This document shows, piece after piece, positions 1 through 64,000 of a stretch of DNA of 64,000 nt. Made by a program: the position numbers and the translations under genes. The notes beneath the pieces were generated by a model, which made no database searches, was not told where the DNA came from, and worked only from the letters and a program-made list of their open reading frames with translations. Source of the DNA: an uncultured Tidjanibacter sp. Its GTDB lineage: Bacteria; Bacteroidota; Bacteroidia; Bacteroidales; Rikenellaceae. Location of the stretch: NCBI GenBank assembly GCA_947852905.1, contig CANTVF010000006.1, positions 1-64,000 of the forward strand, given 5' to 3'. The number at the start of each line of letters is the position of its first letter. The stretch's first letter is position 1.

Positions 1-579
1 GCCGACTGCCGCGAGTATCGTTGTGGTTTGATGTAGAAGCAAGATGAGAAACAACTTATGGAACTGAACGGAAAACGCAACTGCGGTTGTGGTTTGATGT
101 AGAAGCAAGATGAGAAACAACTCCATTTGCAATGGAATATCCGAGCGTCCAGTTGTGGTTTGATGTAGACGCAAGATGAGAAACAACCCCGTGACGAAAG
201 TCACCACATGCGTTAAGTTGTGGTTTGATGTAGACGCAAGATGAGAAACAACCGACCAAAAGGCCGACTGCCGCGAGTATCGTTGTGGTTTGATGTAGAA
301 GCAAGATGAGAAACAACTAAGGGCTTTTAGATTATCATTGCATGTGGGTTGTGGTTTGATGTAGAAGCAAGATGAGAAACAACGCTTGAGTGCGCTCGAA
401 CTCTCTCCCACAGTTGTGGTTTGATGTAGAAGCAAGATGAGAAACAACCAGGCTGGGAAAACCTATACCGACGGGAAAGTTGTGGTTTGATGTAGAAGTA
501 AGGTGAGAAACAACCGGACAGGGAGAGATCTCGCTCGACAAGAGTTGTGGTTTGATGTAGAAACATACCAGGAAACGAC
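1..579 (+). CRISPR. CRISPR array 1 (9 repeats, right-hand end of a longer array)
   Basis: 36-bp repeats start at 20, 86, 152, 217, 282, 348, 413, 479 and 544. Each begins GTTGTGGTTTGATGTAGA and ends GAGAAACAAC, and the ends GTTGT/ACAAC are complementary. Spacers are 29-30 bp. The window opens inside a spacer (1-19), so the array continues to the left. Repeats at 152 and 217 carry A-to-C in the middle, the one at 479 has two changes, and the last (544-579) is degenerate in its 3' half. This suggests transcription left to right with the trailer at 579. No cas gene is in the window. Repeat and spacer lengths fit type II, V or VI, but the type cannot be decided here. Confidence 0.97.
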
Positions 580-1412
580 TTGCGCTTTGTCCGAAAGAGC
601 GTCCACGTTAATGCCTGCCTTTTGCAGTTCTTCAAAGGTCTTTTCGGGCAGGCAACGACCGGCGGCAAGAGTGGAAAGCACATTGCACAGCGCAACGCCG
701 GCCTCCGAACCCTTTTTGCCCGCCTTGCCGAGTACCTGAATGGCCGCGTTGGTCTCCTCGAAACTTACGTTTGCGGCTTTCGCAGCCATACCGCACCGCT
801 CCAACGCCACTTTAATGGCGGGAAGTTCCGCCGAGCCCTCCTGACCGGCTGCAGCCATGACATTCATCATACGCGCCATCTCCTCGCTGGCTTTTATCGG
901 GTCGTCGAGGCTCACGCCGTACTGGTTCATCGCTGTGGTCAGAACCTCCGCCGCGGTCACGCCGTCGCCACCCATCAGTTTGCTGGTGGTAGTGATACTG
1001 TTCCCCATAGCCTGCAACGCATCTGGGTACTTGCCCAGTTCGGGAGACAACTGCGAAAGCAGAAGTTTGTACCCCTCCACAACCTGCGAAGCATCGATGC
1101 CGAAAGCCTTGGCGCTGTCGCGGGCATATCCCTCTATATTGTCGAGGGTTTTGCCGGTAACTCCTGCAATGGCACTGCGGTCGTGCATCTGGCTGTCGAG
1201 GTCGATGCCGACCTGCACAAGACTTGGCATGGTATTGCTCGCATTCTCTATATATTCGCTTATCAACCCGCATGCAGCAAAACGCTGCTCCCATGCGCTT
1301 AACCCGGCACGAGCCGTTTCCACATTTGCATTGAAACGCCCGGTGCTTTCCGTCATGTCGTCTATGACTGTAGTAAAGTTGCCGCCTACGTTAAATTGAT
1401 AGTCGAATACAT
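580..1412 (-). pseudogene. Phage tail tape-measure protein, N-terminal fragment (copy 1)
   Basis: An open frame of about 277 codons reads as the start of a TP901-family tail tape-measure protein. Recognisable stretches are DNIEGYARDSAKAFGIDA, GGDGVTAAEVLTTAMNQYG and AAIQVLGKAGKKGSEAG. In the intact family this protein sets phage tail length and usually exceeds 700 residues. Here the frame stops being tape-measure-like exactly at 580, where the last repeat of the CRISPR array begins. At the 5' end the frame continues to QNVFDYQFNVGGN, homologous to copy 2, but has no start codon there and a stop just beyond; the first usable Met is at 1356. So it is truncated at both ends. Its mRNA strand is opposite to the array direction. 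Confidence 0.8.
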
Positions 1413-1443
1413 TTTGCCATTGGAATGTTATTCGTTACCTTTG
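1413..1443 (+). promoter_or_regulatory. Bacteroidota-type promoter for small membrane ORF 1
   Basis: TTTG at 1413-1416, 19 bp, then TACCTTTG at 1436-1443. This is a full match to the -33/-7 consensus with correct spacing, about 18 bp before the ATG at 1462. It overlaps the former start region of the divergent tape-measure fragment. Confidence 0.65.
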
Positions 1444-1461
1444 TATTAATACAGCGGTTAT

Positions 1462-1638
1462 ATGGATATTATCTTAACCATACTCGGCTATGTGGCCATC
1501 GTTTTACAATGGGGCGCCCTTTATATAGGGTTGCCTATTGTACTGCTGTACTTTGTTTACAGGGGAATCGTCAAGCCGATCGTTTCTTTGGTCAGGAAAA
1601 GTAATCGCTCATCATTTCCCTATGAACATGGCCGCTAA
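1462..1638 (+). CDS. Small membrane protein 1 (58 aa)
   Basis: A short ORF beginning MDIILTILGYVAIVLQWG and ending SSFPYEHGR. A long hydrophobic stretch (about residues 3-36, possibly two segments) is followed by a basic tail (VYRGIVKPIVSLVRK), so it is probably an inner-membrane peptide with a cytoplasmic C-terminus. A well-spaced promoter precedes it. It lies divergently from tape-measure fragment 1, and its last codons overlap the end of fragment 2. The same arrangement recurs with the 60-residue ORF at 1862. I do not recognise the family. A toxin-like, holin-like or superinfection-exclusion role is possible but unsupported by motif. Confidence 0.5.
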   Translation: MDIILTILGYVAIVLQWGALYIGLPIVLLYFVYRGIVKPIVSLVRKSNRSSFPYEHGR

Positions 1639-1815
1639 CATCTCTGCCCTGTTTTTCAGTCGCCGCTTCTCCAGCCACAACGCCTGTGCGTAGTGCGCTG
1701 CCCAGTTCTGAGCCGACTTTACATGGGCTTCAAAGTCGCCTGTAGCCTCGGTCATGCCATTCACGGAGGCCGTATAATTGCCTCCGACATTAAAAAGATA
1801 GTCAAAGACCTGCAT
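1612..1815 (-). pseudogene. Phage tail tape-measure protein, N-terminal fragment (copy 2)
   Basis: A 67-codon frame starting MQVFDYLFNVGGNYTAS. Its first ~35 residues parallel the start of copy 1 (FDYQFNVGGNFT, MTESTGRFNANVETA versus MTEATGDFEAHVKSA). After that it departs from the family into a basic stretch and stops, so only the extreme N-terminus survives. It retains an ATG, unlike copy 1. It is divergent from the small membrane ORF at 1862. Two such 5' stubs in tandem imply duplication or two separate acquisitions. Confidence 0.65.
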
Positions 1816-1833
1816 CTCTCTGAAATATTTTCG

Positions 1834-1852
1834 TTACCTTCGTTAGGTAACA
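1834..1852. promoter_or_regulatory. Inverted repeat between tape-measure stub 2 and small ORF 2
   Basis: GTTACCT-TCGTT-AGGTAAC, a perfect 7-bp inverted repeat in the divergent intergenic region. It overlaps a weak -7-like element (TACCTTCG, 1835-1842). The related TTCGTTACCTTTG of unit 1 lacks the right arm. It could be an operator; there is no further support. Confidence 0.35.
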
Positions 1853-1861
1853 AGTGTTATT

Positions 1862-2044
1862 ATGGCAAATATCCTCATCAATATAATCGCTTGGGCGTTC
1901 TGCGCTCTGATCTGCATGGGAGTGCTGGGACTTATCGTCATAATGGTGCAAATGGTATGCTCTTTCTTTCGACGCAAGACCGCAAATGGTGCTCCTACAT
2001 CCATGCCTTGGTGGGTATGGTGGTCAGCACATAACAACCGTTAG
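1862..2044 (+). CDS. Small membrane protein 2 (60 aa)
   Basis: A short ORF starting MANILINIIAWAFCALICMG. It has one strongly hydrophobic segment (about residues 4-35), then a basic patch SFFRRKT and a tryptophan-rich tail PWWVWW. Layout matches small membrane protein 1: divergent from a tape-measure stub, about 60 residues, hydrophobic N-terminus, basic C-terminal side. Sequence identity between the two is low by eye. The family is not recognised. CRISPR array 2 begins 66 bp downstream. Confidence 0.5.
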   Translation: MANILINIIAWAFCALICMGVLGLIVIMVQMVCSFFRRKTANGAPTSMPWWVWWSAHNNR

Positions 2045-2109
2045 TCACTGCTGCTTCCCGTCGCCGGGCAAATAGGTAACAGTTATGTCGAATGGTGCGA
2101 GGTCTTGAA

Positions 2110-2277
2110 GTTGTGGTTTGATGTAGAAGCAAGATGAGAAACAACACAAGGTAGCGTCGCTTGGAGCCCGATTACGTTGTGGTTTGATGTAGAAACGAAA
2201 TGAGAAACAACGGAGGCGTCGATCGACGTGCTCGAACTCGAGTTGTGGTTTGATGTAGAAGCAGAATTATAACTGTG
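2110..2277 (+). CRISPR. CRISPR array 2 (3 repeats, 2 spacers)
   Basis: Repeats at 2110-2145 (same as the array 1 consensus), 2176-2211 (altered centre, ACGAAATGAG) and 2242-2277 (good for the first 22 bases, then decayed), with 30-bp spacers. Orientation is the same as array 1, again with the degenerate copy on the right. It is separated from array 1 by the tape-measure fragments and small ORFs, so the two may once have been one locus. Confidence 0.93.
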
Positions 2278-2414
2278 AACGAGTATCGGAACCATTATTA
2301 CGACTTTATATTAAAGACTTTAAGAAAAAAATAGCACACTTGTTCCTATTGTATCCGCCAACAACATTCGACTCTATCATAGTTTCCACATAACTAAACG
2401 CACAATATACATAC

Positions 2415-3029
2415 ATGAAAAACATTCCATTCATCATCATAGCGGCAGGCGTCATAACCGTCGCGGCAGGTTGCAGGACGAACGACGACGGATTTTCAGC
2501 AACGGAATTACAGACCATAAACGCAGACGGAGCAATAGGCATAATGCGCCTGTGTACCGTGGATAACGAAACCGACTCGCTGCTGCTTCGTACCGTATCC
2601 CGGCCCGTCACGGAAAAAATCTTCCACTCCGACGAATACGGAATACTCGCCGAACGCATGCTGGCCACCGTACGGAATCCGGAAAACGAAGGGGTCGGCA
2701 TAGCTGCCCCGCAAGTGGGAGTACTGAGACGCATGATTGCGGTACAACGTTTCGACAAAGAAGGAGAGCCTTTCGAAATTTACGTAAATCCGGAAATAAC
2801 GCGCTATTCCGAAACTCGCCAAACCGGTACGGAAGGTTGTCTGTCGATACCGGACATCTACGGTGAAGTTTCGCGTGCAGCCGATATAACGCTACGCTAT
2901 CGCGATGGAAAGACTTTCGAAGAGAAGTGCGAAGAGATAAACGGCTTCACCGCCGTTATATTCCAACACGAAGTGGATCACCTCGACGGCAAACTATTCA
3001 CCGACATTATGATACCTCCTGCGGAATGA
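2415..3029 (+). CDS. Peptide deformylase-like lipoprotein
   Basis: A 204-residue protein with the three deformylase motifs: GVGIAAPQVG (motif 1), EGCLSIP (motif 2, metal-binding Cys) and QHEVDHLDG (motif 3, HExxH). In the family, Fe2+/Zn2+-dependent deformylases remove formyl from N-terminal Met in the cytosol. Unusually, residues 1-20 form a lipoprotein signal (MKNIPFIIIAAGVITVAAGC, lipobox AAGC), followed by a linker of ~40 residues before the catalytic domain. I infer export to the periplasm or outer membrane, where its substrate is unclear; formyl-peptides are one option. All metal ligands seem present. It stands alone, between two CRISPR arrays that point toward it. Confidence 0.85.
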   Translation: MKNIPFIIIAAGVITVAAGCRTNDDGFSATELQTINADGAIGIMRLCTVDNETDSLLLRTVSRPVTEKIFHSDEYGILAERMLATVRNPENEGVGIAAPQVGVLRRMIAVQRFDKEGEPFEIYVNPEITRYSETRQTGTEGCLSIPDIYGEVSRAADITLRYRDGKTFEEKCEEINGFTAVIFQHEVDHLDGKLFTDIMIPPAE

Positions 3030-3292
3030 CGTACAACTACCGTCCGTGACGACTGTATCATGCTTTTGTATTCGGCGACAGCACATGATCCTGCCCACCT
3101 CTCCGCCTACAGCAATTAGTCGCACAATGTACGAAAACGTCCGTCTGCAGCACCGCAGCCGACACCGCGCAATAGCCATAATCTACGGATTGCACGACAA
3201 TGTCTTAATGTTACGAGACTGCCAATGATCTCGTTCACTCCGTACTACATCGGAACACAACTCTTTCGTACAGCTATCCTGCAATAATACGA

Positions 3293-3657
3293 TTGCCTTC
3301 CAATCTTATTTCCACAGCAAACCACAACGAAAGAACGCAACCTCAAAGCGGCATTCAGTTGTTTCTCATCTCGTTTCTTTAACAAACCACAACAATAATA
3401 TTTTCCCAACTTCGCAAAAGTGCGTTGTTTCTCATCTTATTTCTACATCAAACCACAACAGGAGGACGCCACGTAAAATCCCGATGGTTGTTGTTTCTCA
3501 CCTTGCTTATACATCAAACCACAACTACCTCATGTTTCTGGTCATCAGCATCTGCATTGTTGCTTATCATGTATGATGTAGAAACCACAACTTGGGCTAG
3601 GTAGCCTACAAGACATGGCAGGTTGTTTCTCATCTTGCTTCTACATCAAACCACAAC
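3293..3657 (-). CRISPR. CRISPR array 3 (6 repeats, inverted relative to arrays 1 and 2)
   Basis: Repeats read on the minus strand at 3622-3657 (matches the consensus), 3556-3591 (core inverted), 3490-3525, 3424-3459, 3358-3393 and 3293-3328 (very degenerate). Spacers are 29-30 bp. Decay increases toward 3293, so the leader end should be at the right, where the flank (3658-3726) is AT-rich. The array therefore runs toward array 2, with the deformylase gene between them. There are more repeat variants than in array 1, which suggests an old, inactive array. Confidence 0.92.
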
Positions 3658-4031
3658 ATGCTGTAATATCATATCAAAGAACAGAAATCCGTTAACGAAA
3701 ATATCGAAAATTTCCAATTTCCGCAACTATAGTATCCGTCCGTCTGCAAATAACTGTAACGCATTTACAAGTATGGCCAAGCTATAAAATATGACATCCA
3801 GGCAATGTGTTTTCAACCCGTAGTAACATAGAGGCGATGCGACATTTGATGTAGATAAGCTCCGTTCCCCTACCGTCCACAGCCGCATTACAGCACAAAC
3901 TGCGGAAACCCCACTACACACAGCCTTATAAAAACTGCCTGACCGCCGCCCAAAACTCCTGTATACCGCCACACATTCGCCACGAATCACGGCACATGGC
4001 ACTACTGCGTCCCATTCCCGACCGATCCGGT
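3658..4031. other. Intergenic, no gene seen (possible array 3 leader)
   Basis: 3658-3726 is AT-rich and adjoins the intact end of array 3, so it may be the leader. The rest holds a 122-codon minus-strand frame (to 4095), but it starts inside the transporter terminator and has no recognisable protein features, so I do not call it. At about 3845 there is an 11-base match to the repeat (TTTGATGTAGA) without flanking similarity. Confidence 0.4.
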
Positions 4032-4071
4032 AATAAAAAAGTTTCGCCCCCGGATATGATCGGGGGCGAAA
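4032..4071 (-). terminator. Terminator of the AspT-like transporter gene
   Basis: 11-bp perfect stem (TTTCGCCCCCG / CGGGGGCGAAA, 4042-4052 with 4061-4071) followed on the minus strand by CTTTTTTATT. It lies 34 bp after the stop codon at 4105. Confidence 0.9.
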
Positions 4072-4104
4072 CAGTATATAACCTAAATTTTTCAAATCAA
4101 AGGT

Positions 4105-5769
4105 TTACACGGCAAGCAACACGAGTATCTGAGCCGAAATAACCCTGAGGAACATGGTAAGCGGATAAACCGTAGTGTAACCGACGGCAGGTAGGTCATT
4201 GGGAACCTTGCTCGATATGAACGAGAGTGCGAACGGGTCGGTATTGCCTCCGGCGATAACGCCCGTAAGGGTAAAGTAATCGACCTTGCACCATTTGCGT
4301 GCCACGAACGACATGAGCAATATCGGCACTATGGTTATTATGAATCCGTATCCGATCCATTTCCAACCGCCTTGATTTACGATAGTATCCACGAAACCTT
4401 CGCCTGCACTGAGACCCACCGCCGCAAGGAACAGCGTAATACCTATCTCCTTGAGCATCAGGTTGGCACTGACCGTCGTATACGTTACCATACGAACGCG
4501 GGGACCGAAGCGGCCGATAAGTATGGCTACGACGAGAGTACCGCCCGCGAGACCGAGCTTAACGGGCTGCGGAACGTTGAAGAACGGTATACTGCCGACC
4601 AGAGCGCCGAGCAAAAGACCTACGAAAATCGGTATCACGTTGGGTTCGCGCAGCCTCTTGAGCTGATTGCCGAGCATACGCGATACATCCTGCAAAGCCA
4701 TTTCGTCGCCGATAACCGTCAGACGGTCGCCGAGCTGGAGCAACAGATTGGCATTGGCCACGAGATCGACACCTGCACGGTTTACACGCGTAACATTGAC
4801 GCCGAACTGAGTTCTGAGTTTGAGATCGCCCAGATAACGTCCGTTGAACTGCGACTTGGTAATCACGATACGACGCGAAACATACTTTCCGGTATCTTCT
4901 TTCCAATCCTCGTCTCCCAGAGACATTTGTTCGCCGAGAAAAGCGGCAACCGGTGCGATATCCTTCAGTGCGGCAAGCACATATAGTATATCGCCCTCTC
5001 CTATTACGGTCTGACCGTTAGCGAGCGTAGTCGATCCGTCGGGATGCATGACACGCGAGATCACGAATTTGTTCTCACACATCTCCCTGAGTTCCACTAC
5101 CTTCTTACCGATAAGTTCGGGATTGATCACCTTTACCGAAGCACTGCCGGTAGCCATGGGATCGCTTTGACGCGCCTCCTCGATAGCCCTGTTTTCCTTC
5201 TCTATATCTACCTTGAATATCTTACGGATTATAAGCAACGACGATATTATACCTATCACGCCGAGGGGATAAGCCACGGCATAACCGAGTGCAATAGTCG
5301 GATCGTTGACACCGCTCGCATCTATATAAGCCTGCTGCGCCGCACCGAGTCCGGGCGTATTGGTTACGGCACCCGAAAGCACACCCACCATAGTAGGCAG
5401 CTTCACATCGGTCACTTTCCACAATATCAGCGCGATAGCGACGTTAAGAACTACACCGAGAGTAGCCAGTGCATTGAGTTTAAGACCGCCCTTCTTGAAA
5501 GACGAGAAAAAACTCGGTCCCACCTGCATACCTACGGCGAACACGAACAACGTCAGACCGAAATCCCTTACGAAACCGAGTACATTAGGCTCCAATACCA
5601 TTCCGAAATGACTCGCAGCGATACCGATAAACAGTATCCAAGTGATACCCAAAGAGATACCGCCGATCTTCAATTTTCCGAGAGCGGTACCCGCAGCGAT
5701 CACGAAAGCCAGAAGCAAGATCGAGTGGGCGACTCCGGTTCCGAAGATCAACTCCTTAATCCATTCCAT
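4105..5769 (-). CDS. AspT/YidE-type membrane transporter with two RCK_C domains
   Basis: 554 residues in the duplicated AspT/YidE/YbjL layout. An N-terminal membrane half (about 1-185) contains GVLSGAVTNTPGLGAAQQAY. Two cytoplasmic TrkA-C/RCK_C domains follow (about 205-290 and 295-375; for example GEGDILYVLAAL and LGDRLTVIG). The second membrane half (about 380-554) contains GVIAGGNTDPFALSF. AspT of this family exchanges aspartate for alanine across the inner membrane. The substrate of this member cannot be read from sequence and the RCK_C domains suggest gating by a small ligand. It is a single-gene unit with its own terminator and a promoter-like -7 box upstream. Confidence 0.85.
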   Translation of the reverse strand: MEWIKELIFGTGVAHSILLLAFVIAAGTALGKLKIGGISLGITWILFIGIAASHFGMVLEPNVLGFVRDFGLTLFVFAVGMQVGPSFFSSFKKGGLKLNALATLGVVLNVAIALILWKVTDVKLPTMVGVLSGAVTNTPGLGAAQQAYIDASGVNDPTIALGYAVAYPLGVIGIISSLLIIRKIFKVDIEKENRAIEEARQSDPMATGSASVKVINPELIGKKVVELREMCENKFVISRVMHPDGSTTLANGQTVIGEGDILYVLAALKDIAPVAAFLGEQMSLGDEDWKEDTGKYVSRRIVITKSQFNGRYLGDLKLRTQFGVNVTRVNRAGVDLVANANLLLQLGDRLTVIGDEMALQDVSRMLGNQLKRLREPNVIPIFVGLLLGALVGSIPFFNVPQPVKLGLAGGTLVVAILIGRFGPRVRMVTYTTVSANLMLKEIGITLFLAAVGLSAGEGFVDTIVNQGGWKWIGYGFIITIVPILLMSFVARKWCKVDYFTLTGVIAGGNTDPFALSFISSKVPNDLPAVGYTTVYPLTMFLRVISAQILVLLAV

Positions 5770-5832
5770 AATAAGTTAGACTGCTTGATATAAGATTAAT
5801 TGTTAGTTTATCCCAAGTCACAAAAAACGGCG

Positions 5833-5864
5833 CAAAGATACCTTCTTTATTTTAAACGACCGAA
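5833..5864 (-). promoter_or_regulatory. Putative promoter of the AspT-like transporter
   Basis: On the minus strand, TATCTTTG (5840-5833) matches the -7 consensus; 20 bp further upstream a TTCG (5864-5861) is a 3/4 match to the -33 TTTG. The leader would be about 60 nt. Confidence 0.5.
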
Positions 5865-6386
5865 TATAAACCGAAGTAAATTTCAGAAAAAACCGCACGC
5901 CCGACTGTATTTACTTAACACACCTTGAAACATGCACACATGCCGGTACATTGACATTCACGACCGGTGCACCTAAATTTCAGACGCCGCACACATGACA
6001 GTCTGAAGATTGCAAATACACGCCGGTCACCATAACGCCCTGCGTGCTCCGATATCGTTGTCCGCAACATGCGGCATAAAAAAGACAACTACATCCCGTA
6101 CAATCCCGCAAGCAGTCATGACTGCATTTACCTCATGCCACGAAAACGCGAAATACAAACGGAAATCCCGGCCGCATATCAGTCGAACGAGAGGCAACCA
6201 TAGCGACCGGCAGAACATCATACCGCAAATACGCGAAACCGTAACTTACAGAAAGAAAAAAGCCGGCAGTAAGCAGGCTACTCTCCGTCAATCGATATCA
6301 CCACTTGAAATTAAAATGAAACTACGGCAACGAAATCCGAAAACATGATACTTCCAGAAATGTTTTCCGACATGTTCGCAGGCGCA
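5865..6386. other. Intergenic, no gene seen
   Basis: About 520 bp between the transporter promoter and the glycosyltransferase stop. Short open frames exist (one of 112 codons on +), but none has a domain, signal or credible start. I see no hairpin good enough to call a terminator for the following gene. Confidence 0.4.
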
Positions 6387-7559
6387 TCACTTGCCGTCGA
6401 CCACACGACGCAGGCGTACTAATGCACCGGCAAGACGTTCGTTGCGCCCCGCATTGCGCAAGCGCACCTTTTCATATGCCTCCGGGCAACGCCTTTCCCA
6501 CAAACCGACAACCCAATAAAGGCCGAAATCCATCACCATACACACGGCAATGACTATATAGAACTGCGCATCCAGCGACACCGACGCTACATTCTCCAGC
6601 ACTAACCATACCGCCAGCGGCACCAGATCGATGAGCATCAGAATACCGGTCGTGACGAGATGCGAATATTCGAGTCTGATGAACAAATGGTGCATATGTA
6701 TCTGATCCGGACTGAAAGGAGGACGTCCCTGTGCTATACGCGTGACCATAACGCGCAGCGTATCGAATATCGGAAGTGAAAAAGCGGCGAAAATGAATGC
6801 CACAACACCTTTAACACGTACCTCTGCGCCGAGTCCCGCCAACCTCGCCACCATAGCGGCCAATAGAATACCTATGACGAGCGATCCGCCGTCCCCGAGG
6901 AACATCTTATATTTGCGTCCGAACACATTGTGCATGAAAAAGGGAATCATAGCCCCGGCCATAGCGAACGACAACACGGTAAATGCCGCGTCGCCGCCAC
7001 GCATGAACAGTACCCCGCACAACGATGCCACCACTATAACGAATAGAGCCAACAGTCCGTCCACACCGTCGATAAGGTTTATGCCGTTTATAAGACCGGC
7101 CAACGCCAGCAATGTCAACGGCCACGCCACCCACGGCGACAATTCGTAAACACCCCATAAACCCTGGAAATCATCGATCATAAGCCCTCCGGCAAAAGCC
7201 ATCACGGCCACCGCCGCCACCTGCAAAACCAGTTTGACCGACGGTCTGATCGAGAATATGTCATCCATGACTCCGGTGTAGAGCATGATACCCGTAGCCG
7301 CGAATACCGCCACGGGAAGCTGTCCGCCCGCCGGTACGCCGCTTACGACGCTCGCAATCATCACCCCCATGAAGATACCTGCGCCGCCGAGTACCGGAAT
7401 AGGCTCCTTGTTCAGCTTGCGGGCGTTCGGATTGTCCACTATGTTTTTCATGATAGCTATCTTGACGAGTCGCGGATGAAGCGCAGCCACTACGACGGCC
7501 GCCAACACCGCCGGCAAAAACAACTCGAAAAGCAATCCGATAATCATAGTAAAATCCAA
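6387..7559 (-). CDS. WecA/MraY-family undecaprenyl-phosphate sugar-1-phosphate transferase
   Basis: 390 residues, about 10-11 membrane segments, family-typical length. Signature motifs in order are GVMDDIFSIRP (DDxxxxRP, Mg2+/substrate site), NLIDGVDGL, FLGDGGS (cytoplasmic aspartates) and DQIHMHHLFIR (the HIHH-type loop of WecA-like rather than MraY enzymes). The family transfers a UDP-activated N-acetylhexosamine-1-phosphate to undecaprenyl phosphate at the inner membrane, starting O-antigen, capsule or enterobacterial-common-antigen-type glycans. The sugar is not determined. It is monocistronic, with a promoter upstream. Confidence 0.9.
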   Translation of the reverse strand: MDFTMIIGLLFELFLPAVLAAVVVAALHPRLVKIAIMKNIVDNPNARKLNKEPIPVLGGAGIFMGVMIASVVSGVPAGGQLPVAVFAATGIMLYTGVMDDIFSIRPSVKLVLQVAAVAVMAFAGGLMIDDFQGLWGVYELSPWVAWPLTLLALAGLINGINLIDGVDGLLALFVIVVASLCGVLFMRGGDAAFTVLSFAMAGAMIPFFMHNVFGRKYKMFLGDGGSLVIGILLAAMVARLAGLGAEVRVKGVVAFIFAAFSLPIFDTLRVMVTRIAQGRPPFSPDQIHMHHLFIRLEYSHLVTTGILMLIDLVPLAVWLVLENVASVSLDAQFYIVIAVCMVMDFGLYWVVGLWERRCPEAYEKVRLRNAGRNERLAGALVRLRRVVDGK

Positions 7560-7620
7560 ATCTCACGCATACCCGATAGCCGACGGCATACTGCTTCGCC
7601 GACCTCGCGTATGCATTACA

Positions 7621-7652
7621 CAAAGATATAATTTTTAACCGCAATTAGCAAT
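7621..7652 (-). promoter_or_regulatory. Promoter of the WecA-like gene
   Basis: On the minus strand, ATTG (7652-7649), 20 bp, TATCTTTG (7628-7621). The -7 box matches the Bacteroidota consensus, and the implied leader is about 55-60 nt. Confidence 0.6.
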
Positions 7653-7712
7653 CGTGCGGCATTCGCTTCCTGTATTTTATCGTAAGCCGCCCGAAAGTCT
7701 CACGGCACTAAC

Positions 7713-7747
7713 GAAAAACGTCGCGGACCGCAAATGTTCCGCGACGT
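7713..7747 (-). terminator. Terminator after folD (end of the purine gene run)
   Basis: 10-bp perfect stem ACGTCGCGGA/TCCGCGACGT (7718-7727 with 7738-7747), followed on the minus strand by TTTTTCG. It lies about 90 bp beyond the folD stop. Confidence 0.88.
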
Positions 7748-7839
7748 CTGTATCATAAAACCCTATCCATACGTCACATGCACACGCAAGCTAACCACCG
7801 TCACAACTGTGCAGTCCCGTACGAAACGGCTTACGGCAT

Positions 7840-8700
7840 TTATTTTCCTGCCATATTGCGCTCGAAACATTCGAGCGTATTCTCGAGCAGGCACGTTATA
7901 GTCATGGGCCCTACCCCTCCGGGCACTTTGGTAATCATTCCCGATACCGGCTCGCACGCTGCGAAATCGACATCGCCGCATAATTTTCCGGTCTCCGGAT
8001 CGCGGTTGACACCTACGTCTATCACTACGGCGCCCGGCTTCACCATATCGGCAGTCACGAACTTGGGACGTCCTATTGCAACTACCAATATGTCGGCCTC
8101 GCGTGTCACCGACCCGAGATCTTTAGTTTTACTGTGGGCTATGGTAACGGTAGCGTTTTCATCCAGCAACAGTTTGGCGACAGGAAGTCCTACGATATTG
8201 CTGCGGCCTATCACTACAGCTCTTTTACCCGCCATTTCCACACCCATATGTTTCAATATCCTGATTATGCCGTGAGGAGTACAGGGCAACAGACACGGTT
8301 GCTTGAGCCATAATGCGGCCACATTGAGCGGATGGAACCCGTCCACATCCTTGTCCTTGGATATGGCTGCGATCACCTTGTCGGCATCTATATGGGAAGG
8401 CAGGGGCAACTGCACGAGTATTCCGTCCACCTCCCTGTCACGATTCAGGCCTTCGATTATGCCGAGCAGTTCCTCTTCCGAAATCGTAGACGGTTTCAAT
8501 ATGGTGCTGCTCTTCATTCCGAGTTCCCCCGCGGCCTTGGCCTTACCCGTAACATAAGACACGCTTCCGGGATCGTCCCCTACCAGAACGACGACCAGAT
8601 GAGGAACACGCCCGTATTTGCCTTCAAGTTCCTTTACCCTTTCGGCCATTTGCCGTTTCATCTCCGTTGCAAGCTCTTTTCCGCTGATAACCATTCCCAT
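7840..8700 (-). CDS. folD: Bifunctional methylenetetrahydrofolate dehydrogenase/cyclohydrolase
   Basis: 286 residues, normal FolD length. It converts 5,10-methylene-THF to 5,10-methenyl-THF (NADP+) and then to 10-formyl-THF in the cytosol. Key stretches are SYVTGKAKAAGELG (catalytic Tyr and Lys in YVxxK), VDGILVQLPLP, VIGRSNIVGLPVA (Rossmann loop, dinucleotide binding) and PGGVGPMTITCLLENT near the C-terminus. It follows purD by 135 bp in the same direction, which fits supply of 10-formyl-THF to PurN and PurH. MGMVIS and MVIS are both possible starts; the first is used. Confidence 0.95.
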   Translation of the reverse strand: MGMVISGKELATEMKRQMAERVKELEGKYGRVPHLVVVLVGDDPGSVSYVTGKAKAAGELGMKSSTILKPSTISEEELLGIIEGLNRDREVDGILVQLPLPSHIDADKVIAAISKDKDVDGFHPLNVAALWLKQPCLLPCTPHGIIRILKHMGVEMAGKRAVVIGRSNIVGLPVAKLLLDENATVTIAHSKTKDLGSVTREADILVVAIGRPKFVTADMVKPGAVVIDVGVNRDPETGKLCGDVDFAACEPVSGMITKVPGGVGPMTITCLLENTLECFERNMAGK

Positions 8701-8835
8701 ATCCTAAAGTTTAATAAAATTCAACAATAATCCGCGACACATGCCGTACTACACGCTACGCTACAGACAGCATTTCCGTAATACGGTTTACCGAATCCGC
8801 ATATGCCGTACCGTCCGACATTGCGCCGTACCGCG

Positions 8836-10095
8836 CTACTCTTTACGTTCCAAAGCGCATGCGCCTATATCGGTGCGATAAAACAAATTGTCGCACTCGA
8901 TCCTGCTCACGGCGCCGTATGCCCTGTCGCGTGCCTGAGCCAAGGTTTCGCCACGGCCTACGACCATAAGCACCCTGCCGCCCGAAGTTACCAGACGCCC
9001 TTCTTTCTCCGAAGTACCCATATGGTAAACCGTCACGTTATCTTCCTGCGGAATGCCGGTTATCACGAAACCTTTTCCGTAACTTCCCGGATATCCTTCG
9101 GACGCCATTACCACACCGAGTGCCGCGCGGTCGTCCCATTCCGGCTCCTCTATACTCCGCCCTTCGGCCACACCGGCGAAAATGTCATAGGCATCGCTGC
9201 GAAGTCTCGGCAGTATCACCTCCGTCTCCGGGTCGCCGAAACGCGCGTTGAACTCTATGACCTTGATACCGTCTTTAGTCTTCATCAAGCCGCCGTACAG
9301 CACGCCTGTAAAGGGAACACCCTCCAGCACCATCGCAGCAGCGGTCTTTTTCATGATAGCCTCGAAAGCGTATTCCCGCTCCTCTTCGGTTACGAAAGGC
9401 ACCGGGGAGTAAGCCCCCATTCCGCCCGTGTTGGGACCTTCGTTACCGTCGTAGGCACGTTTGTGATCCTGTGCGAGAGGCATCGGCCACACGTCGCCTC
9501 CGGAGACGAAACACATGAAAGAAAACTCTGGTCCTTCCAGATAGTCCTCGACCACGACACGGCCCTTGCCGAATCTGTCGTCGAGCAACATTCCGCGCAA
9601 AGCCTCGTCTGCCTCTTCATACGTCGCGGCCACTACCACACCTTTACCCGCAGCCAGCCCGTCGTATTTCAGAACGGCCGGTACCGGACGCGAGAACACA
9701 TAGTCGCGCGCAGCCTCGTAATCGTCGAACGAACGGTAAGCGGCCGTGGGAATGCCGTACTTAATCATCAGCTCCTTGGCGAACTCCTTGCTCGACTCGA
9801 TCTTCGTAGCCGCCGCCGTCGGGCCGAATATCCTCAACCCCTTCTCGCGAAAACGGTCTACGATTCCCGCATTCAGAGCCGCCTCCGGTCCGACCACCGT
9901 AAGGTCTATCGAATTGGTCTCGGCAAATCCGAGCAACCCTTCCACGTCGGTATCCTTCAAAGGCACCGTCTCGGCCTGATGCGCTATACCGGCATTGCCG
10001 GGCGCGCAGAATATCTTGTCAACCTTACCCGAACGCGACAATGCATCCACTATCGCATGACAACGTCCGCCTCCGCCTACTACGAGAACTCTCAT
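8836..10095 (-). CDS. purD: Phosphoribosylamine-glycine ligase (GAR synthetase)
   Basis: 419 residues. It makes GAR from phosphoribosylamine, glycine and ATP, the second step of purine synthesis. The N-terminal domain starts MRVLVVGGGGRCHAIVDAL, and the ATP-grasp core contains VLKYDGLAAGKGVVVA, EGPEFSFMCFVSGG, PNTGGMGAYSPVPF and EFNARFGDPETEVILPRL. One oddity is that the first loop reads GGGGRCHA where most PurD proteins have GGREHA, a Glu-to-Cys change in a conserved motif; the rest looks intact. It lies 141 bp after purH. Confidence 0.95.
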   Translation of the reverse strand: MRVLVVGGGGRCHAIVDALSRSGKVDKIFCAPGNAGIAHQAETVPLKDTDVEGLLGFAETNSIDLTVVGPEAALNAGIVDRFREKGLRIFGPTAAATKIESSKEFAKELMIKYGIPTAAYRSFDDYEAARDYVFSRPVPAVLKYDGLAAGKGVVVAATYEEADEALRGMLLDDRFGKGRVVVEDYLEGPEFSFMCFVSGGDVWPMPLAQDHKRAYDGNEGPNTGGMGAYSPVPFVTEEEREYAFEAIMKKTAAAMVLEGVPFTGVLYGGLMKTKDGIKVIEFNARFGDPETEVILPRLRSDAYDIFAGVAEGRSIEEPEWDDRAALGVVMASEGYPGSYGKGFVITGIPQEDNVTVYHMGTSEKEGRLVTSGGRVLMVVGRGETLAQARDRAYGAVSRIECDNLFYRTDIGACALERKE

Positions 10096-10236
10096 TCCTG
10101 AATTATAATGTCGTTATTCAATAATCTGTATATTTCGTGCTGTTCCGTCGGCCATTCTTTCGTTCCGCCGGCAACCCTCACGGCCGGCGCTACAGTTTCC
10201 GCACCTAAAGGCACACCGCACCGCCAGACGCGACCG

Positions 10237-11766
10237 TCAATGTTTGAAATGACGCTCGCCGGTAAATACCATGGCAATGCCCAACTCGTTGGCCTTCGCT
10301 ATCGAATCGGCATCGTGTATGCTGCCGCCCGGCTGTACGATGGTCGTCACCCCGTATTCGGCAGCCAGAGTCACAGTATCGTCGAACGGAAGGAATCCGT
10401 CCGATGCCAATACCAGCCCTTCGGTGAATCCCGCCTCGCGTGCCTGTTTGAGAGCTATCTCCGCAGAGCCTACACGGTTCATCTGACCGGCGCCGATACC
10501 CGCGGTATGGCCGTCGCGCACTACGACAATGGCATTGGACTTGACATGTTTCACGATTCTCCATGCAAAATCCATATCGGCTATCTGCGCTTCGGTAGGC
10601 TTTCTGTCGGTAACGGTCATGCCTATCTCGACGCTGCGAGTCTCCGTATCCAGATCCTGCACGAGCAATCCTCCGTTAACGCTCACAATCTGACGTTCGC
10701 GCACTCCGCCGCGCTGCATGTCGACTTCCAGCAGACGCAGGTTTTTCTTGGCCGTGAGTATCGCGAGCGCCTCCGCCGAAAACGACGGCGCGATTATGAT
10801 CTCCAGAAATATCGGTTTCATTGCCGCCGCCGCACGCGCGTCAACCTCCCTGTTGAACGCCACTATACCGCCGTATATGCTGACCTTGTCGGCTTCGTAA
10901 GCCTTCGTCCATGCCTCGAACGCATCCGCGCCCACTGCCGCGCCGCAAGGATTCATATGCTTCAAGCCCACGCAGAACGGATCATCGAACTCGCGGACTA
11001 TGTTGAGCGCCGCATTGGCGTCCTGTATATTGTTGTAAGAAAGCTCCTTACCGTTCAACTGACGGGCGAATGCCAGCGAATACGGTACCGGTGCGGAAGC
11101 CCTGTAGAATTTCGCGCTCTGATGCGGATTCTCGCCGTAACGCAACGTCTGCACTATGTCGAAATCGAGGAACAGCTTCTCCTCCAGTCCCGCCTTGTCA
11201 CGCAGGTAAGACGCTATGCACGCATCGTACTGCGCCGTATGGGTGAACGCCTTGGCCGACAGTTTCAGACGGGTTTCCGGCAACGTGTTGCCGCCTGCGG
11301 CTATCTCGGCGAGAATCTGTCCGTAATCCTGCGGATCGCAGACCACCGTAACGTCGCGATAGTTCTTCGCCGCACTGCGCAGCATAGACGGACCGCCTAT
11401 GTCGATGTTTTCTATAGCATCCTCCATCGAGACGTTCTCCTTGGCTATGGTCTGACGGAACGGATACAGATTCACGCACACCATATCTATAAACTCGATG
11501 CCGTTCTCACGCAACGCGTCCAGATGACTCTGAAGATCGCGACGGGCAAGAAGACCGCCATGCACCTTGGGGTGAAGCGTTTTTACACGACCGTCGCATA
11601 TCTCCGGAAATCCGGTTACGTCGCTTATGTTCGTAACCTCCAGTCCGGCATCGCGCAACAGTTTCATCGTTCCGCCGGTGGCTATTATCTCCCAGCCCAT
11701 TTTCTTCAAAGAACCGGCAAATTCCACCACACCGGTCTTATCGCTGACGCTGATAAGTGCTCTCAT
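10237..11766 (-). CDS. purH: Bifunctional AICAR formyltransferase/IMP cyclohydrolase
   Basis: 509 residues, usual length. The N-terminal IMP cyclohydrolase domain (about 1-190) starts MRALISVSDKTGVVEFAGSL and contains TLHPKVHGGLLARRD. The C-terminal AICAR transformylase contains LRYGENPHQSAKFY, GLKHMNPCGAA (catalytic Lys-His) and a PGGSIHDADSI loop. It catalyses the last two steps to IMP using 10-formyl-THF. A longer in-frame start (to 11964) exists, but the family N-terminus is at 11766, so that is used. It lies 194 bp after purN, with an 8-bp hairpin (about 11851-11889) between. Confidence 0.96.
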   Translation of the reverse strand: MRALISVSDKTGVVEFAGSLKKMGWEIIATGGTMKLLRDAGLEVTNISDVTGFPEICDGRVKTLHPKVHGGLLARRDLQSHLDALRENGIEFIDMVCVNLYPFRQTIAKENVSMEDAIENIDIGGPSMLRSAAKNYRDVTVVCDPQDYGQILAEIAAGGNTLPETRLKLSAKAFTHTAQYDACIASYLRDKAGLEEKLFLDFDIVQTLRYGENPHQSAKFYRASAPVPYSLAFARQLNGKELSYNNIQDANAALNIVREFDDPFCVGLKHMNPCGAAVGADAFEAWTKAYEADKVSIYGGIVAFNREVDARAAAAMKPIFLEIIIAPSFSAEALAILTAKKNLRLLEVDMQRGGVRERQIVSVNGGLLVQDLDTETRSVEIGMTVTDRKPTEAQIADMDFAWRIVKHVKSNAIVVVRDGHTAGIGAGQMNRVGSAEIALKQAREAGFTEGLVLASDGFLPFDDTVTLAAEYGVTTIVQPGGSIHDADSIAKANELGIAMVFTGERHFKH

Positions 11767-11960
11767 ATAATAATCGTATGTTTTGTATTCTTTGTTTTCA
11801 CTGTTCCGTCTTCCGCACCTTGCGAATGTGAGCAGCATGCCCTGCGAGCTACCGCTTGCCGCAAGACATCCGGCCGACTGCAAGCGGCGACCCCAATTTC
11901 TCACGACACCGCAACCGTCGCGCAAGACACCCGGCGCACCGGCCGCGACACGACGCTCCG

Positions 11961-12554
11961 TCACCCCCGACTGCCTATGAGACGAGCGACGGTATCCACA
12001 TAAAGAACGTGTTCCACGGCATGTATCTTCGCCTCCAACTCATCGATGTCGTCTCCGTCGTAGTATATCGCCCTCTGGTCTACTATTCGGCCGCCGTCCA
12101 GTTCGCCGTTAACATAATGGATCGTCACGCCGTATACCTTGACGCCGTAATCGAACGCGTCACGTATCGCATGCGCTCCCTTGAACGCAGGCAGCAGCGA
12201 CGGATGTATGTTCACTATCCTGTCGCGATAGGCTTCGAGCATCACATCGGACAATATGCGCATGTATCCGGCAAGGCACACCAGTTCGACACCCTTATCA
12301 TCCAACAGCCCGACGATACGCCTCTCGTATTCAGCCTTCGAAGCATATTCCTTCGGACGGAAAGCGAACGTCTCTATGCCGAAACGCCCGGCACGTTCGC
12401 ACACATAAGCGCCCGGCTTGTCGCACACGAGCAACACTATCTCGGCATTGAGTCTCCCGTCGGCGCAGGCCTGTGCCAAAGCCTCGAAATTACTGCCGTT
12501 ACCGCTGGCGAATACCGCCAGTCGGGTTTTCTGCCCCGCATTCGTCATCGTCAT
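11961..12554 (-). CDS. purN: Phosphoribosylglycinamide formyltransferase
   Basis: 197 residues. It transfers formyl from 10-formyl-THF to GAR. Motifs are LAVFASGNGSNFEAL (phosphate loop), LAGYMRIL, NIHPSLLPAFKGAHAI (catalytic Asn and His) and HYVNGELDGGRIVDQ (catalytic Asp). The folate dependence fits folD in the same gene run. It follows purM by 21 bp, so co-transcription is very likely. Confidence 0.96.
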   Translation of the reverse strand: MTMTNAGQKTRLAVFASGNGSNFEALAQACADGRLNAEIVLLVCDKPGAYVCERAGRFGIETFAFRPKEYASKAEYERRIVGLLDDKGVELVCLAGYMRILSDVMLEAYRDRIVNIHPSLLPAFKGAHAIRDAFDYGVKVYGVTIHYVNGELDGGRIVDQRAIYYDGDDIDELEAKIHAVEHVLYVDTVARLIGSRG

Positions 12555-12575
12555 ATCGTCACTATGCGAACGGTT

Positions 12576-13601
12576 TCATTTTATCACTACGCCTTCGGCA
12601 TCGGTTACGCGCCCTATGATCGACGCGCGTTCGCCGAACGATTCGAGTATACCGATAGCTTTGGCAGCCTCGGCTTCCGGCATCGCTATAACCATGCCTA
12701 TACCCATATTGAAGATGTTGAACATCTCCCTGTGGGCTATCTTGCCGTACTTTTCGAGGAAACGGAACACGGGAAGTATCTCCCACGATCCCTCCGTCAC
12801 CTCTATACCCTGCCCGTCGTGCAATATGCGGGGGATGTTTTCGTCGAACCCGCCTCCGGTAATATGGCTGATTCCGTGTACGTCGCACTCGGCTATTACT
12901 TTGAGAACCTGCTTCACGTATATCTTCGTCGGAGTGAGCAGCACCTCGCCCAACGTCTTGTCGCCGAGTTCGGCATAAACTTCATCGAGCTTCAGACCGT
13001 TGTCGGCCACTATCTTGCGCACGAGGCTGAAACCGTTGGAATGCACGCCGCTGGAAGCTATACCCACCAGCACGTCGCCAGCAGCGACTTTGGAGCCGTC
13101 GATAAGACGTGCCTTCTCCACAACGCCGCACGTAAAACCGGCGATATCGTAGTCGTTACGCGCATACATTCCCGGCATTTCGGCCGTTTCTCCGCCCACC
13201 AGAGCGCAACCGGCCTGACGGCACCCCTCGGCCACACCCGAAACGATAGCCTCGACCTTTACCGGATCGTTCAGTCCGAGCGCTATATAATCGAGAAACA
13301 GTATCGGCTCGGCACCCTGTGCCAGAACGTCGTTCACGCACATGGCCACGGCGTCGATACCTATCGTATCGTGCCTGTCCATCTCTATGGCGATCTTTAG
13401 TTTCGTACCCACGCCGTCCGTTCCGCTGACGAGCACCGGCTCGGCGACCTTGAGCGCCGACAGGTCGAACATACCCCCGAAAGCGCCTATATTGCCCATA
13501 ACACCCGTGCGGGCTGTCGATGCGACGTGTTTCTTGATACGCCTTACGCCTTCGTAACCCGCTTCGAGGCTGACGCCTGCCTCTTCATAGCTCTTTGCCA
13601 T
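12576..13601 (-). CDS. purM: Phosphoribosylformylglycinamidine cyclo-ligase (AIR synthetase)
   Basis: 341 residues, standard length. It closes FGAM to AIR with ATP. Motifs are [25 protein letters not shown] (two shorter pieces, [16 protein letters not shown] and HDTIGID, are diagnostic), [28 protein letters not shown] and [15 protein letters not shown]. It belongs to the PurM/PurL superfamily. It is tightly packed between purF (25 bp) and purN (21 bp). Confidence 0.96.
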
Positions 13602-13626
13602 AGTAACTGAAATATTTTTTATGCCG

Positions 13627-15036
13627 TTAACATTTGCTTTTATCCTTGTTCACTTCGTGTATCGACTGGTACAATGCCGTCGGATAACGTCCCGTAAAAC
13701 ATGCCACGCACAACTCTTTGCGGTTTCCGGCGGCCTTGTGCAACGCCTCGTCGGAGAGCCACACGAGCGAATCGGCGCCCAGCTGCTTGCGCACCTCCTC
13801 CTTGTCAGGAATCCTCGCGCAGATGAGTTCGTCGTAGGTCGAAGTATCCACACCGTAGAAACACGGATGCGTCATGGCCGGACTCGCTATCCTGACATGT
13901 ATCTCCTTGGCGCCCGACTGACGCAACATCTTTATGATACGCCTCATGGTCGTACCGCGTACTATCGAGTCGTCCACCAGAACGATACGTTTACCGTCCA
14001 CGATGCTGCGCACCGGAGACAGTTTCATTCTGACGCCCTTTTCGCGCAACTCCTGCGAAGGCTGTATGAACGTACGTCCCACATATTTGTTCTTGATAAG
14101 CCCCATTTCATAAGGAATGCCGCTGGCCTCGCTGTAACCTATCGCGGCACTGAGACTGGAATCGGGAACGCCCACCACTATATCGGCGTCCGCGGGAGCC
14201 TCCTCGTAGAGCATACGCCCCGTCTCCTTACGGAAGGAGTGTACGTTGATGCCCTCGATATCGCTGTCGGGACGCGCGAAATATATGTACTCCATGGAAC
14301 ACATGTTGTAATGCTTGAACTTGGAGTAGTCCACGCTCTGCAATCCGTTGACGTCGATTATGACCACTTCGCCCGGCTCCACGTCGCGCACGAATTCCGC
14401 CCCGATAACCTCGAAAGCGCAGGTTTCGCTGCTCACCACCCAGCCATTGTTCAGGCGGCCTATAGAAAGCGGCCGCAAGCCATGTTTGTCACGGCAGGCA
14501 TATATCTTGCTCGCCGTCATAATGAGCAGTGCGAACGCGCCCTCGACCATGTTGAGAGCCTCGAGTATCGGGAATATCCTGTCGCGATTGTCCACCTCTT
14601 TCTTGATAAGGTGGGCTATCACCTCGCTGTCCGAAGTGGAATGGAACAAGCTGCCCCTGTCCTCGAGAAAAGTCTTAAGCTGTATGGAGTTGACAAGATT
14701 TCCGTTATGCGCAAGCGCGAAATCTCCCGTGGAATGCATGAACATCAGCGGCTGCACGTTATCTATTCCGCCGCCGCCGGCCGTCGAGTAACGGACGTGT
14801 CCTATGGCCATGTTTCCGGTCAGCGTACGGAGGTTGTCTTCGTTGAATACCTCCGTAACCAGCCCTTCGCCCTTGACGCGGTGAAATCGCCGGTTATCCA
14901 CACTCACTATGCCGCACCCCTCTTGTCCGCGGTGCTGCAAAGAATGAAGACCGTAATAGGTAAGCGACGCCGCATTATCGACGCCGAACACCCCGAATAC
15001 TCCGCACTCCTCATGGAGTTCCCTGTCATTATACAT
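13627..15036 (-). CDS. purF: Amidophosphoribosyltransferase
   Basis: 469 residues from the chosen start. It commits PRPP to purine synthesis by transferring ammonia from glutamine. The N-terminal Ntn glutaminase begins [18 protein letters not shown]. Cys11 would become the catalytic N-terminal residue after removal of a 10-residue propeptide, which favours this start over an upstream in-frame Met (15135) that would add 33 basic residues. The C-terminal PRTase domain has the PRPP loop [14 protein letters not shown]. It heads the tight purF-M-N group. Confidence 0.95.
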
Positions 15037-15430
15037 ATACTCAGTTTTAACGTTAAGTCCGACAATAAAAAATCTTTCGCTCGCAGCCCGCTTCCGTCCT
15101 GCAACGCTTCGGCACCGTTTCCTACCTTTATGCATTCACCGTATACGACGTAATCCATAAAAGCCAAGTCCCCGCCCCCGGCATCGCGTCAAGCCGCGAC
15201 AAACCCGCCGCAATGAATCGGCCGCACTATACGCCGACAACATTTCATCGGTTTCCATCGCCCGTCACCATTTATAAACAGCAGCTTTCCTGCAAACGGT
15301 TGCTCTACGTCCGCAGACCGAATCCGGAACGATCGCCGACCGGACGCTTAGCCGCATTTAACAGAGGCCTGCAAACAAAGAATCCGGACACCTCGGTCCG
15401 CGACAGACAACTGCCCCGCTTAAAAAGGTA
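15037..15430. other. Intergenic between purC and purF, no gene seen
   Basis: About 390 bp upstream of purF. It probably carries the purF promoter because a terminator-like hairpin lies on its purC side, but I could not find a convincing -33/-7 pair. Confidence 0.35.
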
Positions 15431-15469
15431 TCCGGCCCCATAAATAACAAACGTTAATACGGGGCCGGA
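15431..15469 (-). terminator. Hairpin after purC, probable terminator
   Basis: 8-9-bp GC-rich stem TCCGGCCCC/GGGGCCGGA with a 21-nt loop, 17 bp after the purC stop. On the minus strand ATACCTTTTTAAG follows, so the U run is slightly offset. It could end or attenuate transcripts entering the purF group. Confidence 0.6.
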
Positions 15470-15486
15470 ATTGCATTAACCCGTAC

Positions 15487-16194
15487 CTATTTCGTAAGCC
15501 TGTGGAGTATCTCCTCGTAGGCTTCGCGTACCTTGCCCAAGTCGCGACGGAAACGGTCTTTATCGAGTTTCTCGTTGGTCTGCGAATCCCACAGACGGCA
15601 GGTATCGGGACTTATCTCGTCGGCCAGCACGATCTTGCCGTCGCTGGTCTTGCCGAACTCTATCTTGAAATCCACGAGCGTTATGCCGAGATTCCTGAAC
15701 AGTTCGGTAAGCAACTCATTGATCCTGCGTGTCATCGCGAACATTTCGTCGAGTTCCTCGTAGGTAGCCACGCCGAGCGCAACGGCATGGTCGTTATTGA
15801 TGAGCGGATCGCCGAGTTCGTCCTTCTTGTAGCAGATGTCTATGATCGTATTCGACGGTTTCGTGCCTTCCGGAATATCCAGACGCTTGGCCATGGAACC
15901 GGCTATGATGTTGCGGACGATAACTTCCAACGGGAAAATCGTCACACGACGGCACAACTGGTCGCGCTCGTTGAGCTGCTTGATGAAGTGCGTCGGAATG
16001 CCGTTCTCCATGAGATATTTGAAGATAATCGTCGATATCTGGTTGTTGAGCAATCCCTTGGCCTCGATAGTCGCCTTCTTCACATTATTGTATGCCGTCG
16101 CATCGTCCTTGTAGTGAATGACGATAAGATCGGGATCGTCAGTCAGGAAAACCTGTTTTGCCTTGCCCTCGTAGAGCATTTCGCGTTGTTCCAT
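15487..16194 (-). CDS. purC: Phosphoribosylaminoimidazole-succinocarboxamide synthase
   Basis: 235 residues, the short bacterial SAICAR synthetase length. It joins CAIR and aspartate with ATP. Motifs are [29 protein letters not shown]-like [33 protein letters not shown] (substrate loop) and [20 protein letters not shown]. It lies 218 bp after purL and is followed by a hairpin. Confidence 0.96.
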
Positions 16195-16412
16195 AATATC
16201 AGGAAATTTATATGTTTTACTTTTTATCTCTCTGTTTCAACGGTTTCGGCAACTACCGATTCCGATTGCGAAGTTACACATTTCGTAGCAATTATATTGC
16301 ATTTCCGGCACGCTTTATTGCCTTTTTGTCGTCGTTTTTCTTACCGGCGGCGGCACGATGACGCCGCATACGCCTGCGGAAGGCAAACTGCACGTGTCCC
16401 CGTTTATCCGCA

Positions 16413-19400
16413 TTACTGTTTGCGGAAATACCTCACCGCATTGCCGAATATGTCCTGCATCTTGTCGCCGGATATATTGCGGTAGAGATTTTCCTCATAA
16501 CGCTCCGTATGTCCCATCTTGCCGAGTATCTGTCCGTCGCGGCTAACGATACCCTCTATGCCGTAATACGAACCGTTGGGATTATACGGCGCCTCGCCGG
16601 TAGGATGCCCGTCGGCGTCGGCATACTGGAAAGCCACCTGCCCGGCCTCGAAAAGTTCGGCGGCCATAGCTGCATTCACGACGAACTTACCCTCGCCGTG
16701 GCTCACCGCAATGGTATGCAAATCGCCTACGTGGAATCCGCTCAGCCACGGAGAACGCACAGAAGCCACGCGCGTAGTCACCGCCTGCGAAATATGACGG
16801 TTCACGTCGTTACGGAACAACGTCGGCGAATCCTCGCGCACCATGCCGAGACGACCGTACGGCAATAGTCCCGACTTGACGAGCGCCTGAAAACCGTTGC
16901 ATATTCCGAGTATCAGGCCGCCGCGATCGAGCAATTTATGTATCTCTTCGGTTATCTGGCTATTGTTCAACACGCTGACGATAAACTTGCCGCTGCCGTC
17001 CGGCTCGTCTCCGGAGGAGAAACCGCCGCTCAAAACGAAAATATCGCACTCGCTTATTTTACGTCTCATCTCGTCTATGGAGCGGAACACATCCTCGGCA
17101 GTCAGGTTACAGAACACACTCGTCGTAACCTCGGCTCCTGCACGACGGAATGCCTTGGCCGTATCGTAATCACAGTTCGTTCCGGGGAACGAAGGCAGAT
17201 AAGCTATCGGATGTTCTTTGGCCTCTCCCGGATACGTATACGAAGCCGGCTGCGGAGAAGAGGTCATCACCTCAGGACGCGTCGTTCCCTTGTCCGGATA
17301 TATCGTCGCGAACTTACCGGTATTGCTTTCGAGCAGTTCATCGAGCGGAACGGCCGTTCCGTTGACCCTTACCATAGCATCGCCGGTAGTCCGTCCGAGC
17401 AATACGGCCGCAGGATCGTCTATCTCGCCACGGCTTTCGACAACTATCGATCCGTAACCGCAACCGAACAGTGTCTTTTCGTCGACTTCTATATCGGCGC
17501 CTATGCGGTTACCGAACGCCATTTTGGTTACCGCCTCGGCAACGCCGCCGAAACCGACAGCCCAACCCGACACCGCGTTGCCGGATTCTATCTCGCCGCT
17601 GACAAGCGCCCAGTTATGTTTCAAAGCATCCGTATCGGGCATGTAATTTTTCCGTGGCGTATGTTTTATCAGATATATGCGGTTACCGGCCTCCTTGAAT
17701 TCCGGACTTATCACCCGACCGGCATCGACGGTAGTAACACCGAATGCTATCAATGTCGGAGGTACGTTTATATCCTTGAACGTTCCGCTCATGGAGTCCT
17801 TGCCTCCGATAGACGGCAATCCGAGCTCGGCCTGCATCTTCAATGCACCGAGCAAAGCCGCCATAGGTTTGCCCCACGAGTGCGGATCGTGCGTCATACG
17901 CTCGAAATACTCCTGATAGGAGAAACGCATCCTGTCGTAACGAGCGCCGGCAGCCACCACCTTGCCCACGGCTTCCACCACAGCATAAGCGGCTCCGTGA
18001 TACGGGCTCCACTTCGTCAGATACGGGTCGTAACCGAATGCCATGATGCTGGCCGTATCGGTATAACCATCGGTCGGCAGTTTCTGCACGGATACCTGCG
18101 TCTCGGTAGTCTGCGTCCGGCCGCCGTATGGCATCAGCACCGTCGAACGTCCTATCGTCGAATCGAACATTTCGATAAGTCCTTTCTGCGACAGAACGTT
18201 ATCGTCTGCCATATTGGCTTTCATGCGTTCGCCGAGACCGGCTCCAGCAACGCTCCTCGCGAACGGATCGCGCTCCTCGACAGCGTTCACCGTAGCCGAC
18301 GCATAATGTTTAGCCCCCGCACTATCTATAAATTCGCGAGCCAGATCCACCACGAGTTCGCCCCTGTGGTACATTCTCATACGGTGCGACCCGGTCACGT
18401 CGGCCACATGCGTGACCTCGACGTTTTCACTCTCGCAATAACGTTCGAACTCCTCCCTGTCACGGCTCTCTATAACTACGGCCATGCGTTCCTGCGACTC
18501 GCTTATGGCGAGTTCCGTAGAGTTGAGACCGCTGTACTTCACCGGTACGCGGTCGAGATATATGTCCAGACCGTCGGTAAGCTCGCCTATGGCCACGCTC
18601 ACGCCGCCTGCACCGAAGTCGTTGGACTTCTTGATGAGGCGCGTCACTTCCGGTCGGCGGAAAAGCCTCTGCAACTTGCGCTCTTCCGGAGCGTTACCTT
18701 TCTGCACCTCGCTGCTGCAAAGCTCCAGCGACTGAGCATTGTGCTCCTTCGACGACCCGGTAGCGCCGCCTACGCCGTCACGGCCAGTGCGGCCTCCGAG
18801 CAACAAGACGACGTCTCCTTCAGTCGGCGATTCCCTGCGGACATTATCGGCTTTTACAGCTCCGACCACTGCGCCCACTTCGAGACGTTTGGCTACATAG
18901 TCGGGATGATATATTTCACGCACGTGCGTAGTCGCCAATCCTATCTGGTTGCCGTAACTGGAATAACCGGCCGCGGCTTTGGTACTTATGATTCTCTGAG
19001 GCAACTTGCCCTCCATGGTCTGCGACACGGGACGGTAAATATCTCCCGCACCTGTCACGCGCATGGCCTGATATACGTAAGCCCTGCCGGAAAGCGGGTC
19101 GCGGATAGCACCGCCGAGACAGGTGGACGCCCCGCCGAACGGCTCTATTTCGGTCGGGTGGTTATGCGTCTCGTTCTTGAACTGAAGCAACCATTTTTCG
19201 GTCTTCCCGTCCACGTCCACATCGACGAATATGCTGCACGCATTGTTCTCCTCGCTAACCTCCTGATCGTCCAGAAGTCCTTTTTTCTTCAGATAGCGGG
19301 CGCCTATAGTGGCCATATCCATGAGACACACGGCCTTGTCGCCGCGTCCCAGCTCCTCGCGCATTCTATAATACAGATCGAGCGACTCCTCCATTTCGCT

Positions 19401-20120
19401 TTTCATGAAAGAATCGTCCACATGTATCTCCTCCAATACGGTGGTGAACGTCGTGTGACGGCAATGGTCGCTCCAATACGTATCGAGTATGCGCAGTTCC
19501 GTCTCCCACGGATCACGTCCCTCGCGCCTGAAATAATTCACCACCTCGCGCAGATCGTCGGCATTCATCGCAAAGCCGTTGGCCTTGCAATAAGGCTCCA
19601 GTTCGGCCTCCGTCATATTCGTGAACCCTTCCAACACCTTCACGGGCGTCACCTGCGCACTCTCGGTGTTACCGAGTACGGAAAGATTCTTCTCGCGGGA
19701 CTCTACGCCGTTTATGTAATATTTACGGATACGCGCCATATCGGCTTCCGTCAAGTCGTCATCGAATATCAACAACTTACCGCTGCGGATGCTTATCTCC
19801 GCGGACGGCTCTATCAGTTTCACGCAATCCACCGCCGAGCTGGCCCTCTGGTCGAACTGTCCGGGCAAGTACTCCACGGCCAGATAACGTTTCCCTTCGA
19901 GGTCGCATTCGTCCGTAACAGTATCGGTCACTATCTCCCCGAAAACCCCGTAACGGCTCTTTTCGAGCAATTCGGGCGTAAATCCGAACAGGTCGTACAC
20001 ATTCAAAAGCCTGAGGTTGCCCAGCGACAATCCGAGGTTGCCGTTCAGCTCCTGCATAAGGCTCGCCGCCTCGACGCGGAATTCCGGTTTCTTCTCTACG
20101 AAAATGCGGTAATCTTTCAT
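16413..20120 (-). CDS. purL: Phosphoribosylformylglycinamidine synthase, single-chain
   Basis: 1235 residues, the large fused form (PurS-like N-terminus, FGAM synthase, glutaminase). It converts FGAR plus glutamine to FGAM. The N-terminal PurS-like region is about 1-150. The synthase body holds WSDHCRHTTF, FKNETHNHPTEIEPFGGAST and SKEHNAQSLELCSSEVQKGN. The glutaminase domain (about 970-1235) starts at AYLPSFPGTNCDYDTAKAF, with a probable triad of Cys1074 (ILGICNGFQAL), His1204 and Glu1206 (MGHTER). It is preceded by purK and purE, spaced 44 and 214 bp. Confidence 0.97.
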   Translation of the reverse strand: MKDYRIFVEKKPEFRVEAASLMQELNGNLGLSLGNLRLLNVYDLFGFTPELLEKSRYGVFGEIVTDTVTDECDLEGKRYLAVEYLPGQFDQRASSAVDCVKLIEPSAEISIRSGKLLIFDDDLTEADMARIRKYYINGVESREKNLSVLGNTESAQVTPVKVLEGFTNMTEAELEPYCKANGFAMNADDLREVVNYFRREGRDPWETELRILDTYWSDHCRHTTFTTVLEEIHVDDSFMKSEMEESLDLYYRMREELGRGDKAVCLMDMATIGARYLKKKGLLDDQEVSEENNACSIFVDVDVDGKTEKWLLQFKNETHNHPTEIEPFGGASTCLGGAIRDPLSGRAYVYQAMRVTGAGDIYRPVSQTMEGKLPQRIISTKAAAGYSSYGNQIGLATTHVREIYHPDYVAKRLEVGAVVGAVKADNVRRESPTEGDVVLLLGGRTGRDGVGGATGSSKEHNAQSLELCSSEVQKGNAPEERKLQRLFRRPEVTRLIKKSNDFGAGGVSVAIGELTDGLDIYLDRVPVKYSGLNSTELAISESQERMAVVIESRDREEFERYCESENVEVTHVADVTGSHRMRMYHRGELVVDLAREFIDSAGAKHYASATVNAVEERDPFARSVAGAGLGERMKANMADDNVLSQKGLIEMFDSTIGRSTVLMPYGGRTQTTETQVSVQKLPTDGYTDTASIMAFGYDPYLTKWSPYHGAAYAVVEAVGKVVAAGARYDRMRFSYQEYFERMTHDPHSWGKPMAALLGALKMQAELGLPSIGGKDSMSGTFKDINVPPTLIAFGVTTVDAGRVISPEFKEAGNRIYLIKHTPRKNYMPDTDALKHNWALVSGEIESGNAVSGWAVGFGGVAEAVTKMAFGNRIGADIEVDEKTLFGCGYGSIVVESRGEIDDPAAVLLGRTTGDAMVRVNGTAVPLDELLESNTGKFATIYPDKGTTRPEVMTSSPQPASYTYPGEAKEHPIAYLPSFPGTNCDYDTAKAFRRAGAEVTTSVFCNLTAEDVFRSIDEMRRKISECDIFVLSGGFSSGDEPDGSGKFIVSVLNNSQITEEIHKLLDRGGLILGICNGFQALVKSGLLPYGRLGMVREDSPTLFRNDVNRHISQAVTTRVASVRSPWLSGFHVGDLHTIAVSHGEGKFVVNAAMAAELFEAGQVAFQYADADGHPTGEAPYNPNGSYYGIEGIVSRDGQILGKMGHTERYEENLYRNISGDKMQDIFGNAVRYFRKQ

Positions 20121-20164
20121 CTGTATATCGTGAATTTTCTGTTTTCAAATCATCCGACCGGCCG

Positions 20165-21292
20165 TCATTTCACGAACCTGTCGCGCCACAAGCGGTCGTA
20201 TTCCGCCATATCCATGCCCACATAGGTGATATGCCCCATCTTGCGCTTGGGCTTGCTCACACTCTTGCCGTAAATATGAACGTACGTTCCCGGCTCCGGA
20301 CGCGAAGAACGGCTGTCCGTACCGCCGCCCGTTTCGACTGCGATGCGTTCCGCTTCGGCAAGGTCTTCGCCGAGAATATTCTTCATTACTGTCGGAGCCA
20401 CCAGATGCGGCTCGTGCAGCTCTTCTCCGGTAAGATAGCGACACAATTCGCGGAACTGGTTGGTATCGCACCCCTCTATGGTATAATGACCGCTGTTGTG
20501 CGGACGCGGCGCCATTTCATTGAAATATATCTCGTCGCCGCGCACGAAATACTCTATCGCGAGTATGCCCGTATAACCGCAGCGGCGCATGAACTCTTCG
20601 CTGCTGCGTACCATTTCGTTCCTCACGGCATCGCTCATCCGTGGTGCCGGCACTATGCTGAGGTCGAGTATGCCGTCGCGATGTATATTCTGCCCGACGG
20701 GGAAATGTATTATGCGTTCGCCGTCGCAGACCATCACTATACTGGCTTCGTAGTCGAACGGCACGAACTGTTCGAGTATAGCGGGCGTCTGCCAATAAGG
20801 TTGCGTCTTGGCTATATCCTCTTCTCCGCGCAGTACCACCTGCCCGTGCCCGTCGTACCCCAGCGTACGCGTCTTGAATACGCACGGATAGCCGACCTCC
20901 GCTATTCCTCGCCTGAGCGACTCTTCGCCGAGAACGTCGGCAAAACGCGGCACTCTCAGACCGTTGGCAGCGGCATTACGCTTCTCGCGCACACGATCCT
21001 GCGAATCGTAAAGCGGCCGGTATCCCTGCGGTATATTGTATTTTTCCGTAAGCGGTATTATGACCTCGCCGGGCACGTTCTCGAACTCATAAGTCACCAC
21101 ATCGCTCCGACGGCACAACTCCTCCAACGCCGTAGCATCGTCGAACGCCGCCACGATATGTTCGTCACACACCCTGAACGCCGGTGCATCGGCCGACGGA
21201 TCGAGACATATGCTGCGATGTCCGAGCACCGCGGCCTGTTCCGCTATCATCAGTCCCAACTGGCCGCCGCCTATTATTCCTATAGTTTTCAC
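20165..21292 (-). CDS. purK: N5-carboxyaminoimidazole ribonucleotide synthase
   Basis: 375 residues, an ATP-grasp enzyme carboxylating AIR with bicarbonate. Motifs are IGIIGGGQLGLMIAEQAA (N-terminal Rossmann loop), VFKTRTLGYDGHGQVV, EQFVPFDYEASIVMV and EMAPRPHNSGHYTIEG (metal and substrate site), with a C-terminal YGK-type end. It forms the PurK/PurE pair with the gene 214 bp upstream. Confidence 0.96.
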   Translation of the reverse strand: MKTIGIIGGGQLGLMIAEQAAVLGHRSICLDPSADAPAFRVCDEHIVAAFDDATALEELCRRSDVVTYEFENVPGEVIIPLTEKYNIPQGYRPLYDSQDRVREKRNAAANGLRVPRFADVLGEESLRRGIAEVGYPCVFKTRTLGYDGHGQVVLRGEEDIAKTQPYWQTPAILEQFVPFDYEASIVMVCDGERIIHFPVGQNIHRDGILDLSIVPAPRMSDAVRNEMVRSSEEFMRRCGYTGILAIEYFVRGDEIYFNEMAPRPHNSGHYTIEGCDTNQFRELCRYLTGEELHEPHLVAPTVMKNILGEDLAEAERIAVETGGGTDSRSSRPEPGTYVHIYGKSVSKPKRKMGHITYVGMDMAEYDRLWRDRFVK

Positions 21293-21506
21293 TTCTGCGA
21301 AATATATCTTTCCTTTTCATCGTCCGCGCGACCGCGTCGTACGACGTAAATCTTTTTTCGTTTCAACCCAACCGCAGCGACATACTCCTTGACCGTATAC
21401 CGTCGCTTCTCTTTCTCTCTGCCGCCGCGATCGAACACCATTCCGTCCGCCGCTCATGCAATACCGTCGAAACCGACCGCACGACACGGACAAATGCGAT
21501 GCACGA

Positions 21507-21983
21507 TTACTTAAGTTCGCTCATCAACACAGTCTCCGTCTGGCGGCGGCGGAAGTCGTCCAACCTCGCTGCCAGCTCGCCGTCCTGCAATGACAATATG
21601 CTCACGGCTATCAGGGCGGCATTCTTCGCACCGTCTATCGCCACCGTAGCGACAGGCACGCCGGCGGGCATCTGCACTATCGAAAGCAACGAATCCAATC
21701 CGCTGAGTGCGCGAGACTTTACAGGCACGCCGACAACGGGCAGCGGCGTCATCGACGCCACCATGCCGGGCAGATGGGCCGCCCCTCCGGCTCCGGCTAT
21801 TATAACGTTTATGCCGCGCGACTTGGCAGTCTTGGCATATTCGACGAGCAGATCGGGCGTGCGGTGCGCACTGACCACCTTCTTTTCGTACTCCACCCCG
21901 AACTGTTCGAGCACCTCCGCAGCGCCGGACATAACATCCCAGTCGCTGACAGACCCCATTATAATACCGACTTTTGCACTCAT
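21507..21983 (-). CDS. purE: N5-CAIR mutase
   Basis: 158 residues, class I PurE length. It shifts the carboxylate from N5-CAIR to CAIR. Motifs are [14 protein letters not shown] (phosphate site SxSDxxxM), [16 protein letters not shown] (catalytic His) and [18 protein letters not shown]. It is the first gene of the purine run. The nearest promoter-like pair lies about 375 bp upstream, implying a long leader. Confidence 0.96.
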
Positions 21984-22361
21984 ACGGTTTTATATTTTCA
22001 AATTCAAAAACTACGTTTCATCCTGTCTCGTCCGATAATGATGCCGACGGACAACAGCTTAATAAACCGGACATCAAAATGCCGCCCCTGCCGGCAACTC
22101 TAATGACAAACCGCTACAACACGACTGTCATAGCGGCTTCTATATCTCCCGACGGACACGGCACTGCCCCATTATCCCTACATTCGGCTCCGCCCGCTCC
22201 GTTTCCGCCCCGGCACGACGATCCGCGAAAGATCCCAGACCCGGACGAACGTGGTCTACTCCACGATTTAAGGCTGTAACAGAGGCGATTACCGACATAA
22301 TACGATACCGGAACATTGTACGGCCGTCCCCACGGCACGAAACATCTCTTTTTTAAAGTTG

Positions 22362-22393
22362 TAAAGGTAATGCATTTCACGATAAATAACAAC
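22362..22393 (-). promoter_or_regulatory. Candidate promoter of the purE-K-L run
   Basis: On the minus strand, GTTG (22393-22390), 20 bp, TACCTTTA (22369-22362), one mismatch in each box. The leader would be about 375 nt, long enough for regulatory RNA, though I recognise no known purine riboswitch core in it. Confidence 0.35.
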
Positions 22394-23352
22394 CCGCATC
22401 GCCATTTTTGCATAAATTAATCCCTACCTAAATCATGGATACCACCCCAAAAAACTCTTTCCACCCGGCGGAGAAAATACTCCGGCCTCTTCTGCCGGAA
22501 GGCAAAGAGCGCAGGACGTGACTCAACGACACTATCCCATACGTACCGACCAGCACCGGACATCATTGCCGTCTGCGCCAAACTAACCAAATGCAGACTG
22601 CCGTATATTAAAATGCGAGCAATCATCTGACAATAACACACGGTTTGTGCCGAGAAGCCGCCGCACCGACGCAACTCGTTTCGGAAACAAAAGATTGTCA
22701 CCGTTGTCGTGAATCGCATACAGATCGATATCTCACCACTTGAAATACGCCGTTCAGCCCAATATCCGTATAAACTTCATCCCGCCGCACCCCATGCGTA
22801 GCCTGCCAAGTCGCCCCGGCAACATACCGTACCGACAGGCTGTCTATAATTAATTAAATTGCATAACTCTCCGCGGCCTCAATCATTGGGCGCACAAAAC
22901 CGTTTCGTGCGGCATGCATCATCTGACAATAACGATTTTTTATCACCGCTTCAACGTACCGGTATAAACGCGGGATATGCACAGTCCCCCTCTCCCGATG
23001 CATTTTCTCCGATGCCGCCATACCGTATCGACCACCCCCATTATATCCCGCAATCTCGACGACACTCGAAAACATTTCAGCTTGCCTTTCGAGGCATTCT
23101 GTCGCATTAAAAACCTAACGGACGTCCAATGCCGAACACTGTTCCCGTGCGACGCAACATAAGCGGCTTAACAGCGACGGATACTCCGCAATCACCTACC
23201 GCAACGTAGTCCGTACTTCGCCACACGACAAATCATCTCGGCACATATTCCAATCCTGAGAAAACTCCCTATCGCATTACCGCCACTGCTCACGGCACAC
23301 GCCGCCGATCATGCCACGACGGACTGAACGCAGTACAGTATCTGTACGCACA
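22394..23352. other. Intergenic, no gene seen
   Basis: Nearly 1 kb with only short frames of random-looking composition on both strands (100 codons or fewer, no signal peptides or domains). No repeat or RNA gene was recognised. Confidence 0.4.
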
Positions 23353-23388
23353 TAAAAAAGGGGATGCGTTAATTAACACAACCCCTTT
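23353..23388 (-). terminator. Terminator of the LRR lipoprotein gene
   Basis: On the minus strand AAAGGGG (23388-23382) pairs with CCCCTTT (23363-23357), followed by TTTATG. The 18-nt loop contains the palindrome GTTAATTAAC. It is 131 bp beyond the stop codon. Confidence 0.7.
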
Positions 23389-23518
23389 AAGGCGAATAAG
23401 ATGCAAGACTGTGATTGTTGGGTCGACAGACATTTACGGAAAGTAAATGACTTAGCCAGAATCACAAGCCGATTGCCCGTTATCACAAACCATCAAATAT
23501 TGCAGTGATTACGATGCA

Positions 23519-25831
23519 TCAACGCGTAACCTTAACACCGTCGTCTACATGCAGATAATCGTCCTCTATGAACTTATTGTTCGTCAAATCGAGTTCCGTT
23601 ATACCGTTATTCTGGCACGACAGGCGTTCGAGCATCGTGCAGTCCGACACGTCGAGCTTGGTGATCGCATTGTTTTGGCAATAAAGTTCTTCGAGCATTT
23701 CGTCACCGGCCACATTCAGTTCCGTCAGCTTGTTATCGCTACAGTTCAGGAATGTCAGCGTGCCCAATCCGCTCGCATCGAGCGCCGTCAAAGCGCACTC
23801 GAAACACCAGACATCCTTCAACAATGCACAACCGGATATGTTCAGTTCTTCGAGCGTGGACACCTGCCTCAACTCCAGCCTTTCCAGAACGGCGCTGCCG
23901 GACAGGTCGAGTTTCCGCAGCTTGGTACGATCGGCACAGAAAGTTTTCAGACTCGGAGTTTTGCCGAGCGTCATCTCTTCCAAATCATAAGCGAGCCCCG
24001 CGTCGAAATCTTCGAGTTTGTCGGCATACGGCATCTGAATACTGCGTAAGGAAGTCTCCCGGCATGACAGATCGACTATTTCGCGACACGCGCTCAGATC
24101 GAGAGAGGTAATCGGATTGTCAAAACAAACCAATTCCTTCAGAGACGGAACCGCACTCAGGTCGAGCGATTCGATTTCGTTGTCGCCTATATAGAGCGAC
24201 TCCAAAGCCGGGGTATCGCTCAGATCGAGAGCGGACAGTTTGTTATGCGGCGCGTTAATGTCGGTCAGCGTTTTGCAACCGCGCACATCGAGCGTCAACA
24301 GCTTGTTTTCATAACAGTCCACCCAACTCAGTTCCGCACAACCGGACAGGTCGAGCGAGGTGATTTTGTTCTTGCTGCAATCGAGTATCTTCAGTCCCGG
24401 ACAAGACGAAACGTCGAGCGACGTCAACGAATTGGTATGACACCGCAGATACTGCAACGACGTGTTTCCGCTAAGATCGAGCGAAGTGAGCGAATTTTCC
24501 GAACAATCCAGTATGGTCAGATTGGTAAAATACTCTATCCCCTGCAAAGAGGCGATATTATGACCTTTCAGATCGGACTCCTCGAACTTGGAACGCATGC
24601 GCGCCTCCCTGACCGACACCTTTCCGTCACCGTCCTCGTCGCACAATTCCACGAGCCGCGCACGGAAATTCTCGTCAGGAATGTCGAAAAACTCGTTCTT
24701 CTCGTAAGTGCTGAAATAATCGTGTAAACTGTAGAACGTCTCGGTATATTCCTCTCCGGCCATATTCACCTTGCTCACTACGGCATAAATGCGGAATATA
24801 TACGAAGTTTCGGGGGTCAGTCCGGAGATTTGCGCCGTGCACATACCATCTTCGCCGGCCTCGTAGACCAATTTGTCGCTCTCAATGGTAGGCTCGTCCG
24901 GATCGGCCGCCCAACATATGCCGCCTTCGACGAGCCTCATACCCGACTGTTCAGGTATTTCTATGGAATAAGTCACTGTAGCGACCACATCCTGCGCCTT
25001 TTTATCGGCCACATAAAACACGGGGGTCACCACCTCGCCAGCAGATACGCTCAGTTCATCGGACGAGTAGAACACACGACCGTCTTCGGCCTCGACATAA
25101 GCCCTTATGTGATACGTCTCGCCTTCCGTCAATTCCGACAGGAGTACCCTGCGGAGCGATGTACCTTCGCCGGGACGATCTTCGCCCCCCTCTTCAGGCC
25201 TGTCCTCATCGTCTGTGTCGGGAGTCGCTTCCTCGTCCGCACTATCATCGTAATCCGATACTACACCGGCAGTCATGACTCCGGCACTCATTTCGCCCTC
25301 GGTAACTGGCTCGCCTTCCTTGAAAGCATCCTCCACGGTAGGATTCTGTTCCGTAGACCAGCAAACACCGGAAGATTTCACCTCCGGACCGCTTACATTG
25401 TACTCCACCAAGACAGAATTCTCCTGCTCGCCGATTACGCTCAACGCATACACTTTCGGACGTTCCTTGTCCGTCGTAAAACTCGTCTGGGTACCGTAAT
25501 AATAATACCCGTCGCCGTCCTGCGACACACAACTGCGCACGTAATAAGTCGTAGAAGGCTGCAAACCGTCTATAATGAATATTTCGGACGTTCCCGTAAC
25601 GCACCTGTCCTCAACGGTAGGCTCAGACGATTCGGATACGCAGACCATGCCGTAAGCCTCGTCACAGTCGCACGTATAGCTGAAACCGACGCGTGCCGAC
25701 GTATCGGTAACTTCATAAACCGCAATCTCGTCTATCTCAGGTGCCGGACATTTTTCCGTCTTCCCTAACTCGCCGATATTCTCGCATGACAAAAGCGACA
25801 GCGTGGCGAAAAACAATAAAATCTTTTTCAT
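23519..25831 (-). CDS. Surface lipoprotein with FN3-like, EF-hand and leucine-rich repeats
   Basis: 770 residues. The signal peptide ends LLFFATLSLLSC (lipobox). Residues ~35-380 hold several Ig/FN3-like segments (ITGTSEIF..LQPSTTYYVRS pattern; YHIRAYVEAEDG; ETSYIFRIYAVV), with an acidic low-complexity stretch (SDYDDSADEEATPDTDDEDR) between. Near residue 395 there is an EF-hand/dockerin-like loop, DEDGDGKVSVREA. The C-terminal half is about 15 leucine-rich repeats of ~21 residues of the SLDLSGNTSLQYL type (internalin/BspA-like). LRR lipoproteins of this kind mediate binding to host or other bacteria in known cases; the ligand here is unknown. No T9SS C-terminal domain is visible. Confidence 0.85.
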   Translation of the reverse strand: MKKILLFFATLSLLSCENIGELGKTEKCPAPEIDEIAVYEVTDTSARVGFSYTCDCDEAYGMVCVSESSEPTVEDRCVTGTSEIFIIDGLQPSTTYYVRSCVSQDGDGYYYYGTQTSFTTDKERPKVYALSVIGEQENSVLVEYNVSGPEVKSSGVCWSTEQNPTVEDAFKEGEPVTEGEMSAGVMTAGVVSDYDDSADEEATPDTDDEDRPEEGGEDRPGEGTSLRRVLLSELTEGETYHIRAYVEAEDGRVFYSSDELSVSAGEVVTPVFYVADKKAQDVVATVTYSIEIPEQSGMRLVEGGICWAADPDEPTIESDKLVYEAGEDGMCTAQISGLTPETSYIFRIYAVVSKVNMAGEEYTETFYSLHDYFSTYEKNEFFDIPDENFRARLVELCDEDGDGKVSVREARMRSKFEESDLKGHNIASLQGIEYFTNLTILDCSENSLTSLDLSGNTSLQYLRCHTNSLTSLDVSSCPGLKILDCSKNKITSLDLSGCAELSWVDCYENKLLTLDVRGCKTLTDINAPHNKLSALDLSDTPALESLYIGDNEIESLDLSAVPSLKELVCFDNPITSLDLSACREIVDLSCRETSLRSIQMPYADKLEDFDAGLAYDLEEMTLGKTPSLKTFCADRTKLRKLDLSGSAVLERLELRQVSTLEELNISGCALLKDVWCFECALTALDASGLGTLTFLNCSDNKLTELNVAGDEMLEELYCQNNAITKLDVSDCTMLERLSCQNNGITELDLTNNKFIEDDYLHVDDGVKVTR

Positions 25832-25944
25832 ACTATCAAATATCTAATGTCAATCCTTTCCCGATCAGCCGGTCAAATCACTACCGTCTGACAAGCAACC
25901 TTTCGTCTTCATTGTCGTCAGAGCATAAACGAGACCGTCTGTGC

Positions 25945-25952
25945 AAAGATAA
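25945..25952 (-). promoter_or_regulatory. -7 element upstream of the LRR lipoprotein gene
   Basis: TATCTTTG on the minus strand, 113 bp before the ATG. No good -33 TTTG lies at the proper distance, so this is only a candidate. Confidence 0.35.
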
Positions 25953-26177
25953 TCACTTTATCAAGGCGGCGTACATGGCAAGCCTCCAGAACACCCCATA
26001 ATGTCATTTCAACAATATTTTCCTGTTCCGGAACAGCCGTATACCGTCGGTCTGCCCCCCAAACCTACAGTTCAGATATTCCGGCTCGCTCCGATACGGT
26101 TTAACAATCTCAGCCAACAGCAGAACTCCCCGCCGCGCATGACGGCATCATATGACAAAACAGGTTGCTACGGCGAC

Positions 26178-26215
26178 AAAAAAACGTACCGCCGTTCCTC
26201 ACGGACAGCGGTACG
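26178..26215 (-). terminator. Terminator of the BACON lipoprotein gene
   Basis: 8-bp stem CGTACCGC/GCGGTACG (26185-26192 with 26208-26215), with TTTTTTTGTCG following on the minus strand. It is 56 bp after the stop of the 26272-27786 gene. Confidence 0.88.
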
Positions 26216-26271
26216 CACCTAATCAACCTAATACCAAACCTTACATGAAAAGTTATATGGAGGAACAAGTT

Positions 26272-27786
26272 CTATTCCTGCGGCATGGGAACGCCCTGCG
26301 GCGTTATATCAAGCGGCCCTTCGCGACGACCGGAAAGCGAGAATCCGAAATCGTCCTCGAAATCGAACATCAACACATAACCATCGCCACTGCGTTCGAC
26401 GATGAGCGTACCCGCCTTAATGGGGGCCTTTGCCACCACTACGTCGTTCTCTATCTTGTAATACCACGAGCCAAAACATTGTTCCGGATTCCACGGAGCG
26501 GTATAACCGGCGGTAATCGTATTCTCCTCCTCAAGCCCCATACCTCCCGTATCCGGGTCTATAACGGTAACGGTATATGTAGCCGCCGGCAATTCATACT
26601 CCGATGCGTCGTTAAAGACTATCTTCTCGCTGAACAGCGTGAATTCTATATATTCTCCGGTACCGACATAAGGAGGCCACTTAGTTTCGTCATACACTAT
26701 GTTGTCATCCCACATCCGGAACTGCCACTCGGTAGCTCTGTCTTCATAATCGTTCAACGGCATCATTACTACTCTTGCATTCTTCGTTACCGGAGATAAA
26801 TCCACATCGTCGGTCAAATCGCTGACATGATCCTGAACGGCATTCTGCACGATTCTTACCCTAATGACCTCCAGCTCTTCCGTATCCGGAATCACCTCGA
26901 TATATCCGACCCGTTCTGTTTCTCCGGTATTTGGCGAACAGGTTATCGCCAAATACGCATATGTCTCTACATTGCTGTCATCTATCTGTATCCATTCGGC
27001 CGTTCCGCCATCCTCGCCTACAACACGCCATGTCCAATCGCAATTCTCGGCAGTCACATACAACGTAGCCTCGCCTTGCAACAACTCACCGGTAGGCCTG
27101 AACACGAATTCGTCGTAATTGACCTCGATAGTCGGCTTGCCCTTTCCGGCTTTCTGATAAACAACGAGCTCCACGGGTTCTACCGACTTTTCGCTCGGAG
27201 TGACCGTCACCGTTCCTATTCTCTCCTCGGTGTCGGTATTGTCCGTCACGGACACACTGAAACCGTCGTCCGTTTCGCTGACTGTCACCCATGCGTCATC
27301 TGCCGTCGCCTTCCATGTCATACCCTCGCCTTCGACGGTAACAGTCACGTCCTGCGCCTCACTGCCGGCAGCCTCGAAATCGAGACGTTTGGCGGAGAGC
27401 GTCAACGAATACGCCTCCGGAGACTCATTTCCCGCCTGCGTAACAGTTATTTCCTTGTTGCGCACGCTTTCATCGCCGGAAACGACTATAGCAACAGATC
27501 CGACACGCTCCTCTGCCGCCGGATTGTCAGCCACGCTGACCACCACCTTGTCGTCGCCCTCCTTGACGGCGGTAAGCCAATCCTGCGCAATCTGCGGCAC
27601 TTCTACGTTCCATTCCACGCCTACGGCGGTTACAACAGCCTCCTGCGACTGGGCCGAAACAGCTGCGAACGTCATCACGGCAGGCTCGACCTTTACGGAC
27701 TTCTGCGGCGTTTCGGTACCGTTATCGGTACACGATACGGCTATGAAGGCCGACAGTGTCAGCCACATCAATATTCTGGTTTTCAT
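26272..27786 (-). CDS. Lipoprotein with three BACON-type domains
   Basis: 504 residues. The signal peptide ends TLSAFIAVSC. Three beta-rich BACON/Ig-like repeats follow: about 30-120 (ending NKEITVTQAG), 125-213 (WVTVSETDDGFSVSV, ending LVVYQKAG) and 217-315 (ERVGYIEVIP, ending VRIVQNA). The last ~190 residues are a separate beta-rich domain I do not recognise. BACON domains are common in Bacteroidota surface lipoproteins, often beside glycan- or mucin-binding modules. No enzyme motif was seen. It shares orientation with the gene upstream (45 bp gap) and is probably co-transcribed with it. Confidence 0.85.
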   Translation of the reverse strand: MKTRILMWLTLSAFIAVSCTDNGTETPQKSVKVEPAVMTFAAVSAQSQEAVVTAVGVEWNVEVPQIAQDWLTAVKEGDDKVVVSVADNPAAEERVGSVAIVVSGDESVRNKEITVTQAGNESPEAYSLTLSAKRLDFEAAGSEAQDVTVTVEGEGMTWKATADDAWVTVSETDDGFSVSVTDNTDTEERIGTVTVTPSEKSVEPVELVVYQKAGKGKPTIEVNYDEFVFRPTGELLQGEATLYVTAENCDWTWRVVGEDGGTAEWIQIDDSNVETYAYLAITCSPNTGETERVGYIEVIPDTEELEVIRVRIVQNAVQDHVSDLTDDVDLSPVTKNARVVMMPLNDYEDRATEWQFRMWDDNIVYDETKWPPYVGTGEYIEFTLFSEKIVFNDASEYELPAATYTVTVIDPDTGGMGLEEENTITAGYTAPWNPEQCFGSWYYKIENDVVVAKAPIKAGTLIVERSGDGYVLMFDFEDDFGFSLSGRREGPLDITPQGVPMPQE

Positions 27787-27831
27787 AACTTCGGATTTTT
27801 TTCGTGAAACTTATTACCTTACCGCCCGATG

Positions 27832-29272
27832 CTATTCCAGCGACGGAGCTATTATGAACGGCATGAAGTCGAGTCCCAACGGGGGAGCCTCATAACCGAA
27901 CGTACCGAGAATTACATCCCGGTCGGGATTGATATAGTTTATATATCCCGCAGGAATATTGATGCCGAAATTGTCCAACACCCATTCTTCGGTCGATCCG
28001 AGACCTGTCTTGGCATTGAGATCGTAGACGACTCCGTCCGTTACGCCCAAATTGCCTATACCTATGAAAGCTATGCCGTCGTCGGTCACATGAATCCCGG
28101 TCGACGTTCCGTAGTCATCGACTATTACGGTAGTTTCCGTCTCCGTATTGTAAAACGCCGCACAATTAAGATCGTAGTCTCCTGCAATCCAACGTCCCGA
28201 ATGGCTCACATTGGTCAATGTCATATTCATACTCTTCATGCCGTGGAACACTTTTTCCTCGACCATACCTTCTCCGGTATCCATGATCTGCGTCTCCAAT
28301 TCATACACGTCTTTACCAACGATTTGCGGTTCGGCATCGAAATCCGTCCAATAGACCATACCGTAATCGTTAGTATCCCATATCGAGCCATATACCACCG
28401 ATCCGTCGGCCGAAATGCCGCGTGCCAAGACTCCGATGCTAAGCTCCTCTCCGTAAGAATTCTTAGAGGGCGAAGGCAATACTCTCGGCACGCCGTTCTC
28501 CCAAATCACGCCATAATACATCCGCGTTTCGATCTCCTGCGCATATCCGACCCAGTATCTGCCGTCGGCCGAAGTTCCCTGTACCGTAGCCATATGCATA
28601 CCAGCCGGAGCCTCTACTGTAGAATAGTTGCCGCTCATATCGAACGCGATAGTACTATACTCTTCTGTCTCCTGTATGAACAGCACACCCTGATCGCTGA
28701 CTGCGAAGGGCTGATACAGCCAAAGTTCGGTAGCCGGGAATCTGCCGTAGGTAAACTTCTCGTCGGTGTACATGTCTATGATGATAGGATAATAAGTTTC
28801 GACCTCAGGATCACCTTCGTAAGCAAACTCCATACCGCCGAAATAGCGGCCGCTGGGCGACATGACTCCCCAACCTTCATAGATACCGAACATCTGTCTG
28901 TAACGCGGGAAACCGGCATTGTCCGCCAACTGGGACACTCGGACGCTCTGATAGGCGTCGCCGGCATAAATGGAGACCGTAGCCATACGCTCGGCCCCGG
29001 AATCGTTATCCGAAACGGTCAGAATAAGAGTGCGACCGTCTTCGCTGCGGACGGCTTCGAGCCACGAAGCGTCCGTTTCAGCCTGCCAGTCGGCAGGCGA
29101 TGTTTCCACCTTTATCTCAAAAGGTGCGTTTCCCGAACCGTAGAAAGAACAGGAAGCGTAATCGAGTCTGATGTAATGGGTCTCTTCCTCGACCGAATTA
29201 CACGAAAATAGGAGAATAGAAGCAATTAAGTACCCCCCCCCGCAACATTTTTAACATCGGGTTCATTTTCAT
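27832..29272 (-). CDS. BACON/HAF-repeat surface lipoprotein, out of frame at a G9 tract
   Basis: The main frame (to about 29234) carries a lipobox (LIASILLFSC), then one BACON-like domain and a domain with repeated GTSADGRYWVGYA, GISADGSVVYGSI and HSGRWIAGDYD motifs (HAF/extracellular propeller type). The start codon and first part of the signal peptide (MKMNPMLKMLRGG, ATG at 29272) are in another frame. They join through a run of nine G on the coding strand (29233-29241). With nine G the reading stops after ~24 codons; with eight G it gives a full signal peptide and ~480 residues. It is either phase-variable, or an assembly error or pseudogene. It is first gene after a good promoter. Confidence 0.75.
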
Positions 29273-29330
29273 AAAACTACTAATTAGGTTAACAATACGA
29301 GTTGAAAACTTTCGTTCCAACCCTCATTTA

Positions 29331-29361
29331 CAAATCTAATAAATAAAAATACAAAAACAAA
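29331..29361 (-). promoter_or_regulatory. Promoter of the BACON lipoprotein pair
   Basis: On the minus strand, TTTG (29361-29358), 19 bp, TAGATTTG (29338-29331). Both boxes are exact and correctly spaced, with a leader of about 55 nt before the ATG at 29272. Confidence 0.75.
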
Positions 29362-29655
29362 ATTTATAATTATTTTTCGATATTTCTTATCCAGTAAAAT
29401 ATGAGGCAAAATATCCCCGTCACAGTCCCGAAACCGTCCGAAACACATTCCAAACCAGATTTACTTACACAAGCACGCAAACCGCAATAAATATTTACTT
29501 TCGAGCCGAAACATCGTCCGACATGGGTAATGACACAAACGACGCACTCGCCCAACTCCCGAACTGCGACAGACAAAACAGACAAAATAGACAAAATCGC
29601 GACACAGCGTACCGGCTATCGCCACTCCAGCATAATTGTCGCTGTAACCGTATAA

Positions 29656-29700
29656 ACCATAAAAACAGACAACTGCCTGCGGAAAATCCGCAGGCAGTTG
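29656..29700 (-). terminator. Terminator of the pyr operon
   Basis: 14-bp perfect stem (CAACTGCCTGCGGA with its complement, 29670-29683 and 29687-29700) and a 3-nt loop, followed on the minus strand by TCTGTTTTTATGG. It is 26 bp after the pyrB stop. Confidence 0.92.
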
Positions 29701-29726
29701 CAAACATCACTTATTCAGTCCAGTCG

Positions 29727-30812
29727 TTATTTCTTTATCAGCGTCTCGCAATAAGCGCAGCGATACACGCCCTTCTCGCCCTCTACGGGACGCATGATCT
29801 GGGGCACGTTTTCCGATGCGGATATACAACGCTTGTTGGGGCATTTGATGCCTTCCGGATCGTAAACGGCGCCGGCCAGCTGCGGATTTTCCATCTGTTT
29901 GTCCTTCCATTCGAAGAGTTTGCAGATCAAAGCCATACGCATGAACTTACCATTCTCTACCTGACGGAAGTAAGCTGCACGCGGATCCTTGTCCACCTCT
30001 ACGGCAATCTCGTTCACACGGGGCAGCGGGTGCAGTACGGCCATATCCTTCTTGGCGAGCTTCATCTTCTCGGCATCGAGGATATAGGTATCCTTCAGCG
30101 CCTCGTAAACGGCCTGATCGTCGAAACGCTCCCTCTGGACGCGCGTCATGTAGAGTATATCGAGCTGCGGCATCACGCTTTCCATATCCCTCACCTCGGT
30201 GTACTCTATACCTGCGTCGTGCAACTCTTCGAGTACGTGTTCGGGCATCTTGAGCTCGTCCGGCGAAATCATGACGAACTTGATGCCTTCGTAACGCATC
30301 ATGGCTTTGGTGAGCGAATGTACGGTACGGCCGAATTTGAGGTCGCCGCACATACCTATCACGAGATTGTCCAGACGTCCCATTTCGCGCTTGATGGTCA
30401 ACAGGTCGGCCAGAGTCTGCGTCGGGTGGCAGTGCGAGCCGTCGCCGCCGTTGATGATCGGTATATCGGTCACGCGCGAGGCTACCAGCGGAGCGCCGTC
30501 TTTCGGATGACGCATGGCGATAATGTTGCAGAACTTGTTTATCGTCATGATAGTGTCGGCGAGAGATTCGCCTTTCGTTACCGAAGAAGTACTTGCATCA
30601 GAGAAACCGAGCACATTGCCGCCGAGTTCGAGCATTGCCGCTTCGAAGCTCAGACGTGTACGGGTACTGGGTTCGTAAAAGAGCGTCGCAAGAGTCTTGT
30701 TCTTGCATTTTTCGGTGTAAGCCGGACGGTTGTCGATAATGTCGAGAGCGAGATCTATGATCTGCTGCAATTCCTGCATACTGAGGTCGGTGATGTCAAT
30801 AAGATGATGCAT
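29727..30812 (-). CDS. pyrB: Aspartate carbamoyltransferase with C-terminal PyrI-like zinc domain
   Basis: 361 residues. The first ~305 are the catalytic chain, condensing carbamoyl phosphate and aspartate: [20 protein letters not shown] (carbamoyl-phosphate loop), [24 protein letters not shown] and [11 protein letters not shown]. It then continues into KCPNKRC near 323-329 and YRCAYCE near 350-356, giving Cys324, 329, 352 and 355 in a C-x4-C-x22-C-x2-C pattern. That is the zinc-binding half of the regulatory chain PyrI (E. coli C-x4-C-x23-C-x2-C). The nucleotide-binding half of PyrI is absent. Last gene of the pyr run, 207 bp after pyrE. Confidence 0.95.
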
Positions 30813-31019
30813 AATAAATCTGTTTTATTGGTACTGGTAACTAAAAGTGTCTTGTTTTGTAGCAGACCGCCGATGCCGCGGCCCCTTCCCTGAAAACGGT
30901 CGTAAACCTTATGCCTGACAGTTCCACGCGATATTACGGCCGCGGCGGATACGGTGTCTCCGCCCTGATTCCAGACAGTCCGGCCGCCTTGATTCCATAC
31001 GGTCTGACCGACGAAGCGA

Positions 31020-31736
31020 CTATCTGCCCGCGCCGATCCACGACTCGTCGCGCGGGTTGGCGCGGAAAGCCATGAGACGGTCTATGTCTTCGCTGTGTAT
31101 GTACCCCTCCTCGGCAGCCACCTTCACGAGCGTATCGAAATTAGAAAGACTGTGGTTGGATACATGGGCATCGCGCAAATGGTCTAGACCGGTCTGCATG
31201 CCGTATGTGAATATGCTCGCAACGCCGAGCACTTCGGCACCGGCCGCACGCAAAACCTTGACGACCTCTATGCAGCTGTCACCCGTAGAGATGAGGTCCT
31301 CTATAACGACCACCTTTTGTCCCGGTTCGAGACGTCCCTCGATCTGGTTGGTGCGACCGTGATCCTTGGCGCTGCCGCGCACATACCCCATAGGCATGTC
31401 GAGGATAGAAGCCGTTATGGCCGCATGAGCTATGCCGGCCGTACTCGTACCCATCAGCACTTCGCACTCCGGATACAACTCCTTAACAACCCGCGCGAGA
31501 CCGTTCTCTATGTCGTCCCTTACACGCGGCGCTGTCAACGTAAGGCGGTTATCGCAATAAATTGGGCTCTTGATGCCGCTCGCCCATGTGAAAGGCTGCT
31601 CCGGACGGAGGAATACCGCCCCTATCGACAGCAGGTCTTTCGCTATAATCCTTTCGAGCGCCTCGAGGCTCTCCGCCGCAGACGCGCATGCGCAACGGCA
31701 TGTTCCGTTTTCTTTATCAGTCTGGTTCACTTCCAA
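31020..31736 (-). CDS. pyrE: Orotate phosphoribosyltransferase
   Basis: 238 residues, slightly long because of a ~28-residue N-terminal extension with three cysteines (GTCRCACASAAES). It forms OMP from orotate and PRPP. Motifs are FTWASGIKSPIYCDNR, VLMGTSTAGIAHAA and the PRPP loop QKVVVIEDLISTGDSCIEVV. It lies between pyrF and pyrB. The extension may be dispensable; a later start within it lacks an ATG at a family-like position. Confidence 0.94.
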   Translation of the reverse strand: MEVNQTDKENGTCRCACASAAESLEALERIIAKDLLSIGAVFLRPEQPFTWASGIKSPIYCDNRLTLTAPRVRDDIENGLARVVKELYPECEVLMGTSTAGIAHAAITASILDMPMGYVRGSAKDHGRTNQIEGRLEPGQKVVVIEDLISTGDSCIEVVKVLRAAGAEVLGVASIFTYGMQTGLDHLRDAHVSNHSLSNFDTLVKVAAEEGYIHSEDIDRLMAFRANPRDESWIGAGR

Positions 31737-31858
31737 AGCTATTTTTTGATATTTATCGTAATTCTTGCCAACAAGAGCCGGAGCGTTACCGCAATATACT
31801 CATAATTACGGCATGTTGTAATCCGCCGCCGGCCGAAAAACATTCCGCTACAGCGACG

Positions 31859-32560
31859 CTATCTGCCGAGAAATTCGCTCATGCAACGGCGGTATGCCGC
31901 TACAGGATCCGGCGCCTCGGTAATCGGACGGCCTACCACTATGTAGTCGGTACCTATCTCCGCGGCACGCGCCGGAGTGGTTATCCTGACCTGATCGCCC
32001 TTGTCGCCGTCGGCGAACCTGACACCCGGCGTCACCGTCATGAAGCCGCTGCCGCACGCCGCTTTCACCATGCCTGCCTCCAGCGGGGAACATACCACGC
32101 CGTCGAGACCTGCCTCACGGGTATTCTCGGCATACCTGACTATCGTATCGTTGATAGGGGCGTTTATAAGCAGTTCCCTCTGCATGCGCTCCTCGCTGGT
32201 GGAAGTAAGCTGCGTCACGGCTATCAGCAGAGGACGCGTGCCGTCAGGACGTGTAAGTCCTTCCAACGCAGCGCGCATCATGTCGATAGTGCCGGCTGCA
32301 TGTACGTTCGTCATATCCACATCGAGGTTGCGCAACACGGACATGGCTTTTTTCACCGTGTTGGGTATGTCGTGCAGTTTGAGGTCGAGAAATATCTTAT
32401 GCCCACGGCGTTTGATCTCCCTCACGATAGAGGGGCCTTCCGCATAAAACAGTTCCATTCCTATCTTGAGGAAAGGTTTCTCCTCGGTAAAGCGGTCGAG
32501 AAACCTGAAAGTATCCTCCGCGCTCGAAAAGTCGCACGCAATGATTACATCTTTAGCCAT
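31859..32560 (-). CDS. pyrF: Orotidine 5'-phosphate decarboxylase
   Basis: 233 residues, the short (E. coli-type) form. It decarboxylates OMP to UMP. Motifs are MAKDVIIACDFSSAEDTF, FLKIGMELFYAEGP and the catalytic HKIFLDLKLHDIPNTV (DxKxxD). C-terminal VTPGVRFADGDKGDQVR and YIVVGRPITEAPDP close the phosphate site. It is 62 bp after pyrD and 122 bp before pyrE. Confidence 0.95.
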   Translation of the reverse strand: MAKDVIIACDFSSAEDTFRFLDRFTEEKPFLKIGMELFYAEGPSIVREIKRRGHKIFLDLKLHDIPNTVKKAMSVLRNLDVDMTNVHAAGTIDMMRAALEGLTRPDGTRPLLIAVTQLTSTSEERMQRELLINAPINDTIVRYAENTREAGLDGVVCSPLEAGMVKAACGSGFMTVTPGVRFADGDKGDQVRITTPARAAEIGTDYIVVGRPITEAPDPVAAYRRCMSEFLGR

Positions 32561-32622
32561 TTCGTTTCGGTGTATCCTTTTATATTTTACCGCCGCATAC
32601 TGGAAAGTCCCGCGGCGAAACG

Positions 32623-33570
32623 TTAATTCCTTGCTATTCCTATTATGTCTCGCAGGCGCGTTATGCCGAGACGCTCCATCTCCTGAGGCAAAGCCTCGAT
32701 AATCTCCTTGCAGGCATAGGGATTACGCAGATTCATGGCACCGACCTGCACCGCCGTCGCACCGGCCATCATCATCTCGATAACGTCTCTCGCGGACGAC
32801 ACGCCCCCGCAGCCCATGACGGGAATACCGCACGCACCAGCCACCTGATATACCATCCTCAACGCCACCGGGAATATCGCCGGACCCGAAAAACCGCCCA
32901 TGGTATTCGCAATGACCGGTTTGCGCGTGCGCAGGTCTATTCTCATGCCGAGCATCGTATTGATAAGAGTTATGCCGTCGGCACCCGCCTCCTCGCATGC
33001 GCGGGCTATCGAGACTATGTCGGTAACGTTAGGGCTCAGTTTCATGTATACCGGTTTCGTCGTGACGGCCTTGACCGCCTTGGTCACTTCGTAGGCGCTT
33101 TCCGGCCGGGTACCGAAACTCATGCCACCGTGCTTCACGTTGGGACAACTGACATTGACCTCTATGATCCCCACCTGAGGCTCGCTGTCTATCCTGCCGC
33201 AACACTCGACATATTCCTCGACCGAGAAACCGCTTATATTGGCGATGACCGGCTTGCGGAACACCTTGGCCATACGGGGCAGCTCCTGCGAAACGACGGC
33301 GTCTATGCCGGGATTCTGCAACCCCACGGCATTTATCATCCCTTCGGTACACTCCGCGATACGCGGCGTCGGATTGCCGAAACGCGGCTCTTTGGTGGTT
33401 CCCTTGAAGGAAAAGGAGCCGAGTATGTTTATATCGTAAAATTCCGCGAACTCCGCTCCGAAACCGAAGGTACCGCTAGCCGGTATAACCGGATTATCGA
33501 GCCTCAATCCGCTGAGTTCCACCGAGAGGTCTGTCTCGCGCGCGGTCGTATTTACGTTTTCAGTCTGCAT
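32623..33570 (-). CDS. pyrD: Dihydroorotate dehydrogenase, catalytic subunit (class 1B)
   Basis: 315 residues. It oxidises dihydroorotate to orotate with FMN. Motifs are NPVIPASGTFGFGAEF, IEVNVSCPNVKHGGMSFG (active-site Cys of class 1), YMKLSPNVTDIVSIA and GFSGPAIFPVALRMVYQVA. Class 1B enzymes pass electrons through PyrK to NAD+, and pyrK is the immediately preceding gene (4-bp gap), which supports 1B. Confidence 0.95.
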   Translation of the reverse strand: MQTENVNTTARETDLSVELSGLRLDNPVIPASGTFGFGAEFAEFYDINILGSFSFKGTTKEPRFGNPTPRIAECTEGMINAVGLQNPGIDAVVSQELPRMAKVFRKPVIANISGFSVEEYVECCGRIDSEPQVGIIEVNVSCPNVKHGGMSFGTRPESAYEVTKAVKAVTTKPVYMKLSPNVTDIVSIARACEEAGADGITLINTMLGMRIDLRTRKPVIANTMGGFSGPAIFPVALRMVYQVAGACGIPVMGCGGVSSARDVIEMMMAGATAVQVGAMNLRNPYACKEIIEALPQEMERLGITRLRDIIGIARN

Positions 33571-33574
33571 ATCC

Positions 33575-34339
33575 CTATTCCCAGATTATTTCGTCGGTAC
33601 GAAGTACCGGCCCTTCCTTGCAAATGCGTTTATTACCGTTCTTGGTCTTGCAGCTGCATCCCATGCAACCGCCGAACCCGCACCCCATGCGCTCCTCGAA
33701 ACTGAATTGTCCCGGTACGTTCACCGCACCGCCGAGCGCCCTTAGCATGGGCATCGGTCCGCAGGCATACACGTAATCGTATTCGGGTACCGACTTCAGC
33801 GCATCGGTAACGAATCCCTTCACTCCGCGCGAGCCGTCCGCGGTAGCCACCGTAACCGTCGCTCCGAGAGCAGCGAACTCGTCAGCATAGAATACTTCGG
33901 AAGCGGTATTGAAACCGAGTACCACATTCACCGCGGCACCGCCGGCGATCAGCCGTTTGGCAAGGTTGTATAGCGGAGGTACACCTACGCCACCGCCCAC
34001 GAGCAAAGGACGGCGCGTCCCGGTAGCGGTATCGAATCCGTTACCGAGCCCGGTCAACACGTCGAGTTCCCCTCCGGGCTTCATTTCGCCCATAATGGCG
34101 GTACCCTCTCCCACCACCTTATATATTATAGTAATCGTCCGCCCGTCGTAATCGCATATCGAAATGGGACGACGCAAGAATTTTCCGGGCAATTCCACGT
34201 TCACGAACTGTCCCGGAGCCGTTATATACTGCGTATCGCCTTCGAGCACCATTCTGTAGACGTTACCCGTCAGTGCTTCGTTGGCGACTATCCTGTATAT
34301 GCCGCGTTTATACATATTCCGTTCCGTATAGTTTTCCAT
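33575..34339 (-). CDS. pyrK: Dihydroorotate dehydrogenase, electron-transfer subunit
   Basis: 254 residues, a ferredoxin-reductase-like flavoprotein with a 2Fe-2S site. FAD site: RRPISICDYDGRTITIIYKV. NAD site: LLVGGGVGVPPLYNLAKRL. The C-terminal cluster motif C-x4-C-x2-C-x11-C is visible in MGCGFGGCMGCSCKTKNG and the Cys of KRICKEG. It partners PyrD, with a 4-bp gap. A start at MYKRGIYR, 8 residues in, is also plausible. Confidence 0.93.
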   Translation of the reverse strand: MENYTERNMYKRGIYRIVANEALTGNVYRMVLEGDTQYITAPGQFVNVELPGKFLRRPISICDYDGRTITIIYKVVGEGTAIMGEMKPGGELDVLTGLGNGFDTATGTRRPLLVGGGVGVPPLYNLAKRLIAGGAAVNVVLGFNTASEVFYADEFAALGATVTVATADGSRGVKGFVTDALKSVPEYDYVYACGPMPMLRALGGAVNVPGQFSFEERMGCGFGGCMGCSCKTKNGNKRICKEGPVLRTDEIIWE

Positions 34340-34366
34340 ATTCCAAATTCCGAACTCTCCGTGCCG

Positions 34367-35638
34367 TCATGCCTGCTGCGCGTAACGGTACGCCTCACGG
34401 CCGTCCACGAGTGTCAACACGTTGCGTCCCTGCACCGTCCACCCGTCGAACGGGGTCGCACGCCCCATAGACAGAAAATCCGAAGAATCTATCTCGTATC
34501 TCGGATTCAGATCGAGTACGGCGATGTCGGCCGGAGCGCCGATCCTTATTTCTCCGCCGAGCCCGAAAAGCCGTCCCGGCAACACGCTCATGACCTCGAC
34601 GAGCCTTTCGAGCGTTATTATTCCGCTGCGCACCATATATTCGTACATCACCGGAAAAGCGGTTTCGAGTCCCACGATGCCGAACGCGCTACCCTGAAGC
34701 CCGCGCGATTTCTCCTCGGCAGAATGGGGTGCGTGATCCGTAGCGAGGACGTCTATCGTCCCGTCCTGTATACCGCGCCGCAACGCATCGCGGTCTTCGG
34801 CACTGCGGATCGGCGGATTCATCTTGAAACGCCCCTCCTCCTTCAGATCCATATCCGTAAGTACGAGATAATGCGGTGCTGTCTCGCAGCTCACCCTCAA
34901 CCCCTCGGCCTTGGCCCTGCGCACGAGTTCGACACTCTCCTTGGTGGATACATGGCACACATGATACTGGCAACCGGTGCGGCGGGCCAACTCGATGTCC
35001 CGTTCCACCTGACGCCACTCGCTCTCGGAGCATATTCCCTTGTGACCGTGCAGACGCGCGTATTCGCCGTCGTGGATGTATCCGCCGCGCAGCAGTTCGT
35101 TCACTTCGCAATGGGCTACGATAGGTTTGCCGAGCGAAGCCGCCTTGCGCATGGCTTCCTCCATGACCGCATCGGCCTGCACGCCGCGACCGTCGTCCGA
35201 AAATCCCGCCACACGACCGCTCATCTCCTCCATGCGGGAAAGTTCTCCGCCGCCTTTCTGCCCCATGGTAATGGTCCCGTAAGGCACCACCTTCATTACG
35301 GCCTGCGCCTTTATCATATCGAGCTGAACGCCGAGATGCTCCGCAGTATCGGGAGCCGGCACGAGATTGGGCATCGGACATACCGTCGTATATCCGCCTC
35401 GCGCAGCCGCACGGCTGCCGCTGCCTATAGTCTCCTTATACGAGAATCCCGGCTCGCGGAAATGTACATGGACATCTATGAAACCGGGCACCACATACAT
35501 TCCGGACACATCCTCTACCTCGGCATCGGCGGCATCCACCGCACCGACAGCGGCTATCAGCCCGTCCTCGATCAAAATATCCTCTATCGAAAATTTTCCG
35601 TCGCGGTATACATTGCCGCCTCTGAGCACCTTTTTCAT
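34367..35638 (-). CDS. pyrC: Dihydroorotase
   Basis: 423 residues, class I amidohydrolase fold. It cyclises carbamoyl aspartate to dihydroorotate. Metal site: VVPGFIDVHVHFREPGF (HxH). Others: GGYTTVCPMPNLVPAPDT, PIVAHCEVNELL, YHVCHVSTKESVELV and VLATDHAPHSAEEKSRG (late Asp). First structural gene of the run pyrC-K-D-F-E-B. A terminator and a short leader ORF lie just upstream. Confidence 0.95.
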   Translation of the reverse strand: MKKVLRGGNVYRDGKFSIEDILIEDGLIAAVGAVDAADAEVEDVSGMYVVPGFIDVHVHFREPGFSYKETIGSGSRAAARGGYTTVCPMPNLVPAPDTAEHLGVQLDMIKAQAVMKVVPYGTITMGQKGGGELSRMEEMSGRVAGFSDDGRGVQADAVMEEAMRKAASLGKPIVAHCEVNELLRGGYIHDGEYARLHGHKGICSESEWRQVERDIELARRTGCQYHVCHVSTKESVELVRRAKAEGLRVSCETAPHYLVLTDMDLKEEGRFKMNPPIRSAEDRDALRRGIQDGTIDVLATDHAPHSAEEKSRGLQGSAFGIVGLETAFPVMYEYMVRSGIITLERLVEVMSVLPGRLFGLGGEIRIGAPADIAVLDLNPRYEIDSSDFLSMGRATPFDGWTVQGRNVLTLVDGREAYRYAQQA

Positions 35639-35689
35639 AGAATCCGTTTATCTTCGCCGGAGACACGGCGGTGCCGGCCTCCATTTATA

Positions 35690-35719
35690 CAAAAAAGGCA
35701 ACCGGTAACCGATTGCCTT
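35690..35719 (-). terminator. Intrinsic terminator in the pyr leader (putative attenuator)
   Basis: Hairpin 35695-35719: AAGGCAATCGGT pairs with ACCGGTTGCCTT on the minus strand, 11 of 12 bp paired, followed directly by TTTTTTG. It lies between a strong promoter (35853-35884) and pyrC (start 35638), and its first two bases are part of the stop codon of the leader ORF. About 55 nt separate it from pyrC. Confidence 0.82.
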
Positions 35720-35825
35720 AAAAATCAATATCTGTTTCGACAATGAAAAAACGGAGGATGTTGTCCTTTGAAAAATAACGTCCGTTAACGTACTCCATGA
35801 CCGATATTCTCCCCTTTTTCCTCAT
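35718..35825 (-). CDS. Putative pyr operon leader peptide (35 aa)
   Basis: A short ORF, ATG at 35825 and TAA at 35720-35718, 28 bp downstream of the promoter -7 box. The peptide begins MRKKGRISVMEYVNGRY and ends FFIVETDIDF. Its last codons are U-rich in the mRNA (CGU UUU UUC AUU, then GAU UUU UAA), and the stop codon overlaps the 5' arm of a terminator. The known parallel is E. coli pyrL, whose translation close behind RNA polymerase at low UTP blocks the pyrBI attenuator. I infer the same logic here; the peptide itself has no recognisable domain. Confidence 0.6.
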   Translation of the reverse strand: MRKKGRISVMEYVNGRYFSKDNILRFFIVETDIDF

Positions 35826-35852
35826 CGCGTTTTCAATTCGCTTAAATTGGTG

Positions 35853-35884
35853 CAAAGTTACGATTTTTTTACAAAAACGCCAAA
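35853..35884 (-). promoter_or_regulatory. pyrCp: Promoter of the pyr operon
   Basis: On the minus strand, TTTG (35884-35881), 20 bp, TAACTTTG (35860-35853), exact consensus and spacing. The transcript would start near 35849, giving a leader of about 210 nt before pyrC. Confidence 0.75.
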
Positions 35885-36092
35885 CGAGAACAGAAAAAAT
35901 CGGATGATTTTTTCTGCCATAAACACTCTGTTGCCGCGGAATAAGGCCATAGCACATATATGATATAGCGCTACTGTCGTAAAGGGTATAGCAACTCAGC
36001 GACAACATTAAACAACCGACACACATGAAAGTTACGGGAAAGACATACATCCGGTACGGAAACCGCTTACGGAACTGAAAACGGATCAGATA

Positions 36093-36543
36093 AAAAATAT
36101 CCGGCAACGAACTCGTGACAATACACCACATACAAAGAACATCGGTCAGGGAACTCGTCGCTAAACCTATCGTCTATATAATGCCCAAAATGAAATATGT
36201 AGACAAGAAAGACCCTTTCTACGAAAATTTCATACCGGCGAGCTACGAATGCATGGATGAATCGGAATTACCGGTCGACGATCTTATCGTAAAGGCGGCG
36301 ACAACCGCACGCATCAGATACATATTTTTGCGGTAAACAACGTCAGCGACATCTCAAGCCACCTCGCCGCAAGAGACTATCTGCGCGCGCCCTCAAACGG
36401 CGTCACGCTACGGCCGACTAAAAAACGAAATCTACAGTACGTCCCGTCGGACATAGAAAGCTATTGCGACGGCAAGGACAAATTTATGAAAGCTCTCGAA
36501 GCGGCTGCACTGAAAAGGTACGGACAACGGTACCTCCATTAAC
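36093..36543 (+). pseudogene. GrpB/UPF0157-family pseudogene
   Basis: Two frames together give a GrpB-type protein. Frame 1 (to about 36262): ELVTIHHIQRTSVRELVAKP matches the family core IHHIGSTSVPGLAAKPIIDI. Frame 2 (from about 36263): GITGRRSYRKGGDNRTHQIH, then SHLAARDYLRA and SDIESYCDGKDKFMKALE, matching GRRFFRKGGDNRTHHVHIF and the FRDYLR and DIEAYIDGK parts. A single-base loss near 36262 explains the shift. The GSTSVPG motif is ruined (QRTSVRE), a TAA and another shift occur at about 36090, and no N-terminus is readable. GrpB proteins resemble nucleotidyltransferases; function here is lost. Confidence 0.85.
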
Positions 36544-36619
36544 CGATTATGTAAAAAACCGGCATAGCATCGCCCGCGCCGGTCATATAATCCGAAACAA
36601 ATCCTTCCCCCATAATACC

Positions 36620-37351
36620 TCAAAGGTCCTTGGTACTGCTCCACTTTCTCATGGGCACCTCTATCAGCAATATCTTCGAATCTTCGCGAGCCTCTACATC
36701 GACTGTTCTCATAAAGGGCAGGCCTATAGCATCGCGCTGTTGCAACACATTGCCGTCTATGAACACCTCACCAGCCAGCACGAACACATACACACCGTTA
36801 TCCTCGTTATGCAACAGGTGCGTCATGACATGTCCGGCATCCATATCGGCCATATACACCCACGCATGCTGATTGATAGGCAACACATGTTCACCCCCTT
36901 CCGGAGACACGACCGCCTGCCAGTTATTGCGCCCGGCATCGGCAAGCTTCACATGGGAATACGACGGCATAACCTCATACTCGCGCGGAAATATCCACAT
37001 CTGAACATACTTCACAGGCTTATCCGCACTGTGATTGTATTCGTTGTGAAACATTCCCGTACCGCTGCTCATGATCTGGGCTTCGCCCGGAGACACGGTA
37101 ACGAAATTACCCAAACTATCCCCATGGTCTATACTGCCTTCCAAAGGAATGAATACAATCTCCATATTGTCATGAGGATGCGACTTCAAACCCTCTCCCC
37201 CTTCTATCGTATCGTCATTCAACACGCGCAGCGCCCCGAAGTTTATACGCCGCGGATCATAATAGTTCGCGCAACTGAAGGTATAATAAGTTTTCAGCCA
37301 TCCATTATCGGAGTATCCTCTACTTCCCGAACGGTGAATTACTTTGTCCAT
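36620..37351 (-). CDS. Pirin-family (bicupin) protein
   Basis: 243 residues from MDKVIHRSGSRGYSDNGWLK, the family-typical start (an upstream Met would add 18 residues). N-terminal cupin metal ligands: LKSHPHDNMEIV (HxH and Glu) and GTGMFHNEYN. The second cupin contains VYVFVLAGEVFIDG. It resembles the YhhW type, which shows quercetinase-like dioxygenase activity in vitro; the physiological role is unclear. Solitary gene; the GrpB pseudogene ends 76 bp away, converging. Confidence 0.88.
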   Translation of the reverse strand: MDKVIHRSGSRGYSDNGWLKTYYTFSCANYYDPRRINFGALRVLNDDTIEGGEGLKSHPHDNMEIVFIPLEGSIDHGDSLGNFVTVSPGEAQIMSSGTGMFHNEYNHSADKPVKYVQMWIFPREYEVMPSYSHVKLADAGRNNWQAVVSPEGGEHVLPINQHAWVYMADMDAGHVMTHLLHNEDNGVYVFVLAGEVFIDGNVLQQRDAIGLPFMRTVDVEAREDSKILLIEVPMRKWSSTKDL

Positions 37352-37723
37352 ACACTTACCTATATATACACCCGCATGCCGCACAAAAATCGTTCCATAA
37401 AACAAAAATTCACCGAGGCCCGCTACGAGAAATTACCGTACGAGTTCCCTAACCTTCATACAATGAAACGGAAACAACCTACATAAAAAATATCGGATAT
37501 CCGCCTATGAATCCACACTCGAATAAGACACACATTACCTGTCACAAGGCATGACACATATAACATTAACCTCCAACACATTACGCGCATACATCTTTCA
37601 AACTTTTCCACTATCCGCAACGGAAAAAATTTAACAAACGAATCATCTTGCCTTGATTTGGCACGATTTTTACATATCCTCGAAATGTATAACATCGTCA
37701 AAACATTCTAAAAATATCGGCTT
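37352..37723. other. Intergenic, divergent region between pirin and DUF3078 genes
   Basis: It must carry both promoters. I found no -33/-7 pair that meets the consensus on either strand. AT-rich from about 37610 to 37720. Confidence 0.35.
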
Positions 37724-38662
37724 ATGAAGAAATTATTTACTCTCGCGACAGCATTGACTACGACCCTAGCCCTCATGGCCCAAACGCCGCCAACCATGAC
37801 CGACGACATTCAGAAGTACACAAAAGCGGTCGAAGACGCCACAGCTACGGCGACCGAAACGCCCGCATGGAAATACGGCGGTACGGCAGGCATAAACATG
37901 TCGCAGGCATCGTTCTCGAACTGGAATGCCGGCGGCGATCCGTCCATAGCATTCGATGCTACGTTCAACTACAGCCTCGACTACAAACGCGGCAACCATC
38001 TGTGGACCAACCGTCTGGAGCTGGCCTACGGACTGAACAGGACGAGCTCAAACGGCACACGCAAAACCAACGACAAGATATTCTTCTCGTCCAACTACGG
38101 ATACAAGATCGCAAAGAATCTGTATGTCAGCAGTATGGTGACCTTCAACACGCAGTTCGACAAAGGTTACGACTACAAGGTGTCCTCGACCGACTACATT
38201 TCACGGTTCATGGCTCCGGGCTACCTGTCCGTAGGCGTCGGAGTAACATACACTCCAGCCTCGTGGGTAACGATCGTAGCTTCTCCGGCCACATGGCGCG
38301 GCACATTCGTCAATGACGACAAGTTATCGGCCGCAGGCGCATTCGGCGTAAAACCCGGCGAACGTTTCCTCAACGAACTGGGCGCCAACATACGCGCCGA
38401 GGTCAACACCCCGATATGGCAGAAACTATCGCTCTACTCACGTCTCGACCTCTACTCCAACTATCTGCACAATCCGCAGAATGTGGACGTCAACTGGGAA
38501 ATACAGCTCAACTATGCACTGCTCGACTGGCTAACGGCCAACCTGCATTTCAGCATGATCTACGACGACGACATAAAATTCGGCAAGACGGCCACCTCGC
38601 CCGGCCAACCGCGCCTCCAGCTCAAGGAAGTGCTCGGAATCGGATTTCAGGTAAACTTCTGA
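37724..38662 (+). CDS. DUF3078 outer-membrane protein
   Basis: 312 residues. Signal peptide MKKLFTLATALTTTLALMAQ. A short helical linker (TDDIQKYTKAVEDATATATE) is followed by alternating beta-strand segments rich in aromatic residues: WKYGGTAGINMSQASFSNWN, GGDPSIAFDATFNYSLDYK and YLSVGVGVTYTPASWVTIVA. The C-terminal residue is Phe, as in outer-membrane barrels. It matches the Bacteroidota DUF3078 family by the SQASFSNWNAGG signature. Function unknown. Followed by a long inverted repeat. Confidence 0.85.
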   Translation: MKKLFTLATALTTTLALMAQTPPTMTDDIQKYTKAVEDATATATETPAWKYGGTAGINMSQASFSNWNAGGDPSIAFDATFNYSLDYKRGNHLWTNRLELAYGLNRTSSNGTRKTNDKIFFSSNYGYKIAKNLYVSSMVTFNTQFDKGYDYKVSSTDYISRFMAPGYLSVGVGVTYTPASWVTIVASPATWRGTFVNDDKLSAAGAFGVKPGERFLNELGANIRAEVNTPIWQKLSLYSRLDLYSNYLHNPQNVDVNWEIQLNYALLDWLTANLHFSMIYDDDIKFGKTATSPGQPRLQLKEVLGIGFQVNF

Positions 38663-38689
38663 CGCCGGAATACAACTATACGTTTTCTC

Positions 38690-38746
38690 CGCCGGAAATA
38701 CTTAGCCTAACCATAACCGCAAAACGGCTGCTAAGTATTTCCGGCG
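38690..38746. repeat. Perfect 17-bp inverted repeat after the DUF3078 gene
   Basis: CGCCGGAAATACTTAGC (38690-38706) and its exact complement at 38730-38746, loop 23 nt. The first ten bases also recur just after the stop codon (38663-38671, CGCCGGAAT). There is no U run on the + side, so it is not a classical intrinsic terminator; it may be an RNA-stabilising 3' hairpin. Confidence 0.8.
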
Positions 38747-38946
38747 AATAAACGATATACTCACCGGGAAAAGACAATAGCCTCGGCAATCTACTTTAGC
38801 CACACATACCAATACAATTTCAATTTCCGAAAAAGACACGGATTAATATAACTATCTTTGGAACGTCTGCGCCTGCCTGCAATCAACCGCCCATACACTC
38901 ACCTATATACACAATGAATCGAGGCGCAGCGCATCAGCAAAGAGAG

Positions 38947-39843
38947 ATGAAAACTACCCTATACGTGACGGCCGGCAGCATAACGCTCGCACTGGGAATT
39001 ATCGGCATATTTCTGCCGCTGCTGCCAACCACTCCGTTCCTGCTGTTGTCGGCATGGCTCTATTGCCGTAGTTCTTCCCGACTGTACGGCTGGCTCGTCG
39101 GCCATCCCGTACTCGGTCTGTACATACGCAACTACAGTTACCGGAAAGCCACCACACTTCCCAGTAAAATTATGTCCATAACTCTACTGTGGGCTACGAT
39201 CCTGCTTTGCATTTTCGTTTTCGCAGACCCGTTGTGGCTGAAAATCATGCTCGGCACGATACTTGTCGGCGTCACATGGCACCTGCTTTCGCTGAGGACC
39301 CTCCGTCCGGACGAATTCGTCACCCTACATAGGGTACGTACCCGAAAACGAGCCGCAAGCGTCGCCGCACTTGCCGATACGATACGTCGGGAACATCGCG
39401 ACGACTCCATAGACGCATCGCAACCGAATCGCCAGTTCGCCGCCCTACAGTCGGCCGAAGCCGTAAAAGCACAGACAGAAGACGGTTACGACTATTATCT
39501 GCTCCGCTGCGCCGGCAAGGACATAGGATACGCCGCCTTGAAACGCGATCCGGACAGCATATTTCTGAGCCAACTATATCTAATTAACGAAGCGCACGGA
39601 AAAGGATTCGCAGAAGAAGCCATAGCCTTCGCCGAAAACCGTTGCAGGCGGTACGGCAAAAAGAAAATACGTCTTACTGTCAACAGTACCGATACGGTCG
39701 GCATAACGGCATATAGCAGAATGGGATTCGTCCCGGCACACGAAGCCGCCGACGTAGTAAACGGATATGTCTCGGACTATTGCATAATGGAAAAAACGGT
39801 GACGGAACGTCCCGTCACCTCCGCAAACGTTCGCAAAAGATAA
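38947..39843 (+). CDS. DUF454 (YbaN-like) membrane domain fused to GNAT acetyltransferase
   Basis: 298 residues from ATG at 38947, preceded by AAAGAGAG (an upstream Met at 38914 is also in frame). Residues 1-~120 are DUF454/YbaN: GIIGIFLPLLPTTPFLLLSA and RLYGWLVGHPVLGLYIRNY, with three membrane segments. Residues ~165-285 are a GNAT fold: acetyl-CoA loop EAHGKGFAEEAIAFAENR, and NSTDTVGITAYSRMGFVPAH. In most genomes the two domains are separate genes. The substrate is unknown; the fusion would place an acetyltransferase at the inner membrane on the cytoplasmic side. A -7 box (TATCTTTG, 38853-38860) lies upstream. Confidence 0.85.
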   Translation: MKTTLYVTAGSITLALGIIGIFLPLLPTTPFLLLSAWLYCRSSSRLYGWLVGHPVLGLYIRNYSYRKATTLPSKIMSITLLWATILLCIFVFADPLWLKIMLGTILVGVTWHLLSLRTLRPDEFVTLHRVRTRKRAASVAALADTIRREHRDDSIDASQPNRQFAALQSAEAVKAQTEDGYDYYLLRCAGKDIGYAALKRDPDSIFLSQLYLINEAHGKGFAEEAIAFAENRCRRYGKKKIRLTVNSTDTVGITAYSRMGFVPAHEAADVVNGYVSDYCIMEKTVTERPVTSANVRKR

Positions 39844-39892
39844 CCACACGGCTCACCGCATCGTAGTCAAACGGAATCTTTCGTCCCGCGAT

Positions 39893-39923
39893 TTTGCCGT
39901 TCGGGGACCTTTTCATACCTTTG
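39893..39923 (+). promoter_or_regulatory. Promoter of the BACON-like lipoprotein gene
   Basis: TTTG (39893-39896), 19 bp, TACCTTTG (39916-39923); exact boxes and spacing, about 97 bp before the ATG at 40021. Confidence 0.72.
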
Positions 39924-40020
39924 TACATATACACGGAATAAGAAAAAGCACTATTCCCGTATAACCCTGACTCGGACGCATGCAGCATCCGCACGCAGGA
40001 CAAACCGAACTATTCCGCAC

Positions 40021-41316
40021 ATGTACAGACAACTTTTGAAAATACTACTGCCGGCGACCGTAGCGTTATTTACAACAATGACGTTCACCCGCTGCAACGT
40101 ACCGGACGACGGACGCATAAACATAACTCCGGAACAGCTATCCGTCGAACTGAACGGAACTTTGCCGCAAGCCATAACCTTCGAGGCTAACGGAGAATGG
40201 TACACGAGAGTCACATACCGCAACGACGGAGCAAACGACAACGAGGAAAACGGGAGCGTCGAGACCGGCAACGACGACGAAAACTCGGCCGAAGACGACC
40301 GCTGGCTGAACGTAACACCTACATCCGGTTCCGCAGACCAGACATCCATTACCGTGCAGGCCATAACGGCCAACTACACCCAGCAGGCGCGTCGAGCAGA
40401 TCTGTTGATAAAACTGCCGGGCAGCGAAGGCGTGACTATAGCCATAACCCAACCGCCGACTGTAAGACCGGCACAACTCACCACCATAACCCGCACTCTG
40501 AGCGGCGGAGCTGTCAACGGGCCGTCACAAATATCGTTCGAGTACGACGACAACGACAACATGATCGCTTTCACATCCGTCGATTCCAGAAGCGGCACCA
40601 TCCGTTACTCCGTAACCGAGACATCCTCATCGGCTACAATAACCGCCACGACATCATCCGGCGAAAGCAGCATCACGGCTACTATGGTAAACGGACTGAT
40701 ATACAGTTGCGGACCGGTAGAGTGGACATTCAGCGACCCCAACTCCGGAATAGTGATGGACCGTTCGAGCGTGACGTTCAATTTCCGGTACGACAACAGC
40801 GAAAACAAACTGCTGCAAAGCATCACACGCGCCGAAACAGTCAGCGTGGAAGACGGCGAGACATTGTCCGAAAACCTGTCGCGCGAGGAACGTTACGAAT
40901 TCGTGTTCTCCAACCTGCGCATAGACAGCATCTACCATATATTACCCTACGATCCCTCCGACCGCAAGGCAATGCGCGATACGGTAGCCTACAAACTCAA
41001 CTATCCGGCAGAGTCCGTAACCAACAATCTCACAGCCGACCTATGGGACATGATCGTCATGCCCGAAGCACAGGGAACGCCCTTCTACAGCATTACAGGA
41101 TTCTGGCTGTTCGGCCTTACGGGCACAATACAGGGAGAGTTCCCCGAAACAGCCTCGGTAGAGGCACGCATACATACCGGTCGCACCGACATACCTTCAG
41201 CCGTACGATATACCTACGTCGACGACGGCGGCAATCTCAATCCGGCCACGGCCGATATCAATTATGCCGACGGCTCTACGGCCAACTACTCGATGCGATT
41301 CTCATATAAGGAATAG
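40021..41316 (+). CDS. Lipoprotein with BACON-like N-terminal domain
   Basis: 431 residues. Signal peptide with lipobox FTRC after a long hydrophobic run. A BACON-like domain (about 30-150, NITPEQLSVELNGT to IKLPGSEGVTIAITQPP) is interrupted by a ~30-residue acidic Asn/Glu/Asp stretch (GANDNEENGSVETGNDDENS). The rest (about 165-431) is a beta-rich domain with SFEYDDNDNMIAFTSV and FNFRYDNSENKLL repeats, like DUF4595-type secreted domains. Probably surface exposed. Monocistronic. Confidence 0.75.
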   Translation: MYRQLLKILLPATVALFTTMTFTRCNVPDDGRINITPEQLSVELNGTLPQAITFEANGEWYTRVTYRNDGANDNEENGSVETGNDDENSAEDDRWLNVTPTSGSADQTSITVQAITANYTQQARRADLLIKLPGSEGVTIAITQPPTVRPAQLTTITRTLSGGAVNGPSQISFEYDDNDNMIAFTSVDSRSGTIRYSVTETSSSATITATTSSGESSITATMVNGLIYSCGPVEWTFSDPNSGIVMDRSSVTFNFRYDNSENKLLQSITRAETVSVEDGETLSENLSREERYEFVFSNLRIDSIYHILPYDPSDRKAMRDTVAYKLNYPAESVTNNLTADLWDMIVMPEAQGTPFYSITGFWLFGLTGTIQGEFPETASVEARIHTGRTDIPSAVRYTYVDDGGNLNPATADINYADGSTANYSMRFSYKE

Positions 41317-41412
41317 CGATATATCACGGCACATACGGCGCTCGCGCCCGTAACCAACATGTCCGTGCAGCATCATGCAAACGCCGTCCGCATACGGCTA
41401 ATACCCTAAATG

Positions 41413-41447
41413 AAAAACGTCCCGGCGATAAGGTATCGCCGGGACGT
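41413..41447 (-). terminator. Terminator of the former methyltransferase gene
   Basis: 14-bp perfect stem ACGTCCCGGCGATA/TATCGCCGGGACGT (41417-41430 with 41434-41447). On the minus strand TTTTTCATTT follows, so it serves minus-strand transcripts, that is the pseudogene at 41620-42340. It may also act on the + lipoprotein transcript. Confidence 0.75.
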
Positions 41448-41619
41448 ATGATTATTAAGACCGCAGGCACACCGCATGTGACCCTCCGTAAAAGTAAACG
41501 AATACCGTACCCCGCCGACCACACGGCAAGTCCGGCAAACCATATAGAATACATAATGCCTTTCGAATACATACATTATATTAAATAAGCAGTCGGATGC
41601 TCCGGTACCCAGACCAACA

Positions 41620-42340
41620 TCATGTCCTCGAAGCAGAGGCTATTATCATCATAGACCGGCACAACTCACTGTCCATATTCGGAAACCGACGCAGTATATA
41701 GTCTGCGACCTCAGGCTCCACGACATCGCAGACCTTAAATTCCGTTTCGATCCGACCATGCAACTGGTGATATTTTTCACTACCGGCTCCCCCAGAAAAT
41801 GCGTATCCCGTCCCCCCTTCAGAAAAATAACGGTTTACAGGCCAACACACTATTCGGTTTTCCGCATCGCATATCCATTCCAGCATACAGTATGACGTAA
41901 AAACCGAATGCTCAATGGAGAATACCAATACGCCGTCATGACGCAGAGTACGGGACACACCGCAGAGATGCCGCAGACCTCCATGATATTAATACAACAC
42001 GAGCGAACTCAACACTATATCGAAACTCCACGGCGGATAACAGCATTCTTCAAACGCAACCTGCCGGTACCCCACAGAATCGCACGCATGACGATGCCGT
42101 CCTTCGGCCAACATCCTCGCGGACGAATCCATACCCAAAACGCTCCGGCACCCTGCGAGGCGCATATGCACAGTGCCAACCGTATCCGCATCCCAGATCG
42201 AGCACGTCCCGGCCCACGAACTCTGGAAGCCTTTTCTTCAGTACAGGCCATTCGCCCGCCCCGGCAAGCCCTTCCTACGAACGGGTCATACCGGAATACG
42301 CATCGAAAAAACTCTCATCGTCGTAAATATTGCCGTTCAT
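41620..42340 (-). pseudogene. Class I SAM-dependent methyltransferase pseudogene
   Basis: The pieces lie in order on the minus strand. ATG at 42340 (MNGNIYDDESFFDAYSGM) meets an in-frame TAG at codon 21, then VGRDVLDLGCGYGWHCAYA (SAM motif I), then after a frameshift GCRSVLGMDSSARMLAEG and SFDIVLSSLVLYY-type motif IV, then after another shift LRHDGVLVFSIEHSVF and CRSMMIIASASRT at the C-terminus. Order and spacing match small-molecule methyltransferases of about 240 residues. At least one nonsense and two frameshift lesions make it inactive. Confidence 0.85.
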
Positions 42341-42845
42341 CATATATCAGAATTTTATTCTAACCGACCGCGGAGACTGACTCGTAACATTCCCTTTCCA
42401 GCGATGCCACACCGAAAGGCTACAACGCAAAGTTATGACAATCGTCATCCGTAAGGCCAATACGGATAACCGCAAACCGACTCGCGGACGGACATTCAGA
42501 CATAAATCTAAGAAAGTGGCAGGATAGAATTCGCATGACACACATCTGTTCCGTTACGAAAAGCAGCCGTATACCACACCACCGGCAAATCCGTCCAGAC
42601 CTGAACATCCGATGCCGGTTCACCCCCGATTTTATCCGATTCACCGACGCACGTCTTTTCAGTCGGCAACGTTGTAATAAATTTGCCGTCGGTTGAGTTT
42701 CCGAGCGGCAACAGAACATTCCGCCAGACGACACCATAACCGACATACTGGCTGCTATCCCGAAACATTATCACGACAAACGAGCATTTCACGTTCCGAA
42801 CGAGAACAAAGTTGCGTTTGCGATATAAAAAATTAGAAAACTTTT
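42341..42845. other. Intergenic, no gene seen
   Basis: About 500 bp between the methyltransferase pseudogene and the tetR promoter. Only short frames lacking signals or domains were found. Confidence 0.35.
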
Positions 42846-42875
42846 TTTGTTTTCACAGTTTTCTACCTACATTTG
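42846..42875 (+). promoter_or_regulatory. Promoter of the tetR-efflux operon
   Basis: TTTG (42846-42849), 18 bp, TACATTTG (42868-42875), followed 27 bp later by the regulator ATG (42902). The TetR-family product may bind here, but I see no clear palindromic operator. Confidence 0.6.
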
Positions 42876-42901
42876 CAGCGCGAACCATACATTTCGACGG
42901 A

Positions 42902-43564
42902 ATGGAGACGGAATTGAAGGAAAGAATCATAACGGAAGCGACGCGCATGTTCTGCGAGACCGGAATCAAATCGGTACGTATGGACGACATCGCAGCCGCA
43001 TGCGGCATATCCAAACGGACGCTATATGAAATATTTTCCGACCGGGAAAACCTGATACGTCAGAGTATCCTCTACAATACCAGAGAAAACGACGACATGA
43101 TGAAGGAACGTCTGGCCGGAGCGAAAAACGCCATAGACGAATTCTGGATACTCTTCCTGCACGGCTCGGAGATGAGGGCCTCCACGAAACTGCTGGTAAA
43201 GGATCTGATGAAATTCTATCCGCGGATATTCGAGGAGATCATGCAAACACACCATTCGCATATCATCAGCCGCAACCGTCAGAGACTCGAAAAAGGAATC
43301 GCACAGGGACTTTTTCTGGGCAATATAGACACCGAATTCATGTCGAGAATACTCACACGTTACCTGTACGGTCTGCATCAGGATTTTGCCGATGCGGCTT
43401 TTTCGTCGGACTACAAACATACTAATACGAATGACAGTTCGTTACTGTTTGCAACCATGTTGTTTTTCCGTGGAATAGCCACGGACAAAGGCCGCCGGTA
43501 TATCGACGAGAACATATTCAAGGAAATAGAACGAATATACAATAACACAGGAAAATTAGGTTAA
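42902..43564 (+). CDS. TetR-family transcriptional regulator
   Basis: 220 residues from METELKERIITEATRMFCET; an upstream Met (42812) would place 30 unrelated residues ahead of the helix-turn-helix and precedes the promoter. HTH: GIKSVRMDDIAAACGISKRT, followed by LYEIFSDRENL, the TetR signature. The C-terminal ligand domain is unassigned. It heads the efflux operon: its stop codon overlaps the tolC-like ATG (TAATG), so the two are translationally coupled. Likely an autorepressor released by an efflux substrate. Confidence 0.92.
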   Translation: METELKERIITEATRMFCETGIKSVRMDDIAAACGISKRTLYEIFSDRENLIRQSILYNTRENDDMMKERLAGAKNAIDEFWILFLHGSEMRASTKLLVKDLMKFYPRIFEEIMQTHHSHIISRNRQRLEKGIAQGLFLGNIDTEFMSRILTRYLYGLHQDFADAAFSSDYKHTNTNDSSLLFATMLFFRGIATDKGRRYIDENIFKEIERIYNNTGKLG

Positions 43565-45063
43565 TGATGAAAAAGGTATTTTTAGGAGCATTGGCCCTGC
43601 TGGCCTCGGCGACGCTGGCTGCACAGGAGCAATCGTCCTCCATGCCGCAAAAACTGGAACTCACGCTCGACGAGGCTATCGAAATAGCCTTGAACGACAA
43701 CCCCATGATCAAGGTCGCCGATATGGAGATCGAGCGTCAGGACTACTTGCGCAAGGAAACCGTATCGAGTCTCTACCCGTCGCTCTCCGGTTCCGGACAA
43801 TACAGTTACGCCATTGTAAAACAGACCATGTCGCGCAGCGGTCTCTCTTTCGGCGCGGACAATACCATAACTATCGGTGCCAACCTGTCGGTACCCCTGT
43901 TCGTTCCGGCCGTCTATGCGTCCATGAAACTCAACGACGCACAGATCGAAGACGCCATAGAATCGGCGCGCGCCTCCAAAATCGACATGGTAAATCAGGT
44001 AAAGAAAGCCTATTACAACATACTGTTGCTCGAAGAGTCGCTCGACGTACTCTACGAAAGCGAGAAGCTGCTTCAAGAAACCGTAGACAACACCAAAGCG
44101 ATGTACGAAGCGCAGCTCTCTTCGGAATACGACTACATTTCGGCCGAAGTGAACCTGAGCAATCTGCAACCTACAATAATACAGACACGAGGCTCGATAG
44201 AGATAGCGCGCATGATGATGCGCATGTTGCTCAGTCTTCCGCAAGATATAGAGATACATGTCACCGGCTCGCTCGACGACTACTCGGCCGAAATAGAGAA
44301 CAACACAGGAACATACTCCCTCGACATATCGGCCAACAGCGATATCCGTTCGCTCGAAATACAGGAGAAAATGCTCGAAAGCCAACTCAAGGTAATCAAC
44401 GCGCAGCGTATGCCCACTATAGCGGCGTTCGGACAAATCAGTCTTTACGGTAACGACATGGGCGACATAGACTTTTCAAGCGCATCGGGCAGCACAGGCG
44501 ACTCCAACATAAACCTCGGCGACTACCCCGGTCTCTCGCCTCTGGTCAACATGCTCGGTGTAAGCGGCATGACCGACTTCGGCAGGCTCATGCAGGATCT
44601 TATGATGGGTGGACGCGGCTCTTCCTCCTCGGGACAGACAGGCATATGGTGGCAGCATCCCGCCAGCGCAGGTATAACGATTTCCATCCCGATATTCTCA
44701 GGAGGCAAAATCAACAGTCAGGCCAACCAAACCAAAATAGCCATGAAGCAGCTCCAGATGCAGAAAGAGTATCTGGAGGAATCCACCACGCTCGAAGTGC
44801 AAACGGCCATAAGCAACCTGTTCACCGCCCGGGGCACCATGATGGCCAACGACAAGGCCGTACTGCAGGCACAGAAAGCATACGACATTACCAATGTCCG
44901 TTACAACGGCGGTGCCGGTACCATACTCGAACTCAGCAACGCACAGTTGCAACTGACGCAGGCACGACTGAACTATACGCAAGCCATTTACGACTATCTC
45001 GCGGCACAGGCTGACTACGACAAACTAATTGGTGTCGAATATCAGATACAACCCGAAGAATAA
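43564..45063 (+). CDS. TolC-family outer-membrane efflux protein
   Basis: 499 residues. Signal peptide MMKKVFLGALALLASATLAA. Two OEP repeats: the first contains LTLDEAIEIALNDNPMIKVA and LYPSLSGSGQYSY; the second has SAGITISIPIFSGGKINSQA and NYTQAIYDYLAAQADYDKLI at the C-terminus. Between them a Gly/Ser-rich loop (about 300-360) is longer than in E. coli TolC. It forms the outer-membrane duct for the adaptor and permease encoded next. Confidence 0.93.
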   Translation: MMKKVFLGALALLASATLAAQEQSSSMPQKLELTLDEAIEIALNDNPMIKVADMEIERQDYLRKETVSSLYPSLSGSGQYSYAIVKQTMSRSGLSFGADNTITIGANLSVPLFVPAVYASMKLNDAQIEDAIESARASKIDMVNQVKKAYYNILLLEESLDVLYESEKLLQETVDNTKAMYEAQLSSEYDYISAEVNLSNLQPTIIQTRGSIEIARMMMRMLLSLPQDIEIHVTGSLDDYSAEIENNTGTYSLDISANSDIRSLEIQEKMLESQLKVINAQRMPTIAAFGQISLYGNDMGDIDFSSASGSTGDSNINLGDYPGLSPLVNMLGVSGMTDFGRLMQDLMMGGRGSSSSGQTGIWWQHPASAGITISIPIFSGGKINSQANQTKIAMKQLQMQKEYLEESTTLEVQTAISNLFTARGTMMANDKAVLQAQKAYDITNVRYNGGAGTILELSNAQLQLTQARLNYTQAIYDYLAAQADYDKLIGVEYQIQPEE

Positions 45064-45149
45064 GCACTCCTCCGCACTCGGACAAAAGGGCTTGTAATTT
45101 AAAGTCAAGGAATATAAACAGAGAAAGTAAAAATAGCAAGAAACGAATT

Positions 45150-46187
45150 ATGAGAAAGACTCTTCTGATCGTAGCAGCGATCATGGGAACAGTCGCACTG
45201 ACCGGCTGTCAAGGCAAAAAGAACAAAGGCGCAGAAGCCGCCGAAGACGTCGTCTATGTAAAGGTAGAGCCTGCGCGCGCAGAAAAAGTGGCGCAGACCA
45301 TAGACTTTACGGCCAATCTGGAAGCGTACCAGATGAACTTCATCGTACCGTCGTTGGCGGCACGCATAGAACAGATCAACGTAGAGGTCGGCGACAAGGT
45401 TAAAAAAGGACAGATACTCGTAGAACTCGACAAGACACAGCTCAACACCAACAAGCTCCAGCTGTCCAACGCCGAACTCAACCTCGCGCGCATGATGCCG
45501 GTATACGAAACGGGCGGCATATCCAAACAACAAATAGACGAAATGGAGACCAACATAGGCGTCCTTAAAGAAACGGTCAAAAACCTCGAAGACAACCTTA
45601 CTCTCCGCAGTCCGATAAACGGTGTCGTAACCGGCCGTTACAACGAAGTCGGCGACCTGTTTTCCATGTCTATGAACTCCGACGGAGGCATCGGCATTCT
45701 TCAGGTCATGCAGATGGACAAACTCAAAGCCTACGTCTACGTATCGGAACAGTATTTCCCGCAGGTATATATGGGTATGCCGGTAAAAGTAGTGGCCGAG
45801 ACCTTCCCCGACAGAACGTTCGAAGGCAAGGTCAGCCGTATAGCTCCGGCTATCAATCCTTCGACGCGTACATTCGAGGTGGAAGTCACCGTGCCCAACA
45901 GCGACCTCACGCTCCGTCCCGGAATGTATGCCCGCACGACGTTCAACATGGGTGAAGTCAACGGTATCACGGTACAGGATATGGCCGTAATGCGCCAGAC
46001 GGGTACAAACGACAAATACGTCTATGTAGTAAACGACGAAGGTATCGTGGACAAACATTTCGTAACCGTAGGACGCCGCATGAACGACCGCATAGAGATA
46101 ATCTCCGGAGTCGAAATCGGTGAAAACGTAGTCATAGCCGGCGGTAACAAGATTACTACGGGCATGAAAGTCGAAATAGAAAAGTAA
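45150..46187 (+). CDS. RND efflux periplasmic adaptor (membrane-fusion lipoprotein)
   Basis: 345 residues. Lipoprotein signal MRKTLLIVAAIMGTVALTGC. Lipoyl-type halves: VEVGDKVKKGQILVELDKTQ and LRSPINGVVTGRYNEVGDLF. They flank a short coiled-coil hairpin (LQLSNAELNLARM through NLEDNLTLR). A beta-barrel (VKVVAETFPDRTFEGKVSRI) and membrane-proximal domain (ENVVIAGGNKITTGMKVEIE) follow. It bridges the permease and the TolC-like protein. Second structural gene of the operon. Confidence 0.94.
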   Translation: MRKTLLIVAAIMGTVALTGCQGKKNKGAEAAEDVVYVKVEPARAEKVAQTIDFTANLEAYQMNFIVPSLAARIEQINVEVGDKVKKGQILVELDKTQLNTNKLQLSNAELNLARMMPVYETGGISKQQIDEMETNIGVLKETVKNLEDNLTLRSPINGVVTGRYNEVGDLFSMSMNSDGGIGILQVMQMDKLKAYVYVSEQYFPQVYMGMPVKVVAETFPDRTFEGKVSRIAPAINPSTRTFEVEVTVPNSDLTLRPGMYARTTFNMGEVNGITVQDMAVMRQTGTNDKYVYVVNDEGIVDKHFVTVGRRMNDRIEIISGVEIGENVVIAGGNKITTGMKVEIEK

Positions 46188-46292
46188 CGCTCCCTGAAAA
46201 CGACACGGCACCCGTATCGTGAAGCCGTCCGGCCGAACGAATGCGGGAGCCAGCGACAAAAAACAAAGACACAACAGAGGTACTATTAAAAT

Positions 46293-49200
46293 ATGAAACT
46301 ATACGAAAGTGCCGTCAGGAAGCCGATCTCGACTGTCCTGATATTTCTGGGAGTGATCATACTCGGTGTATTCTCACTGATGAACCTCCCGATAGACATG
46401 TACCCGGAAATGGAGATGCCGGCCATTTCCGTGATAACGACCTACGAAGGCGCCAACGCATCGGATATCGAGACCAACGTGACCCGTATTCTCGAAGACA
46501 ACCTCAACACGGTGAACAATCTGAAAGATATCACCTCTAAATCGTCCGATAACGTATCGCTCATAACCCTCGAATTCGAATGGGGCTCCGACCTCGACGA
46601 AGCGTCCAACGACGTGCGAGACGCTATCAACCGCGTCAGCAGCCTCCTGCCGGACGACGTCGACGACCCGTCTATCTTCAAATTCAGCAGCTCCATGATT
46701 CCTGTCATGGTATTGTCGGTAACGGCCGACGAAAGCTACTTCGGACTTGAAAAACTCCTCGACGAACAGTTAGTCAACACGTTAAACCGTGTCGACGGGG
46801 TCGGTTCGGTGAGCATGGTAGGTGCTCCGGTACGTGAGATACAGATAAATGTGGATCCCCGCAAAATGGAGGCCTACGGCCTGACAGTAGAGCAACTCGG
46901 CGGTATCGTAGCCTCGGAAAACATCAATGTTCCGGGCGGTACGCTCGACATAGGTAACAATACCATAAATGTCAAGACAGACGGCGAGTTCGACTCCAGC
47001 GACGACCTTTATTCTGTACTCGTAGCCAGTGTAGGAGGTCGCGACATATACCTGCGCGACGTAGCCGTAATCAAGGACACCATAGAGAAAGAGACGCTCG
47101 ACGAACGTATCAACGGACGCAAGGGTGTCCGAGTAGTCGTTCAGAAACAGTCCGGCTCCAACACCGTGGCCATTGTCAACAAAATAATGGACGAGCTGCC
47201 CAACATAGAAAAGAACCTGCCGCCCGACGTGGAAGTAAGCGTACTCATGGACGGATCGGAAAATATCCGCGACAGTATCGACTCACTGACAGAAACGATC
47301 ATGTTCGCATTCCTGTTCGTGATTCTCGTGGTTCTCTTCTTCCTCGGACGATGGCGTGCGACGCTCATCATCTGTATCACGATCCCGATATCGCTCGTGA
47401 CGGGATTCATATACCTCTACCTGACAGGCTCCACACTGAATATCATTTCACTAAGCGCACTGTCCATAGCCATAGGTATGGTCGTGGACGACGCTATCGT
47501 GGTACTCGAGAACATCACCACCCACATAGAAAAAGGCTCCTCGCCCCGCGAAGCTGCCATTTACGGTACCAATGAGGTATGGCTTTCGGTAATAGCGACG
47601 ACGCTTACCGTTGTGGCCGTGTTCCTGCCGCTGACGCTCGTTTCCGGAATGGCCGGTATAATGTTCCGCGAACTCGGTTTCATGGTATCCATAATCGTGA
47701 CTGTTTCGACCATAACGGCCATATCGCTGACGCCTATGCTGTCGTCGCAGCTCTTGACCAAAAACAACACGCACGAATACAAAGGCCTCGGCAAGCTCTT
47801 CAAACCGATAGACAAATTCCTCGACTGGCTCGACAACTGGTATGCCTCGATCCTCAAATGGGCGGTACATCACCGTCTCGTCATCATGTGCAGCGTACTG
47901 CTGCTATTCGCCGGCGGTATCCTGATAGCTACGAAGGTACCGACCGACTTTACCCCCGCATCGGATAACGCCTCCATAGCCATGAAGATAGAAATGGAGC
48001 AGAACTCCAGCGTGGAATACTCCAAAAAAGTGGCACGCCAGATCGACACCATGATCGCCGAAATGTATCCGTTCATAGAGCGCATATCGACCAGTACGGG
48101 TAGTTCGTCGAGTACCAGCGCATTCTCTGCTATGCAGACTACCGGATCGAACATCATCAACTATACGCTGAAGTTCCCGAAATCGCACGAAAGGGACAAG
48201 TCCATATTCCAGATGAGTGACGAACTCCGTGTGGAACTCGCAAAGATTCCGGAGATCAAGCGTTTCACCGTAACTCCCGGTGGCGGTAGCGGCGGTGGCG
48301 GCGGTATGGGTAGCGTCAGCACCGTGGACGTTGAGATCTACGGATACAACTTCGACGTAACCAACGAGATCGCAGCGGATCTGAAAAGCAAATTCGAAAA
48401 GATCGAAGGCGCGCGCGACGTAACCATATCCCGCGAGGACATGCGACCGGAATACAACGTGAAACTCGACCGCAACAGGCTCGCATATTACGGCCTCAAC
48501 AGCGCTACCGTATCCACATCGATACGTAACCGAATCAACGGTTACACGGCGAGTCAGTACCGCGAAGACGGCGACGAATACGATATCATAGTACGCTATG
48601 CGGAACCGTACCGTACATCCGTAGAGGATATAGAGGATATCATAATCTACAATTCGCAGGGTGACGCGATACGTGTCGGCGATATAGGTACGGTAGAAGA
48701 GGAACTCGCCCCGCCCGCTATCGAACGTAAAAACCGCCAGAGAATAGTCAAAGTTACGATCATGCTCGGCGACGGCGTAGCTCTCGGTACCGTAGTCGAC
48801 GGTGTCAACCAAGTACTCGACGGATACGTGCTGCCGGACGATGTTTCCATAGACCTCGGCGGCTCTTATGAAGACCAGCAGGAATCTTTCGGCGACCTCG
48901 GTACGCTGCTTGTGTTGATCATCATTCTCGTATACATCGTCATGGCGACGCAGTTCGAATCGTTAGTCTATCCGTTCATCATCATGATCACGATCCTGCT
49001 CGCCGTACCGGGCGTATTCATAGCCCTCTACATAACGGGCACATCGCTCAGCCTCATGGCGCTGATCGGCGCTATCATGCTCGTGGGTATAGTCGTCAAG
49101 AACGGTATCGTGATGGTGGACTACACCAACCTGTTGCGCGAACGAGGTTCAGGTATCACACAGGCCGTCATCGCATCGGGAAAGAGCCGTCTGCGTCCTG

Positions 49201-49433
49201 TCCTCATGACCTCGCTCACCACTATCCTCGGTATGTTCCCTATGGCACTCAGTCTCGGTGAAGGTTCGGAATTGTGGCAGCCCATGGGTATAGCTATCAT
49301 CGGCGGTCTGACATTCTCCACCGTCCTGACGCTTGTCGCCGTTCCTGTCATGTACTCCATCTTCGGAGGCGTAGGCGTCAAACGCCAGCGCCGCAAACTG
49401 CAAGAGGCCCACGAACTGAAAGAATTGAATTAA
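46293..49433 (+). CDS. RND-family efflux permease
   Basis: 1046 residues, full AcrB-like length, 12 membrane segments and two large periplasmic loops. It begins MKLYESAVRKPISTVLIFLG. TM4 carries the proton-relay aspartates in SIAIGMVVDDAIVVLENITT; the second half has GAIMLVGIVVKNGIVMVDY and SRLRPVLMTSLTTILGMFPM. This places it in the HAE1/hydrophobe branch rather than CusA. A glycine-rich loop (VTPGGGSGGGGGMGSVST, near 48276-48320) in the second periplasmic domain is unusual. Substrate unknown. Confidence 0.94.
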   Translation: MKLYESAVRKPISTVLIFLGVIILGVFSLMNLPIDMYPEMEMPAISVITTYEGANASDIETNVTRILEDNLNTVNNLKDITSKSSDNVSLITLEFEWGSDLDEASNDVRDAINRVSSLLPDDVDDPSIFKFSSSMIPVMVLSVTADESYFGLEKLLDEQLVNTLNRVDGVGSVSMVGAPVREIQINVDPRKMEAYGLTVEQLGGIVASENINVPGGTLDIGNNTINVKTDGEFDSSDDLYSVLVASVGGRDIYLRDVAVIKDTIEKETLDERINGRKGVRVVVQKQSGSNTVAIVNKIMDELPNIEKNLPPDVEVSVLMDGSENIRDSIDSLTETIMFAFLFVILVVLFFLGRWRATLIICITIPISLVTGFIYLYLTGSTLNIISLSALSIAIGMVVDDAIVVLENITTHIEKGSSPREAAIYGTNEVWLSVIATTLTVVAVFLPLTLVSGMAGIMFRELGFMVSIIVTVSTITAISLTPMLSSQLLTKNNTHEYKGLGKLFKPIDKFLDWLDNWYASILKWAVHHRLVIMCSVLLLFAGGILIATKVPTDFTPASDNASIAMKIEMEQNSSVEYSKKVARQIDTMIAEMYPFIERISTSTGSSSSTSAFSAMQTTGSNIINYTLKFPKSHERDKSIFQMSDELRVELAKIPEIKRFTVTPGGGSGGGGGMGSVSTVDVEIYGYNFDVTNEIAADLKSKFEKIEGARDVTISREDMRPEYNVKLDRNRLAYYGLNSATVSTSIRNRINGYTASQYREDGDEYDIIVRYAEPYRTSVEDIEDIIIYNSQGDAIRVGDIGTVEEELAPPAIERKNRQRIVKVTIMLGDGVALGTVVDGVNQVLDGYVLPDDVSIDLGGSYEDQQESFGDLGTLLVLIIILVYIVMATQFESLVYPFIIMITILLAVPGVFIALYITGTSLSLMALIGAIMLVGIVVKNGIVMVDYTNLLRERGSGITQAVIASGKSRLRPVLMTSLTTILGMFPMALSLGEGSELWQPMGIAIIGGLTFSTVLTLVAVPVMYSIFGGVGVKRQRRKLQEAHELKELN

Positions 49434-49503
49434 TCCTGTTTCCATGACCGGGGCATGCTACAGCATTGTCCCCGGCCGCGGAAACACATAAAGACACCGT
49501 AAA

Positions 49504-49797
49504 ATGAAAGCGATATTCATTTCATACAATATGACGCTCACCGAGCGTATACAATGGTTGCTCGACCACTATACCGTTCGCGGATTCACCCTGTTCCCGC
49601 TGACTCACGGCCGCGGATCTTTCGACGGCGAGCCGCACATGGGTACACATACGTGGCCGGCCATGAACTCCACGATAATAGCCATGATGGACGATGACAA
49701 GGCCGAAAAATTCATGAATGCGCTCCGCACCCTCGACAAGGAAACTCATATGCAGGGCATGAGGGCATTCATGTGGGATATTACCGAACAATTATAA
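49504..49797 (+). CDS. Small PII-like protein at the end of the efflux operon
   Basis: 97 residues, MKAIFISYNMTLTERIQWLL at the start, in a beta-alpha-beta-beta-alpha-beta pattern of PII-like proteins. A T-loop-like segment (THGRGSFDGEPHMGTHTWPA) is followed by STIIAMMDDDKAEKFMNAL. It is 70 bp after the RND permease and before a strong terminator, so it is probably part of the operon. PII-like DUF3240 proteins occur next to some CusA-type pumps; this may be an analogous regulator or metal or nucleotide sensor. The assignment is by pattern only. Confidence 0.65.
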   Translation: MKAIFISYNMTLTERIQWLLDHYTVRGFTLFPLTHGRGSFDGEPHMGTHTWPAMNSTIIAMMDDDKAEKFMNALRTLDKETHMQGMRAFMWDITEQL

Positions 49798-49819
49798 CGA
49801 TACAGTTATCGTACTCACG

Positions 49820-49853
49820 AAAAGCCTCGGCACGATTGTGCCGAGGCTTTTTC
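49820..49853 (+). terminator. Terminator of the efflux operon
   Basis: 14-bp stem AAAAGCCTCGGCAC/GTGCCGAGGCTTTT with a GATT loop and trailing TTC, 23 bp after the PII-like gene. The flanking A run on the other side allows bidirectional action. Confidence 0.92.
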
Positions 49854-49921
49854 TTACATTATGACCATACACACGTAACGGAGCTTTCCGTTGCATACTA
49901 TATGACGTTATATAACAACGT

Positions 49922-50413
49922 CTAAAAAAGCCTCCTCGTCACAGCCAGCCGCACAACCAGAATAACCATCCCGGCGACGCCCGCCCACATGAGAGCCTTT
50001 TCCCTCCAACGCAGAGGAAGACGCACAGGCACCTCTATCTTTTCGGTACGCACACGCTCCATGACAATAGTATCACGGACCGCCACCTCCCTGACCTGCA
50101 CTTCGACAGGTATCTCCACAGCCTTGTTCCGCAATGTATGGTGCAGGCGGCCGGTACTGTCTATCCGTGCATGAGAGAATGCGAGCGAGGTCTCCAGACT
50201 CGAACTGTCCTGTCTCACGAGCACGTGCCGCGATTCGTCCGGCAAACGCACCGGAACCGTCATACGACGTACTATCTCCCGATAATCCCGCCTGTATTGC
50301 GACGATATACTGTCGGCCACCTGTGAAGAAACCGCTTTCCGGCAGGGACAACACCCCGCAGCACTCAAAGCCGCTACGTACGCAGCCACTACAAATAATC
50401 TGCCCAACCGCAT
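49922..50413 (-). CDS. Spanin-like small lipoprotein of the lysis cassette
   Basis: 163 residues. An N-terminal signal with lipobox-like LSAAGC (Cys21) and a C-terminal membrane segment ALMWAGVAGMVILVVRLAV just before the end. Between them lies a periplasmic stretch with charged heptad-like parts (SQYRRDYREIVRRMTV) and VEIPVEVQVREVAVRD. Lipid anchor at one end and membrane helix at the other is the layout of phage unimolecular spanins (T1 gp11 type), which join inner and outer membranes at lysis. It overlaps the next gene upstream by 25 bp. Inference by topology and context, not by sequence match. Confidence 0.55.
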   Translation of the reverse strand: MRLGRLFVVAAYVAALSAAGCCPCRKAVSSQVADSISSQYRRDYREIVRRMTVPVRLPDESRHVLVRQDSSSLETSLAFSHARIDSTGRLHHTLRNKAVEIPVEVQVREVAVRDTIVMERVRTEKIEVPVRLPLRWREKALMWAGVAGMVILVVRLAVTRRLF

Positions 50414-50691
50414 AGTTTTCTGTTTTTCAAATAATCCGCATTTTGTTCGTTTTCATACGCTTCCCTCTCGAAAGGGTTGCGCCTGTAACCGTAGCGCAAC
50501 CAATACCACAGATAACGGAGGTAAAACAATATCCAACCGCGACAGTCAGCTGCCTGCGCCATATGAATACCCTCATGTCTTACGGTAGAGGCTGACAAAG
50601 GCCGACACTCCCTACGGGCAAGGATAACCCCGAAAAAAGCCATGGCGGCATAACCGCGAAACGGCAACAGTCTGTTGTAAACGATCTTCAT
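50389..50691 (-). CDS. Small HExxH membrane-associated protein
   Basis: 100 residues. It contains HEGIH at residues 39-43 and FEREAYENE at 74-82, the spacing of a short gluzincin-like metallopeptidase (HExxH plus downstream Glu). Hydrophobic segments surround it (GYAAMAFFGVILA; GWILFYLRYLWYWLRY), so it is probably membrane-bound. Small proteins of this type occur in Bacteroidota phage lysis regions. Whether it has protease activity is unknown. Confidence 0.6.
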   Translation of the reverse strand: MKIVYNRLLPFRGYAAMAFFGVILARRECRPLSASTVRHEGIHMAQAADCRGWILFYLRYLWYWLRYGYRRNPFEREAYENEQNADYLKNRKLCGWADYL

Positions 50692-50795
50692 AATCCCTAA
50701 TAATCGAACACTTTCACACGGTATTGCGCCGGACTCAACACAATCGCCTAATTTCCGGCCGAAACCGCCACAACGAGTATAGCATACCTAAATAG

Positions 50796-51302
50796 CTAAT
50801 CCTTAAATTTCATATCATCGATTCTGTTGAGCCACCCGCGAAGAAATCTGCGTTGCGAAGGATCGCGGCGTACGATATTTTCAACAAAGACAATTCTGTC
50901 GGCCTTGATCCGGTGAAACAGCCGTTCGTAATCGCTGCCGTTCAGCGCAGAGAGAGTCCTCTCCCCCACTATCCCGTCCGTGTCTACCCCCAGTATCCTC
51001 TGCGGCCGCGTGATGCCGTGAACGCCCGAAGCCCAAACCCAATCGACGAGAATGTCGGCCAACGACTGGCTAACTATCCTGTCGCCCTGCCAACGGTCCC
51101 AATATCCTGTCTTGAAAATGTGCAGCCACTGTACTTCTGTCATAGCCAGCAGGTCGCCGACCGTGCAACCGGCACCGTAGAAATGCCGAAACGTGGCGAG
51201 AGTAACACCCATATTCGTAGCGCCGCCGCGATCGGCGGGGTCGTCGGCAAAACCGCCCTCCCATTTACGAATGAAAGGTACCAGCAATTCCAAACGTGCC
51301 AC
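50796..51302 (-). CDS. GH108-family endolysin (N-acetylmuramidase)
   Basis: 168 residues. The N-terminal FIRKWEGGFADDPADRGGAT is the GH108 signature, with Glu15 of EGG the likely catalytic acid, followed by NMGVTLATF. A C-terminal peptidoglycan-binding-like segment contains DTDGIVGERTLSALN. It has no signal peptide, so it depends on a holin, whose gene overlaps the operon 4 bp upstream. It cleaves the glycan backbone of peptidoglycan in known members. Confidence 0.9.
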   Translation of the reverse strand: MARLELLVPFIRKWEGGFADDPADRGGATNMGVTLATFRHFYGAGCTVGDLLAMTEVQWLHIFKTGYWDRWQGDRIVSQSLADILVDWVWASGVHGITRPQRILGVDTDGIVGERTLSALNGSDYERLFHRIKADRIVFVENIVRRDPSQRRFLRGWLNRIDDMKFKD

Positions 51303-51305
51303 GGT

Positions 51306-51857
51306 CTACTGCGCCTTACTGCCGGATACAGCGTCCACGGCATCATCCGTATTATCGTTTCCGCCGGACACTTCCGACACTATCTCCTGCACTTCGGCAC
51401 TGTCTTCGGATTGTTTCTTTTTCAGATAGTCGTCGAGCAGGGCCACCTTCTTGGAAAACTGCAATCCTATGAAATAATCCAGAAACCCGATAACGGGATT
51501 GTCCGGCATCAGCTGATGCAGGTTCTTGAGAATATTGGACGAATAGAAATAGATGAAGACATAAGTTATCACCTTGACCACATACAGCGACTCATCTATA
51601 TCCCCCTGATACCTGCCGACGGCATACACCATGACGACGATTCCCAGATAGACGAGCAGATAACAGGCCGAAAGCATGAACTTCTTGAAACTGAAACGTT
51701 CCTTGGACACGACAATGCCCGAAACCACCCCGAAAACTATATCGCAGGCAGCGAAAATAAGCAGCAGCACCATTGCGTTATGCACCGGCTGCAAATAGGC
51801 GACCAGAGCACCCACATATGTGGCGACCGCCGTTTTGATTATATCCCAATAATTCAT
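51306..51857 (-). CDS. Phage-type holin
   Basis: 183 residues from MNYWDIIKTAVATYVGALVA (an upstream ATG adds MCVT). Four hydrophobic segments lie before residue 130, with AACDIVFGVVSGIVVSKERF followed by SFKKFMLSACYLLVYLGIVV resembling Phage_holin_4-type proteins. The C-terminus is charged and acidic (KKKQSEDSAEVQEIVSEV). It is 3 bp upstream of the endolysin stop-to-start junction, so they are coupled. It would form the lysis pore in the inner membrane. Confidence 0.8.
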   Translation of the reverse strand: MNYWDIIKTAVATYVGALVAYLQPVHNAMVLLLIFAACDIVFGVVSGIVVSKERFSFKKFMLSACYLLVYLGIVVMVYAVGRYQGDIDESLYVVKVITYVFIYFYSSNILKNLHQLMPDNPVIGFLDYFIGLQFSKKVALLDDYLKKKQSEDSAEVQEIVSEVSGGNDNTDDAVDAVSGSKAQ

Positions 51858-52161
51858 CGTAACACACAATTTGCGGCACCCGTGGGCGCCCGTTTCACAT
51901 CGGTATTCTTATCTCGCGGCAGAGCCATAGCGCGCTTAAGCCTCCGCCACAGCCAAAGATAACTCCGGTCCGACGCACGCCATTTCCATAAATGAAGAAT
52001 AAATCCAGCGAATACCCTCTACCGGCAAGAATATCCCGACCGAAGCAAAAACACCCACACACCACCGACAAAACAGGACGCCGGCTTTCCTATCGACGGG
52101 AGCCAAACGCCAACCCAGCCGACAGACGCGACCACACGAATGCTGCTACACATTACCACAA

Positions 52162-52200
52162 AAAATATCGGGAGGACGCGTCTTTAGCTCGTCCTCCCGA
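52162..52200 (-). terminator. Terminator of the CDF transporter gene
   Basis: 11-bp stem TCGGGAGGACG/CGTCCTCCCGA (52168-52178 with 52190-52200), with TATTTTTTG following on the minus strand. It is 114 bp after the stop at 52315. Confidence 0.82.
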
Positions 52201-52314
52201 CATTTTCATTCGGTGCCAATCGTCCGACGGCACCATATATGTGACCCATTACAGCAAACCGCACCGCGAATGCTCCCGCAAAATTGTGCGGGTAACGCAG
52301 GTCGGCCGCACGCT

Positions 52315-53241
52315 CTATACCATACCCTTGTCTATGCCGAATCTCTCGGCCTCATGACATACGCCCTCTGGCTCGACGTGGACTATGATATCGTAAATAT
52401 TGTCCACCCTCTCCTTTATGCTGCGCTCTACCTCGCTGGCTATCCGGTGCGCCTCGGTAAGCGTTATATCGCCGTCGGCCTCTATATCGAGCGCTATCAT
52501 ATACAGATTGCCTATCTGACGCGAACGCACCCTATGGGGATTGTGCGCGCCGGGAACAGCCTCTACGGCATCGAATATCTTGTTGTATATCCCCTCGTCC
52601 TTGACACCGTCCATCAGCTCCACGTTCGAATCCATGAATATCTCAACGGCCGACTTGATGATGAAAATACTGATTATAAAACCTGTCACGACATCCAGAA
52701 TAGGCATTTCGAGAACGAACGAGAACAACAGTCCAGCGAGCACACCTACGGATATTATCACGTCGTTGCGCATATTCACGGCATTGGCACGCAACAGCGA
52801 ACTGTTCACACGGCGCCCCTGCCGGAACTGATACAAGGCGAGCAACAGTTTGCCGACGATAGAAAACAGCGTGACATATACCGCTATAGCGGCAGGCATC
52901 TGACGCGGCTCGCCGGAAAACATGCTTTCGAGCGACGATACGAGCATCTGAATACCGGCATAAAAGATCACGAGCGAAAGTATTTTCGTCGCTATCGTCT
53001 CGGCTTTCTCATATCCGTACGGATACTTCTTCGACGGCGGACGGCTCACTATACGGGAGGTAAATATCATGACTACCGAAATCACCACATCGGTAGCCGA
53101 ATCTATACCGTCGCCCAATACGGCGAAACTGCCGGCCACTACGCCGACCACTATCTTGGCCACGGACAGTATGGCGTTTCCTATGGTACTTATCCACGAC
53201 GTCCGAACGAGTACCCTGTTCCTTGCTGCGCTACCTTCCAT
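52315..53241 (-). CDS. Cation diffusion facilitator (CDF) metal transporter
   Basis: 308 residues, six membrane segments plus a C-terminal cytoplasmic domain. The TM2 metal site is in GDGIDSATDVVISVV and the TM5 site in RANAVNMRNDVIISVGVL; the sites are of D-x3-D / N-x3-D type rather than the H-x3-D typical of zinc-specific CDFs, hinting at Mn or Fe (inference). The C-terminal fold has VPGAHNPHRVRSRQIGN and DNIYDIIVHVEP. It exports divalent metals in known members. Single gene. Confidence 0.92.
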   Translation of the reverse strand: MEGSAARNRVLVRTSWISTIGNAILSVAKIVVGVVAGSFAVLGDGIDSATDVVISVVMIFTSRIVSRPPSKKYPYGYEKAETIATKILSLVIFYAGIQMLVSSLESMFSGEPRQMPAAIAVYVTLFSIVGKLLLALYQFRQGRRVNSSLLRANAVNMRNDVIISVGVLAGLLFSFVLEMPILDVVTGFIISIFIIKSAVEIFMDSNVELMDGVKDEGIYNKIFDAVEAVPGAHNPHRVRSRQIGNLYMIALDIEADGDITLTEAHRIASEVERSIKERVDNIYDIIVHVEPEGVCHEAERFGIDKGMV

Positions 53242-53560
53242 AAATCACTCCTGCTAAAACGGACTACAATCAGCCCGCCGATAAAATATCCGTTGCATCG
53301 CCGACGCAAAGCTAAATTTCCGGTTCCCGAAAAACAGCCTTCTTCTGAGCCCCCCTACATTCCACATGAATGTTCCCGCCCCGAGACAACCGACACTAAG
53401 GACATGCCGCCAACGCGAATTGTCGTCGCCTGTTATTCCGAAACAGCCATGGAGCCGTCCGGCGCCAAAGCGACGACTTTGCAAAAATAAAACAATTTAC
53501 CGTTACGCCATAACCAAGGCCGGCAGACGCCTCATTATACGCAAAAAACATCCGACAACA

Positions 53561-53600
53561 GAAATCGCTCAGGGACATCGATCCGATCTTCCCTGAGCGA
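53561..53600 (-). terminator. Terminator of the small lipoprotein gene
   Basis: 11-bp stem TCGCTCAGGGA/TCCCTGAGCGA (53565-53575 with 53590-53600), then TTTCTG on the minus strand, about 95 bp beyond the stop. Confidence 0.75.
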
Positions 53601-53694
53601 CTTATACTCCGAAAACGAAGCGTCCGTTTCATCCGATCACAACAAGCACATCCTTGCATGCACGGCACGGCCGACAAAACCTGCATTCCGCGCG

Positions 53695-54231
53695 TTATGC
53701 CTGTATACCTGTAATCCTTATAACGAGCTCCTTGCCTTCGATTTCACTCTTTATCTCGATATCGCAATCGAAATCAGGCCGTAACTCCGATGATGAGGGT
53801 GCATCCATTATCTCCTCAAACCTTGCATCGACGCTCACTCCCATATCCCAATATTCCTTACGTCCGTCGACGAAAAACGTTCCATCATCGTTATACTCCC
53901 AAAACCGCGCAGAATATCCGCTCCCAACTCCACTGTGATATCCCGTATTCAAAGAATAAGATTTGCCATCAAATACTGCCCGGCATATTATACATATGCA
54001 ATTGTAGTAATACTCATTTGTTTCAACGGTTATCAGACAGTGAGATAAATTATCGATAAGTTTACCGTCATAAGTAATCTCGTAGTCGGTAATATCGTAA
54101 TTAACTATACGCTCTATTCTGTAGGTACAATTCGGCTCCGGCGGACAAGTGGTTGCCGTCTTTGTACATCCGGAAATAAAACCGACGAACATTATCGCCG
54201 CGACAATTATATTCAACAAGCGCCTCATCAT
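53695..54231 (-). CDS. Hypothetical lipoprotein (178 aa)
   Basis: Signal peptide MMRRLLNIIVAAIMFVGFIS with lipobox ISGC. The mature part has an early CPPEPNC and two more Cys (YNCICIICRA), and is predicted beta-rich with many aromatic residues (VGSGYSARFWEYNDDG). No family recognised. A remnant of a secreted protein lies just upstream. Confidence 0.7.
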   Translation of the reverse strand: MMRRLLNIIVAAIMFVGFISGCTKTATTCPPEPNCTYRIERIVNYDITDYEITYDGKLIDNLSHCLITVETNEYYYNCICIICRAVFDGKSYSLNTGYHSGVGSGYSARFWEYNDDGTFFVDGRKEYWDMGVSVDARFEEIMDAPSSSELRPDFDCDIEIKSEIEGKELVIRITGIQA

Positions 54232-54290
54232 AACACTATATTTTGCAATACATTCAACAAACAGCTATGTCTTACAACAATTTAATTCCT

Positions 54291-54576
54291 TTAAAGTTTA
54301 ACAAATGTTGCTTTTGCTTGTCCGGTCGGATTGTTACTATCGCCAGTAAATGTCAATATTACCGTATATACCCCTGATACAAAAGCTGGAATGGTTACGC
54401 TGAATTTTAGCCCAGCGTAAAGATTCGATTTACTGGTTGAATATACAAGCCGGGCTGCTTCATCATATATTTGCAAATTACCGTCCCCAGCAATTTTCCC
54501 CCCCCAATGTAATTATCAACATATTATTGGTAACAAGATTAGGAAATATTCTTATTGTTTTCGGATCAAATAATTG
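54291..54576 (-). pseudogene. T9SS C-terminal sorting-domain relic, frame broken at a G8 tract
   Basis: Upstream part FDPKTIRIFPNLVTNNMLI and downstream part GNLQIYDEAARLVYSTS, then VSGVYTVILTFTGD, are together a type A sorting signal of the type IX secretion system (PNPV motif, IYDxxGRLVYS, GVYxV). The two lie in different frames and join at a run of eight G on the coding strand (54498-54505). Seven G would restore the reading. No secreted domain precedes it (stop codons from 54577), so it is an orphan tail. Confidence 0.75.
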
Positions 54577-54995
54577 TCATAAGATTCAAGAAAATCGTTT
54601 CATAAGCATCATTTTTTAGTAATGATCAGATCTTTAGCTTTGTCTAAGATAGAAAATTCGGAACACAAAGCAAAAATATCCAGCAAAAAAGTGCATCTCT
54701 GAAAATATTTCAGGAATACAAGTCAAAATCAAACGGAGGAAAAAATAATATCTTTCTCCCTCCGACAAGACGTTCGCTACACAAAGACAATCTCGCAATA
54801 CATCTGTAAAAACGCAAAATACTCAGCCACCTGCAAACCGATAAAAGCATGGCAGACGGAAAAACATGACGGTTTGTCATAACCGGCAATCTGTTGCGTT
54901 TCTTTCGTGCTTCGGACCAAGCCATTTACCTTCCGTAAACTCCTGTCGGCCTCACACTCACGGTCTCGCATTCTACAAGTTCTAACATACCGAAA
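54577..54995. other. Intergenic, no gene seen
   Basis: About 420 bp upstream of the sorting-domain relic, where its parent gene should be. It is AT-rich and holds a small CGGAGG/CCTCCG hairpin near 54734-54766. No coding similarity was recognised. Confidence 0.35.
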
Positions 54996-55032
54996 GGGGT
55001 TGTGTCAAAATTCAATATTTTGACACAACCCC
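54996..55032 (-). terminator. Terminator of the amidohydrolase gene
   Basis: 15-bp perfect stem GGGGTTGTGTCAAAA/TTTTGACACAACCCC (54996-55010 with 55018-55032), with TTTCGG following on the minus strand, 22 bp after the stop codon. Confidence 0.82.
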
Positions 55033-55054
55033 ATATATGGCCAACAGGCAACCG

Positions 55055-56803
55055 CTATTTGGCTTTACCGTCGGTGTTATTATTCGCCGCGTCGTAAATC
55101 ACCTTGCCGCGCTTAATAGTCTGGAGTACCTTGATATCCTTGATCTTACTCATGTCCACCTTTTCGGGATTGGCATCGAGAATGACGAAGTCGGCTATCT
55201 TGCCCGGAGTTATGGAGCCGCGGTCGTCCTGATAATACTGTTTCGCTCCGTTAATGGTGACCATCCTGATAGCCTCGATCGGCTCCACGCGATATTCCGG
55301 CCCCAGCACCACGCCGTCACGGGTAGTACGGTTAACGGCATTATGTATGCTGAAAAGCATATCGGGCGGCACTACGGGAGAGTCCTGATGAATCGTAACG
55401 TTTATGTCACGACCGAGAGCCGACTTCAACGGACTGATACTCTGCGACCTTTCGGGGCCGAGTATGGACGACAGATAATAGTCGCCCCAGTAATACGTAT
55501 GGTCGTTGAAGAACGAAACGTTTACACCCAGTTCCTCAGCCCTGTCGAGCTGTTCCTCGGTAATGGTCTGGGCGTGTATAAGCACCGGTCTGTACGCAGG
55601 CTCTATACCTGTCGCAGCCTTAGCACGCGCATACTGGTCGAGATACTGCTCGATAGCCGCCGAACCGTTGGTATGTCCCAATACCTGATAACCCTTTTCG
55701 AGGCAGGTCTTGAAAGATTCGTAAACCTCGTCGTCTGTCATCTGCGGAAATCCCCTGTAATCGGCAGGCTTATCCTCCGGGACGACATAATAAGGTTCAA
55801 GAAGCCATGCGGTCTTGGCCTGCGGCGAGCCGTCGAGAAATATTTTCACGCCCGCGACACGGAATCCGTCAACATACTTCTGCTCATCGCTCGGTCCCGG
55901 AACGCTGTTCACGTCGGTATAGCTGTTTATATCTATCGGCAGTTCGCCCCCTTCGGCCAGAATGTTATGCACGCTTTGAACTATGGTGCTTCCGGCGCCG
56001 TCCTGTGCAGTGGTTATTCCGTAGCTCGCGTACAGATCCATAGCACGACGCAATATATCCTCTTCCTTACCCACGTCGGTACGCTCGTTGTCCATAAGTA
56101 CGTTGGGATCGTAGTACAGACGGAAGAAAGCCCCTTCCTGCAACAGGCCGTCGGGCGCTCCGTCCGGATACATGCCGAGCCACTGCTTGTAACGTTCGGT
56201 CATAGGACTGCCCTTCGTATACTTCAATATTTCGAGTCCCTTGCTGTTGACAACGCCTATATGATTGCTGGTATGTATAAGACATATCGGCACGTCTGTG
56301 GATATGCTGTCGAGATCCTTGGCCGTCGGTCCTACGGCACCGGGGAATACGGTATTATCGTACCCGTTACCCACGAACCAGTCGCCCGGCTGATACGAAC
56401 CGTCGGCCGTAGCCTTGTCATACCACTTCTCGAATTGCTCGCGTCCGTACTCGACGAGAGACTCTATGGACGTGACACCCTGCGCCGGAGAAAAATCCGG
56501 GTATTTCGTAACGTGACTGATATGGCTGTGCGAATCCACGAAACCGGGCAACATGGTTTTGCCTTTCAGATCGATAAGACGAGTATCGTCCCGTTTACTC
56601 TTCATCAGTTCGCGCTTGCTGCCGACAGCCACTATCTCGCCGTCGCCGACGAGCACGGCCTCCGCGTGCGGAACATTATCGTCCACGGTAACTATGTCGC
56701 CGCCATAGTAAATGGCGGTCTCTTCGTACTGCGACAGATCGTAAGTCGCCTTAGGAGTACACCCGACGACCATCAAAGACAACACAATAAAAATTCTCTT
56801 CAT
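55055..56803 (-). CDS. YtcJ-like amidohydrolase lipoprotein
   Basis: 582 residues from MKRIFIVLSLMVVGC, which supplies a lipoprotein signal (an upstream start would add 17 residues before it). Amidohydrolase_3 fold: MLPGFVDSHSHISHVTKY (metal HxH), GVTSIESLVEYGREQFEKW, YGITTAQDGAGSTI, GYQVLGHTNGSAAIEQYLDQ (later His) and ILDANPEKVDMSKIKDIKVL at the C-terminus. Periplasmic or surface hydrolase of C-N bonds; substrate unknown. Monocistronic. Confidence 0.9.
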   Translation of the reverse strand: MKRIFIVLSLMVVGCTPKATYDLSQYEETAIYYGGDIVTVDDNVPHAEAVLVGDGEIVAVGSKRELMKSKRDDTRLIDLKGKTMLPGFVDSHSHISHVTKYPDFSPAQGVTSIESLVEYGREQFEKWYDKATADGSYQPGDWFVGNGYDNTVFPGAVGPTAKDLDSISTDVPICLIHTSNHIGVVNSKGLEILKYTKGSPMTERYKQWLGMYPDGAPDGLLQEGAFFRLYYDPNVLMDNERTDVGKEEDILRRAMDLYASYGITTAQDGAGSTIVQSVHNILAEGGELPIDINSYTDVNSVPGPSDEQKYVDGFRVAGVKIFLDGSPQAKTAWLLEPYYVVPEDKPADYRGFPQMTDDEVYESFKTCLEKGYQVLGHTNGSAAIEQYLDQYARAKAATGIEPAYRPVLIHAQTITEEQLDRAEELGVNVSFFNDHTYYWGDYYLSSILGPERSQSISPLKSALGRDINVTIHQDSPVVPPDMLFSIHNAVNRTTRDGVVLGPEYRVEPIEAIRMVTINGAKQYYQDDRGSITPGKIADFVILDANPEKVDMSKIKDIKVLQTIKRGKVIYDAANNNTDGKAK

Positions 56804-56957
56804 ACTCTTATATATTTCAGTTATACAAATCTTTCCCGACCGCATGTACGGCAAAACGGCGTGTACGGCCCCTTGCTACGTAACGGGCGATTGTAATTTC
56901 TTACAACAAAAACCATACAATTCCGGAAAATAAATTTTCAATTATTTGTACGCAGGT

Positions 56958-56989
56958 ATTGCACAAATAAAAATTCGCACTTATCTTTG
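56958..56989 (+). promoter_or_regulatory. Promoter of tRNA-Gln
   Basis: ATTG (56958-56961), 20 bp, TATCTTTG (56982-56989), 25 bp before the mature tRNA 5' end. Confidence 0.6.
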
Positions 56990-57014
56990 CTCCCGCTTTT
57001 CAAGGCAAACCCAT

Positions 57015-57085
57015 TGGGCTATGGTGTAATGGTAACATTACAGATTCTGGTCCTGTCGTTCCTGGTTCGAGTCCAGGTAGCCCAA
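57015..57085 (+). tRNA. tRNA-Gln (CUG anticodon)
   Basis: A 71-nt cloverleaf. Acceptor TGGGCTA pairs with TAGCCCA (57078-57084). The anticodon loop TTCTGGT gives CTG; the closing pair at the base of the loop is an A-C mismatch. The T arm is CCTGG TTCGAGT CCAGG. CCA is not encoded and the discriminator is A. A terminator follows immediately. Confidence 0.9.
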
Positions 57086-57087
57086 CG

Positions 57088-57120
57088 CAAAAAGTCGCAG
57101 TATTGTACTGCGACTTTTTT
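57088..57120 (+). terminator. Terminator after tRNA-Gln
   Basis: AAAAAGTCGCAGTA/TACTGCGACTTTTT, 14-bp stem with a TTG loop and trailing T run, directly after the tRNA. Confidence 0.92.
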
Positions 57121-57245
57121 GTTTTCATATCCTAACCATAAAAACAGATTATAAAAGCAGGCGTTTCGCAACGACAAAAAGGCGTACCGCCGAGTACGAA
57201 CGATACGCCTGCAATCCATTATCTACTGCGGCCAATGCCGTGCGA

Positions 57246-59446
57246 CTACCTCTTTTTACACTTAAGCCTCAAGCTGTTGCCGACCACGCTCACGCTACTG
57301 AGCGCCATAGCCGCACCCGCTATCATTGGATTCAACAAAAATCCGTTGACCGGATAAAGTATACCGGCGGCTATCGGTACGCTGATGATATTGTAAAAGA
57401 ATGCCCAGAACAGGTTCTGCCGCACGGTACGCATCGTCTGACGGGAAATGAGTATGGCATCCGGTATCCTGCGCAGGTCGGACGACACGATAGTCATCTT
57501 GGCGACGTCCATGGCTATATCGCTGCCGCGCCCCATGGCTATTCCCACATCCGCAACGGCCAATGCTGCGCTGTCGTTTATGCCGTCGCCCACCATGGCC
57601 ACCACATGCCCTTCACCGCGCAGACGCTCCACGAACTCGGCTTTGCCGGCCGGCAAAACACCCGCTTCGTAATGCTCGATACCGACCTCGGCGGCTATCG
57701 CCTTGGCAGTAGCTTCGTTATCGCCTGTCAGCAACCACACCCGTATGCCGCTGCCGTGCATCTGCGCAACGGCCTCGGCCGAACTATCCTTCACTCGGTC
57801 TGCTATGGCAAGCACTGCCAGTACGCCGCCGTCAGAAGCGAACCATACTACCGTTTTGGCGTCGGCTTCCCATGCGGCCGCCAGCTCTTTCAGTTCGACG
57901 GCAGGCTCCACGCCATGCCGTGCGAGAAGTTTCGCATTGCCGGCATAATATACGATACCGCCTACGCTACCCGTCACCCCGTATCCCGGCACGCTGGAAA
58001 AACCAGCGACATCTACACTCGCTCCGTCGCCGAAATATTCCGTTATCGCCGTGGCGAGCGGATGTTCCGAAGCCCTCTCCAGACCGACAAGTATACCCGC
58101 CACCGAATCGTCCCCGCACCACTTCACATCGGTCACCTCGGTGCGGCCTTCGGTTACGGTACCCGTCTTGTCGAGCACTACGGTGTCCACCTTGCGTGCC
58201 GTTTCGAGACTCTCGGCATCCTTTATCAGAATACCGTGTTCGGCGGCTTTGCCTATGCCGACCGTTATGGCTGTCGGCGTCGCCAGACCGAGCGCGCAAG
58301 GACAGGCTATTATAAGCACTGTCACGAGCGCCAGAATACCGTATGTCAACCCGTCGGCCGGATCGAGCGCCACCCATAGCACGAACGCCAGCAAAGCTAC
58401 TCCCATGATCGCAGGCACGAATACGGCGGCTATCTTGTCCACGAGCCTCTGCACGGGCGCCTTGCTGCCCTGCGCATCCTGCACCATACGGATTATCTGA
58501 GCGAGCATGGTGTCGTCGCCGACCTTGCGTGCCGTCATGCGGAATGCGCCTTTCTGGTTTATGGTACCGGCATACACCTCCGCACCGGCCTCTTTACGCA
58601 CGGCGGCGGCCTCGCCGGTGAGCATGCTCTCGTCCACATACGAAACGCCGTCGGCAACCGCCCCGTCCACCGCTATACGTTCGCCGGGATGAACGCGGAT
58701 ATCGTCGCCGACACGCACAAGCGCGATATTTACGGTACGTTCCGCACCCGACGGATCTATTATCGTCACCGTCTGCGGACGCAGTCCCATTAGTTTACGT
58801 ATAGCCGTCGTAGTATTACCCTTGGCACGTTCCTCCAGCAGGCGGCCGAGCAATATGAACGCAATGATGACGCTCGATGCCTCGAAATATACATGCGGCG
58901 TAACTCCGCGCGACAGCCATACCTGCGGCAGCAGCATGTTGAACAGACTGAACAGATACGCAATACCCGTACTCAGCGCCACGAGCGTATCCATAGTCAG
59001 AGACTTATGCCGCAACTGATTCCATGCATTAACGAAAAAGCCCCTGCCGCACCACACGAGAACGGGTGTAGCAAGGAGCCACATGATGATATCGGCATAG
59101 GGCATGTCCATGAAAAACATGCCTATTACGGCCACGGGCAGCGACAACGCGACAGCCCATACCGTACGCCGCCTAAGGTCTGTTACTTTTTTTTTTGAAT
59201 ATCTTCGAGTTCTGCGGCCGACGTCTGTTCGACGATCAGCCCGTAGCCGGCCTGTTTCACAGCTTCGGCAATAGCTTCCGGCGAAGTGATCGACGGATCG
59301 AACTCCACCGACAGTTCCGACGACGCGAAATTGACAGCCGCCTCTGCGACACCGGCCATGGCACGCACCGTATTCTCGACTCTCGTCGCACAAGCCGCGC
59401 AACCCAGCCCCGTTACCGGAAATATTTTTTTAACGTTCTTGGACAT
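57246..59446 (-). CDS. copA: Copper-exporting P-type ATPase, split by a -1 frameshift site
   Basis: Full product 733 residues if -1 frameshifting occurs at 59187-59196. The N-terminal HMA (MSKNVKKIF, GLGCAACATRVENTVRAM with the CxxC copper site) is in frame 0; the rest is in frame -1. The ATPase has LTGEAAAVRKEAG (actuator region), IIACPCALGLATPTAI (CPC, Cu+ type IB), VVLDKTGTVTEG (phosphorylated Asp) and VAMVGDGINDSAALAVADVG. The frame change lies in CAA AAA AAA AAG TAA, a perfect A AAA AAG slippery heptamer followed by a stop. It exports Cu+ across the inner membrane. The regulator gene is 290 bp upstream. Confidence 0.9.
59183..59446 (-). CDS. Stand-alone HMA copper-binding product of copA (zero-frame)
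   Basis: If no frameshift occurs, translation from 59446 stops at TAA (59185-59183), giving 87 residues: one heavy-metal-associated domain with GCAACATRVENTV and the fold continuation AVNFASSELSVEFDPSI, then a Lys-rich end QKKK. This is the size of a CopZ-type copper chaperone. In E. coli, copA frameshifting likewise yields a chaperone, there made by the shift and here by normal termination. Confidence 0.65.
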   Translation of the reverse strand: MSKNVKKIFPVTGLGCAACATRVENTVRAMAGVAEAAVNFASSELSVEFDPSITSPEAIAEAVKQAGYGLIVEQTSAAELEDIQKKK

Positions 59447-59739
59447 AACTTCTGAATGTTTTTTTTGTTTCGGATAATGCAAATATAGGGACAAACGCCT
59501 GCGCGGGCATTACATAATTTTAGGGAAATTTTACATGATTCGTACCACGGATCATACGGAAACAGTAGCCGCAAAATCCGAATCCGACGCCGGCGACAGG
59601 CGAAACAGTCCGCAAAACGCGACAGCGACGCCCGCAACGGCGAAAGATCGGCAACTAACAATAGGTAAAAAAAGATGCCCTAGAGAACGGAGTACGTAAC
59701 ATACACTCCTGACTCATCTTCGACAAGAACAGTCCTACA

Positions 59740-60303
59740 CTACACCTTATCCAACGGACGACGGGACATCCCCCCGCGACGAAACTCGCTCGGCGTAACT
59801 CCGGTAACACGCTTGAACTGGGCGCTGAGATGCGCCACGCTCGAATAATGGAGCATCTCGGCTATCTCGCCCAGAGACATCTCGCCGTACTCCAGCAGCT
59901 CCTTGACACGCTCTATTTTCTGCGCTATGAAATATTTTTCGACCGTCGTCCCCTCGGCCTCGGAAAACCGGGCGCTCAGATAGTTGTAATCCATGTGCAG
60001 CCGCGACGAAAGATAATCGGACAGATTGACTTTCATATCGCCGTCATCGCGGTGTACGAGCTCTATAACAGCCGTCTTAACCTGCTGCACGAGGCGATCG
60101 CGCGGGTCGTCGATCAACTCGAATCCGAGACTTTCCAGTTCCGTCGCCAGCCGAACACGCTCCTCCGCCGTAAGATCATCCGCCAGCACCGCTTCTCCGA
60201 GCGTCACCTCCATAGGCTCATGCCCCAAGCGTTCGAGCAACTGGCCGACCACCATACGGCAACGGTCGCAGACCATATTCTTTATGTATATCCTGAAAGC
60301 CAT
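59740..60303 (-). CDS. HMA-AraC fusion regulator beside copA
   Basis: 187 residues from MAFRIYIKNMVCDRCRMVVG; longer starts lie upstream of the promoter. Residues 1-~65 resemble an HMA/ferredoxin-like metal-binding fold with CDRC as CxxC. Residues ~90-187 are an AraC/XylS DNA-binding domain: LSARFSEAEGTTVEKYFIAQ, ERVKELLEYGEMSLGEIAEM, then HYSSVAHLSAQFKRVTGVTP. The same direction as copA and proximity suggest control of copA by copper sensed through the N-terminal cysteines. The -7 box sits six bases before the ATG. Confidence 0.85.
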   Translation of the reverse strand: MAFRIYIKNMVCDRCRMVVGQLLERLGHEPMEVTLGEAVLADDLTAEERVRLATELESLGFELIDDPRDRLVQQVKTAVIELVHRDDGDMKVNLSDYLSSRLHMDYNYLSARFSEAEGTTVEKYFIAQKIERVKELLEYGEMSLGEIAEMLHYSSVAHLSAQFKRVTGVTPSEFRRGGMSRRPLDKV

Positions 60304-60309
60304 GACAGA

Positions 60310-60317
60310 CAAATATA
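60310..60317 (-). promoter_or_regulatory. -7 element of the HMA-AraC gene, implying a leaderless mRNA
   Basis: TATATTTG on the minus strand (60317-60310), six bases before the ATG at 60303. No clear -33 TTTG lies at 19-21 bp. Confidence 0.45.
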
Positions 60318-60469
60318 CGAAATAAACCGGCGTTCCGTACTCCGGACATCGCCGTTCCCGTTTCGCCCGTCCGGCCGATAAAACTCCCGACAATGCCTAC
60401 GAAACGCCATTCCAGTACCGATAACTGCACACGACAAACGATTTTCATACAACTATTGCAGCATATACG

Positions 60470-60502
60470 GTTGGACTATTCGACCGGTAATGGTTATCTT
60501 TG
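60470..60502 (+). promoter_or_regulatory. Promoter of the MATE gene, implying a leaderless mRNA
   Basis: GTTG (60470-60473), 21 bp, TATCTTTG (60495-60502), with the ATG at 60509. Transcription would begin at or within a few bases of the start codon. Confidence 0.6.
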
Positions 60503-60508
60503 CATGTC

Positions 60509-61858
60509 ATGAAAAATACCGCAGCCGAACATACCGAATATTCGCACAAACACATCTGGAAGATCACCTATCCGGTACTGATAAGCCTTCTCATGGAACA
60601 CTTGATCGGAATGACCGATACGGCGTTCATGGGACGTGTCGGAGAGGTGGAACTCGGCGCTTCCGCCATAGCGGGCATATATTACATGGTACTATACATG
60701 CTCGGATTCGGATTCAGCATAGGTGCCGAAATACTCATCGGCAGGCGCAACGGAGAACGCCAATACCGCTCGATAGGCAACATCTTTTTCCAAGGACTCG
60801 TCATGCTCATGGGCGTGGCAGCGGTAGTGATAGCCTTCTCGCACGCCGCCTCTCCGACGATACTGCGTAAAATAATCTCGTCCGACGCCATATACGAAGC
60901 CACGCGGGCATATACCGACATCCGTATATGGGGACTGTTCTTTTCGCTCACGGCATGCATGTTCCGTGCGTTCTACATGGGTACCACCCGTACCGGGATA
61001 CTGACGCTCAACGGAATAGTCATGGTAGTCTGCAACATAGCGCTCAACTACATATTCGTATTCGGGAAACTCGGCCTTCCGGCCATGGGCATAGCGGGCG
61101 CGGCGCTCGGCTCCGTAATATCGGAAGCCGTATCGGTAGTCTTTTTCATAGTCTACACCCGGTTACGCACCGATTACCGTAAATACGGAATGTTCCGCGC
61201 GACACGACTCTCCGGATTGATCCAGAAACAGATACTCAATGTATCGGGCTGGACTACCGTGCAGTATTTCATCTCCTCAGGAACATGGTTGTTCTTCTTT
61301 CTGGCCATAGAACACCTCGGCGAAAGGCCGCTGGCAATATCGAACATAGTCCGTAACACGTCGTCATTCTTCTATATGTTCGTATCGGCCTTCGCCTCGA
61401 CAGGCACGGCGATAGTCAGCAACCTGATGGGCAAGGGTCGCGCAGACGAGGTGATGCCCGTATGCCGACGCATCAATACGATGTGCGCAGCTGCCATACT
61501 TCCGCTGTTTCTGCTGGCTACGGCATTCCCGCATATAATCATGCGCATCTTTACGGACGACGCGGCGATAATAGCGAGCGCCACCACGTCCATGCAGGTC
61601 ATGCTGTGGACCTACGTCATAAACGTTCCGGCCTACGTATTCTTTCTCGCCGTATCCGGAACGGGTAACACACGACGCGCACTGGCCATAGAGATCGCAG
61701 CCACAACGCTGTATGTCGCTTACATATGTCTTACCGCCGTCTATCTGAAAGCCGACATAGCCATTTGCTGGTTCAGCGATCTGGTCTACAGCAGCGTACT
61801 TCTGATAATGTCCTACATATACATACGCGGCGGCAGTTGGCGCGACCGCCGCATATAA
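60509..61858 (+). CDS. MATE-family efflux transporter
   Basis: 449 residues from MKNTAAEHTEYSHKHIWKIT, twelve membrane segments. Family signatures are SLLMEHLIGMTDTAFMGRVG near the N-terminus, GFGFSIGAEILIGRRNGERQ, and AFASTGTAIVSNLMGKGRAD at the start of the second half. Cation-coupled (Na+ or H+) export of drugs or metabolites in known members; the exact substrate is unknown. Single gene, divergent from the HMA-AraC gene by 206 bp. No terminator was recognised after it. Confidence 0.92.
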   Translation: MKNTAAEHTEYSHKHIWKITYPVLISLLMEHLIGMTDTAFMGRVGEVELGASAIAGIYYMVLYMLGFGFSIGAEILIGRRNGERQYRSIGNIFFQGLVMLMGVAAVVIAFSHAASPTILRKIISSDAIYEATRAYTDIRIWGLFFSLTACMFRAFYMGTTRTGILTLNGIVMVVCNIALNYIFVFGKLGLPAMGIAGAALGSVISEAVSVVFFIVYTRLRTDYRKYGMFRATRLSGLIQKQILNVSGWTTVQYFISSGTWLFFFLAIEHLGERPLAISNIVRNTSSFFYMFVSAFASTGTAIVSNLMGKGRADEVMPVCRRINTMCAAAILPLFLLATAFPHIIMRIFTDDAAIIASATTSMQVMLWTYVINVPAYVFFLAVSGTGNTRRALAIEIAATTLYVAYICLTAVYLKADIAICWFSDLVYSSVLLIMSYIYIRGGSWRDRRI

Positions 61859-62644
61859 ATCCGAATAAACGCACGTACATGGTTGCCTTCTGCAACCAAA
61901 ACCCGCAGGATCGACCCGAACGTATCGCTCTGCTCCGGCTCGACATCCGCACCGCCGCACAACGAAACGACTCCATCTTTGCGCATCGTCTCCAGCGGTC
62001 ATTGCGGATGCCGTCTCGCGACAACCGATAAAAACCGCTCGGCAACCGACACGTTCCCGCATTCCGATAAAAACCGCTCGGCGATTCCGGTGAAGTCCGG
62101 CATCGCTATTACCGTTCTAAGATACCGCTACGCTTTCCGGAATAACCGGAACGAGTGCGACGACACGGATAAGCTATATAGCCTCAACAATCTACAAGCA
62201 GGCGGGCAATATAAACATTATCGCAATTCTACATGCAACATCCGGTACGGATAAAACGGGATAAGGCGTACCGGAGCGGCTTTTCACATAGCCCATACCC
62301 ACGGTACACAATAACCGGCTGCCGATATTGCCGGTCTTCGCGGCATAGACAGAACGCATGCCGGCCGTCAATATGATTGTGTGTTAATTGTCTTTTGTGA
62401 CCATTAAGCCACCTGTATGCCGTGCTTATTTATTTTCGCACGGCTCGATACGGTGCCCAGCCTCCATGCCGAAGCCTATTGTTGCCGTCACGACGGTCTG
62501 CAAAACCCCGCATGTGACATATATATACCAACAAATAACGATTAATTCATCTGTGTCCAAGATCCGCCGCGACAGCAAGCACTCTCATAAGATAACTGTC
62601 AAGCCTGCACAGCAAATCAATATTTGCAACCACCGTATAAATTA
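61859..62644. other. Intergenic, no gene seen
   Basis: About 790 bp after the MATE gene. It holds a 19-bp direct repeat pair (62025-62082); otherwise only short random frames. Confidence 0.4.
62025..62082. repeat. Direct repeat pair, 19 bp
   Basis: CCGATAAAAACCGCTCGGC occurs identically at 62025-62043 and 62064-62082 (period 39 bp), with partly similar spacer. Each copy has complementary ends (CCGA...TCGG) and could form a small hairpin. Confidence 0.75.
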
Positions 62645-62672
62645 CCCCGGTCACGTATAACCGTAACCGGGG
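62645..62672 (-). terminator. Hairpin after slyD, probable terminator
   Basis: CCCCGGT/ACCGGGG, 7-bp GC-rich stem with 14-nt loop, about 100 bp after the slyD stop. Only a weak T stretch (TAATTTAT) follows on the minus strand. Confidence 0.5.
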
Positions 62673-62774
62673 CAAACATTTCGATTCGAGTGTTTCTCCA
62701 CACTCCGTATTTCGTTTTCCGGCCGTCCTCACACGCGAACGCGCGACATCGTCCGGCCGGAACAGTCCGTACTA

Positions 62775-63308
62775 TCAGCAGCACGATCCGCCCTCGCAGT
62801 CGCCGCAGCTGTCACCCGAACAACCGCACGAGCAGCCGCCATGAGCATGGGGGTAATCGGCCTCGGTCGCTTCACGTACCGTAACGATCTCTCCGCTGAA
62901 ATTAAGCGTCTTGTCGGCCATGGGGTGGTTGAAGTCCATCTTCACCTTGTCTCCGTTCACCTCGGCCACACGTCCTATGAGACGCATACCGTCGGCGGTC
63001 TGCATGGGTATCTGATTGCCTATCGTAAGCAGGCCCTCTTCCACTTCGCCGTTTATCACGAATGTCTCCCTCGGCAACTCCACGATCATGTCAGGATTGG
63101 AAACGCCGTATCCGTTTTCGGGCGTGAGCGTAAACTCGAACTTGTCGCCTACGCCGAGTCCGGCAATATTCTTCTCGAATTCGGGCAACAGATACCCCGC
63201 ACCGAACACGAATCCGAGCGGCTGTTCCACAGGAGCGGCATCTTCCACTTTACCGTCTACGGTCAAGGTATAGCTGAGCTCGACAAATTTTTTCTCTTCG
63301 ATCTTCAT
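62775..63308 (-). CDS. slyD: SlyD-type FKBP peptidyl-prolyl isomerase
   Basis: 177 residues. The FKBP part starts MKIEEKKFVELSYTLTVDGK and holds LGFVFGAGYLLPEFEKNIAG, with an inserted chaperone flap (PENGYGVSNPDMIVELPR to GRVAEVNGDKVKMDFNHP). The C-terminal tail is His/Cys-rich (HAHGGCSCGCSGDSCGD), as in SlyD proteins that bind Ni2+. Cytosolic folding helper, possibly linked to metalloprotein assembly. Single gene; a -7 box (TACCTTTG) lies about 185 bp upstream. Confidence 0.93.
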   Translation of the reverse strand: MKIEEKKFVELSYTLTVDGKVEDAAPVEQPLGFVFGAGYLLPEFEKNIAGLGVGDKFEFTLTPENGYGVSNPDMIVELPRETFVINGEVEEGLLTIGNQIPMQTADGMRLIGRVAEVNGDKVKMDFNHPMADKTLNFSGEIVTVREATEADYPHAHGGCSCGCSGDSCGDCEGGSCC

Positions 63309-63541
63309 TCCTTATTCTTTTGGTTTATAACGACACCTCGCCTTCAGCCACATCAGTCGCCCCGTCTCGAAACGCATCGGCATTTCCGATAGGGTAACAA
63401 CCGGCAGCGCTACGGCTCGGCATCGAATGTTAATTCAATATCAGTAATATAAAACGGTATAGCGACGTAGACTATTGTGCCGCATTACCGACACAAAGGT
63501 AATCCTTTTTCCCGCAATACCGCTGCTCCGCTTCGGCAACC

Positions 63542-63575
63542 AAAAGCCATTCCGCGAATCCTGTCGCGGAATGGC
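63542..63575 (-). terminator. Terminator of gcvP
   Basis: 12-bp stem GCCATTCCGCGA/TCGCGGAATGGC (63546-63557 with 63564-63575), then TTTTGG on the minus strand, 55 bp after the stop codon. Confidence 0.82.
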
Positions 63576-63630
63576 CTCGTACCTTAATTCTGCCGCCGAT
63601 CGCGGAATACACCGCGACCGAGTTTACCGG

Positions 63631-64000
63631 CTACTCGAATTGATAGCAGGTGCAAACGAGATTACGGTCGCCGTAACCGTTGTCTATCTTGGACACGTAC
63701 GGGAAGAACTTGTTGCGCGAAATCCATTCGAGAGGATAAGCCGCCTGCATTCTCGTATACGCATGATTCCATTCGCCGGCCACTTCCAGCGCGGTATGCG
63801 GAGCATTCACCACGACATTGTCCTCGTGATTGTCGATAGCCTCGCATTCGCGTTTGATGTTCACGAGCGCCTCTATGAAGCGGTCCATCTCCTCTTTCGA
63901 CTCGCTTTCGGTAGGCTCTACCATAAGAGTGTCGTGTACCGGGAAAGAAAGCGTGGGGGCATGGAAGCCGTAGTCCATAAGACGACGCGCTATGTCGCCC
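63631..64000 (-). CDS. gcvP: Glycine dehydrogenase (decarboxylating), C-terminal part
   Basis: The last ~123 residues of the P-protein of the glycine cleavage system; the gene continues beyond 64000. Visible: [40 protein letters not shown] (typical GcvP C-terminal helix), [13 protein letters not shown] and [19 protein letters not shown], ending at [10 protein letters not shown]. The pyridoxal-phosphate lysine lies upstream, outside the window. It would release CO2 from glycine and load the aminomethyl group on GcvH. Confidence 0.93.

Follow-up and report, generated by a model that had tools for sequence, protein, structure and literature searches.

A probable UTP-sensitive attenuator with a ribosome-gated terminator ahead of a pyrC-first pyrimidine operon in Tidjanibacter and related Bacteroidales

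Attenuation that senses UTP by means of a translating ribosome is a textbook case in enteric bacteria, where it is regarded as a hallmark of tight transcription-translation coupling. Ribosomes repress terminators located close behind a stop codon, an effect described as graded, sequence-dependent and gone beyond about 27-30 nt (PMC4824070). In E. coli MG1655, the frameshifted rph stops at -37 from the pyrE hairpin, and low PyrE together with a pyrimidine defect is reported for this strain (PMC2784333). Seven out of eleven lactate-evolved lines carried a deletion that shifted the rph stop to just past the attenuator loop; according to the authors, expression data from two such deletion lines did not confirm higher pyrE (PMC2784333). 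Within Bacteroidota, Bacteroides thetaiotaomicron is described as having short ORFs upstream of genes that are 'reminiscent of leader peptides' (PMC7366714), and clues to leader peptides of amino-acid operons are given for a flavobacterium (PMC9723704). Among the matches listed in our literature search, which left subscription journals mostly uncovered, no report of UTP-sensitive or pyr attenuation in Bacteroidota was recognised, nor any paper testing or showing transcription-translation coupling in this phylum. A counterpart conserved in Bacteroidota would provide a selected, naturally occurring reporter of coupling in one of the major phyla of the gut.

The window analysed here is a stretch of 64,000 nt from an uncultured Tidjanibacter sp. 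(contig CANTVF010000006.1, positions 1 to 64,000). On its minus strand, a short leader ORF and an intrinsic terminator precede six pyrimidine genes, and in our judgement this arrangement is probably a UTP-sensitive attenuator working by transcription-translation coupling ahead of pyrC-K-D-F-E-B. The features are as follows.

35881..35884, minus strand: -33 element TTTG of a Bacteroidota-type promoter, read from the sequence, 20 nt from the -7 box
35853..35860, minus strand: -7 element TAACTTTG, read from the sequence
35718..35825, minus strand: leader ORF of 35 codons plus stop TAA (35720-35718), with counterparts in the 22 other same-genus genomes searched
35720..35751, minus strand: U-rich stretch at the end of the leader ORF (TTTTTTCATTGTCG...GATTTTT), where a UTP-sensitive pause is proposed
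35691..35719, minus strand: intrinsic terminator (stem 35719-35695, T run 35696-35691), which alone appears in the consensus folds and shows compensatory changes in each of the four clades
34367..35638, minus strand: pyrC, dihydroorotase, first structural gene
33575..34339, minus strand: pyrK, dihydroorotate dehydrogenase electron transfer subunit
32623..33570, minus strand: pyrD, dihydroorotate dehydrogenase
31859..32560, minus strand: pyrF, OMP decarboxylase
31020..31736, minus strand: pyrE, orotate phosphoribosyltransferase, start codon uncertain
29727..30812, minus strand: pyrB with a C-terminal fusion to a PyrI zinc-binding domain
29669..29701, minus strand: strong terminator (15 pairs) directly 3' of pyrB, presumed operon end

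The TTTG at 35884-35881 is taken by us to be the Bacteroidota -33 element. A TAnnTTTG consensus for the -7 box is named in PMC9723704. A promoter pattern search of the window's own genome proved too unspecific, with 551 forward and 1178 reverse matches, the reversed pattern giving 704 and 545. The leader ORF starts with an ATG at 35825, 27 nt past the promoter box, and encodes the peptide MRKKGRISVMEYVNGRYFSKDNILRFFIVETDIDF. The final 30 nt of the U-rich tract read TTTTCATTGTCGAAACAGATATTGATTTTT. The terminator stem AAGGCAATCGG/TTA/CCGGTTGCCTT pairs at 11 positions, one of them G-U (-15.4 kcal/mol), and is followed by a run of 6 T; two bases of the leader stop are common with the stem, which places the stop at -1. 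The start of pyrC at 35638 lies 56 nt past the hairpin. Promoter, ORF, hairpin and stop overlap, the short gap between promoter and ORF (given as within 28 bp) and the six-gene operon behind the terminator had all been named in a preliminary description of this DNA, and each was found again in its place.

The leader frame of the window is also open through the promoter, as 137 codons (35718-36131, minus strand) for which no Pfam match was found. This openness upstream of the promoter is probably due to chance, and ORF openness alone is therefore no proof in the window.

PyrC was searched in 23 same-genus genomes, the window's own included, and in 150 genomes of the family. Upstream regions were read in 23/23 same-genus genomes and in 55 of the 58 sister-genus (g22) genomes with a PyrC match above 50% identity, that is, all but G082, G125 and G134. 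The 79 tabulated leaders comprise those of the 23/23 same-genus genomes, 54 out of the 55 sister-genus loci, and two named Bacteroidales MAGs (L124, L131). Two leaders (L043 and L077; GTG start) were set manually, as were six hairpins with bulges or a wrong pick (L010, L012, L013, L023, L031, L037); the pyrC start of L031 was mis-set by a contig end, and its 320-nt spacer is an artefact. Additional named loci from Bacillota and others were judged by eye and kept out of the counts.

The comparison of the ORF end in relatives, which the preliminary description had proposed as a check, showed that the leader ORF reaches the hairpin in 79/79 tabulated leaders: in 73 the stop is positioned between -10 and +12 relative to the first base of the stem, and in the other 6 it lies beyond the terminator. 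The stop-hairpin overlap itself, present in the window, is strict in 51 of the 79, with the stop just before the hairpin in 22 and after it in 6; as a strict rule it was dropped in favour of an ORF that reaches the hairpin. The conserved rule is that the ORF never ends more than 10 nt before the hairpin in the 79 leaders (12 nt in L140, outside this set). A TAnnTTTG box 5' of the leader ORF was detected by script in 78/79 loci and, in the form TACCTTTG, by eye in the remaining one (L043). The leader peptides are highly variable and 26-78 codons long, with 26-45 codons or fewer in 73/79, and the distance from ATG to hairpin has a median of 104 nt among 44 representatives.

Outside the 79 tabulated leaders stand L036, L085-L092, L135, L139 and L140. 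The stop is at -10 in L139 and at -12 in L140, and neither leader has a promoter match. Eight family members (L085-L092) possess another PyrC type (about 33% identity), and no leader was seen by eye in the 260 nt upstream. L036 (G147) is the only one of the 55 sister-genus loci with this pyrC type and no leader seen, which speaks against the attenuator reading; short repeats are present in the region upstream of its pyrC. In the Bacteroidales MAG locus L135 (1468-1580), the promoter-proximal ORF runs in frame into an N-terminally shortened PyrC, a strong inverted repeat lies within the coding sequence, and no leader can be separated. Perhaps the leader is fused into pyrC in this locus, or the assembly is at fault.

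In the proposed mechanism, RNA polymerase would start shortly 5' of the 35-codon leader ORF and a ribosome would begin its translation. With plentiful UTP, the polymerase would pass the U-rich tract fast, the ribosome would lag behind, the terminator would fold, and transcription would stop before pyrC. With scarce UTP, the polymerase would slow down in the U-rich tract right before the hairpin and the ribosome would catch up. Since the leader ORF reaches or enters the hairpin, the ribosome would then cover the 5' arm, the hairpin could not fold, and the whole pyrC-K-D-F-E-B operon would be transcribed. We infer translation of the leader ORF in the cell and blocking of the terminator by the ribosome. 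The mechanism predicts that a whole operon would be controlled by where one very small ORF stops and by its start codon.

The nucleotide composition before the hairpin was compared on the transcript strand in 72 representatives at 90% identity and in 44 representatives of less than 65% nucleotide identity, the latter chosen greedily; clustering at 60% identity had chained unrelated leaders. In the 72 representatives, T rises from 0.21-0.23 at 60-100 nt before the hairpin to 0.50-0.57 in the last 20 nt (0.52-0.53 in the 44 representatives). No rise matching that of T was found for A, which amounts to 0.17-0.24 in the last 20 nt and 0.24-0.26 in the last 10, and C falls to 0.06-0.08 in the last 10 nt. 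Thirty other terminators, 18 from the window and 12 from 45 of the loci, served as the control set. These have T at 0.28-0.30 in the last 20 nt and A at 0.36 in the last 10, with no T rise. A count of 8 or more T within these 20 nt was reached by 40/44 leaders and 6/30 other terminators (Mann-Whitney p=5e-10), so that the U runs at the leader end, likewise put forward for comparison in relatives, proved to be a shared trait.

The U-rich tract could slow the polymerase for reasons besides UTP sensing. The attenuator might thus be coupled to translation while responding to the general ratio of transcription and translation speeds (growth rate, ppGpp, antibiotic stress), to CTP or to another NTP, since the geometry alone does not distinguish the signal and the tract could be a generic pause. 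However, T is raised specifically while C declines and A shows no such increase, the other terminators of these genomes lack the T rise, and the downstream genes are all for pyrimidine synthesis; we therefore regard a signal other than UTP as unlikely. The preliminary description had proposed a UTP-sensing attenuator of the pyrL type. A translation-dependent attenuator is strongly supported by the comparison of 79 loci and the pyrBI geometry is not retained, while we infer UTP as the signal from the U-rich tract and the nature of the operon.

An amino-acid-sensing attenuator of the trp/his type, in which stalling at regulatory codons switches between antiterminator and terminator, would likewise have a terminator and a leader ORF in front of biosynthetic genes. 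In addition, Asn is over-represented 4.2x and Gln 2.8x in the leaders relative to PyrC, and the flavobacterial leader-peptide clues mentioned above concern amino-acid operons. Against this reading, no amino acid is common to all 44 representative leaders, each one missing from at least one of them, and the longest single-residue run is 5 (Arg, in one leader) and otherwise at most 3. Consensus folds were calculated with RNAalifold for four clades of 24, 25, 13 and 8 leaders, which cover 70 of the 72 representatives. The terminator is the sole structure in all four clades; it is paired in 86-97% of cells, and each clade has 4-6 pairs in which both sides changed. Consequently, neither a conserved aptamer nor an antiterminator was seen in these 70 leaders. 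Moreover, a gap of more than 20 bp separates leader gene and terminator in the amino-acid attenuators of E. coli (PMC4824070), but the stop codons here are found at the hairpin itself. Codon sensing was rejected for its lack of a universal amino acid and of an antiterminator, and we consider it very improbable.

A riboswitch or an attenuator governed by an RNA-binding protein such as PyrR, with the ORF being incidental, would fit the presence of PyrR leaders ahead of related pyrC genes in some Bacillota. The window leader, taken alone, also folds better than shuffled sequences (z -2.65). Nonetheless, no Rfam family reached gathering in the window leader (the only match was a tRNA elsewhere), and the terminator is all that is conserved in the folds. 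With one PyrR model, PyrR was above the cut-off in 0/23 same-genus genomes and in 6/14 control genomes; the model matched weakly in 18/23 genomes, with at most 28 bits where the cut-off is 138, as it would match a general phosphoribosyltransferase. This reading, which also leaves the constraint on the ORF unexplained, was rejected and is extremely improbable.

The ribosome-gated reading was further compared with chance expectation. With the 230 nt upstream shuffled, the combination of promoter, hairpin-reaching ORF and terminator was expected in 0.7 of the 44 representatives and found in 43. With the promoter kept and the rest shuffled, 43/43 qualify and 10.4 were expected. ORFs open to -12 were found in 44/44 representatives (15.9 expected from dinucleotide shuffles), a result favoured by the choice of most ORFs as the first with at least 20 codons; when only the very first ATG after the promoter is considered, 41/44 still pass. 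On the other side, frame +1 is open in 24/44 representatives, above the shuffle mean of 15.9, and thus part of the ORF openness is due to composition. The pooled in-frame dN/dS is 0.51 (18 non-overlapping leader pairs), and pN/pS is 0.57 in frame and 1.02 and 0.84 out of frame (13 equal-length pairs), which amounts to a weak codon constraint on the leader ORF. The word ACATA/ATATC occurs about 16-18 nt after the ATG (12/44 and 10/44 against 2.6 and 1.8 expected), for example in L059, L066 and L040, and several peptides contain ...NISP.

No TAnnTTTG box was found between terminator and pyrC in any of the 44 representatives, and pyrC therefore presumably depends on readthrough. That the ORF arose by chance, or belongs to a small-protein gene ended by a terminator of its own and unrelated to pyrC control, was rejected and is barely credible: the open frame 5' of the promoter in the window and the poor conservation of the peptide would agree with it, but the hairpin is reached in every tabulated leader, the shuffle with the promoter kept gives far fewer qualifying leaders than observed, no TAnnTTTG box precedes pyrC behind the terminator in the 44 representatives, and a small protein would be expected to be better conserved than its dN/dS and highly variable sequence indicate.

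In a tree of 52 PyrC proteins, whose root is a drawing aid, the 18 rows from the window's family cluster with Bacillota (support 100/97). They are followed by five Bacteroidales MAGs, and a long way from them is the usual PyrC of Bacteroidales, with about 30-38% identity. A PyrR leader above the gathering score is present near a related Bacillota pyrC in one of nine loci scanned (L129), and PyrR leaders below that score were found in three of seven (L125, L130, L126). A ZTP riboswitch lies beside pyrC in a Clostridia MAG (L130:1013-1095, minus strand). The pattern suggests, as the simplest story, that PyrR control may have given way to a ribosome-gated leader on a transferred gene. Operons with related enzymes would then be controlled by PyrR in some Bacillota and by a ribosome race in Bacteroidota, which opens the evolution of the sensor to study.

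Leader-like ORFs with a terminator were also found before pyrB in other Bacteroidales families, in 6 of 108 loci (L213, L228, L230, L268, L290, L324) obtained from 117 other genomes with a match. Among the pyrB loci with both promoter and terminator, 6/10 qualify (2.2 expected). Like E. coli pyrL, the 53-codon ORF of L228 passes right through the hairpin. In the other families pyrB mostly lies behind another gene, and the leader-like elements ahead of pyrB are therefore only suggestive. For most PyrB matches from these families the alignment ends by about residue 300 of the query, which corresponds to the catalytic part. In 28 pyrD loci of other families, an ORF reaches an upstream terminator in three (L236, L238, L248), and none of these has a TAnnTTTG box in range. 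As pyrD leaders all three were rejected: L236 and L238 resemble the usual A-rich end of one gene that precedes another, the latter presumably pyrK, and the hairpin of L248 lies far upstream.

The attenuator seems to have evolved separately from that of E. coli. We put forward, tentatively and with more doubt than confidence, that ribosome-gated UTP-sensing attenuation may have had more than one origin in Bacteroidota, each separate from that in enterobacteria, at pyrC here, replacing PyrR on a horizontally acquired Bacillota-type gene, and at pyrB in other Bacteroidales families. If multiple independent origins were true, this would point to tight transcription-translation coupling in Bacteroidota.

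Concerning the pathway, the small-chain domain and the large-chain oligomerisation domain of carbamoyl-phosphate synthase had no match in the window's genome (G000, 99.94% complete), in which the remaining pyr pathway is present. The large-chain domain was likewise not found in its near relatives G001-G003, G020 and G022, but was found in 10/23 genomes of the genus, in several of them within a few kb of pyrC. The lack of a match to the carbamoyl-phosphate synthase domains tested implies an unusual supply to the pyrimidine pathway in the window's genome, a point that counts against the attenuator reading. This genome also encodes a SusD-like protein, as expected of Bacteroidota; among 14 control genomes, this protein was found only in the one Bacteroides.

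With regard to the known classes, riboswitches are defined by a conserved aptamer, and none was found in these leaders by Rfam search or consensus folds. The Bacillus-type PyrR attenuator (RF00515) likewise controls pyr operons and precedes related pyrC genes in some Bacillota; unlike there, the leaders described here showed no PyrR RNA structure, and none of the 23 same-genus genomes has PyrR above the cut-off. Amino-acid leader-peptide attenuators share the short ORF and the terminator, but here no regulatory codons or antiterminator were found and the stop lies at the terminator.

Similar to E. coli pyrBI, the locus combines a dedicated short leader ORF (44 codons in pyrL) with an intrinsic terminator that has a U-rich stretch before it and pyrimidine genes downstream, and the distance from ATG to hairpin in pyrL, 88 nt, can be set against the median of the 44 representatives given above. 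However, the preliminary description had equated the two arrangements exactly, and this cannot be upheld. E. coli pyrL runs through the terminator, with its stop at +44, 24 nt beyond the hairpin, whereas 73/79 leaders stop at the hairpin and only 6/79, the window leader not among them, run through. In addition, pyrC comes first here, in an operon of six genes with a Bacteroidota-type promoter and in a different phylum.

The stop at the hairpin is instead the geometry of E. coli rph-pyrE, where the intact rph stops at -8 from the hairpin and a U run lies directly before it; the likeness extends to the letters (GATTTTTAAGGCAATCGG in the window, GATTTTTAAGGCGACTG in E. coli) and is presumably convergent. 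In rph-pyrE the stop is within about 10 nt of the hairpin, in agreement with the positions recorded here, and by analogy leaders with a stop at most 10 nt before the hairpin would be on the short side of the range in which ribosomes repress terminators. E. coli pyrE appears to follow the same rule, namely that the ORF must reach the hairpin, as suggested by the intact rph and by the distant stop and low PyrE of MG1655. Unlike in the window, with its 35-codon leader, the upstream ORF of rph-pyrE is a full gene (RNase PH). A dedicated leader peptide like that of pyrL and a geometry like that of pyrE are thus known, and what appears new here is the phylum and the operon starting with pyrC.
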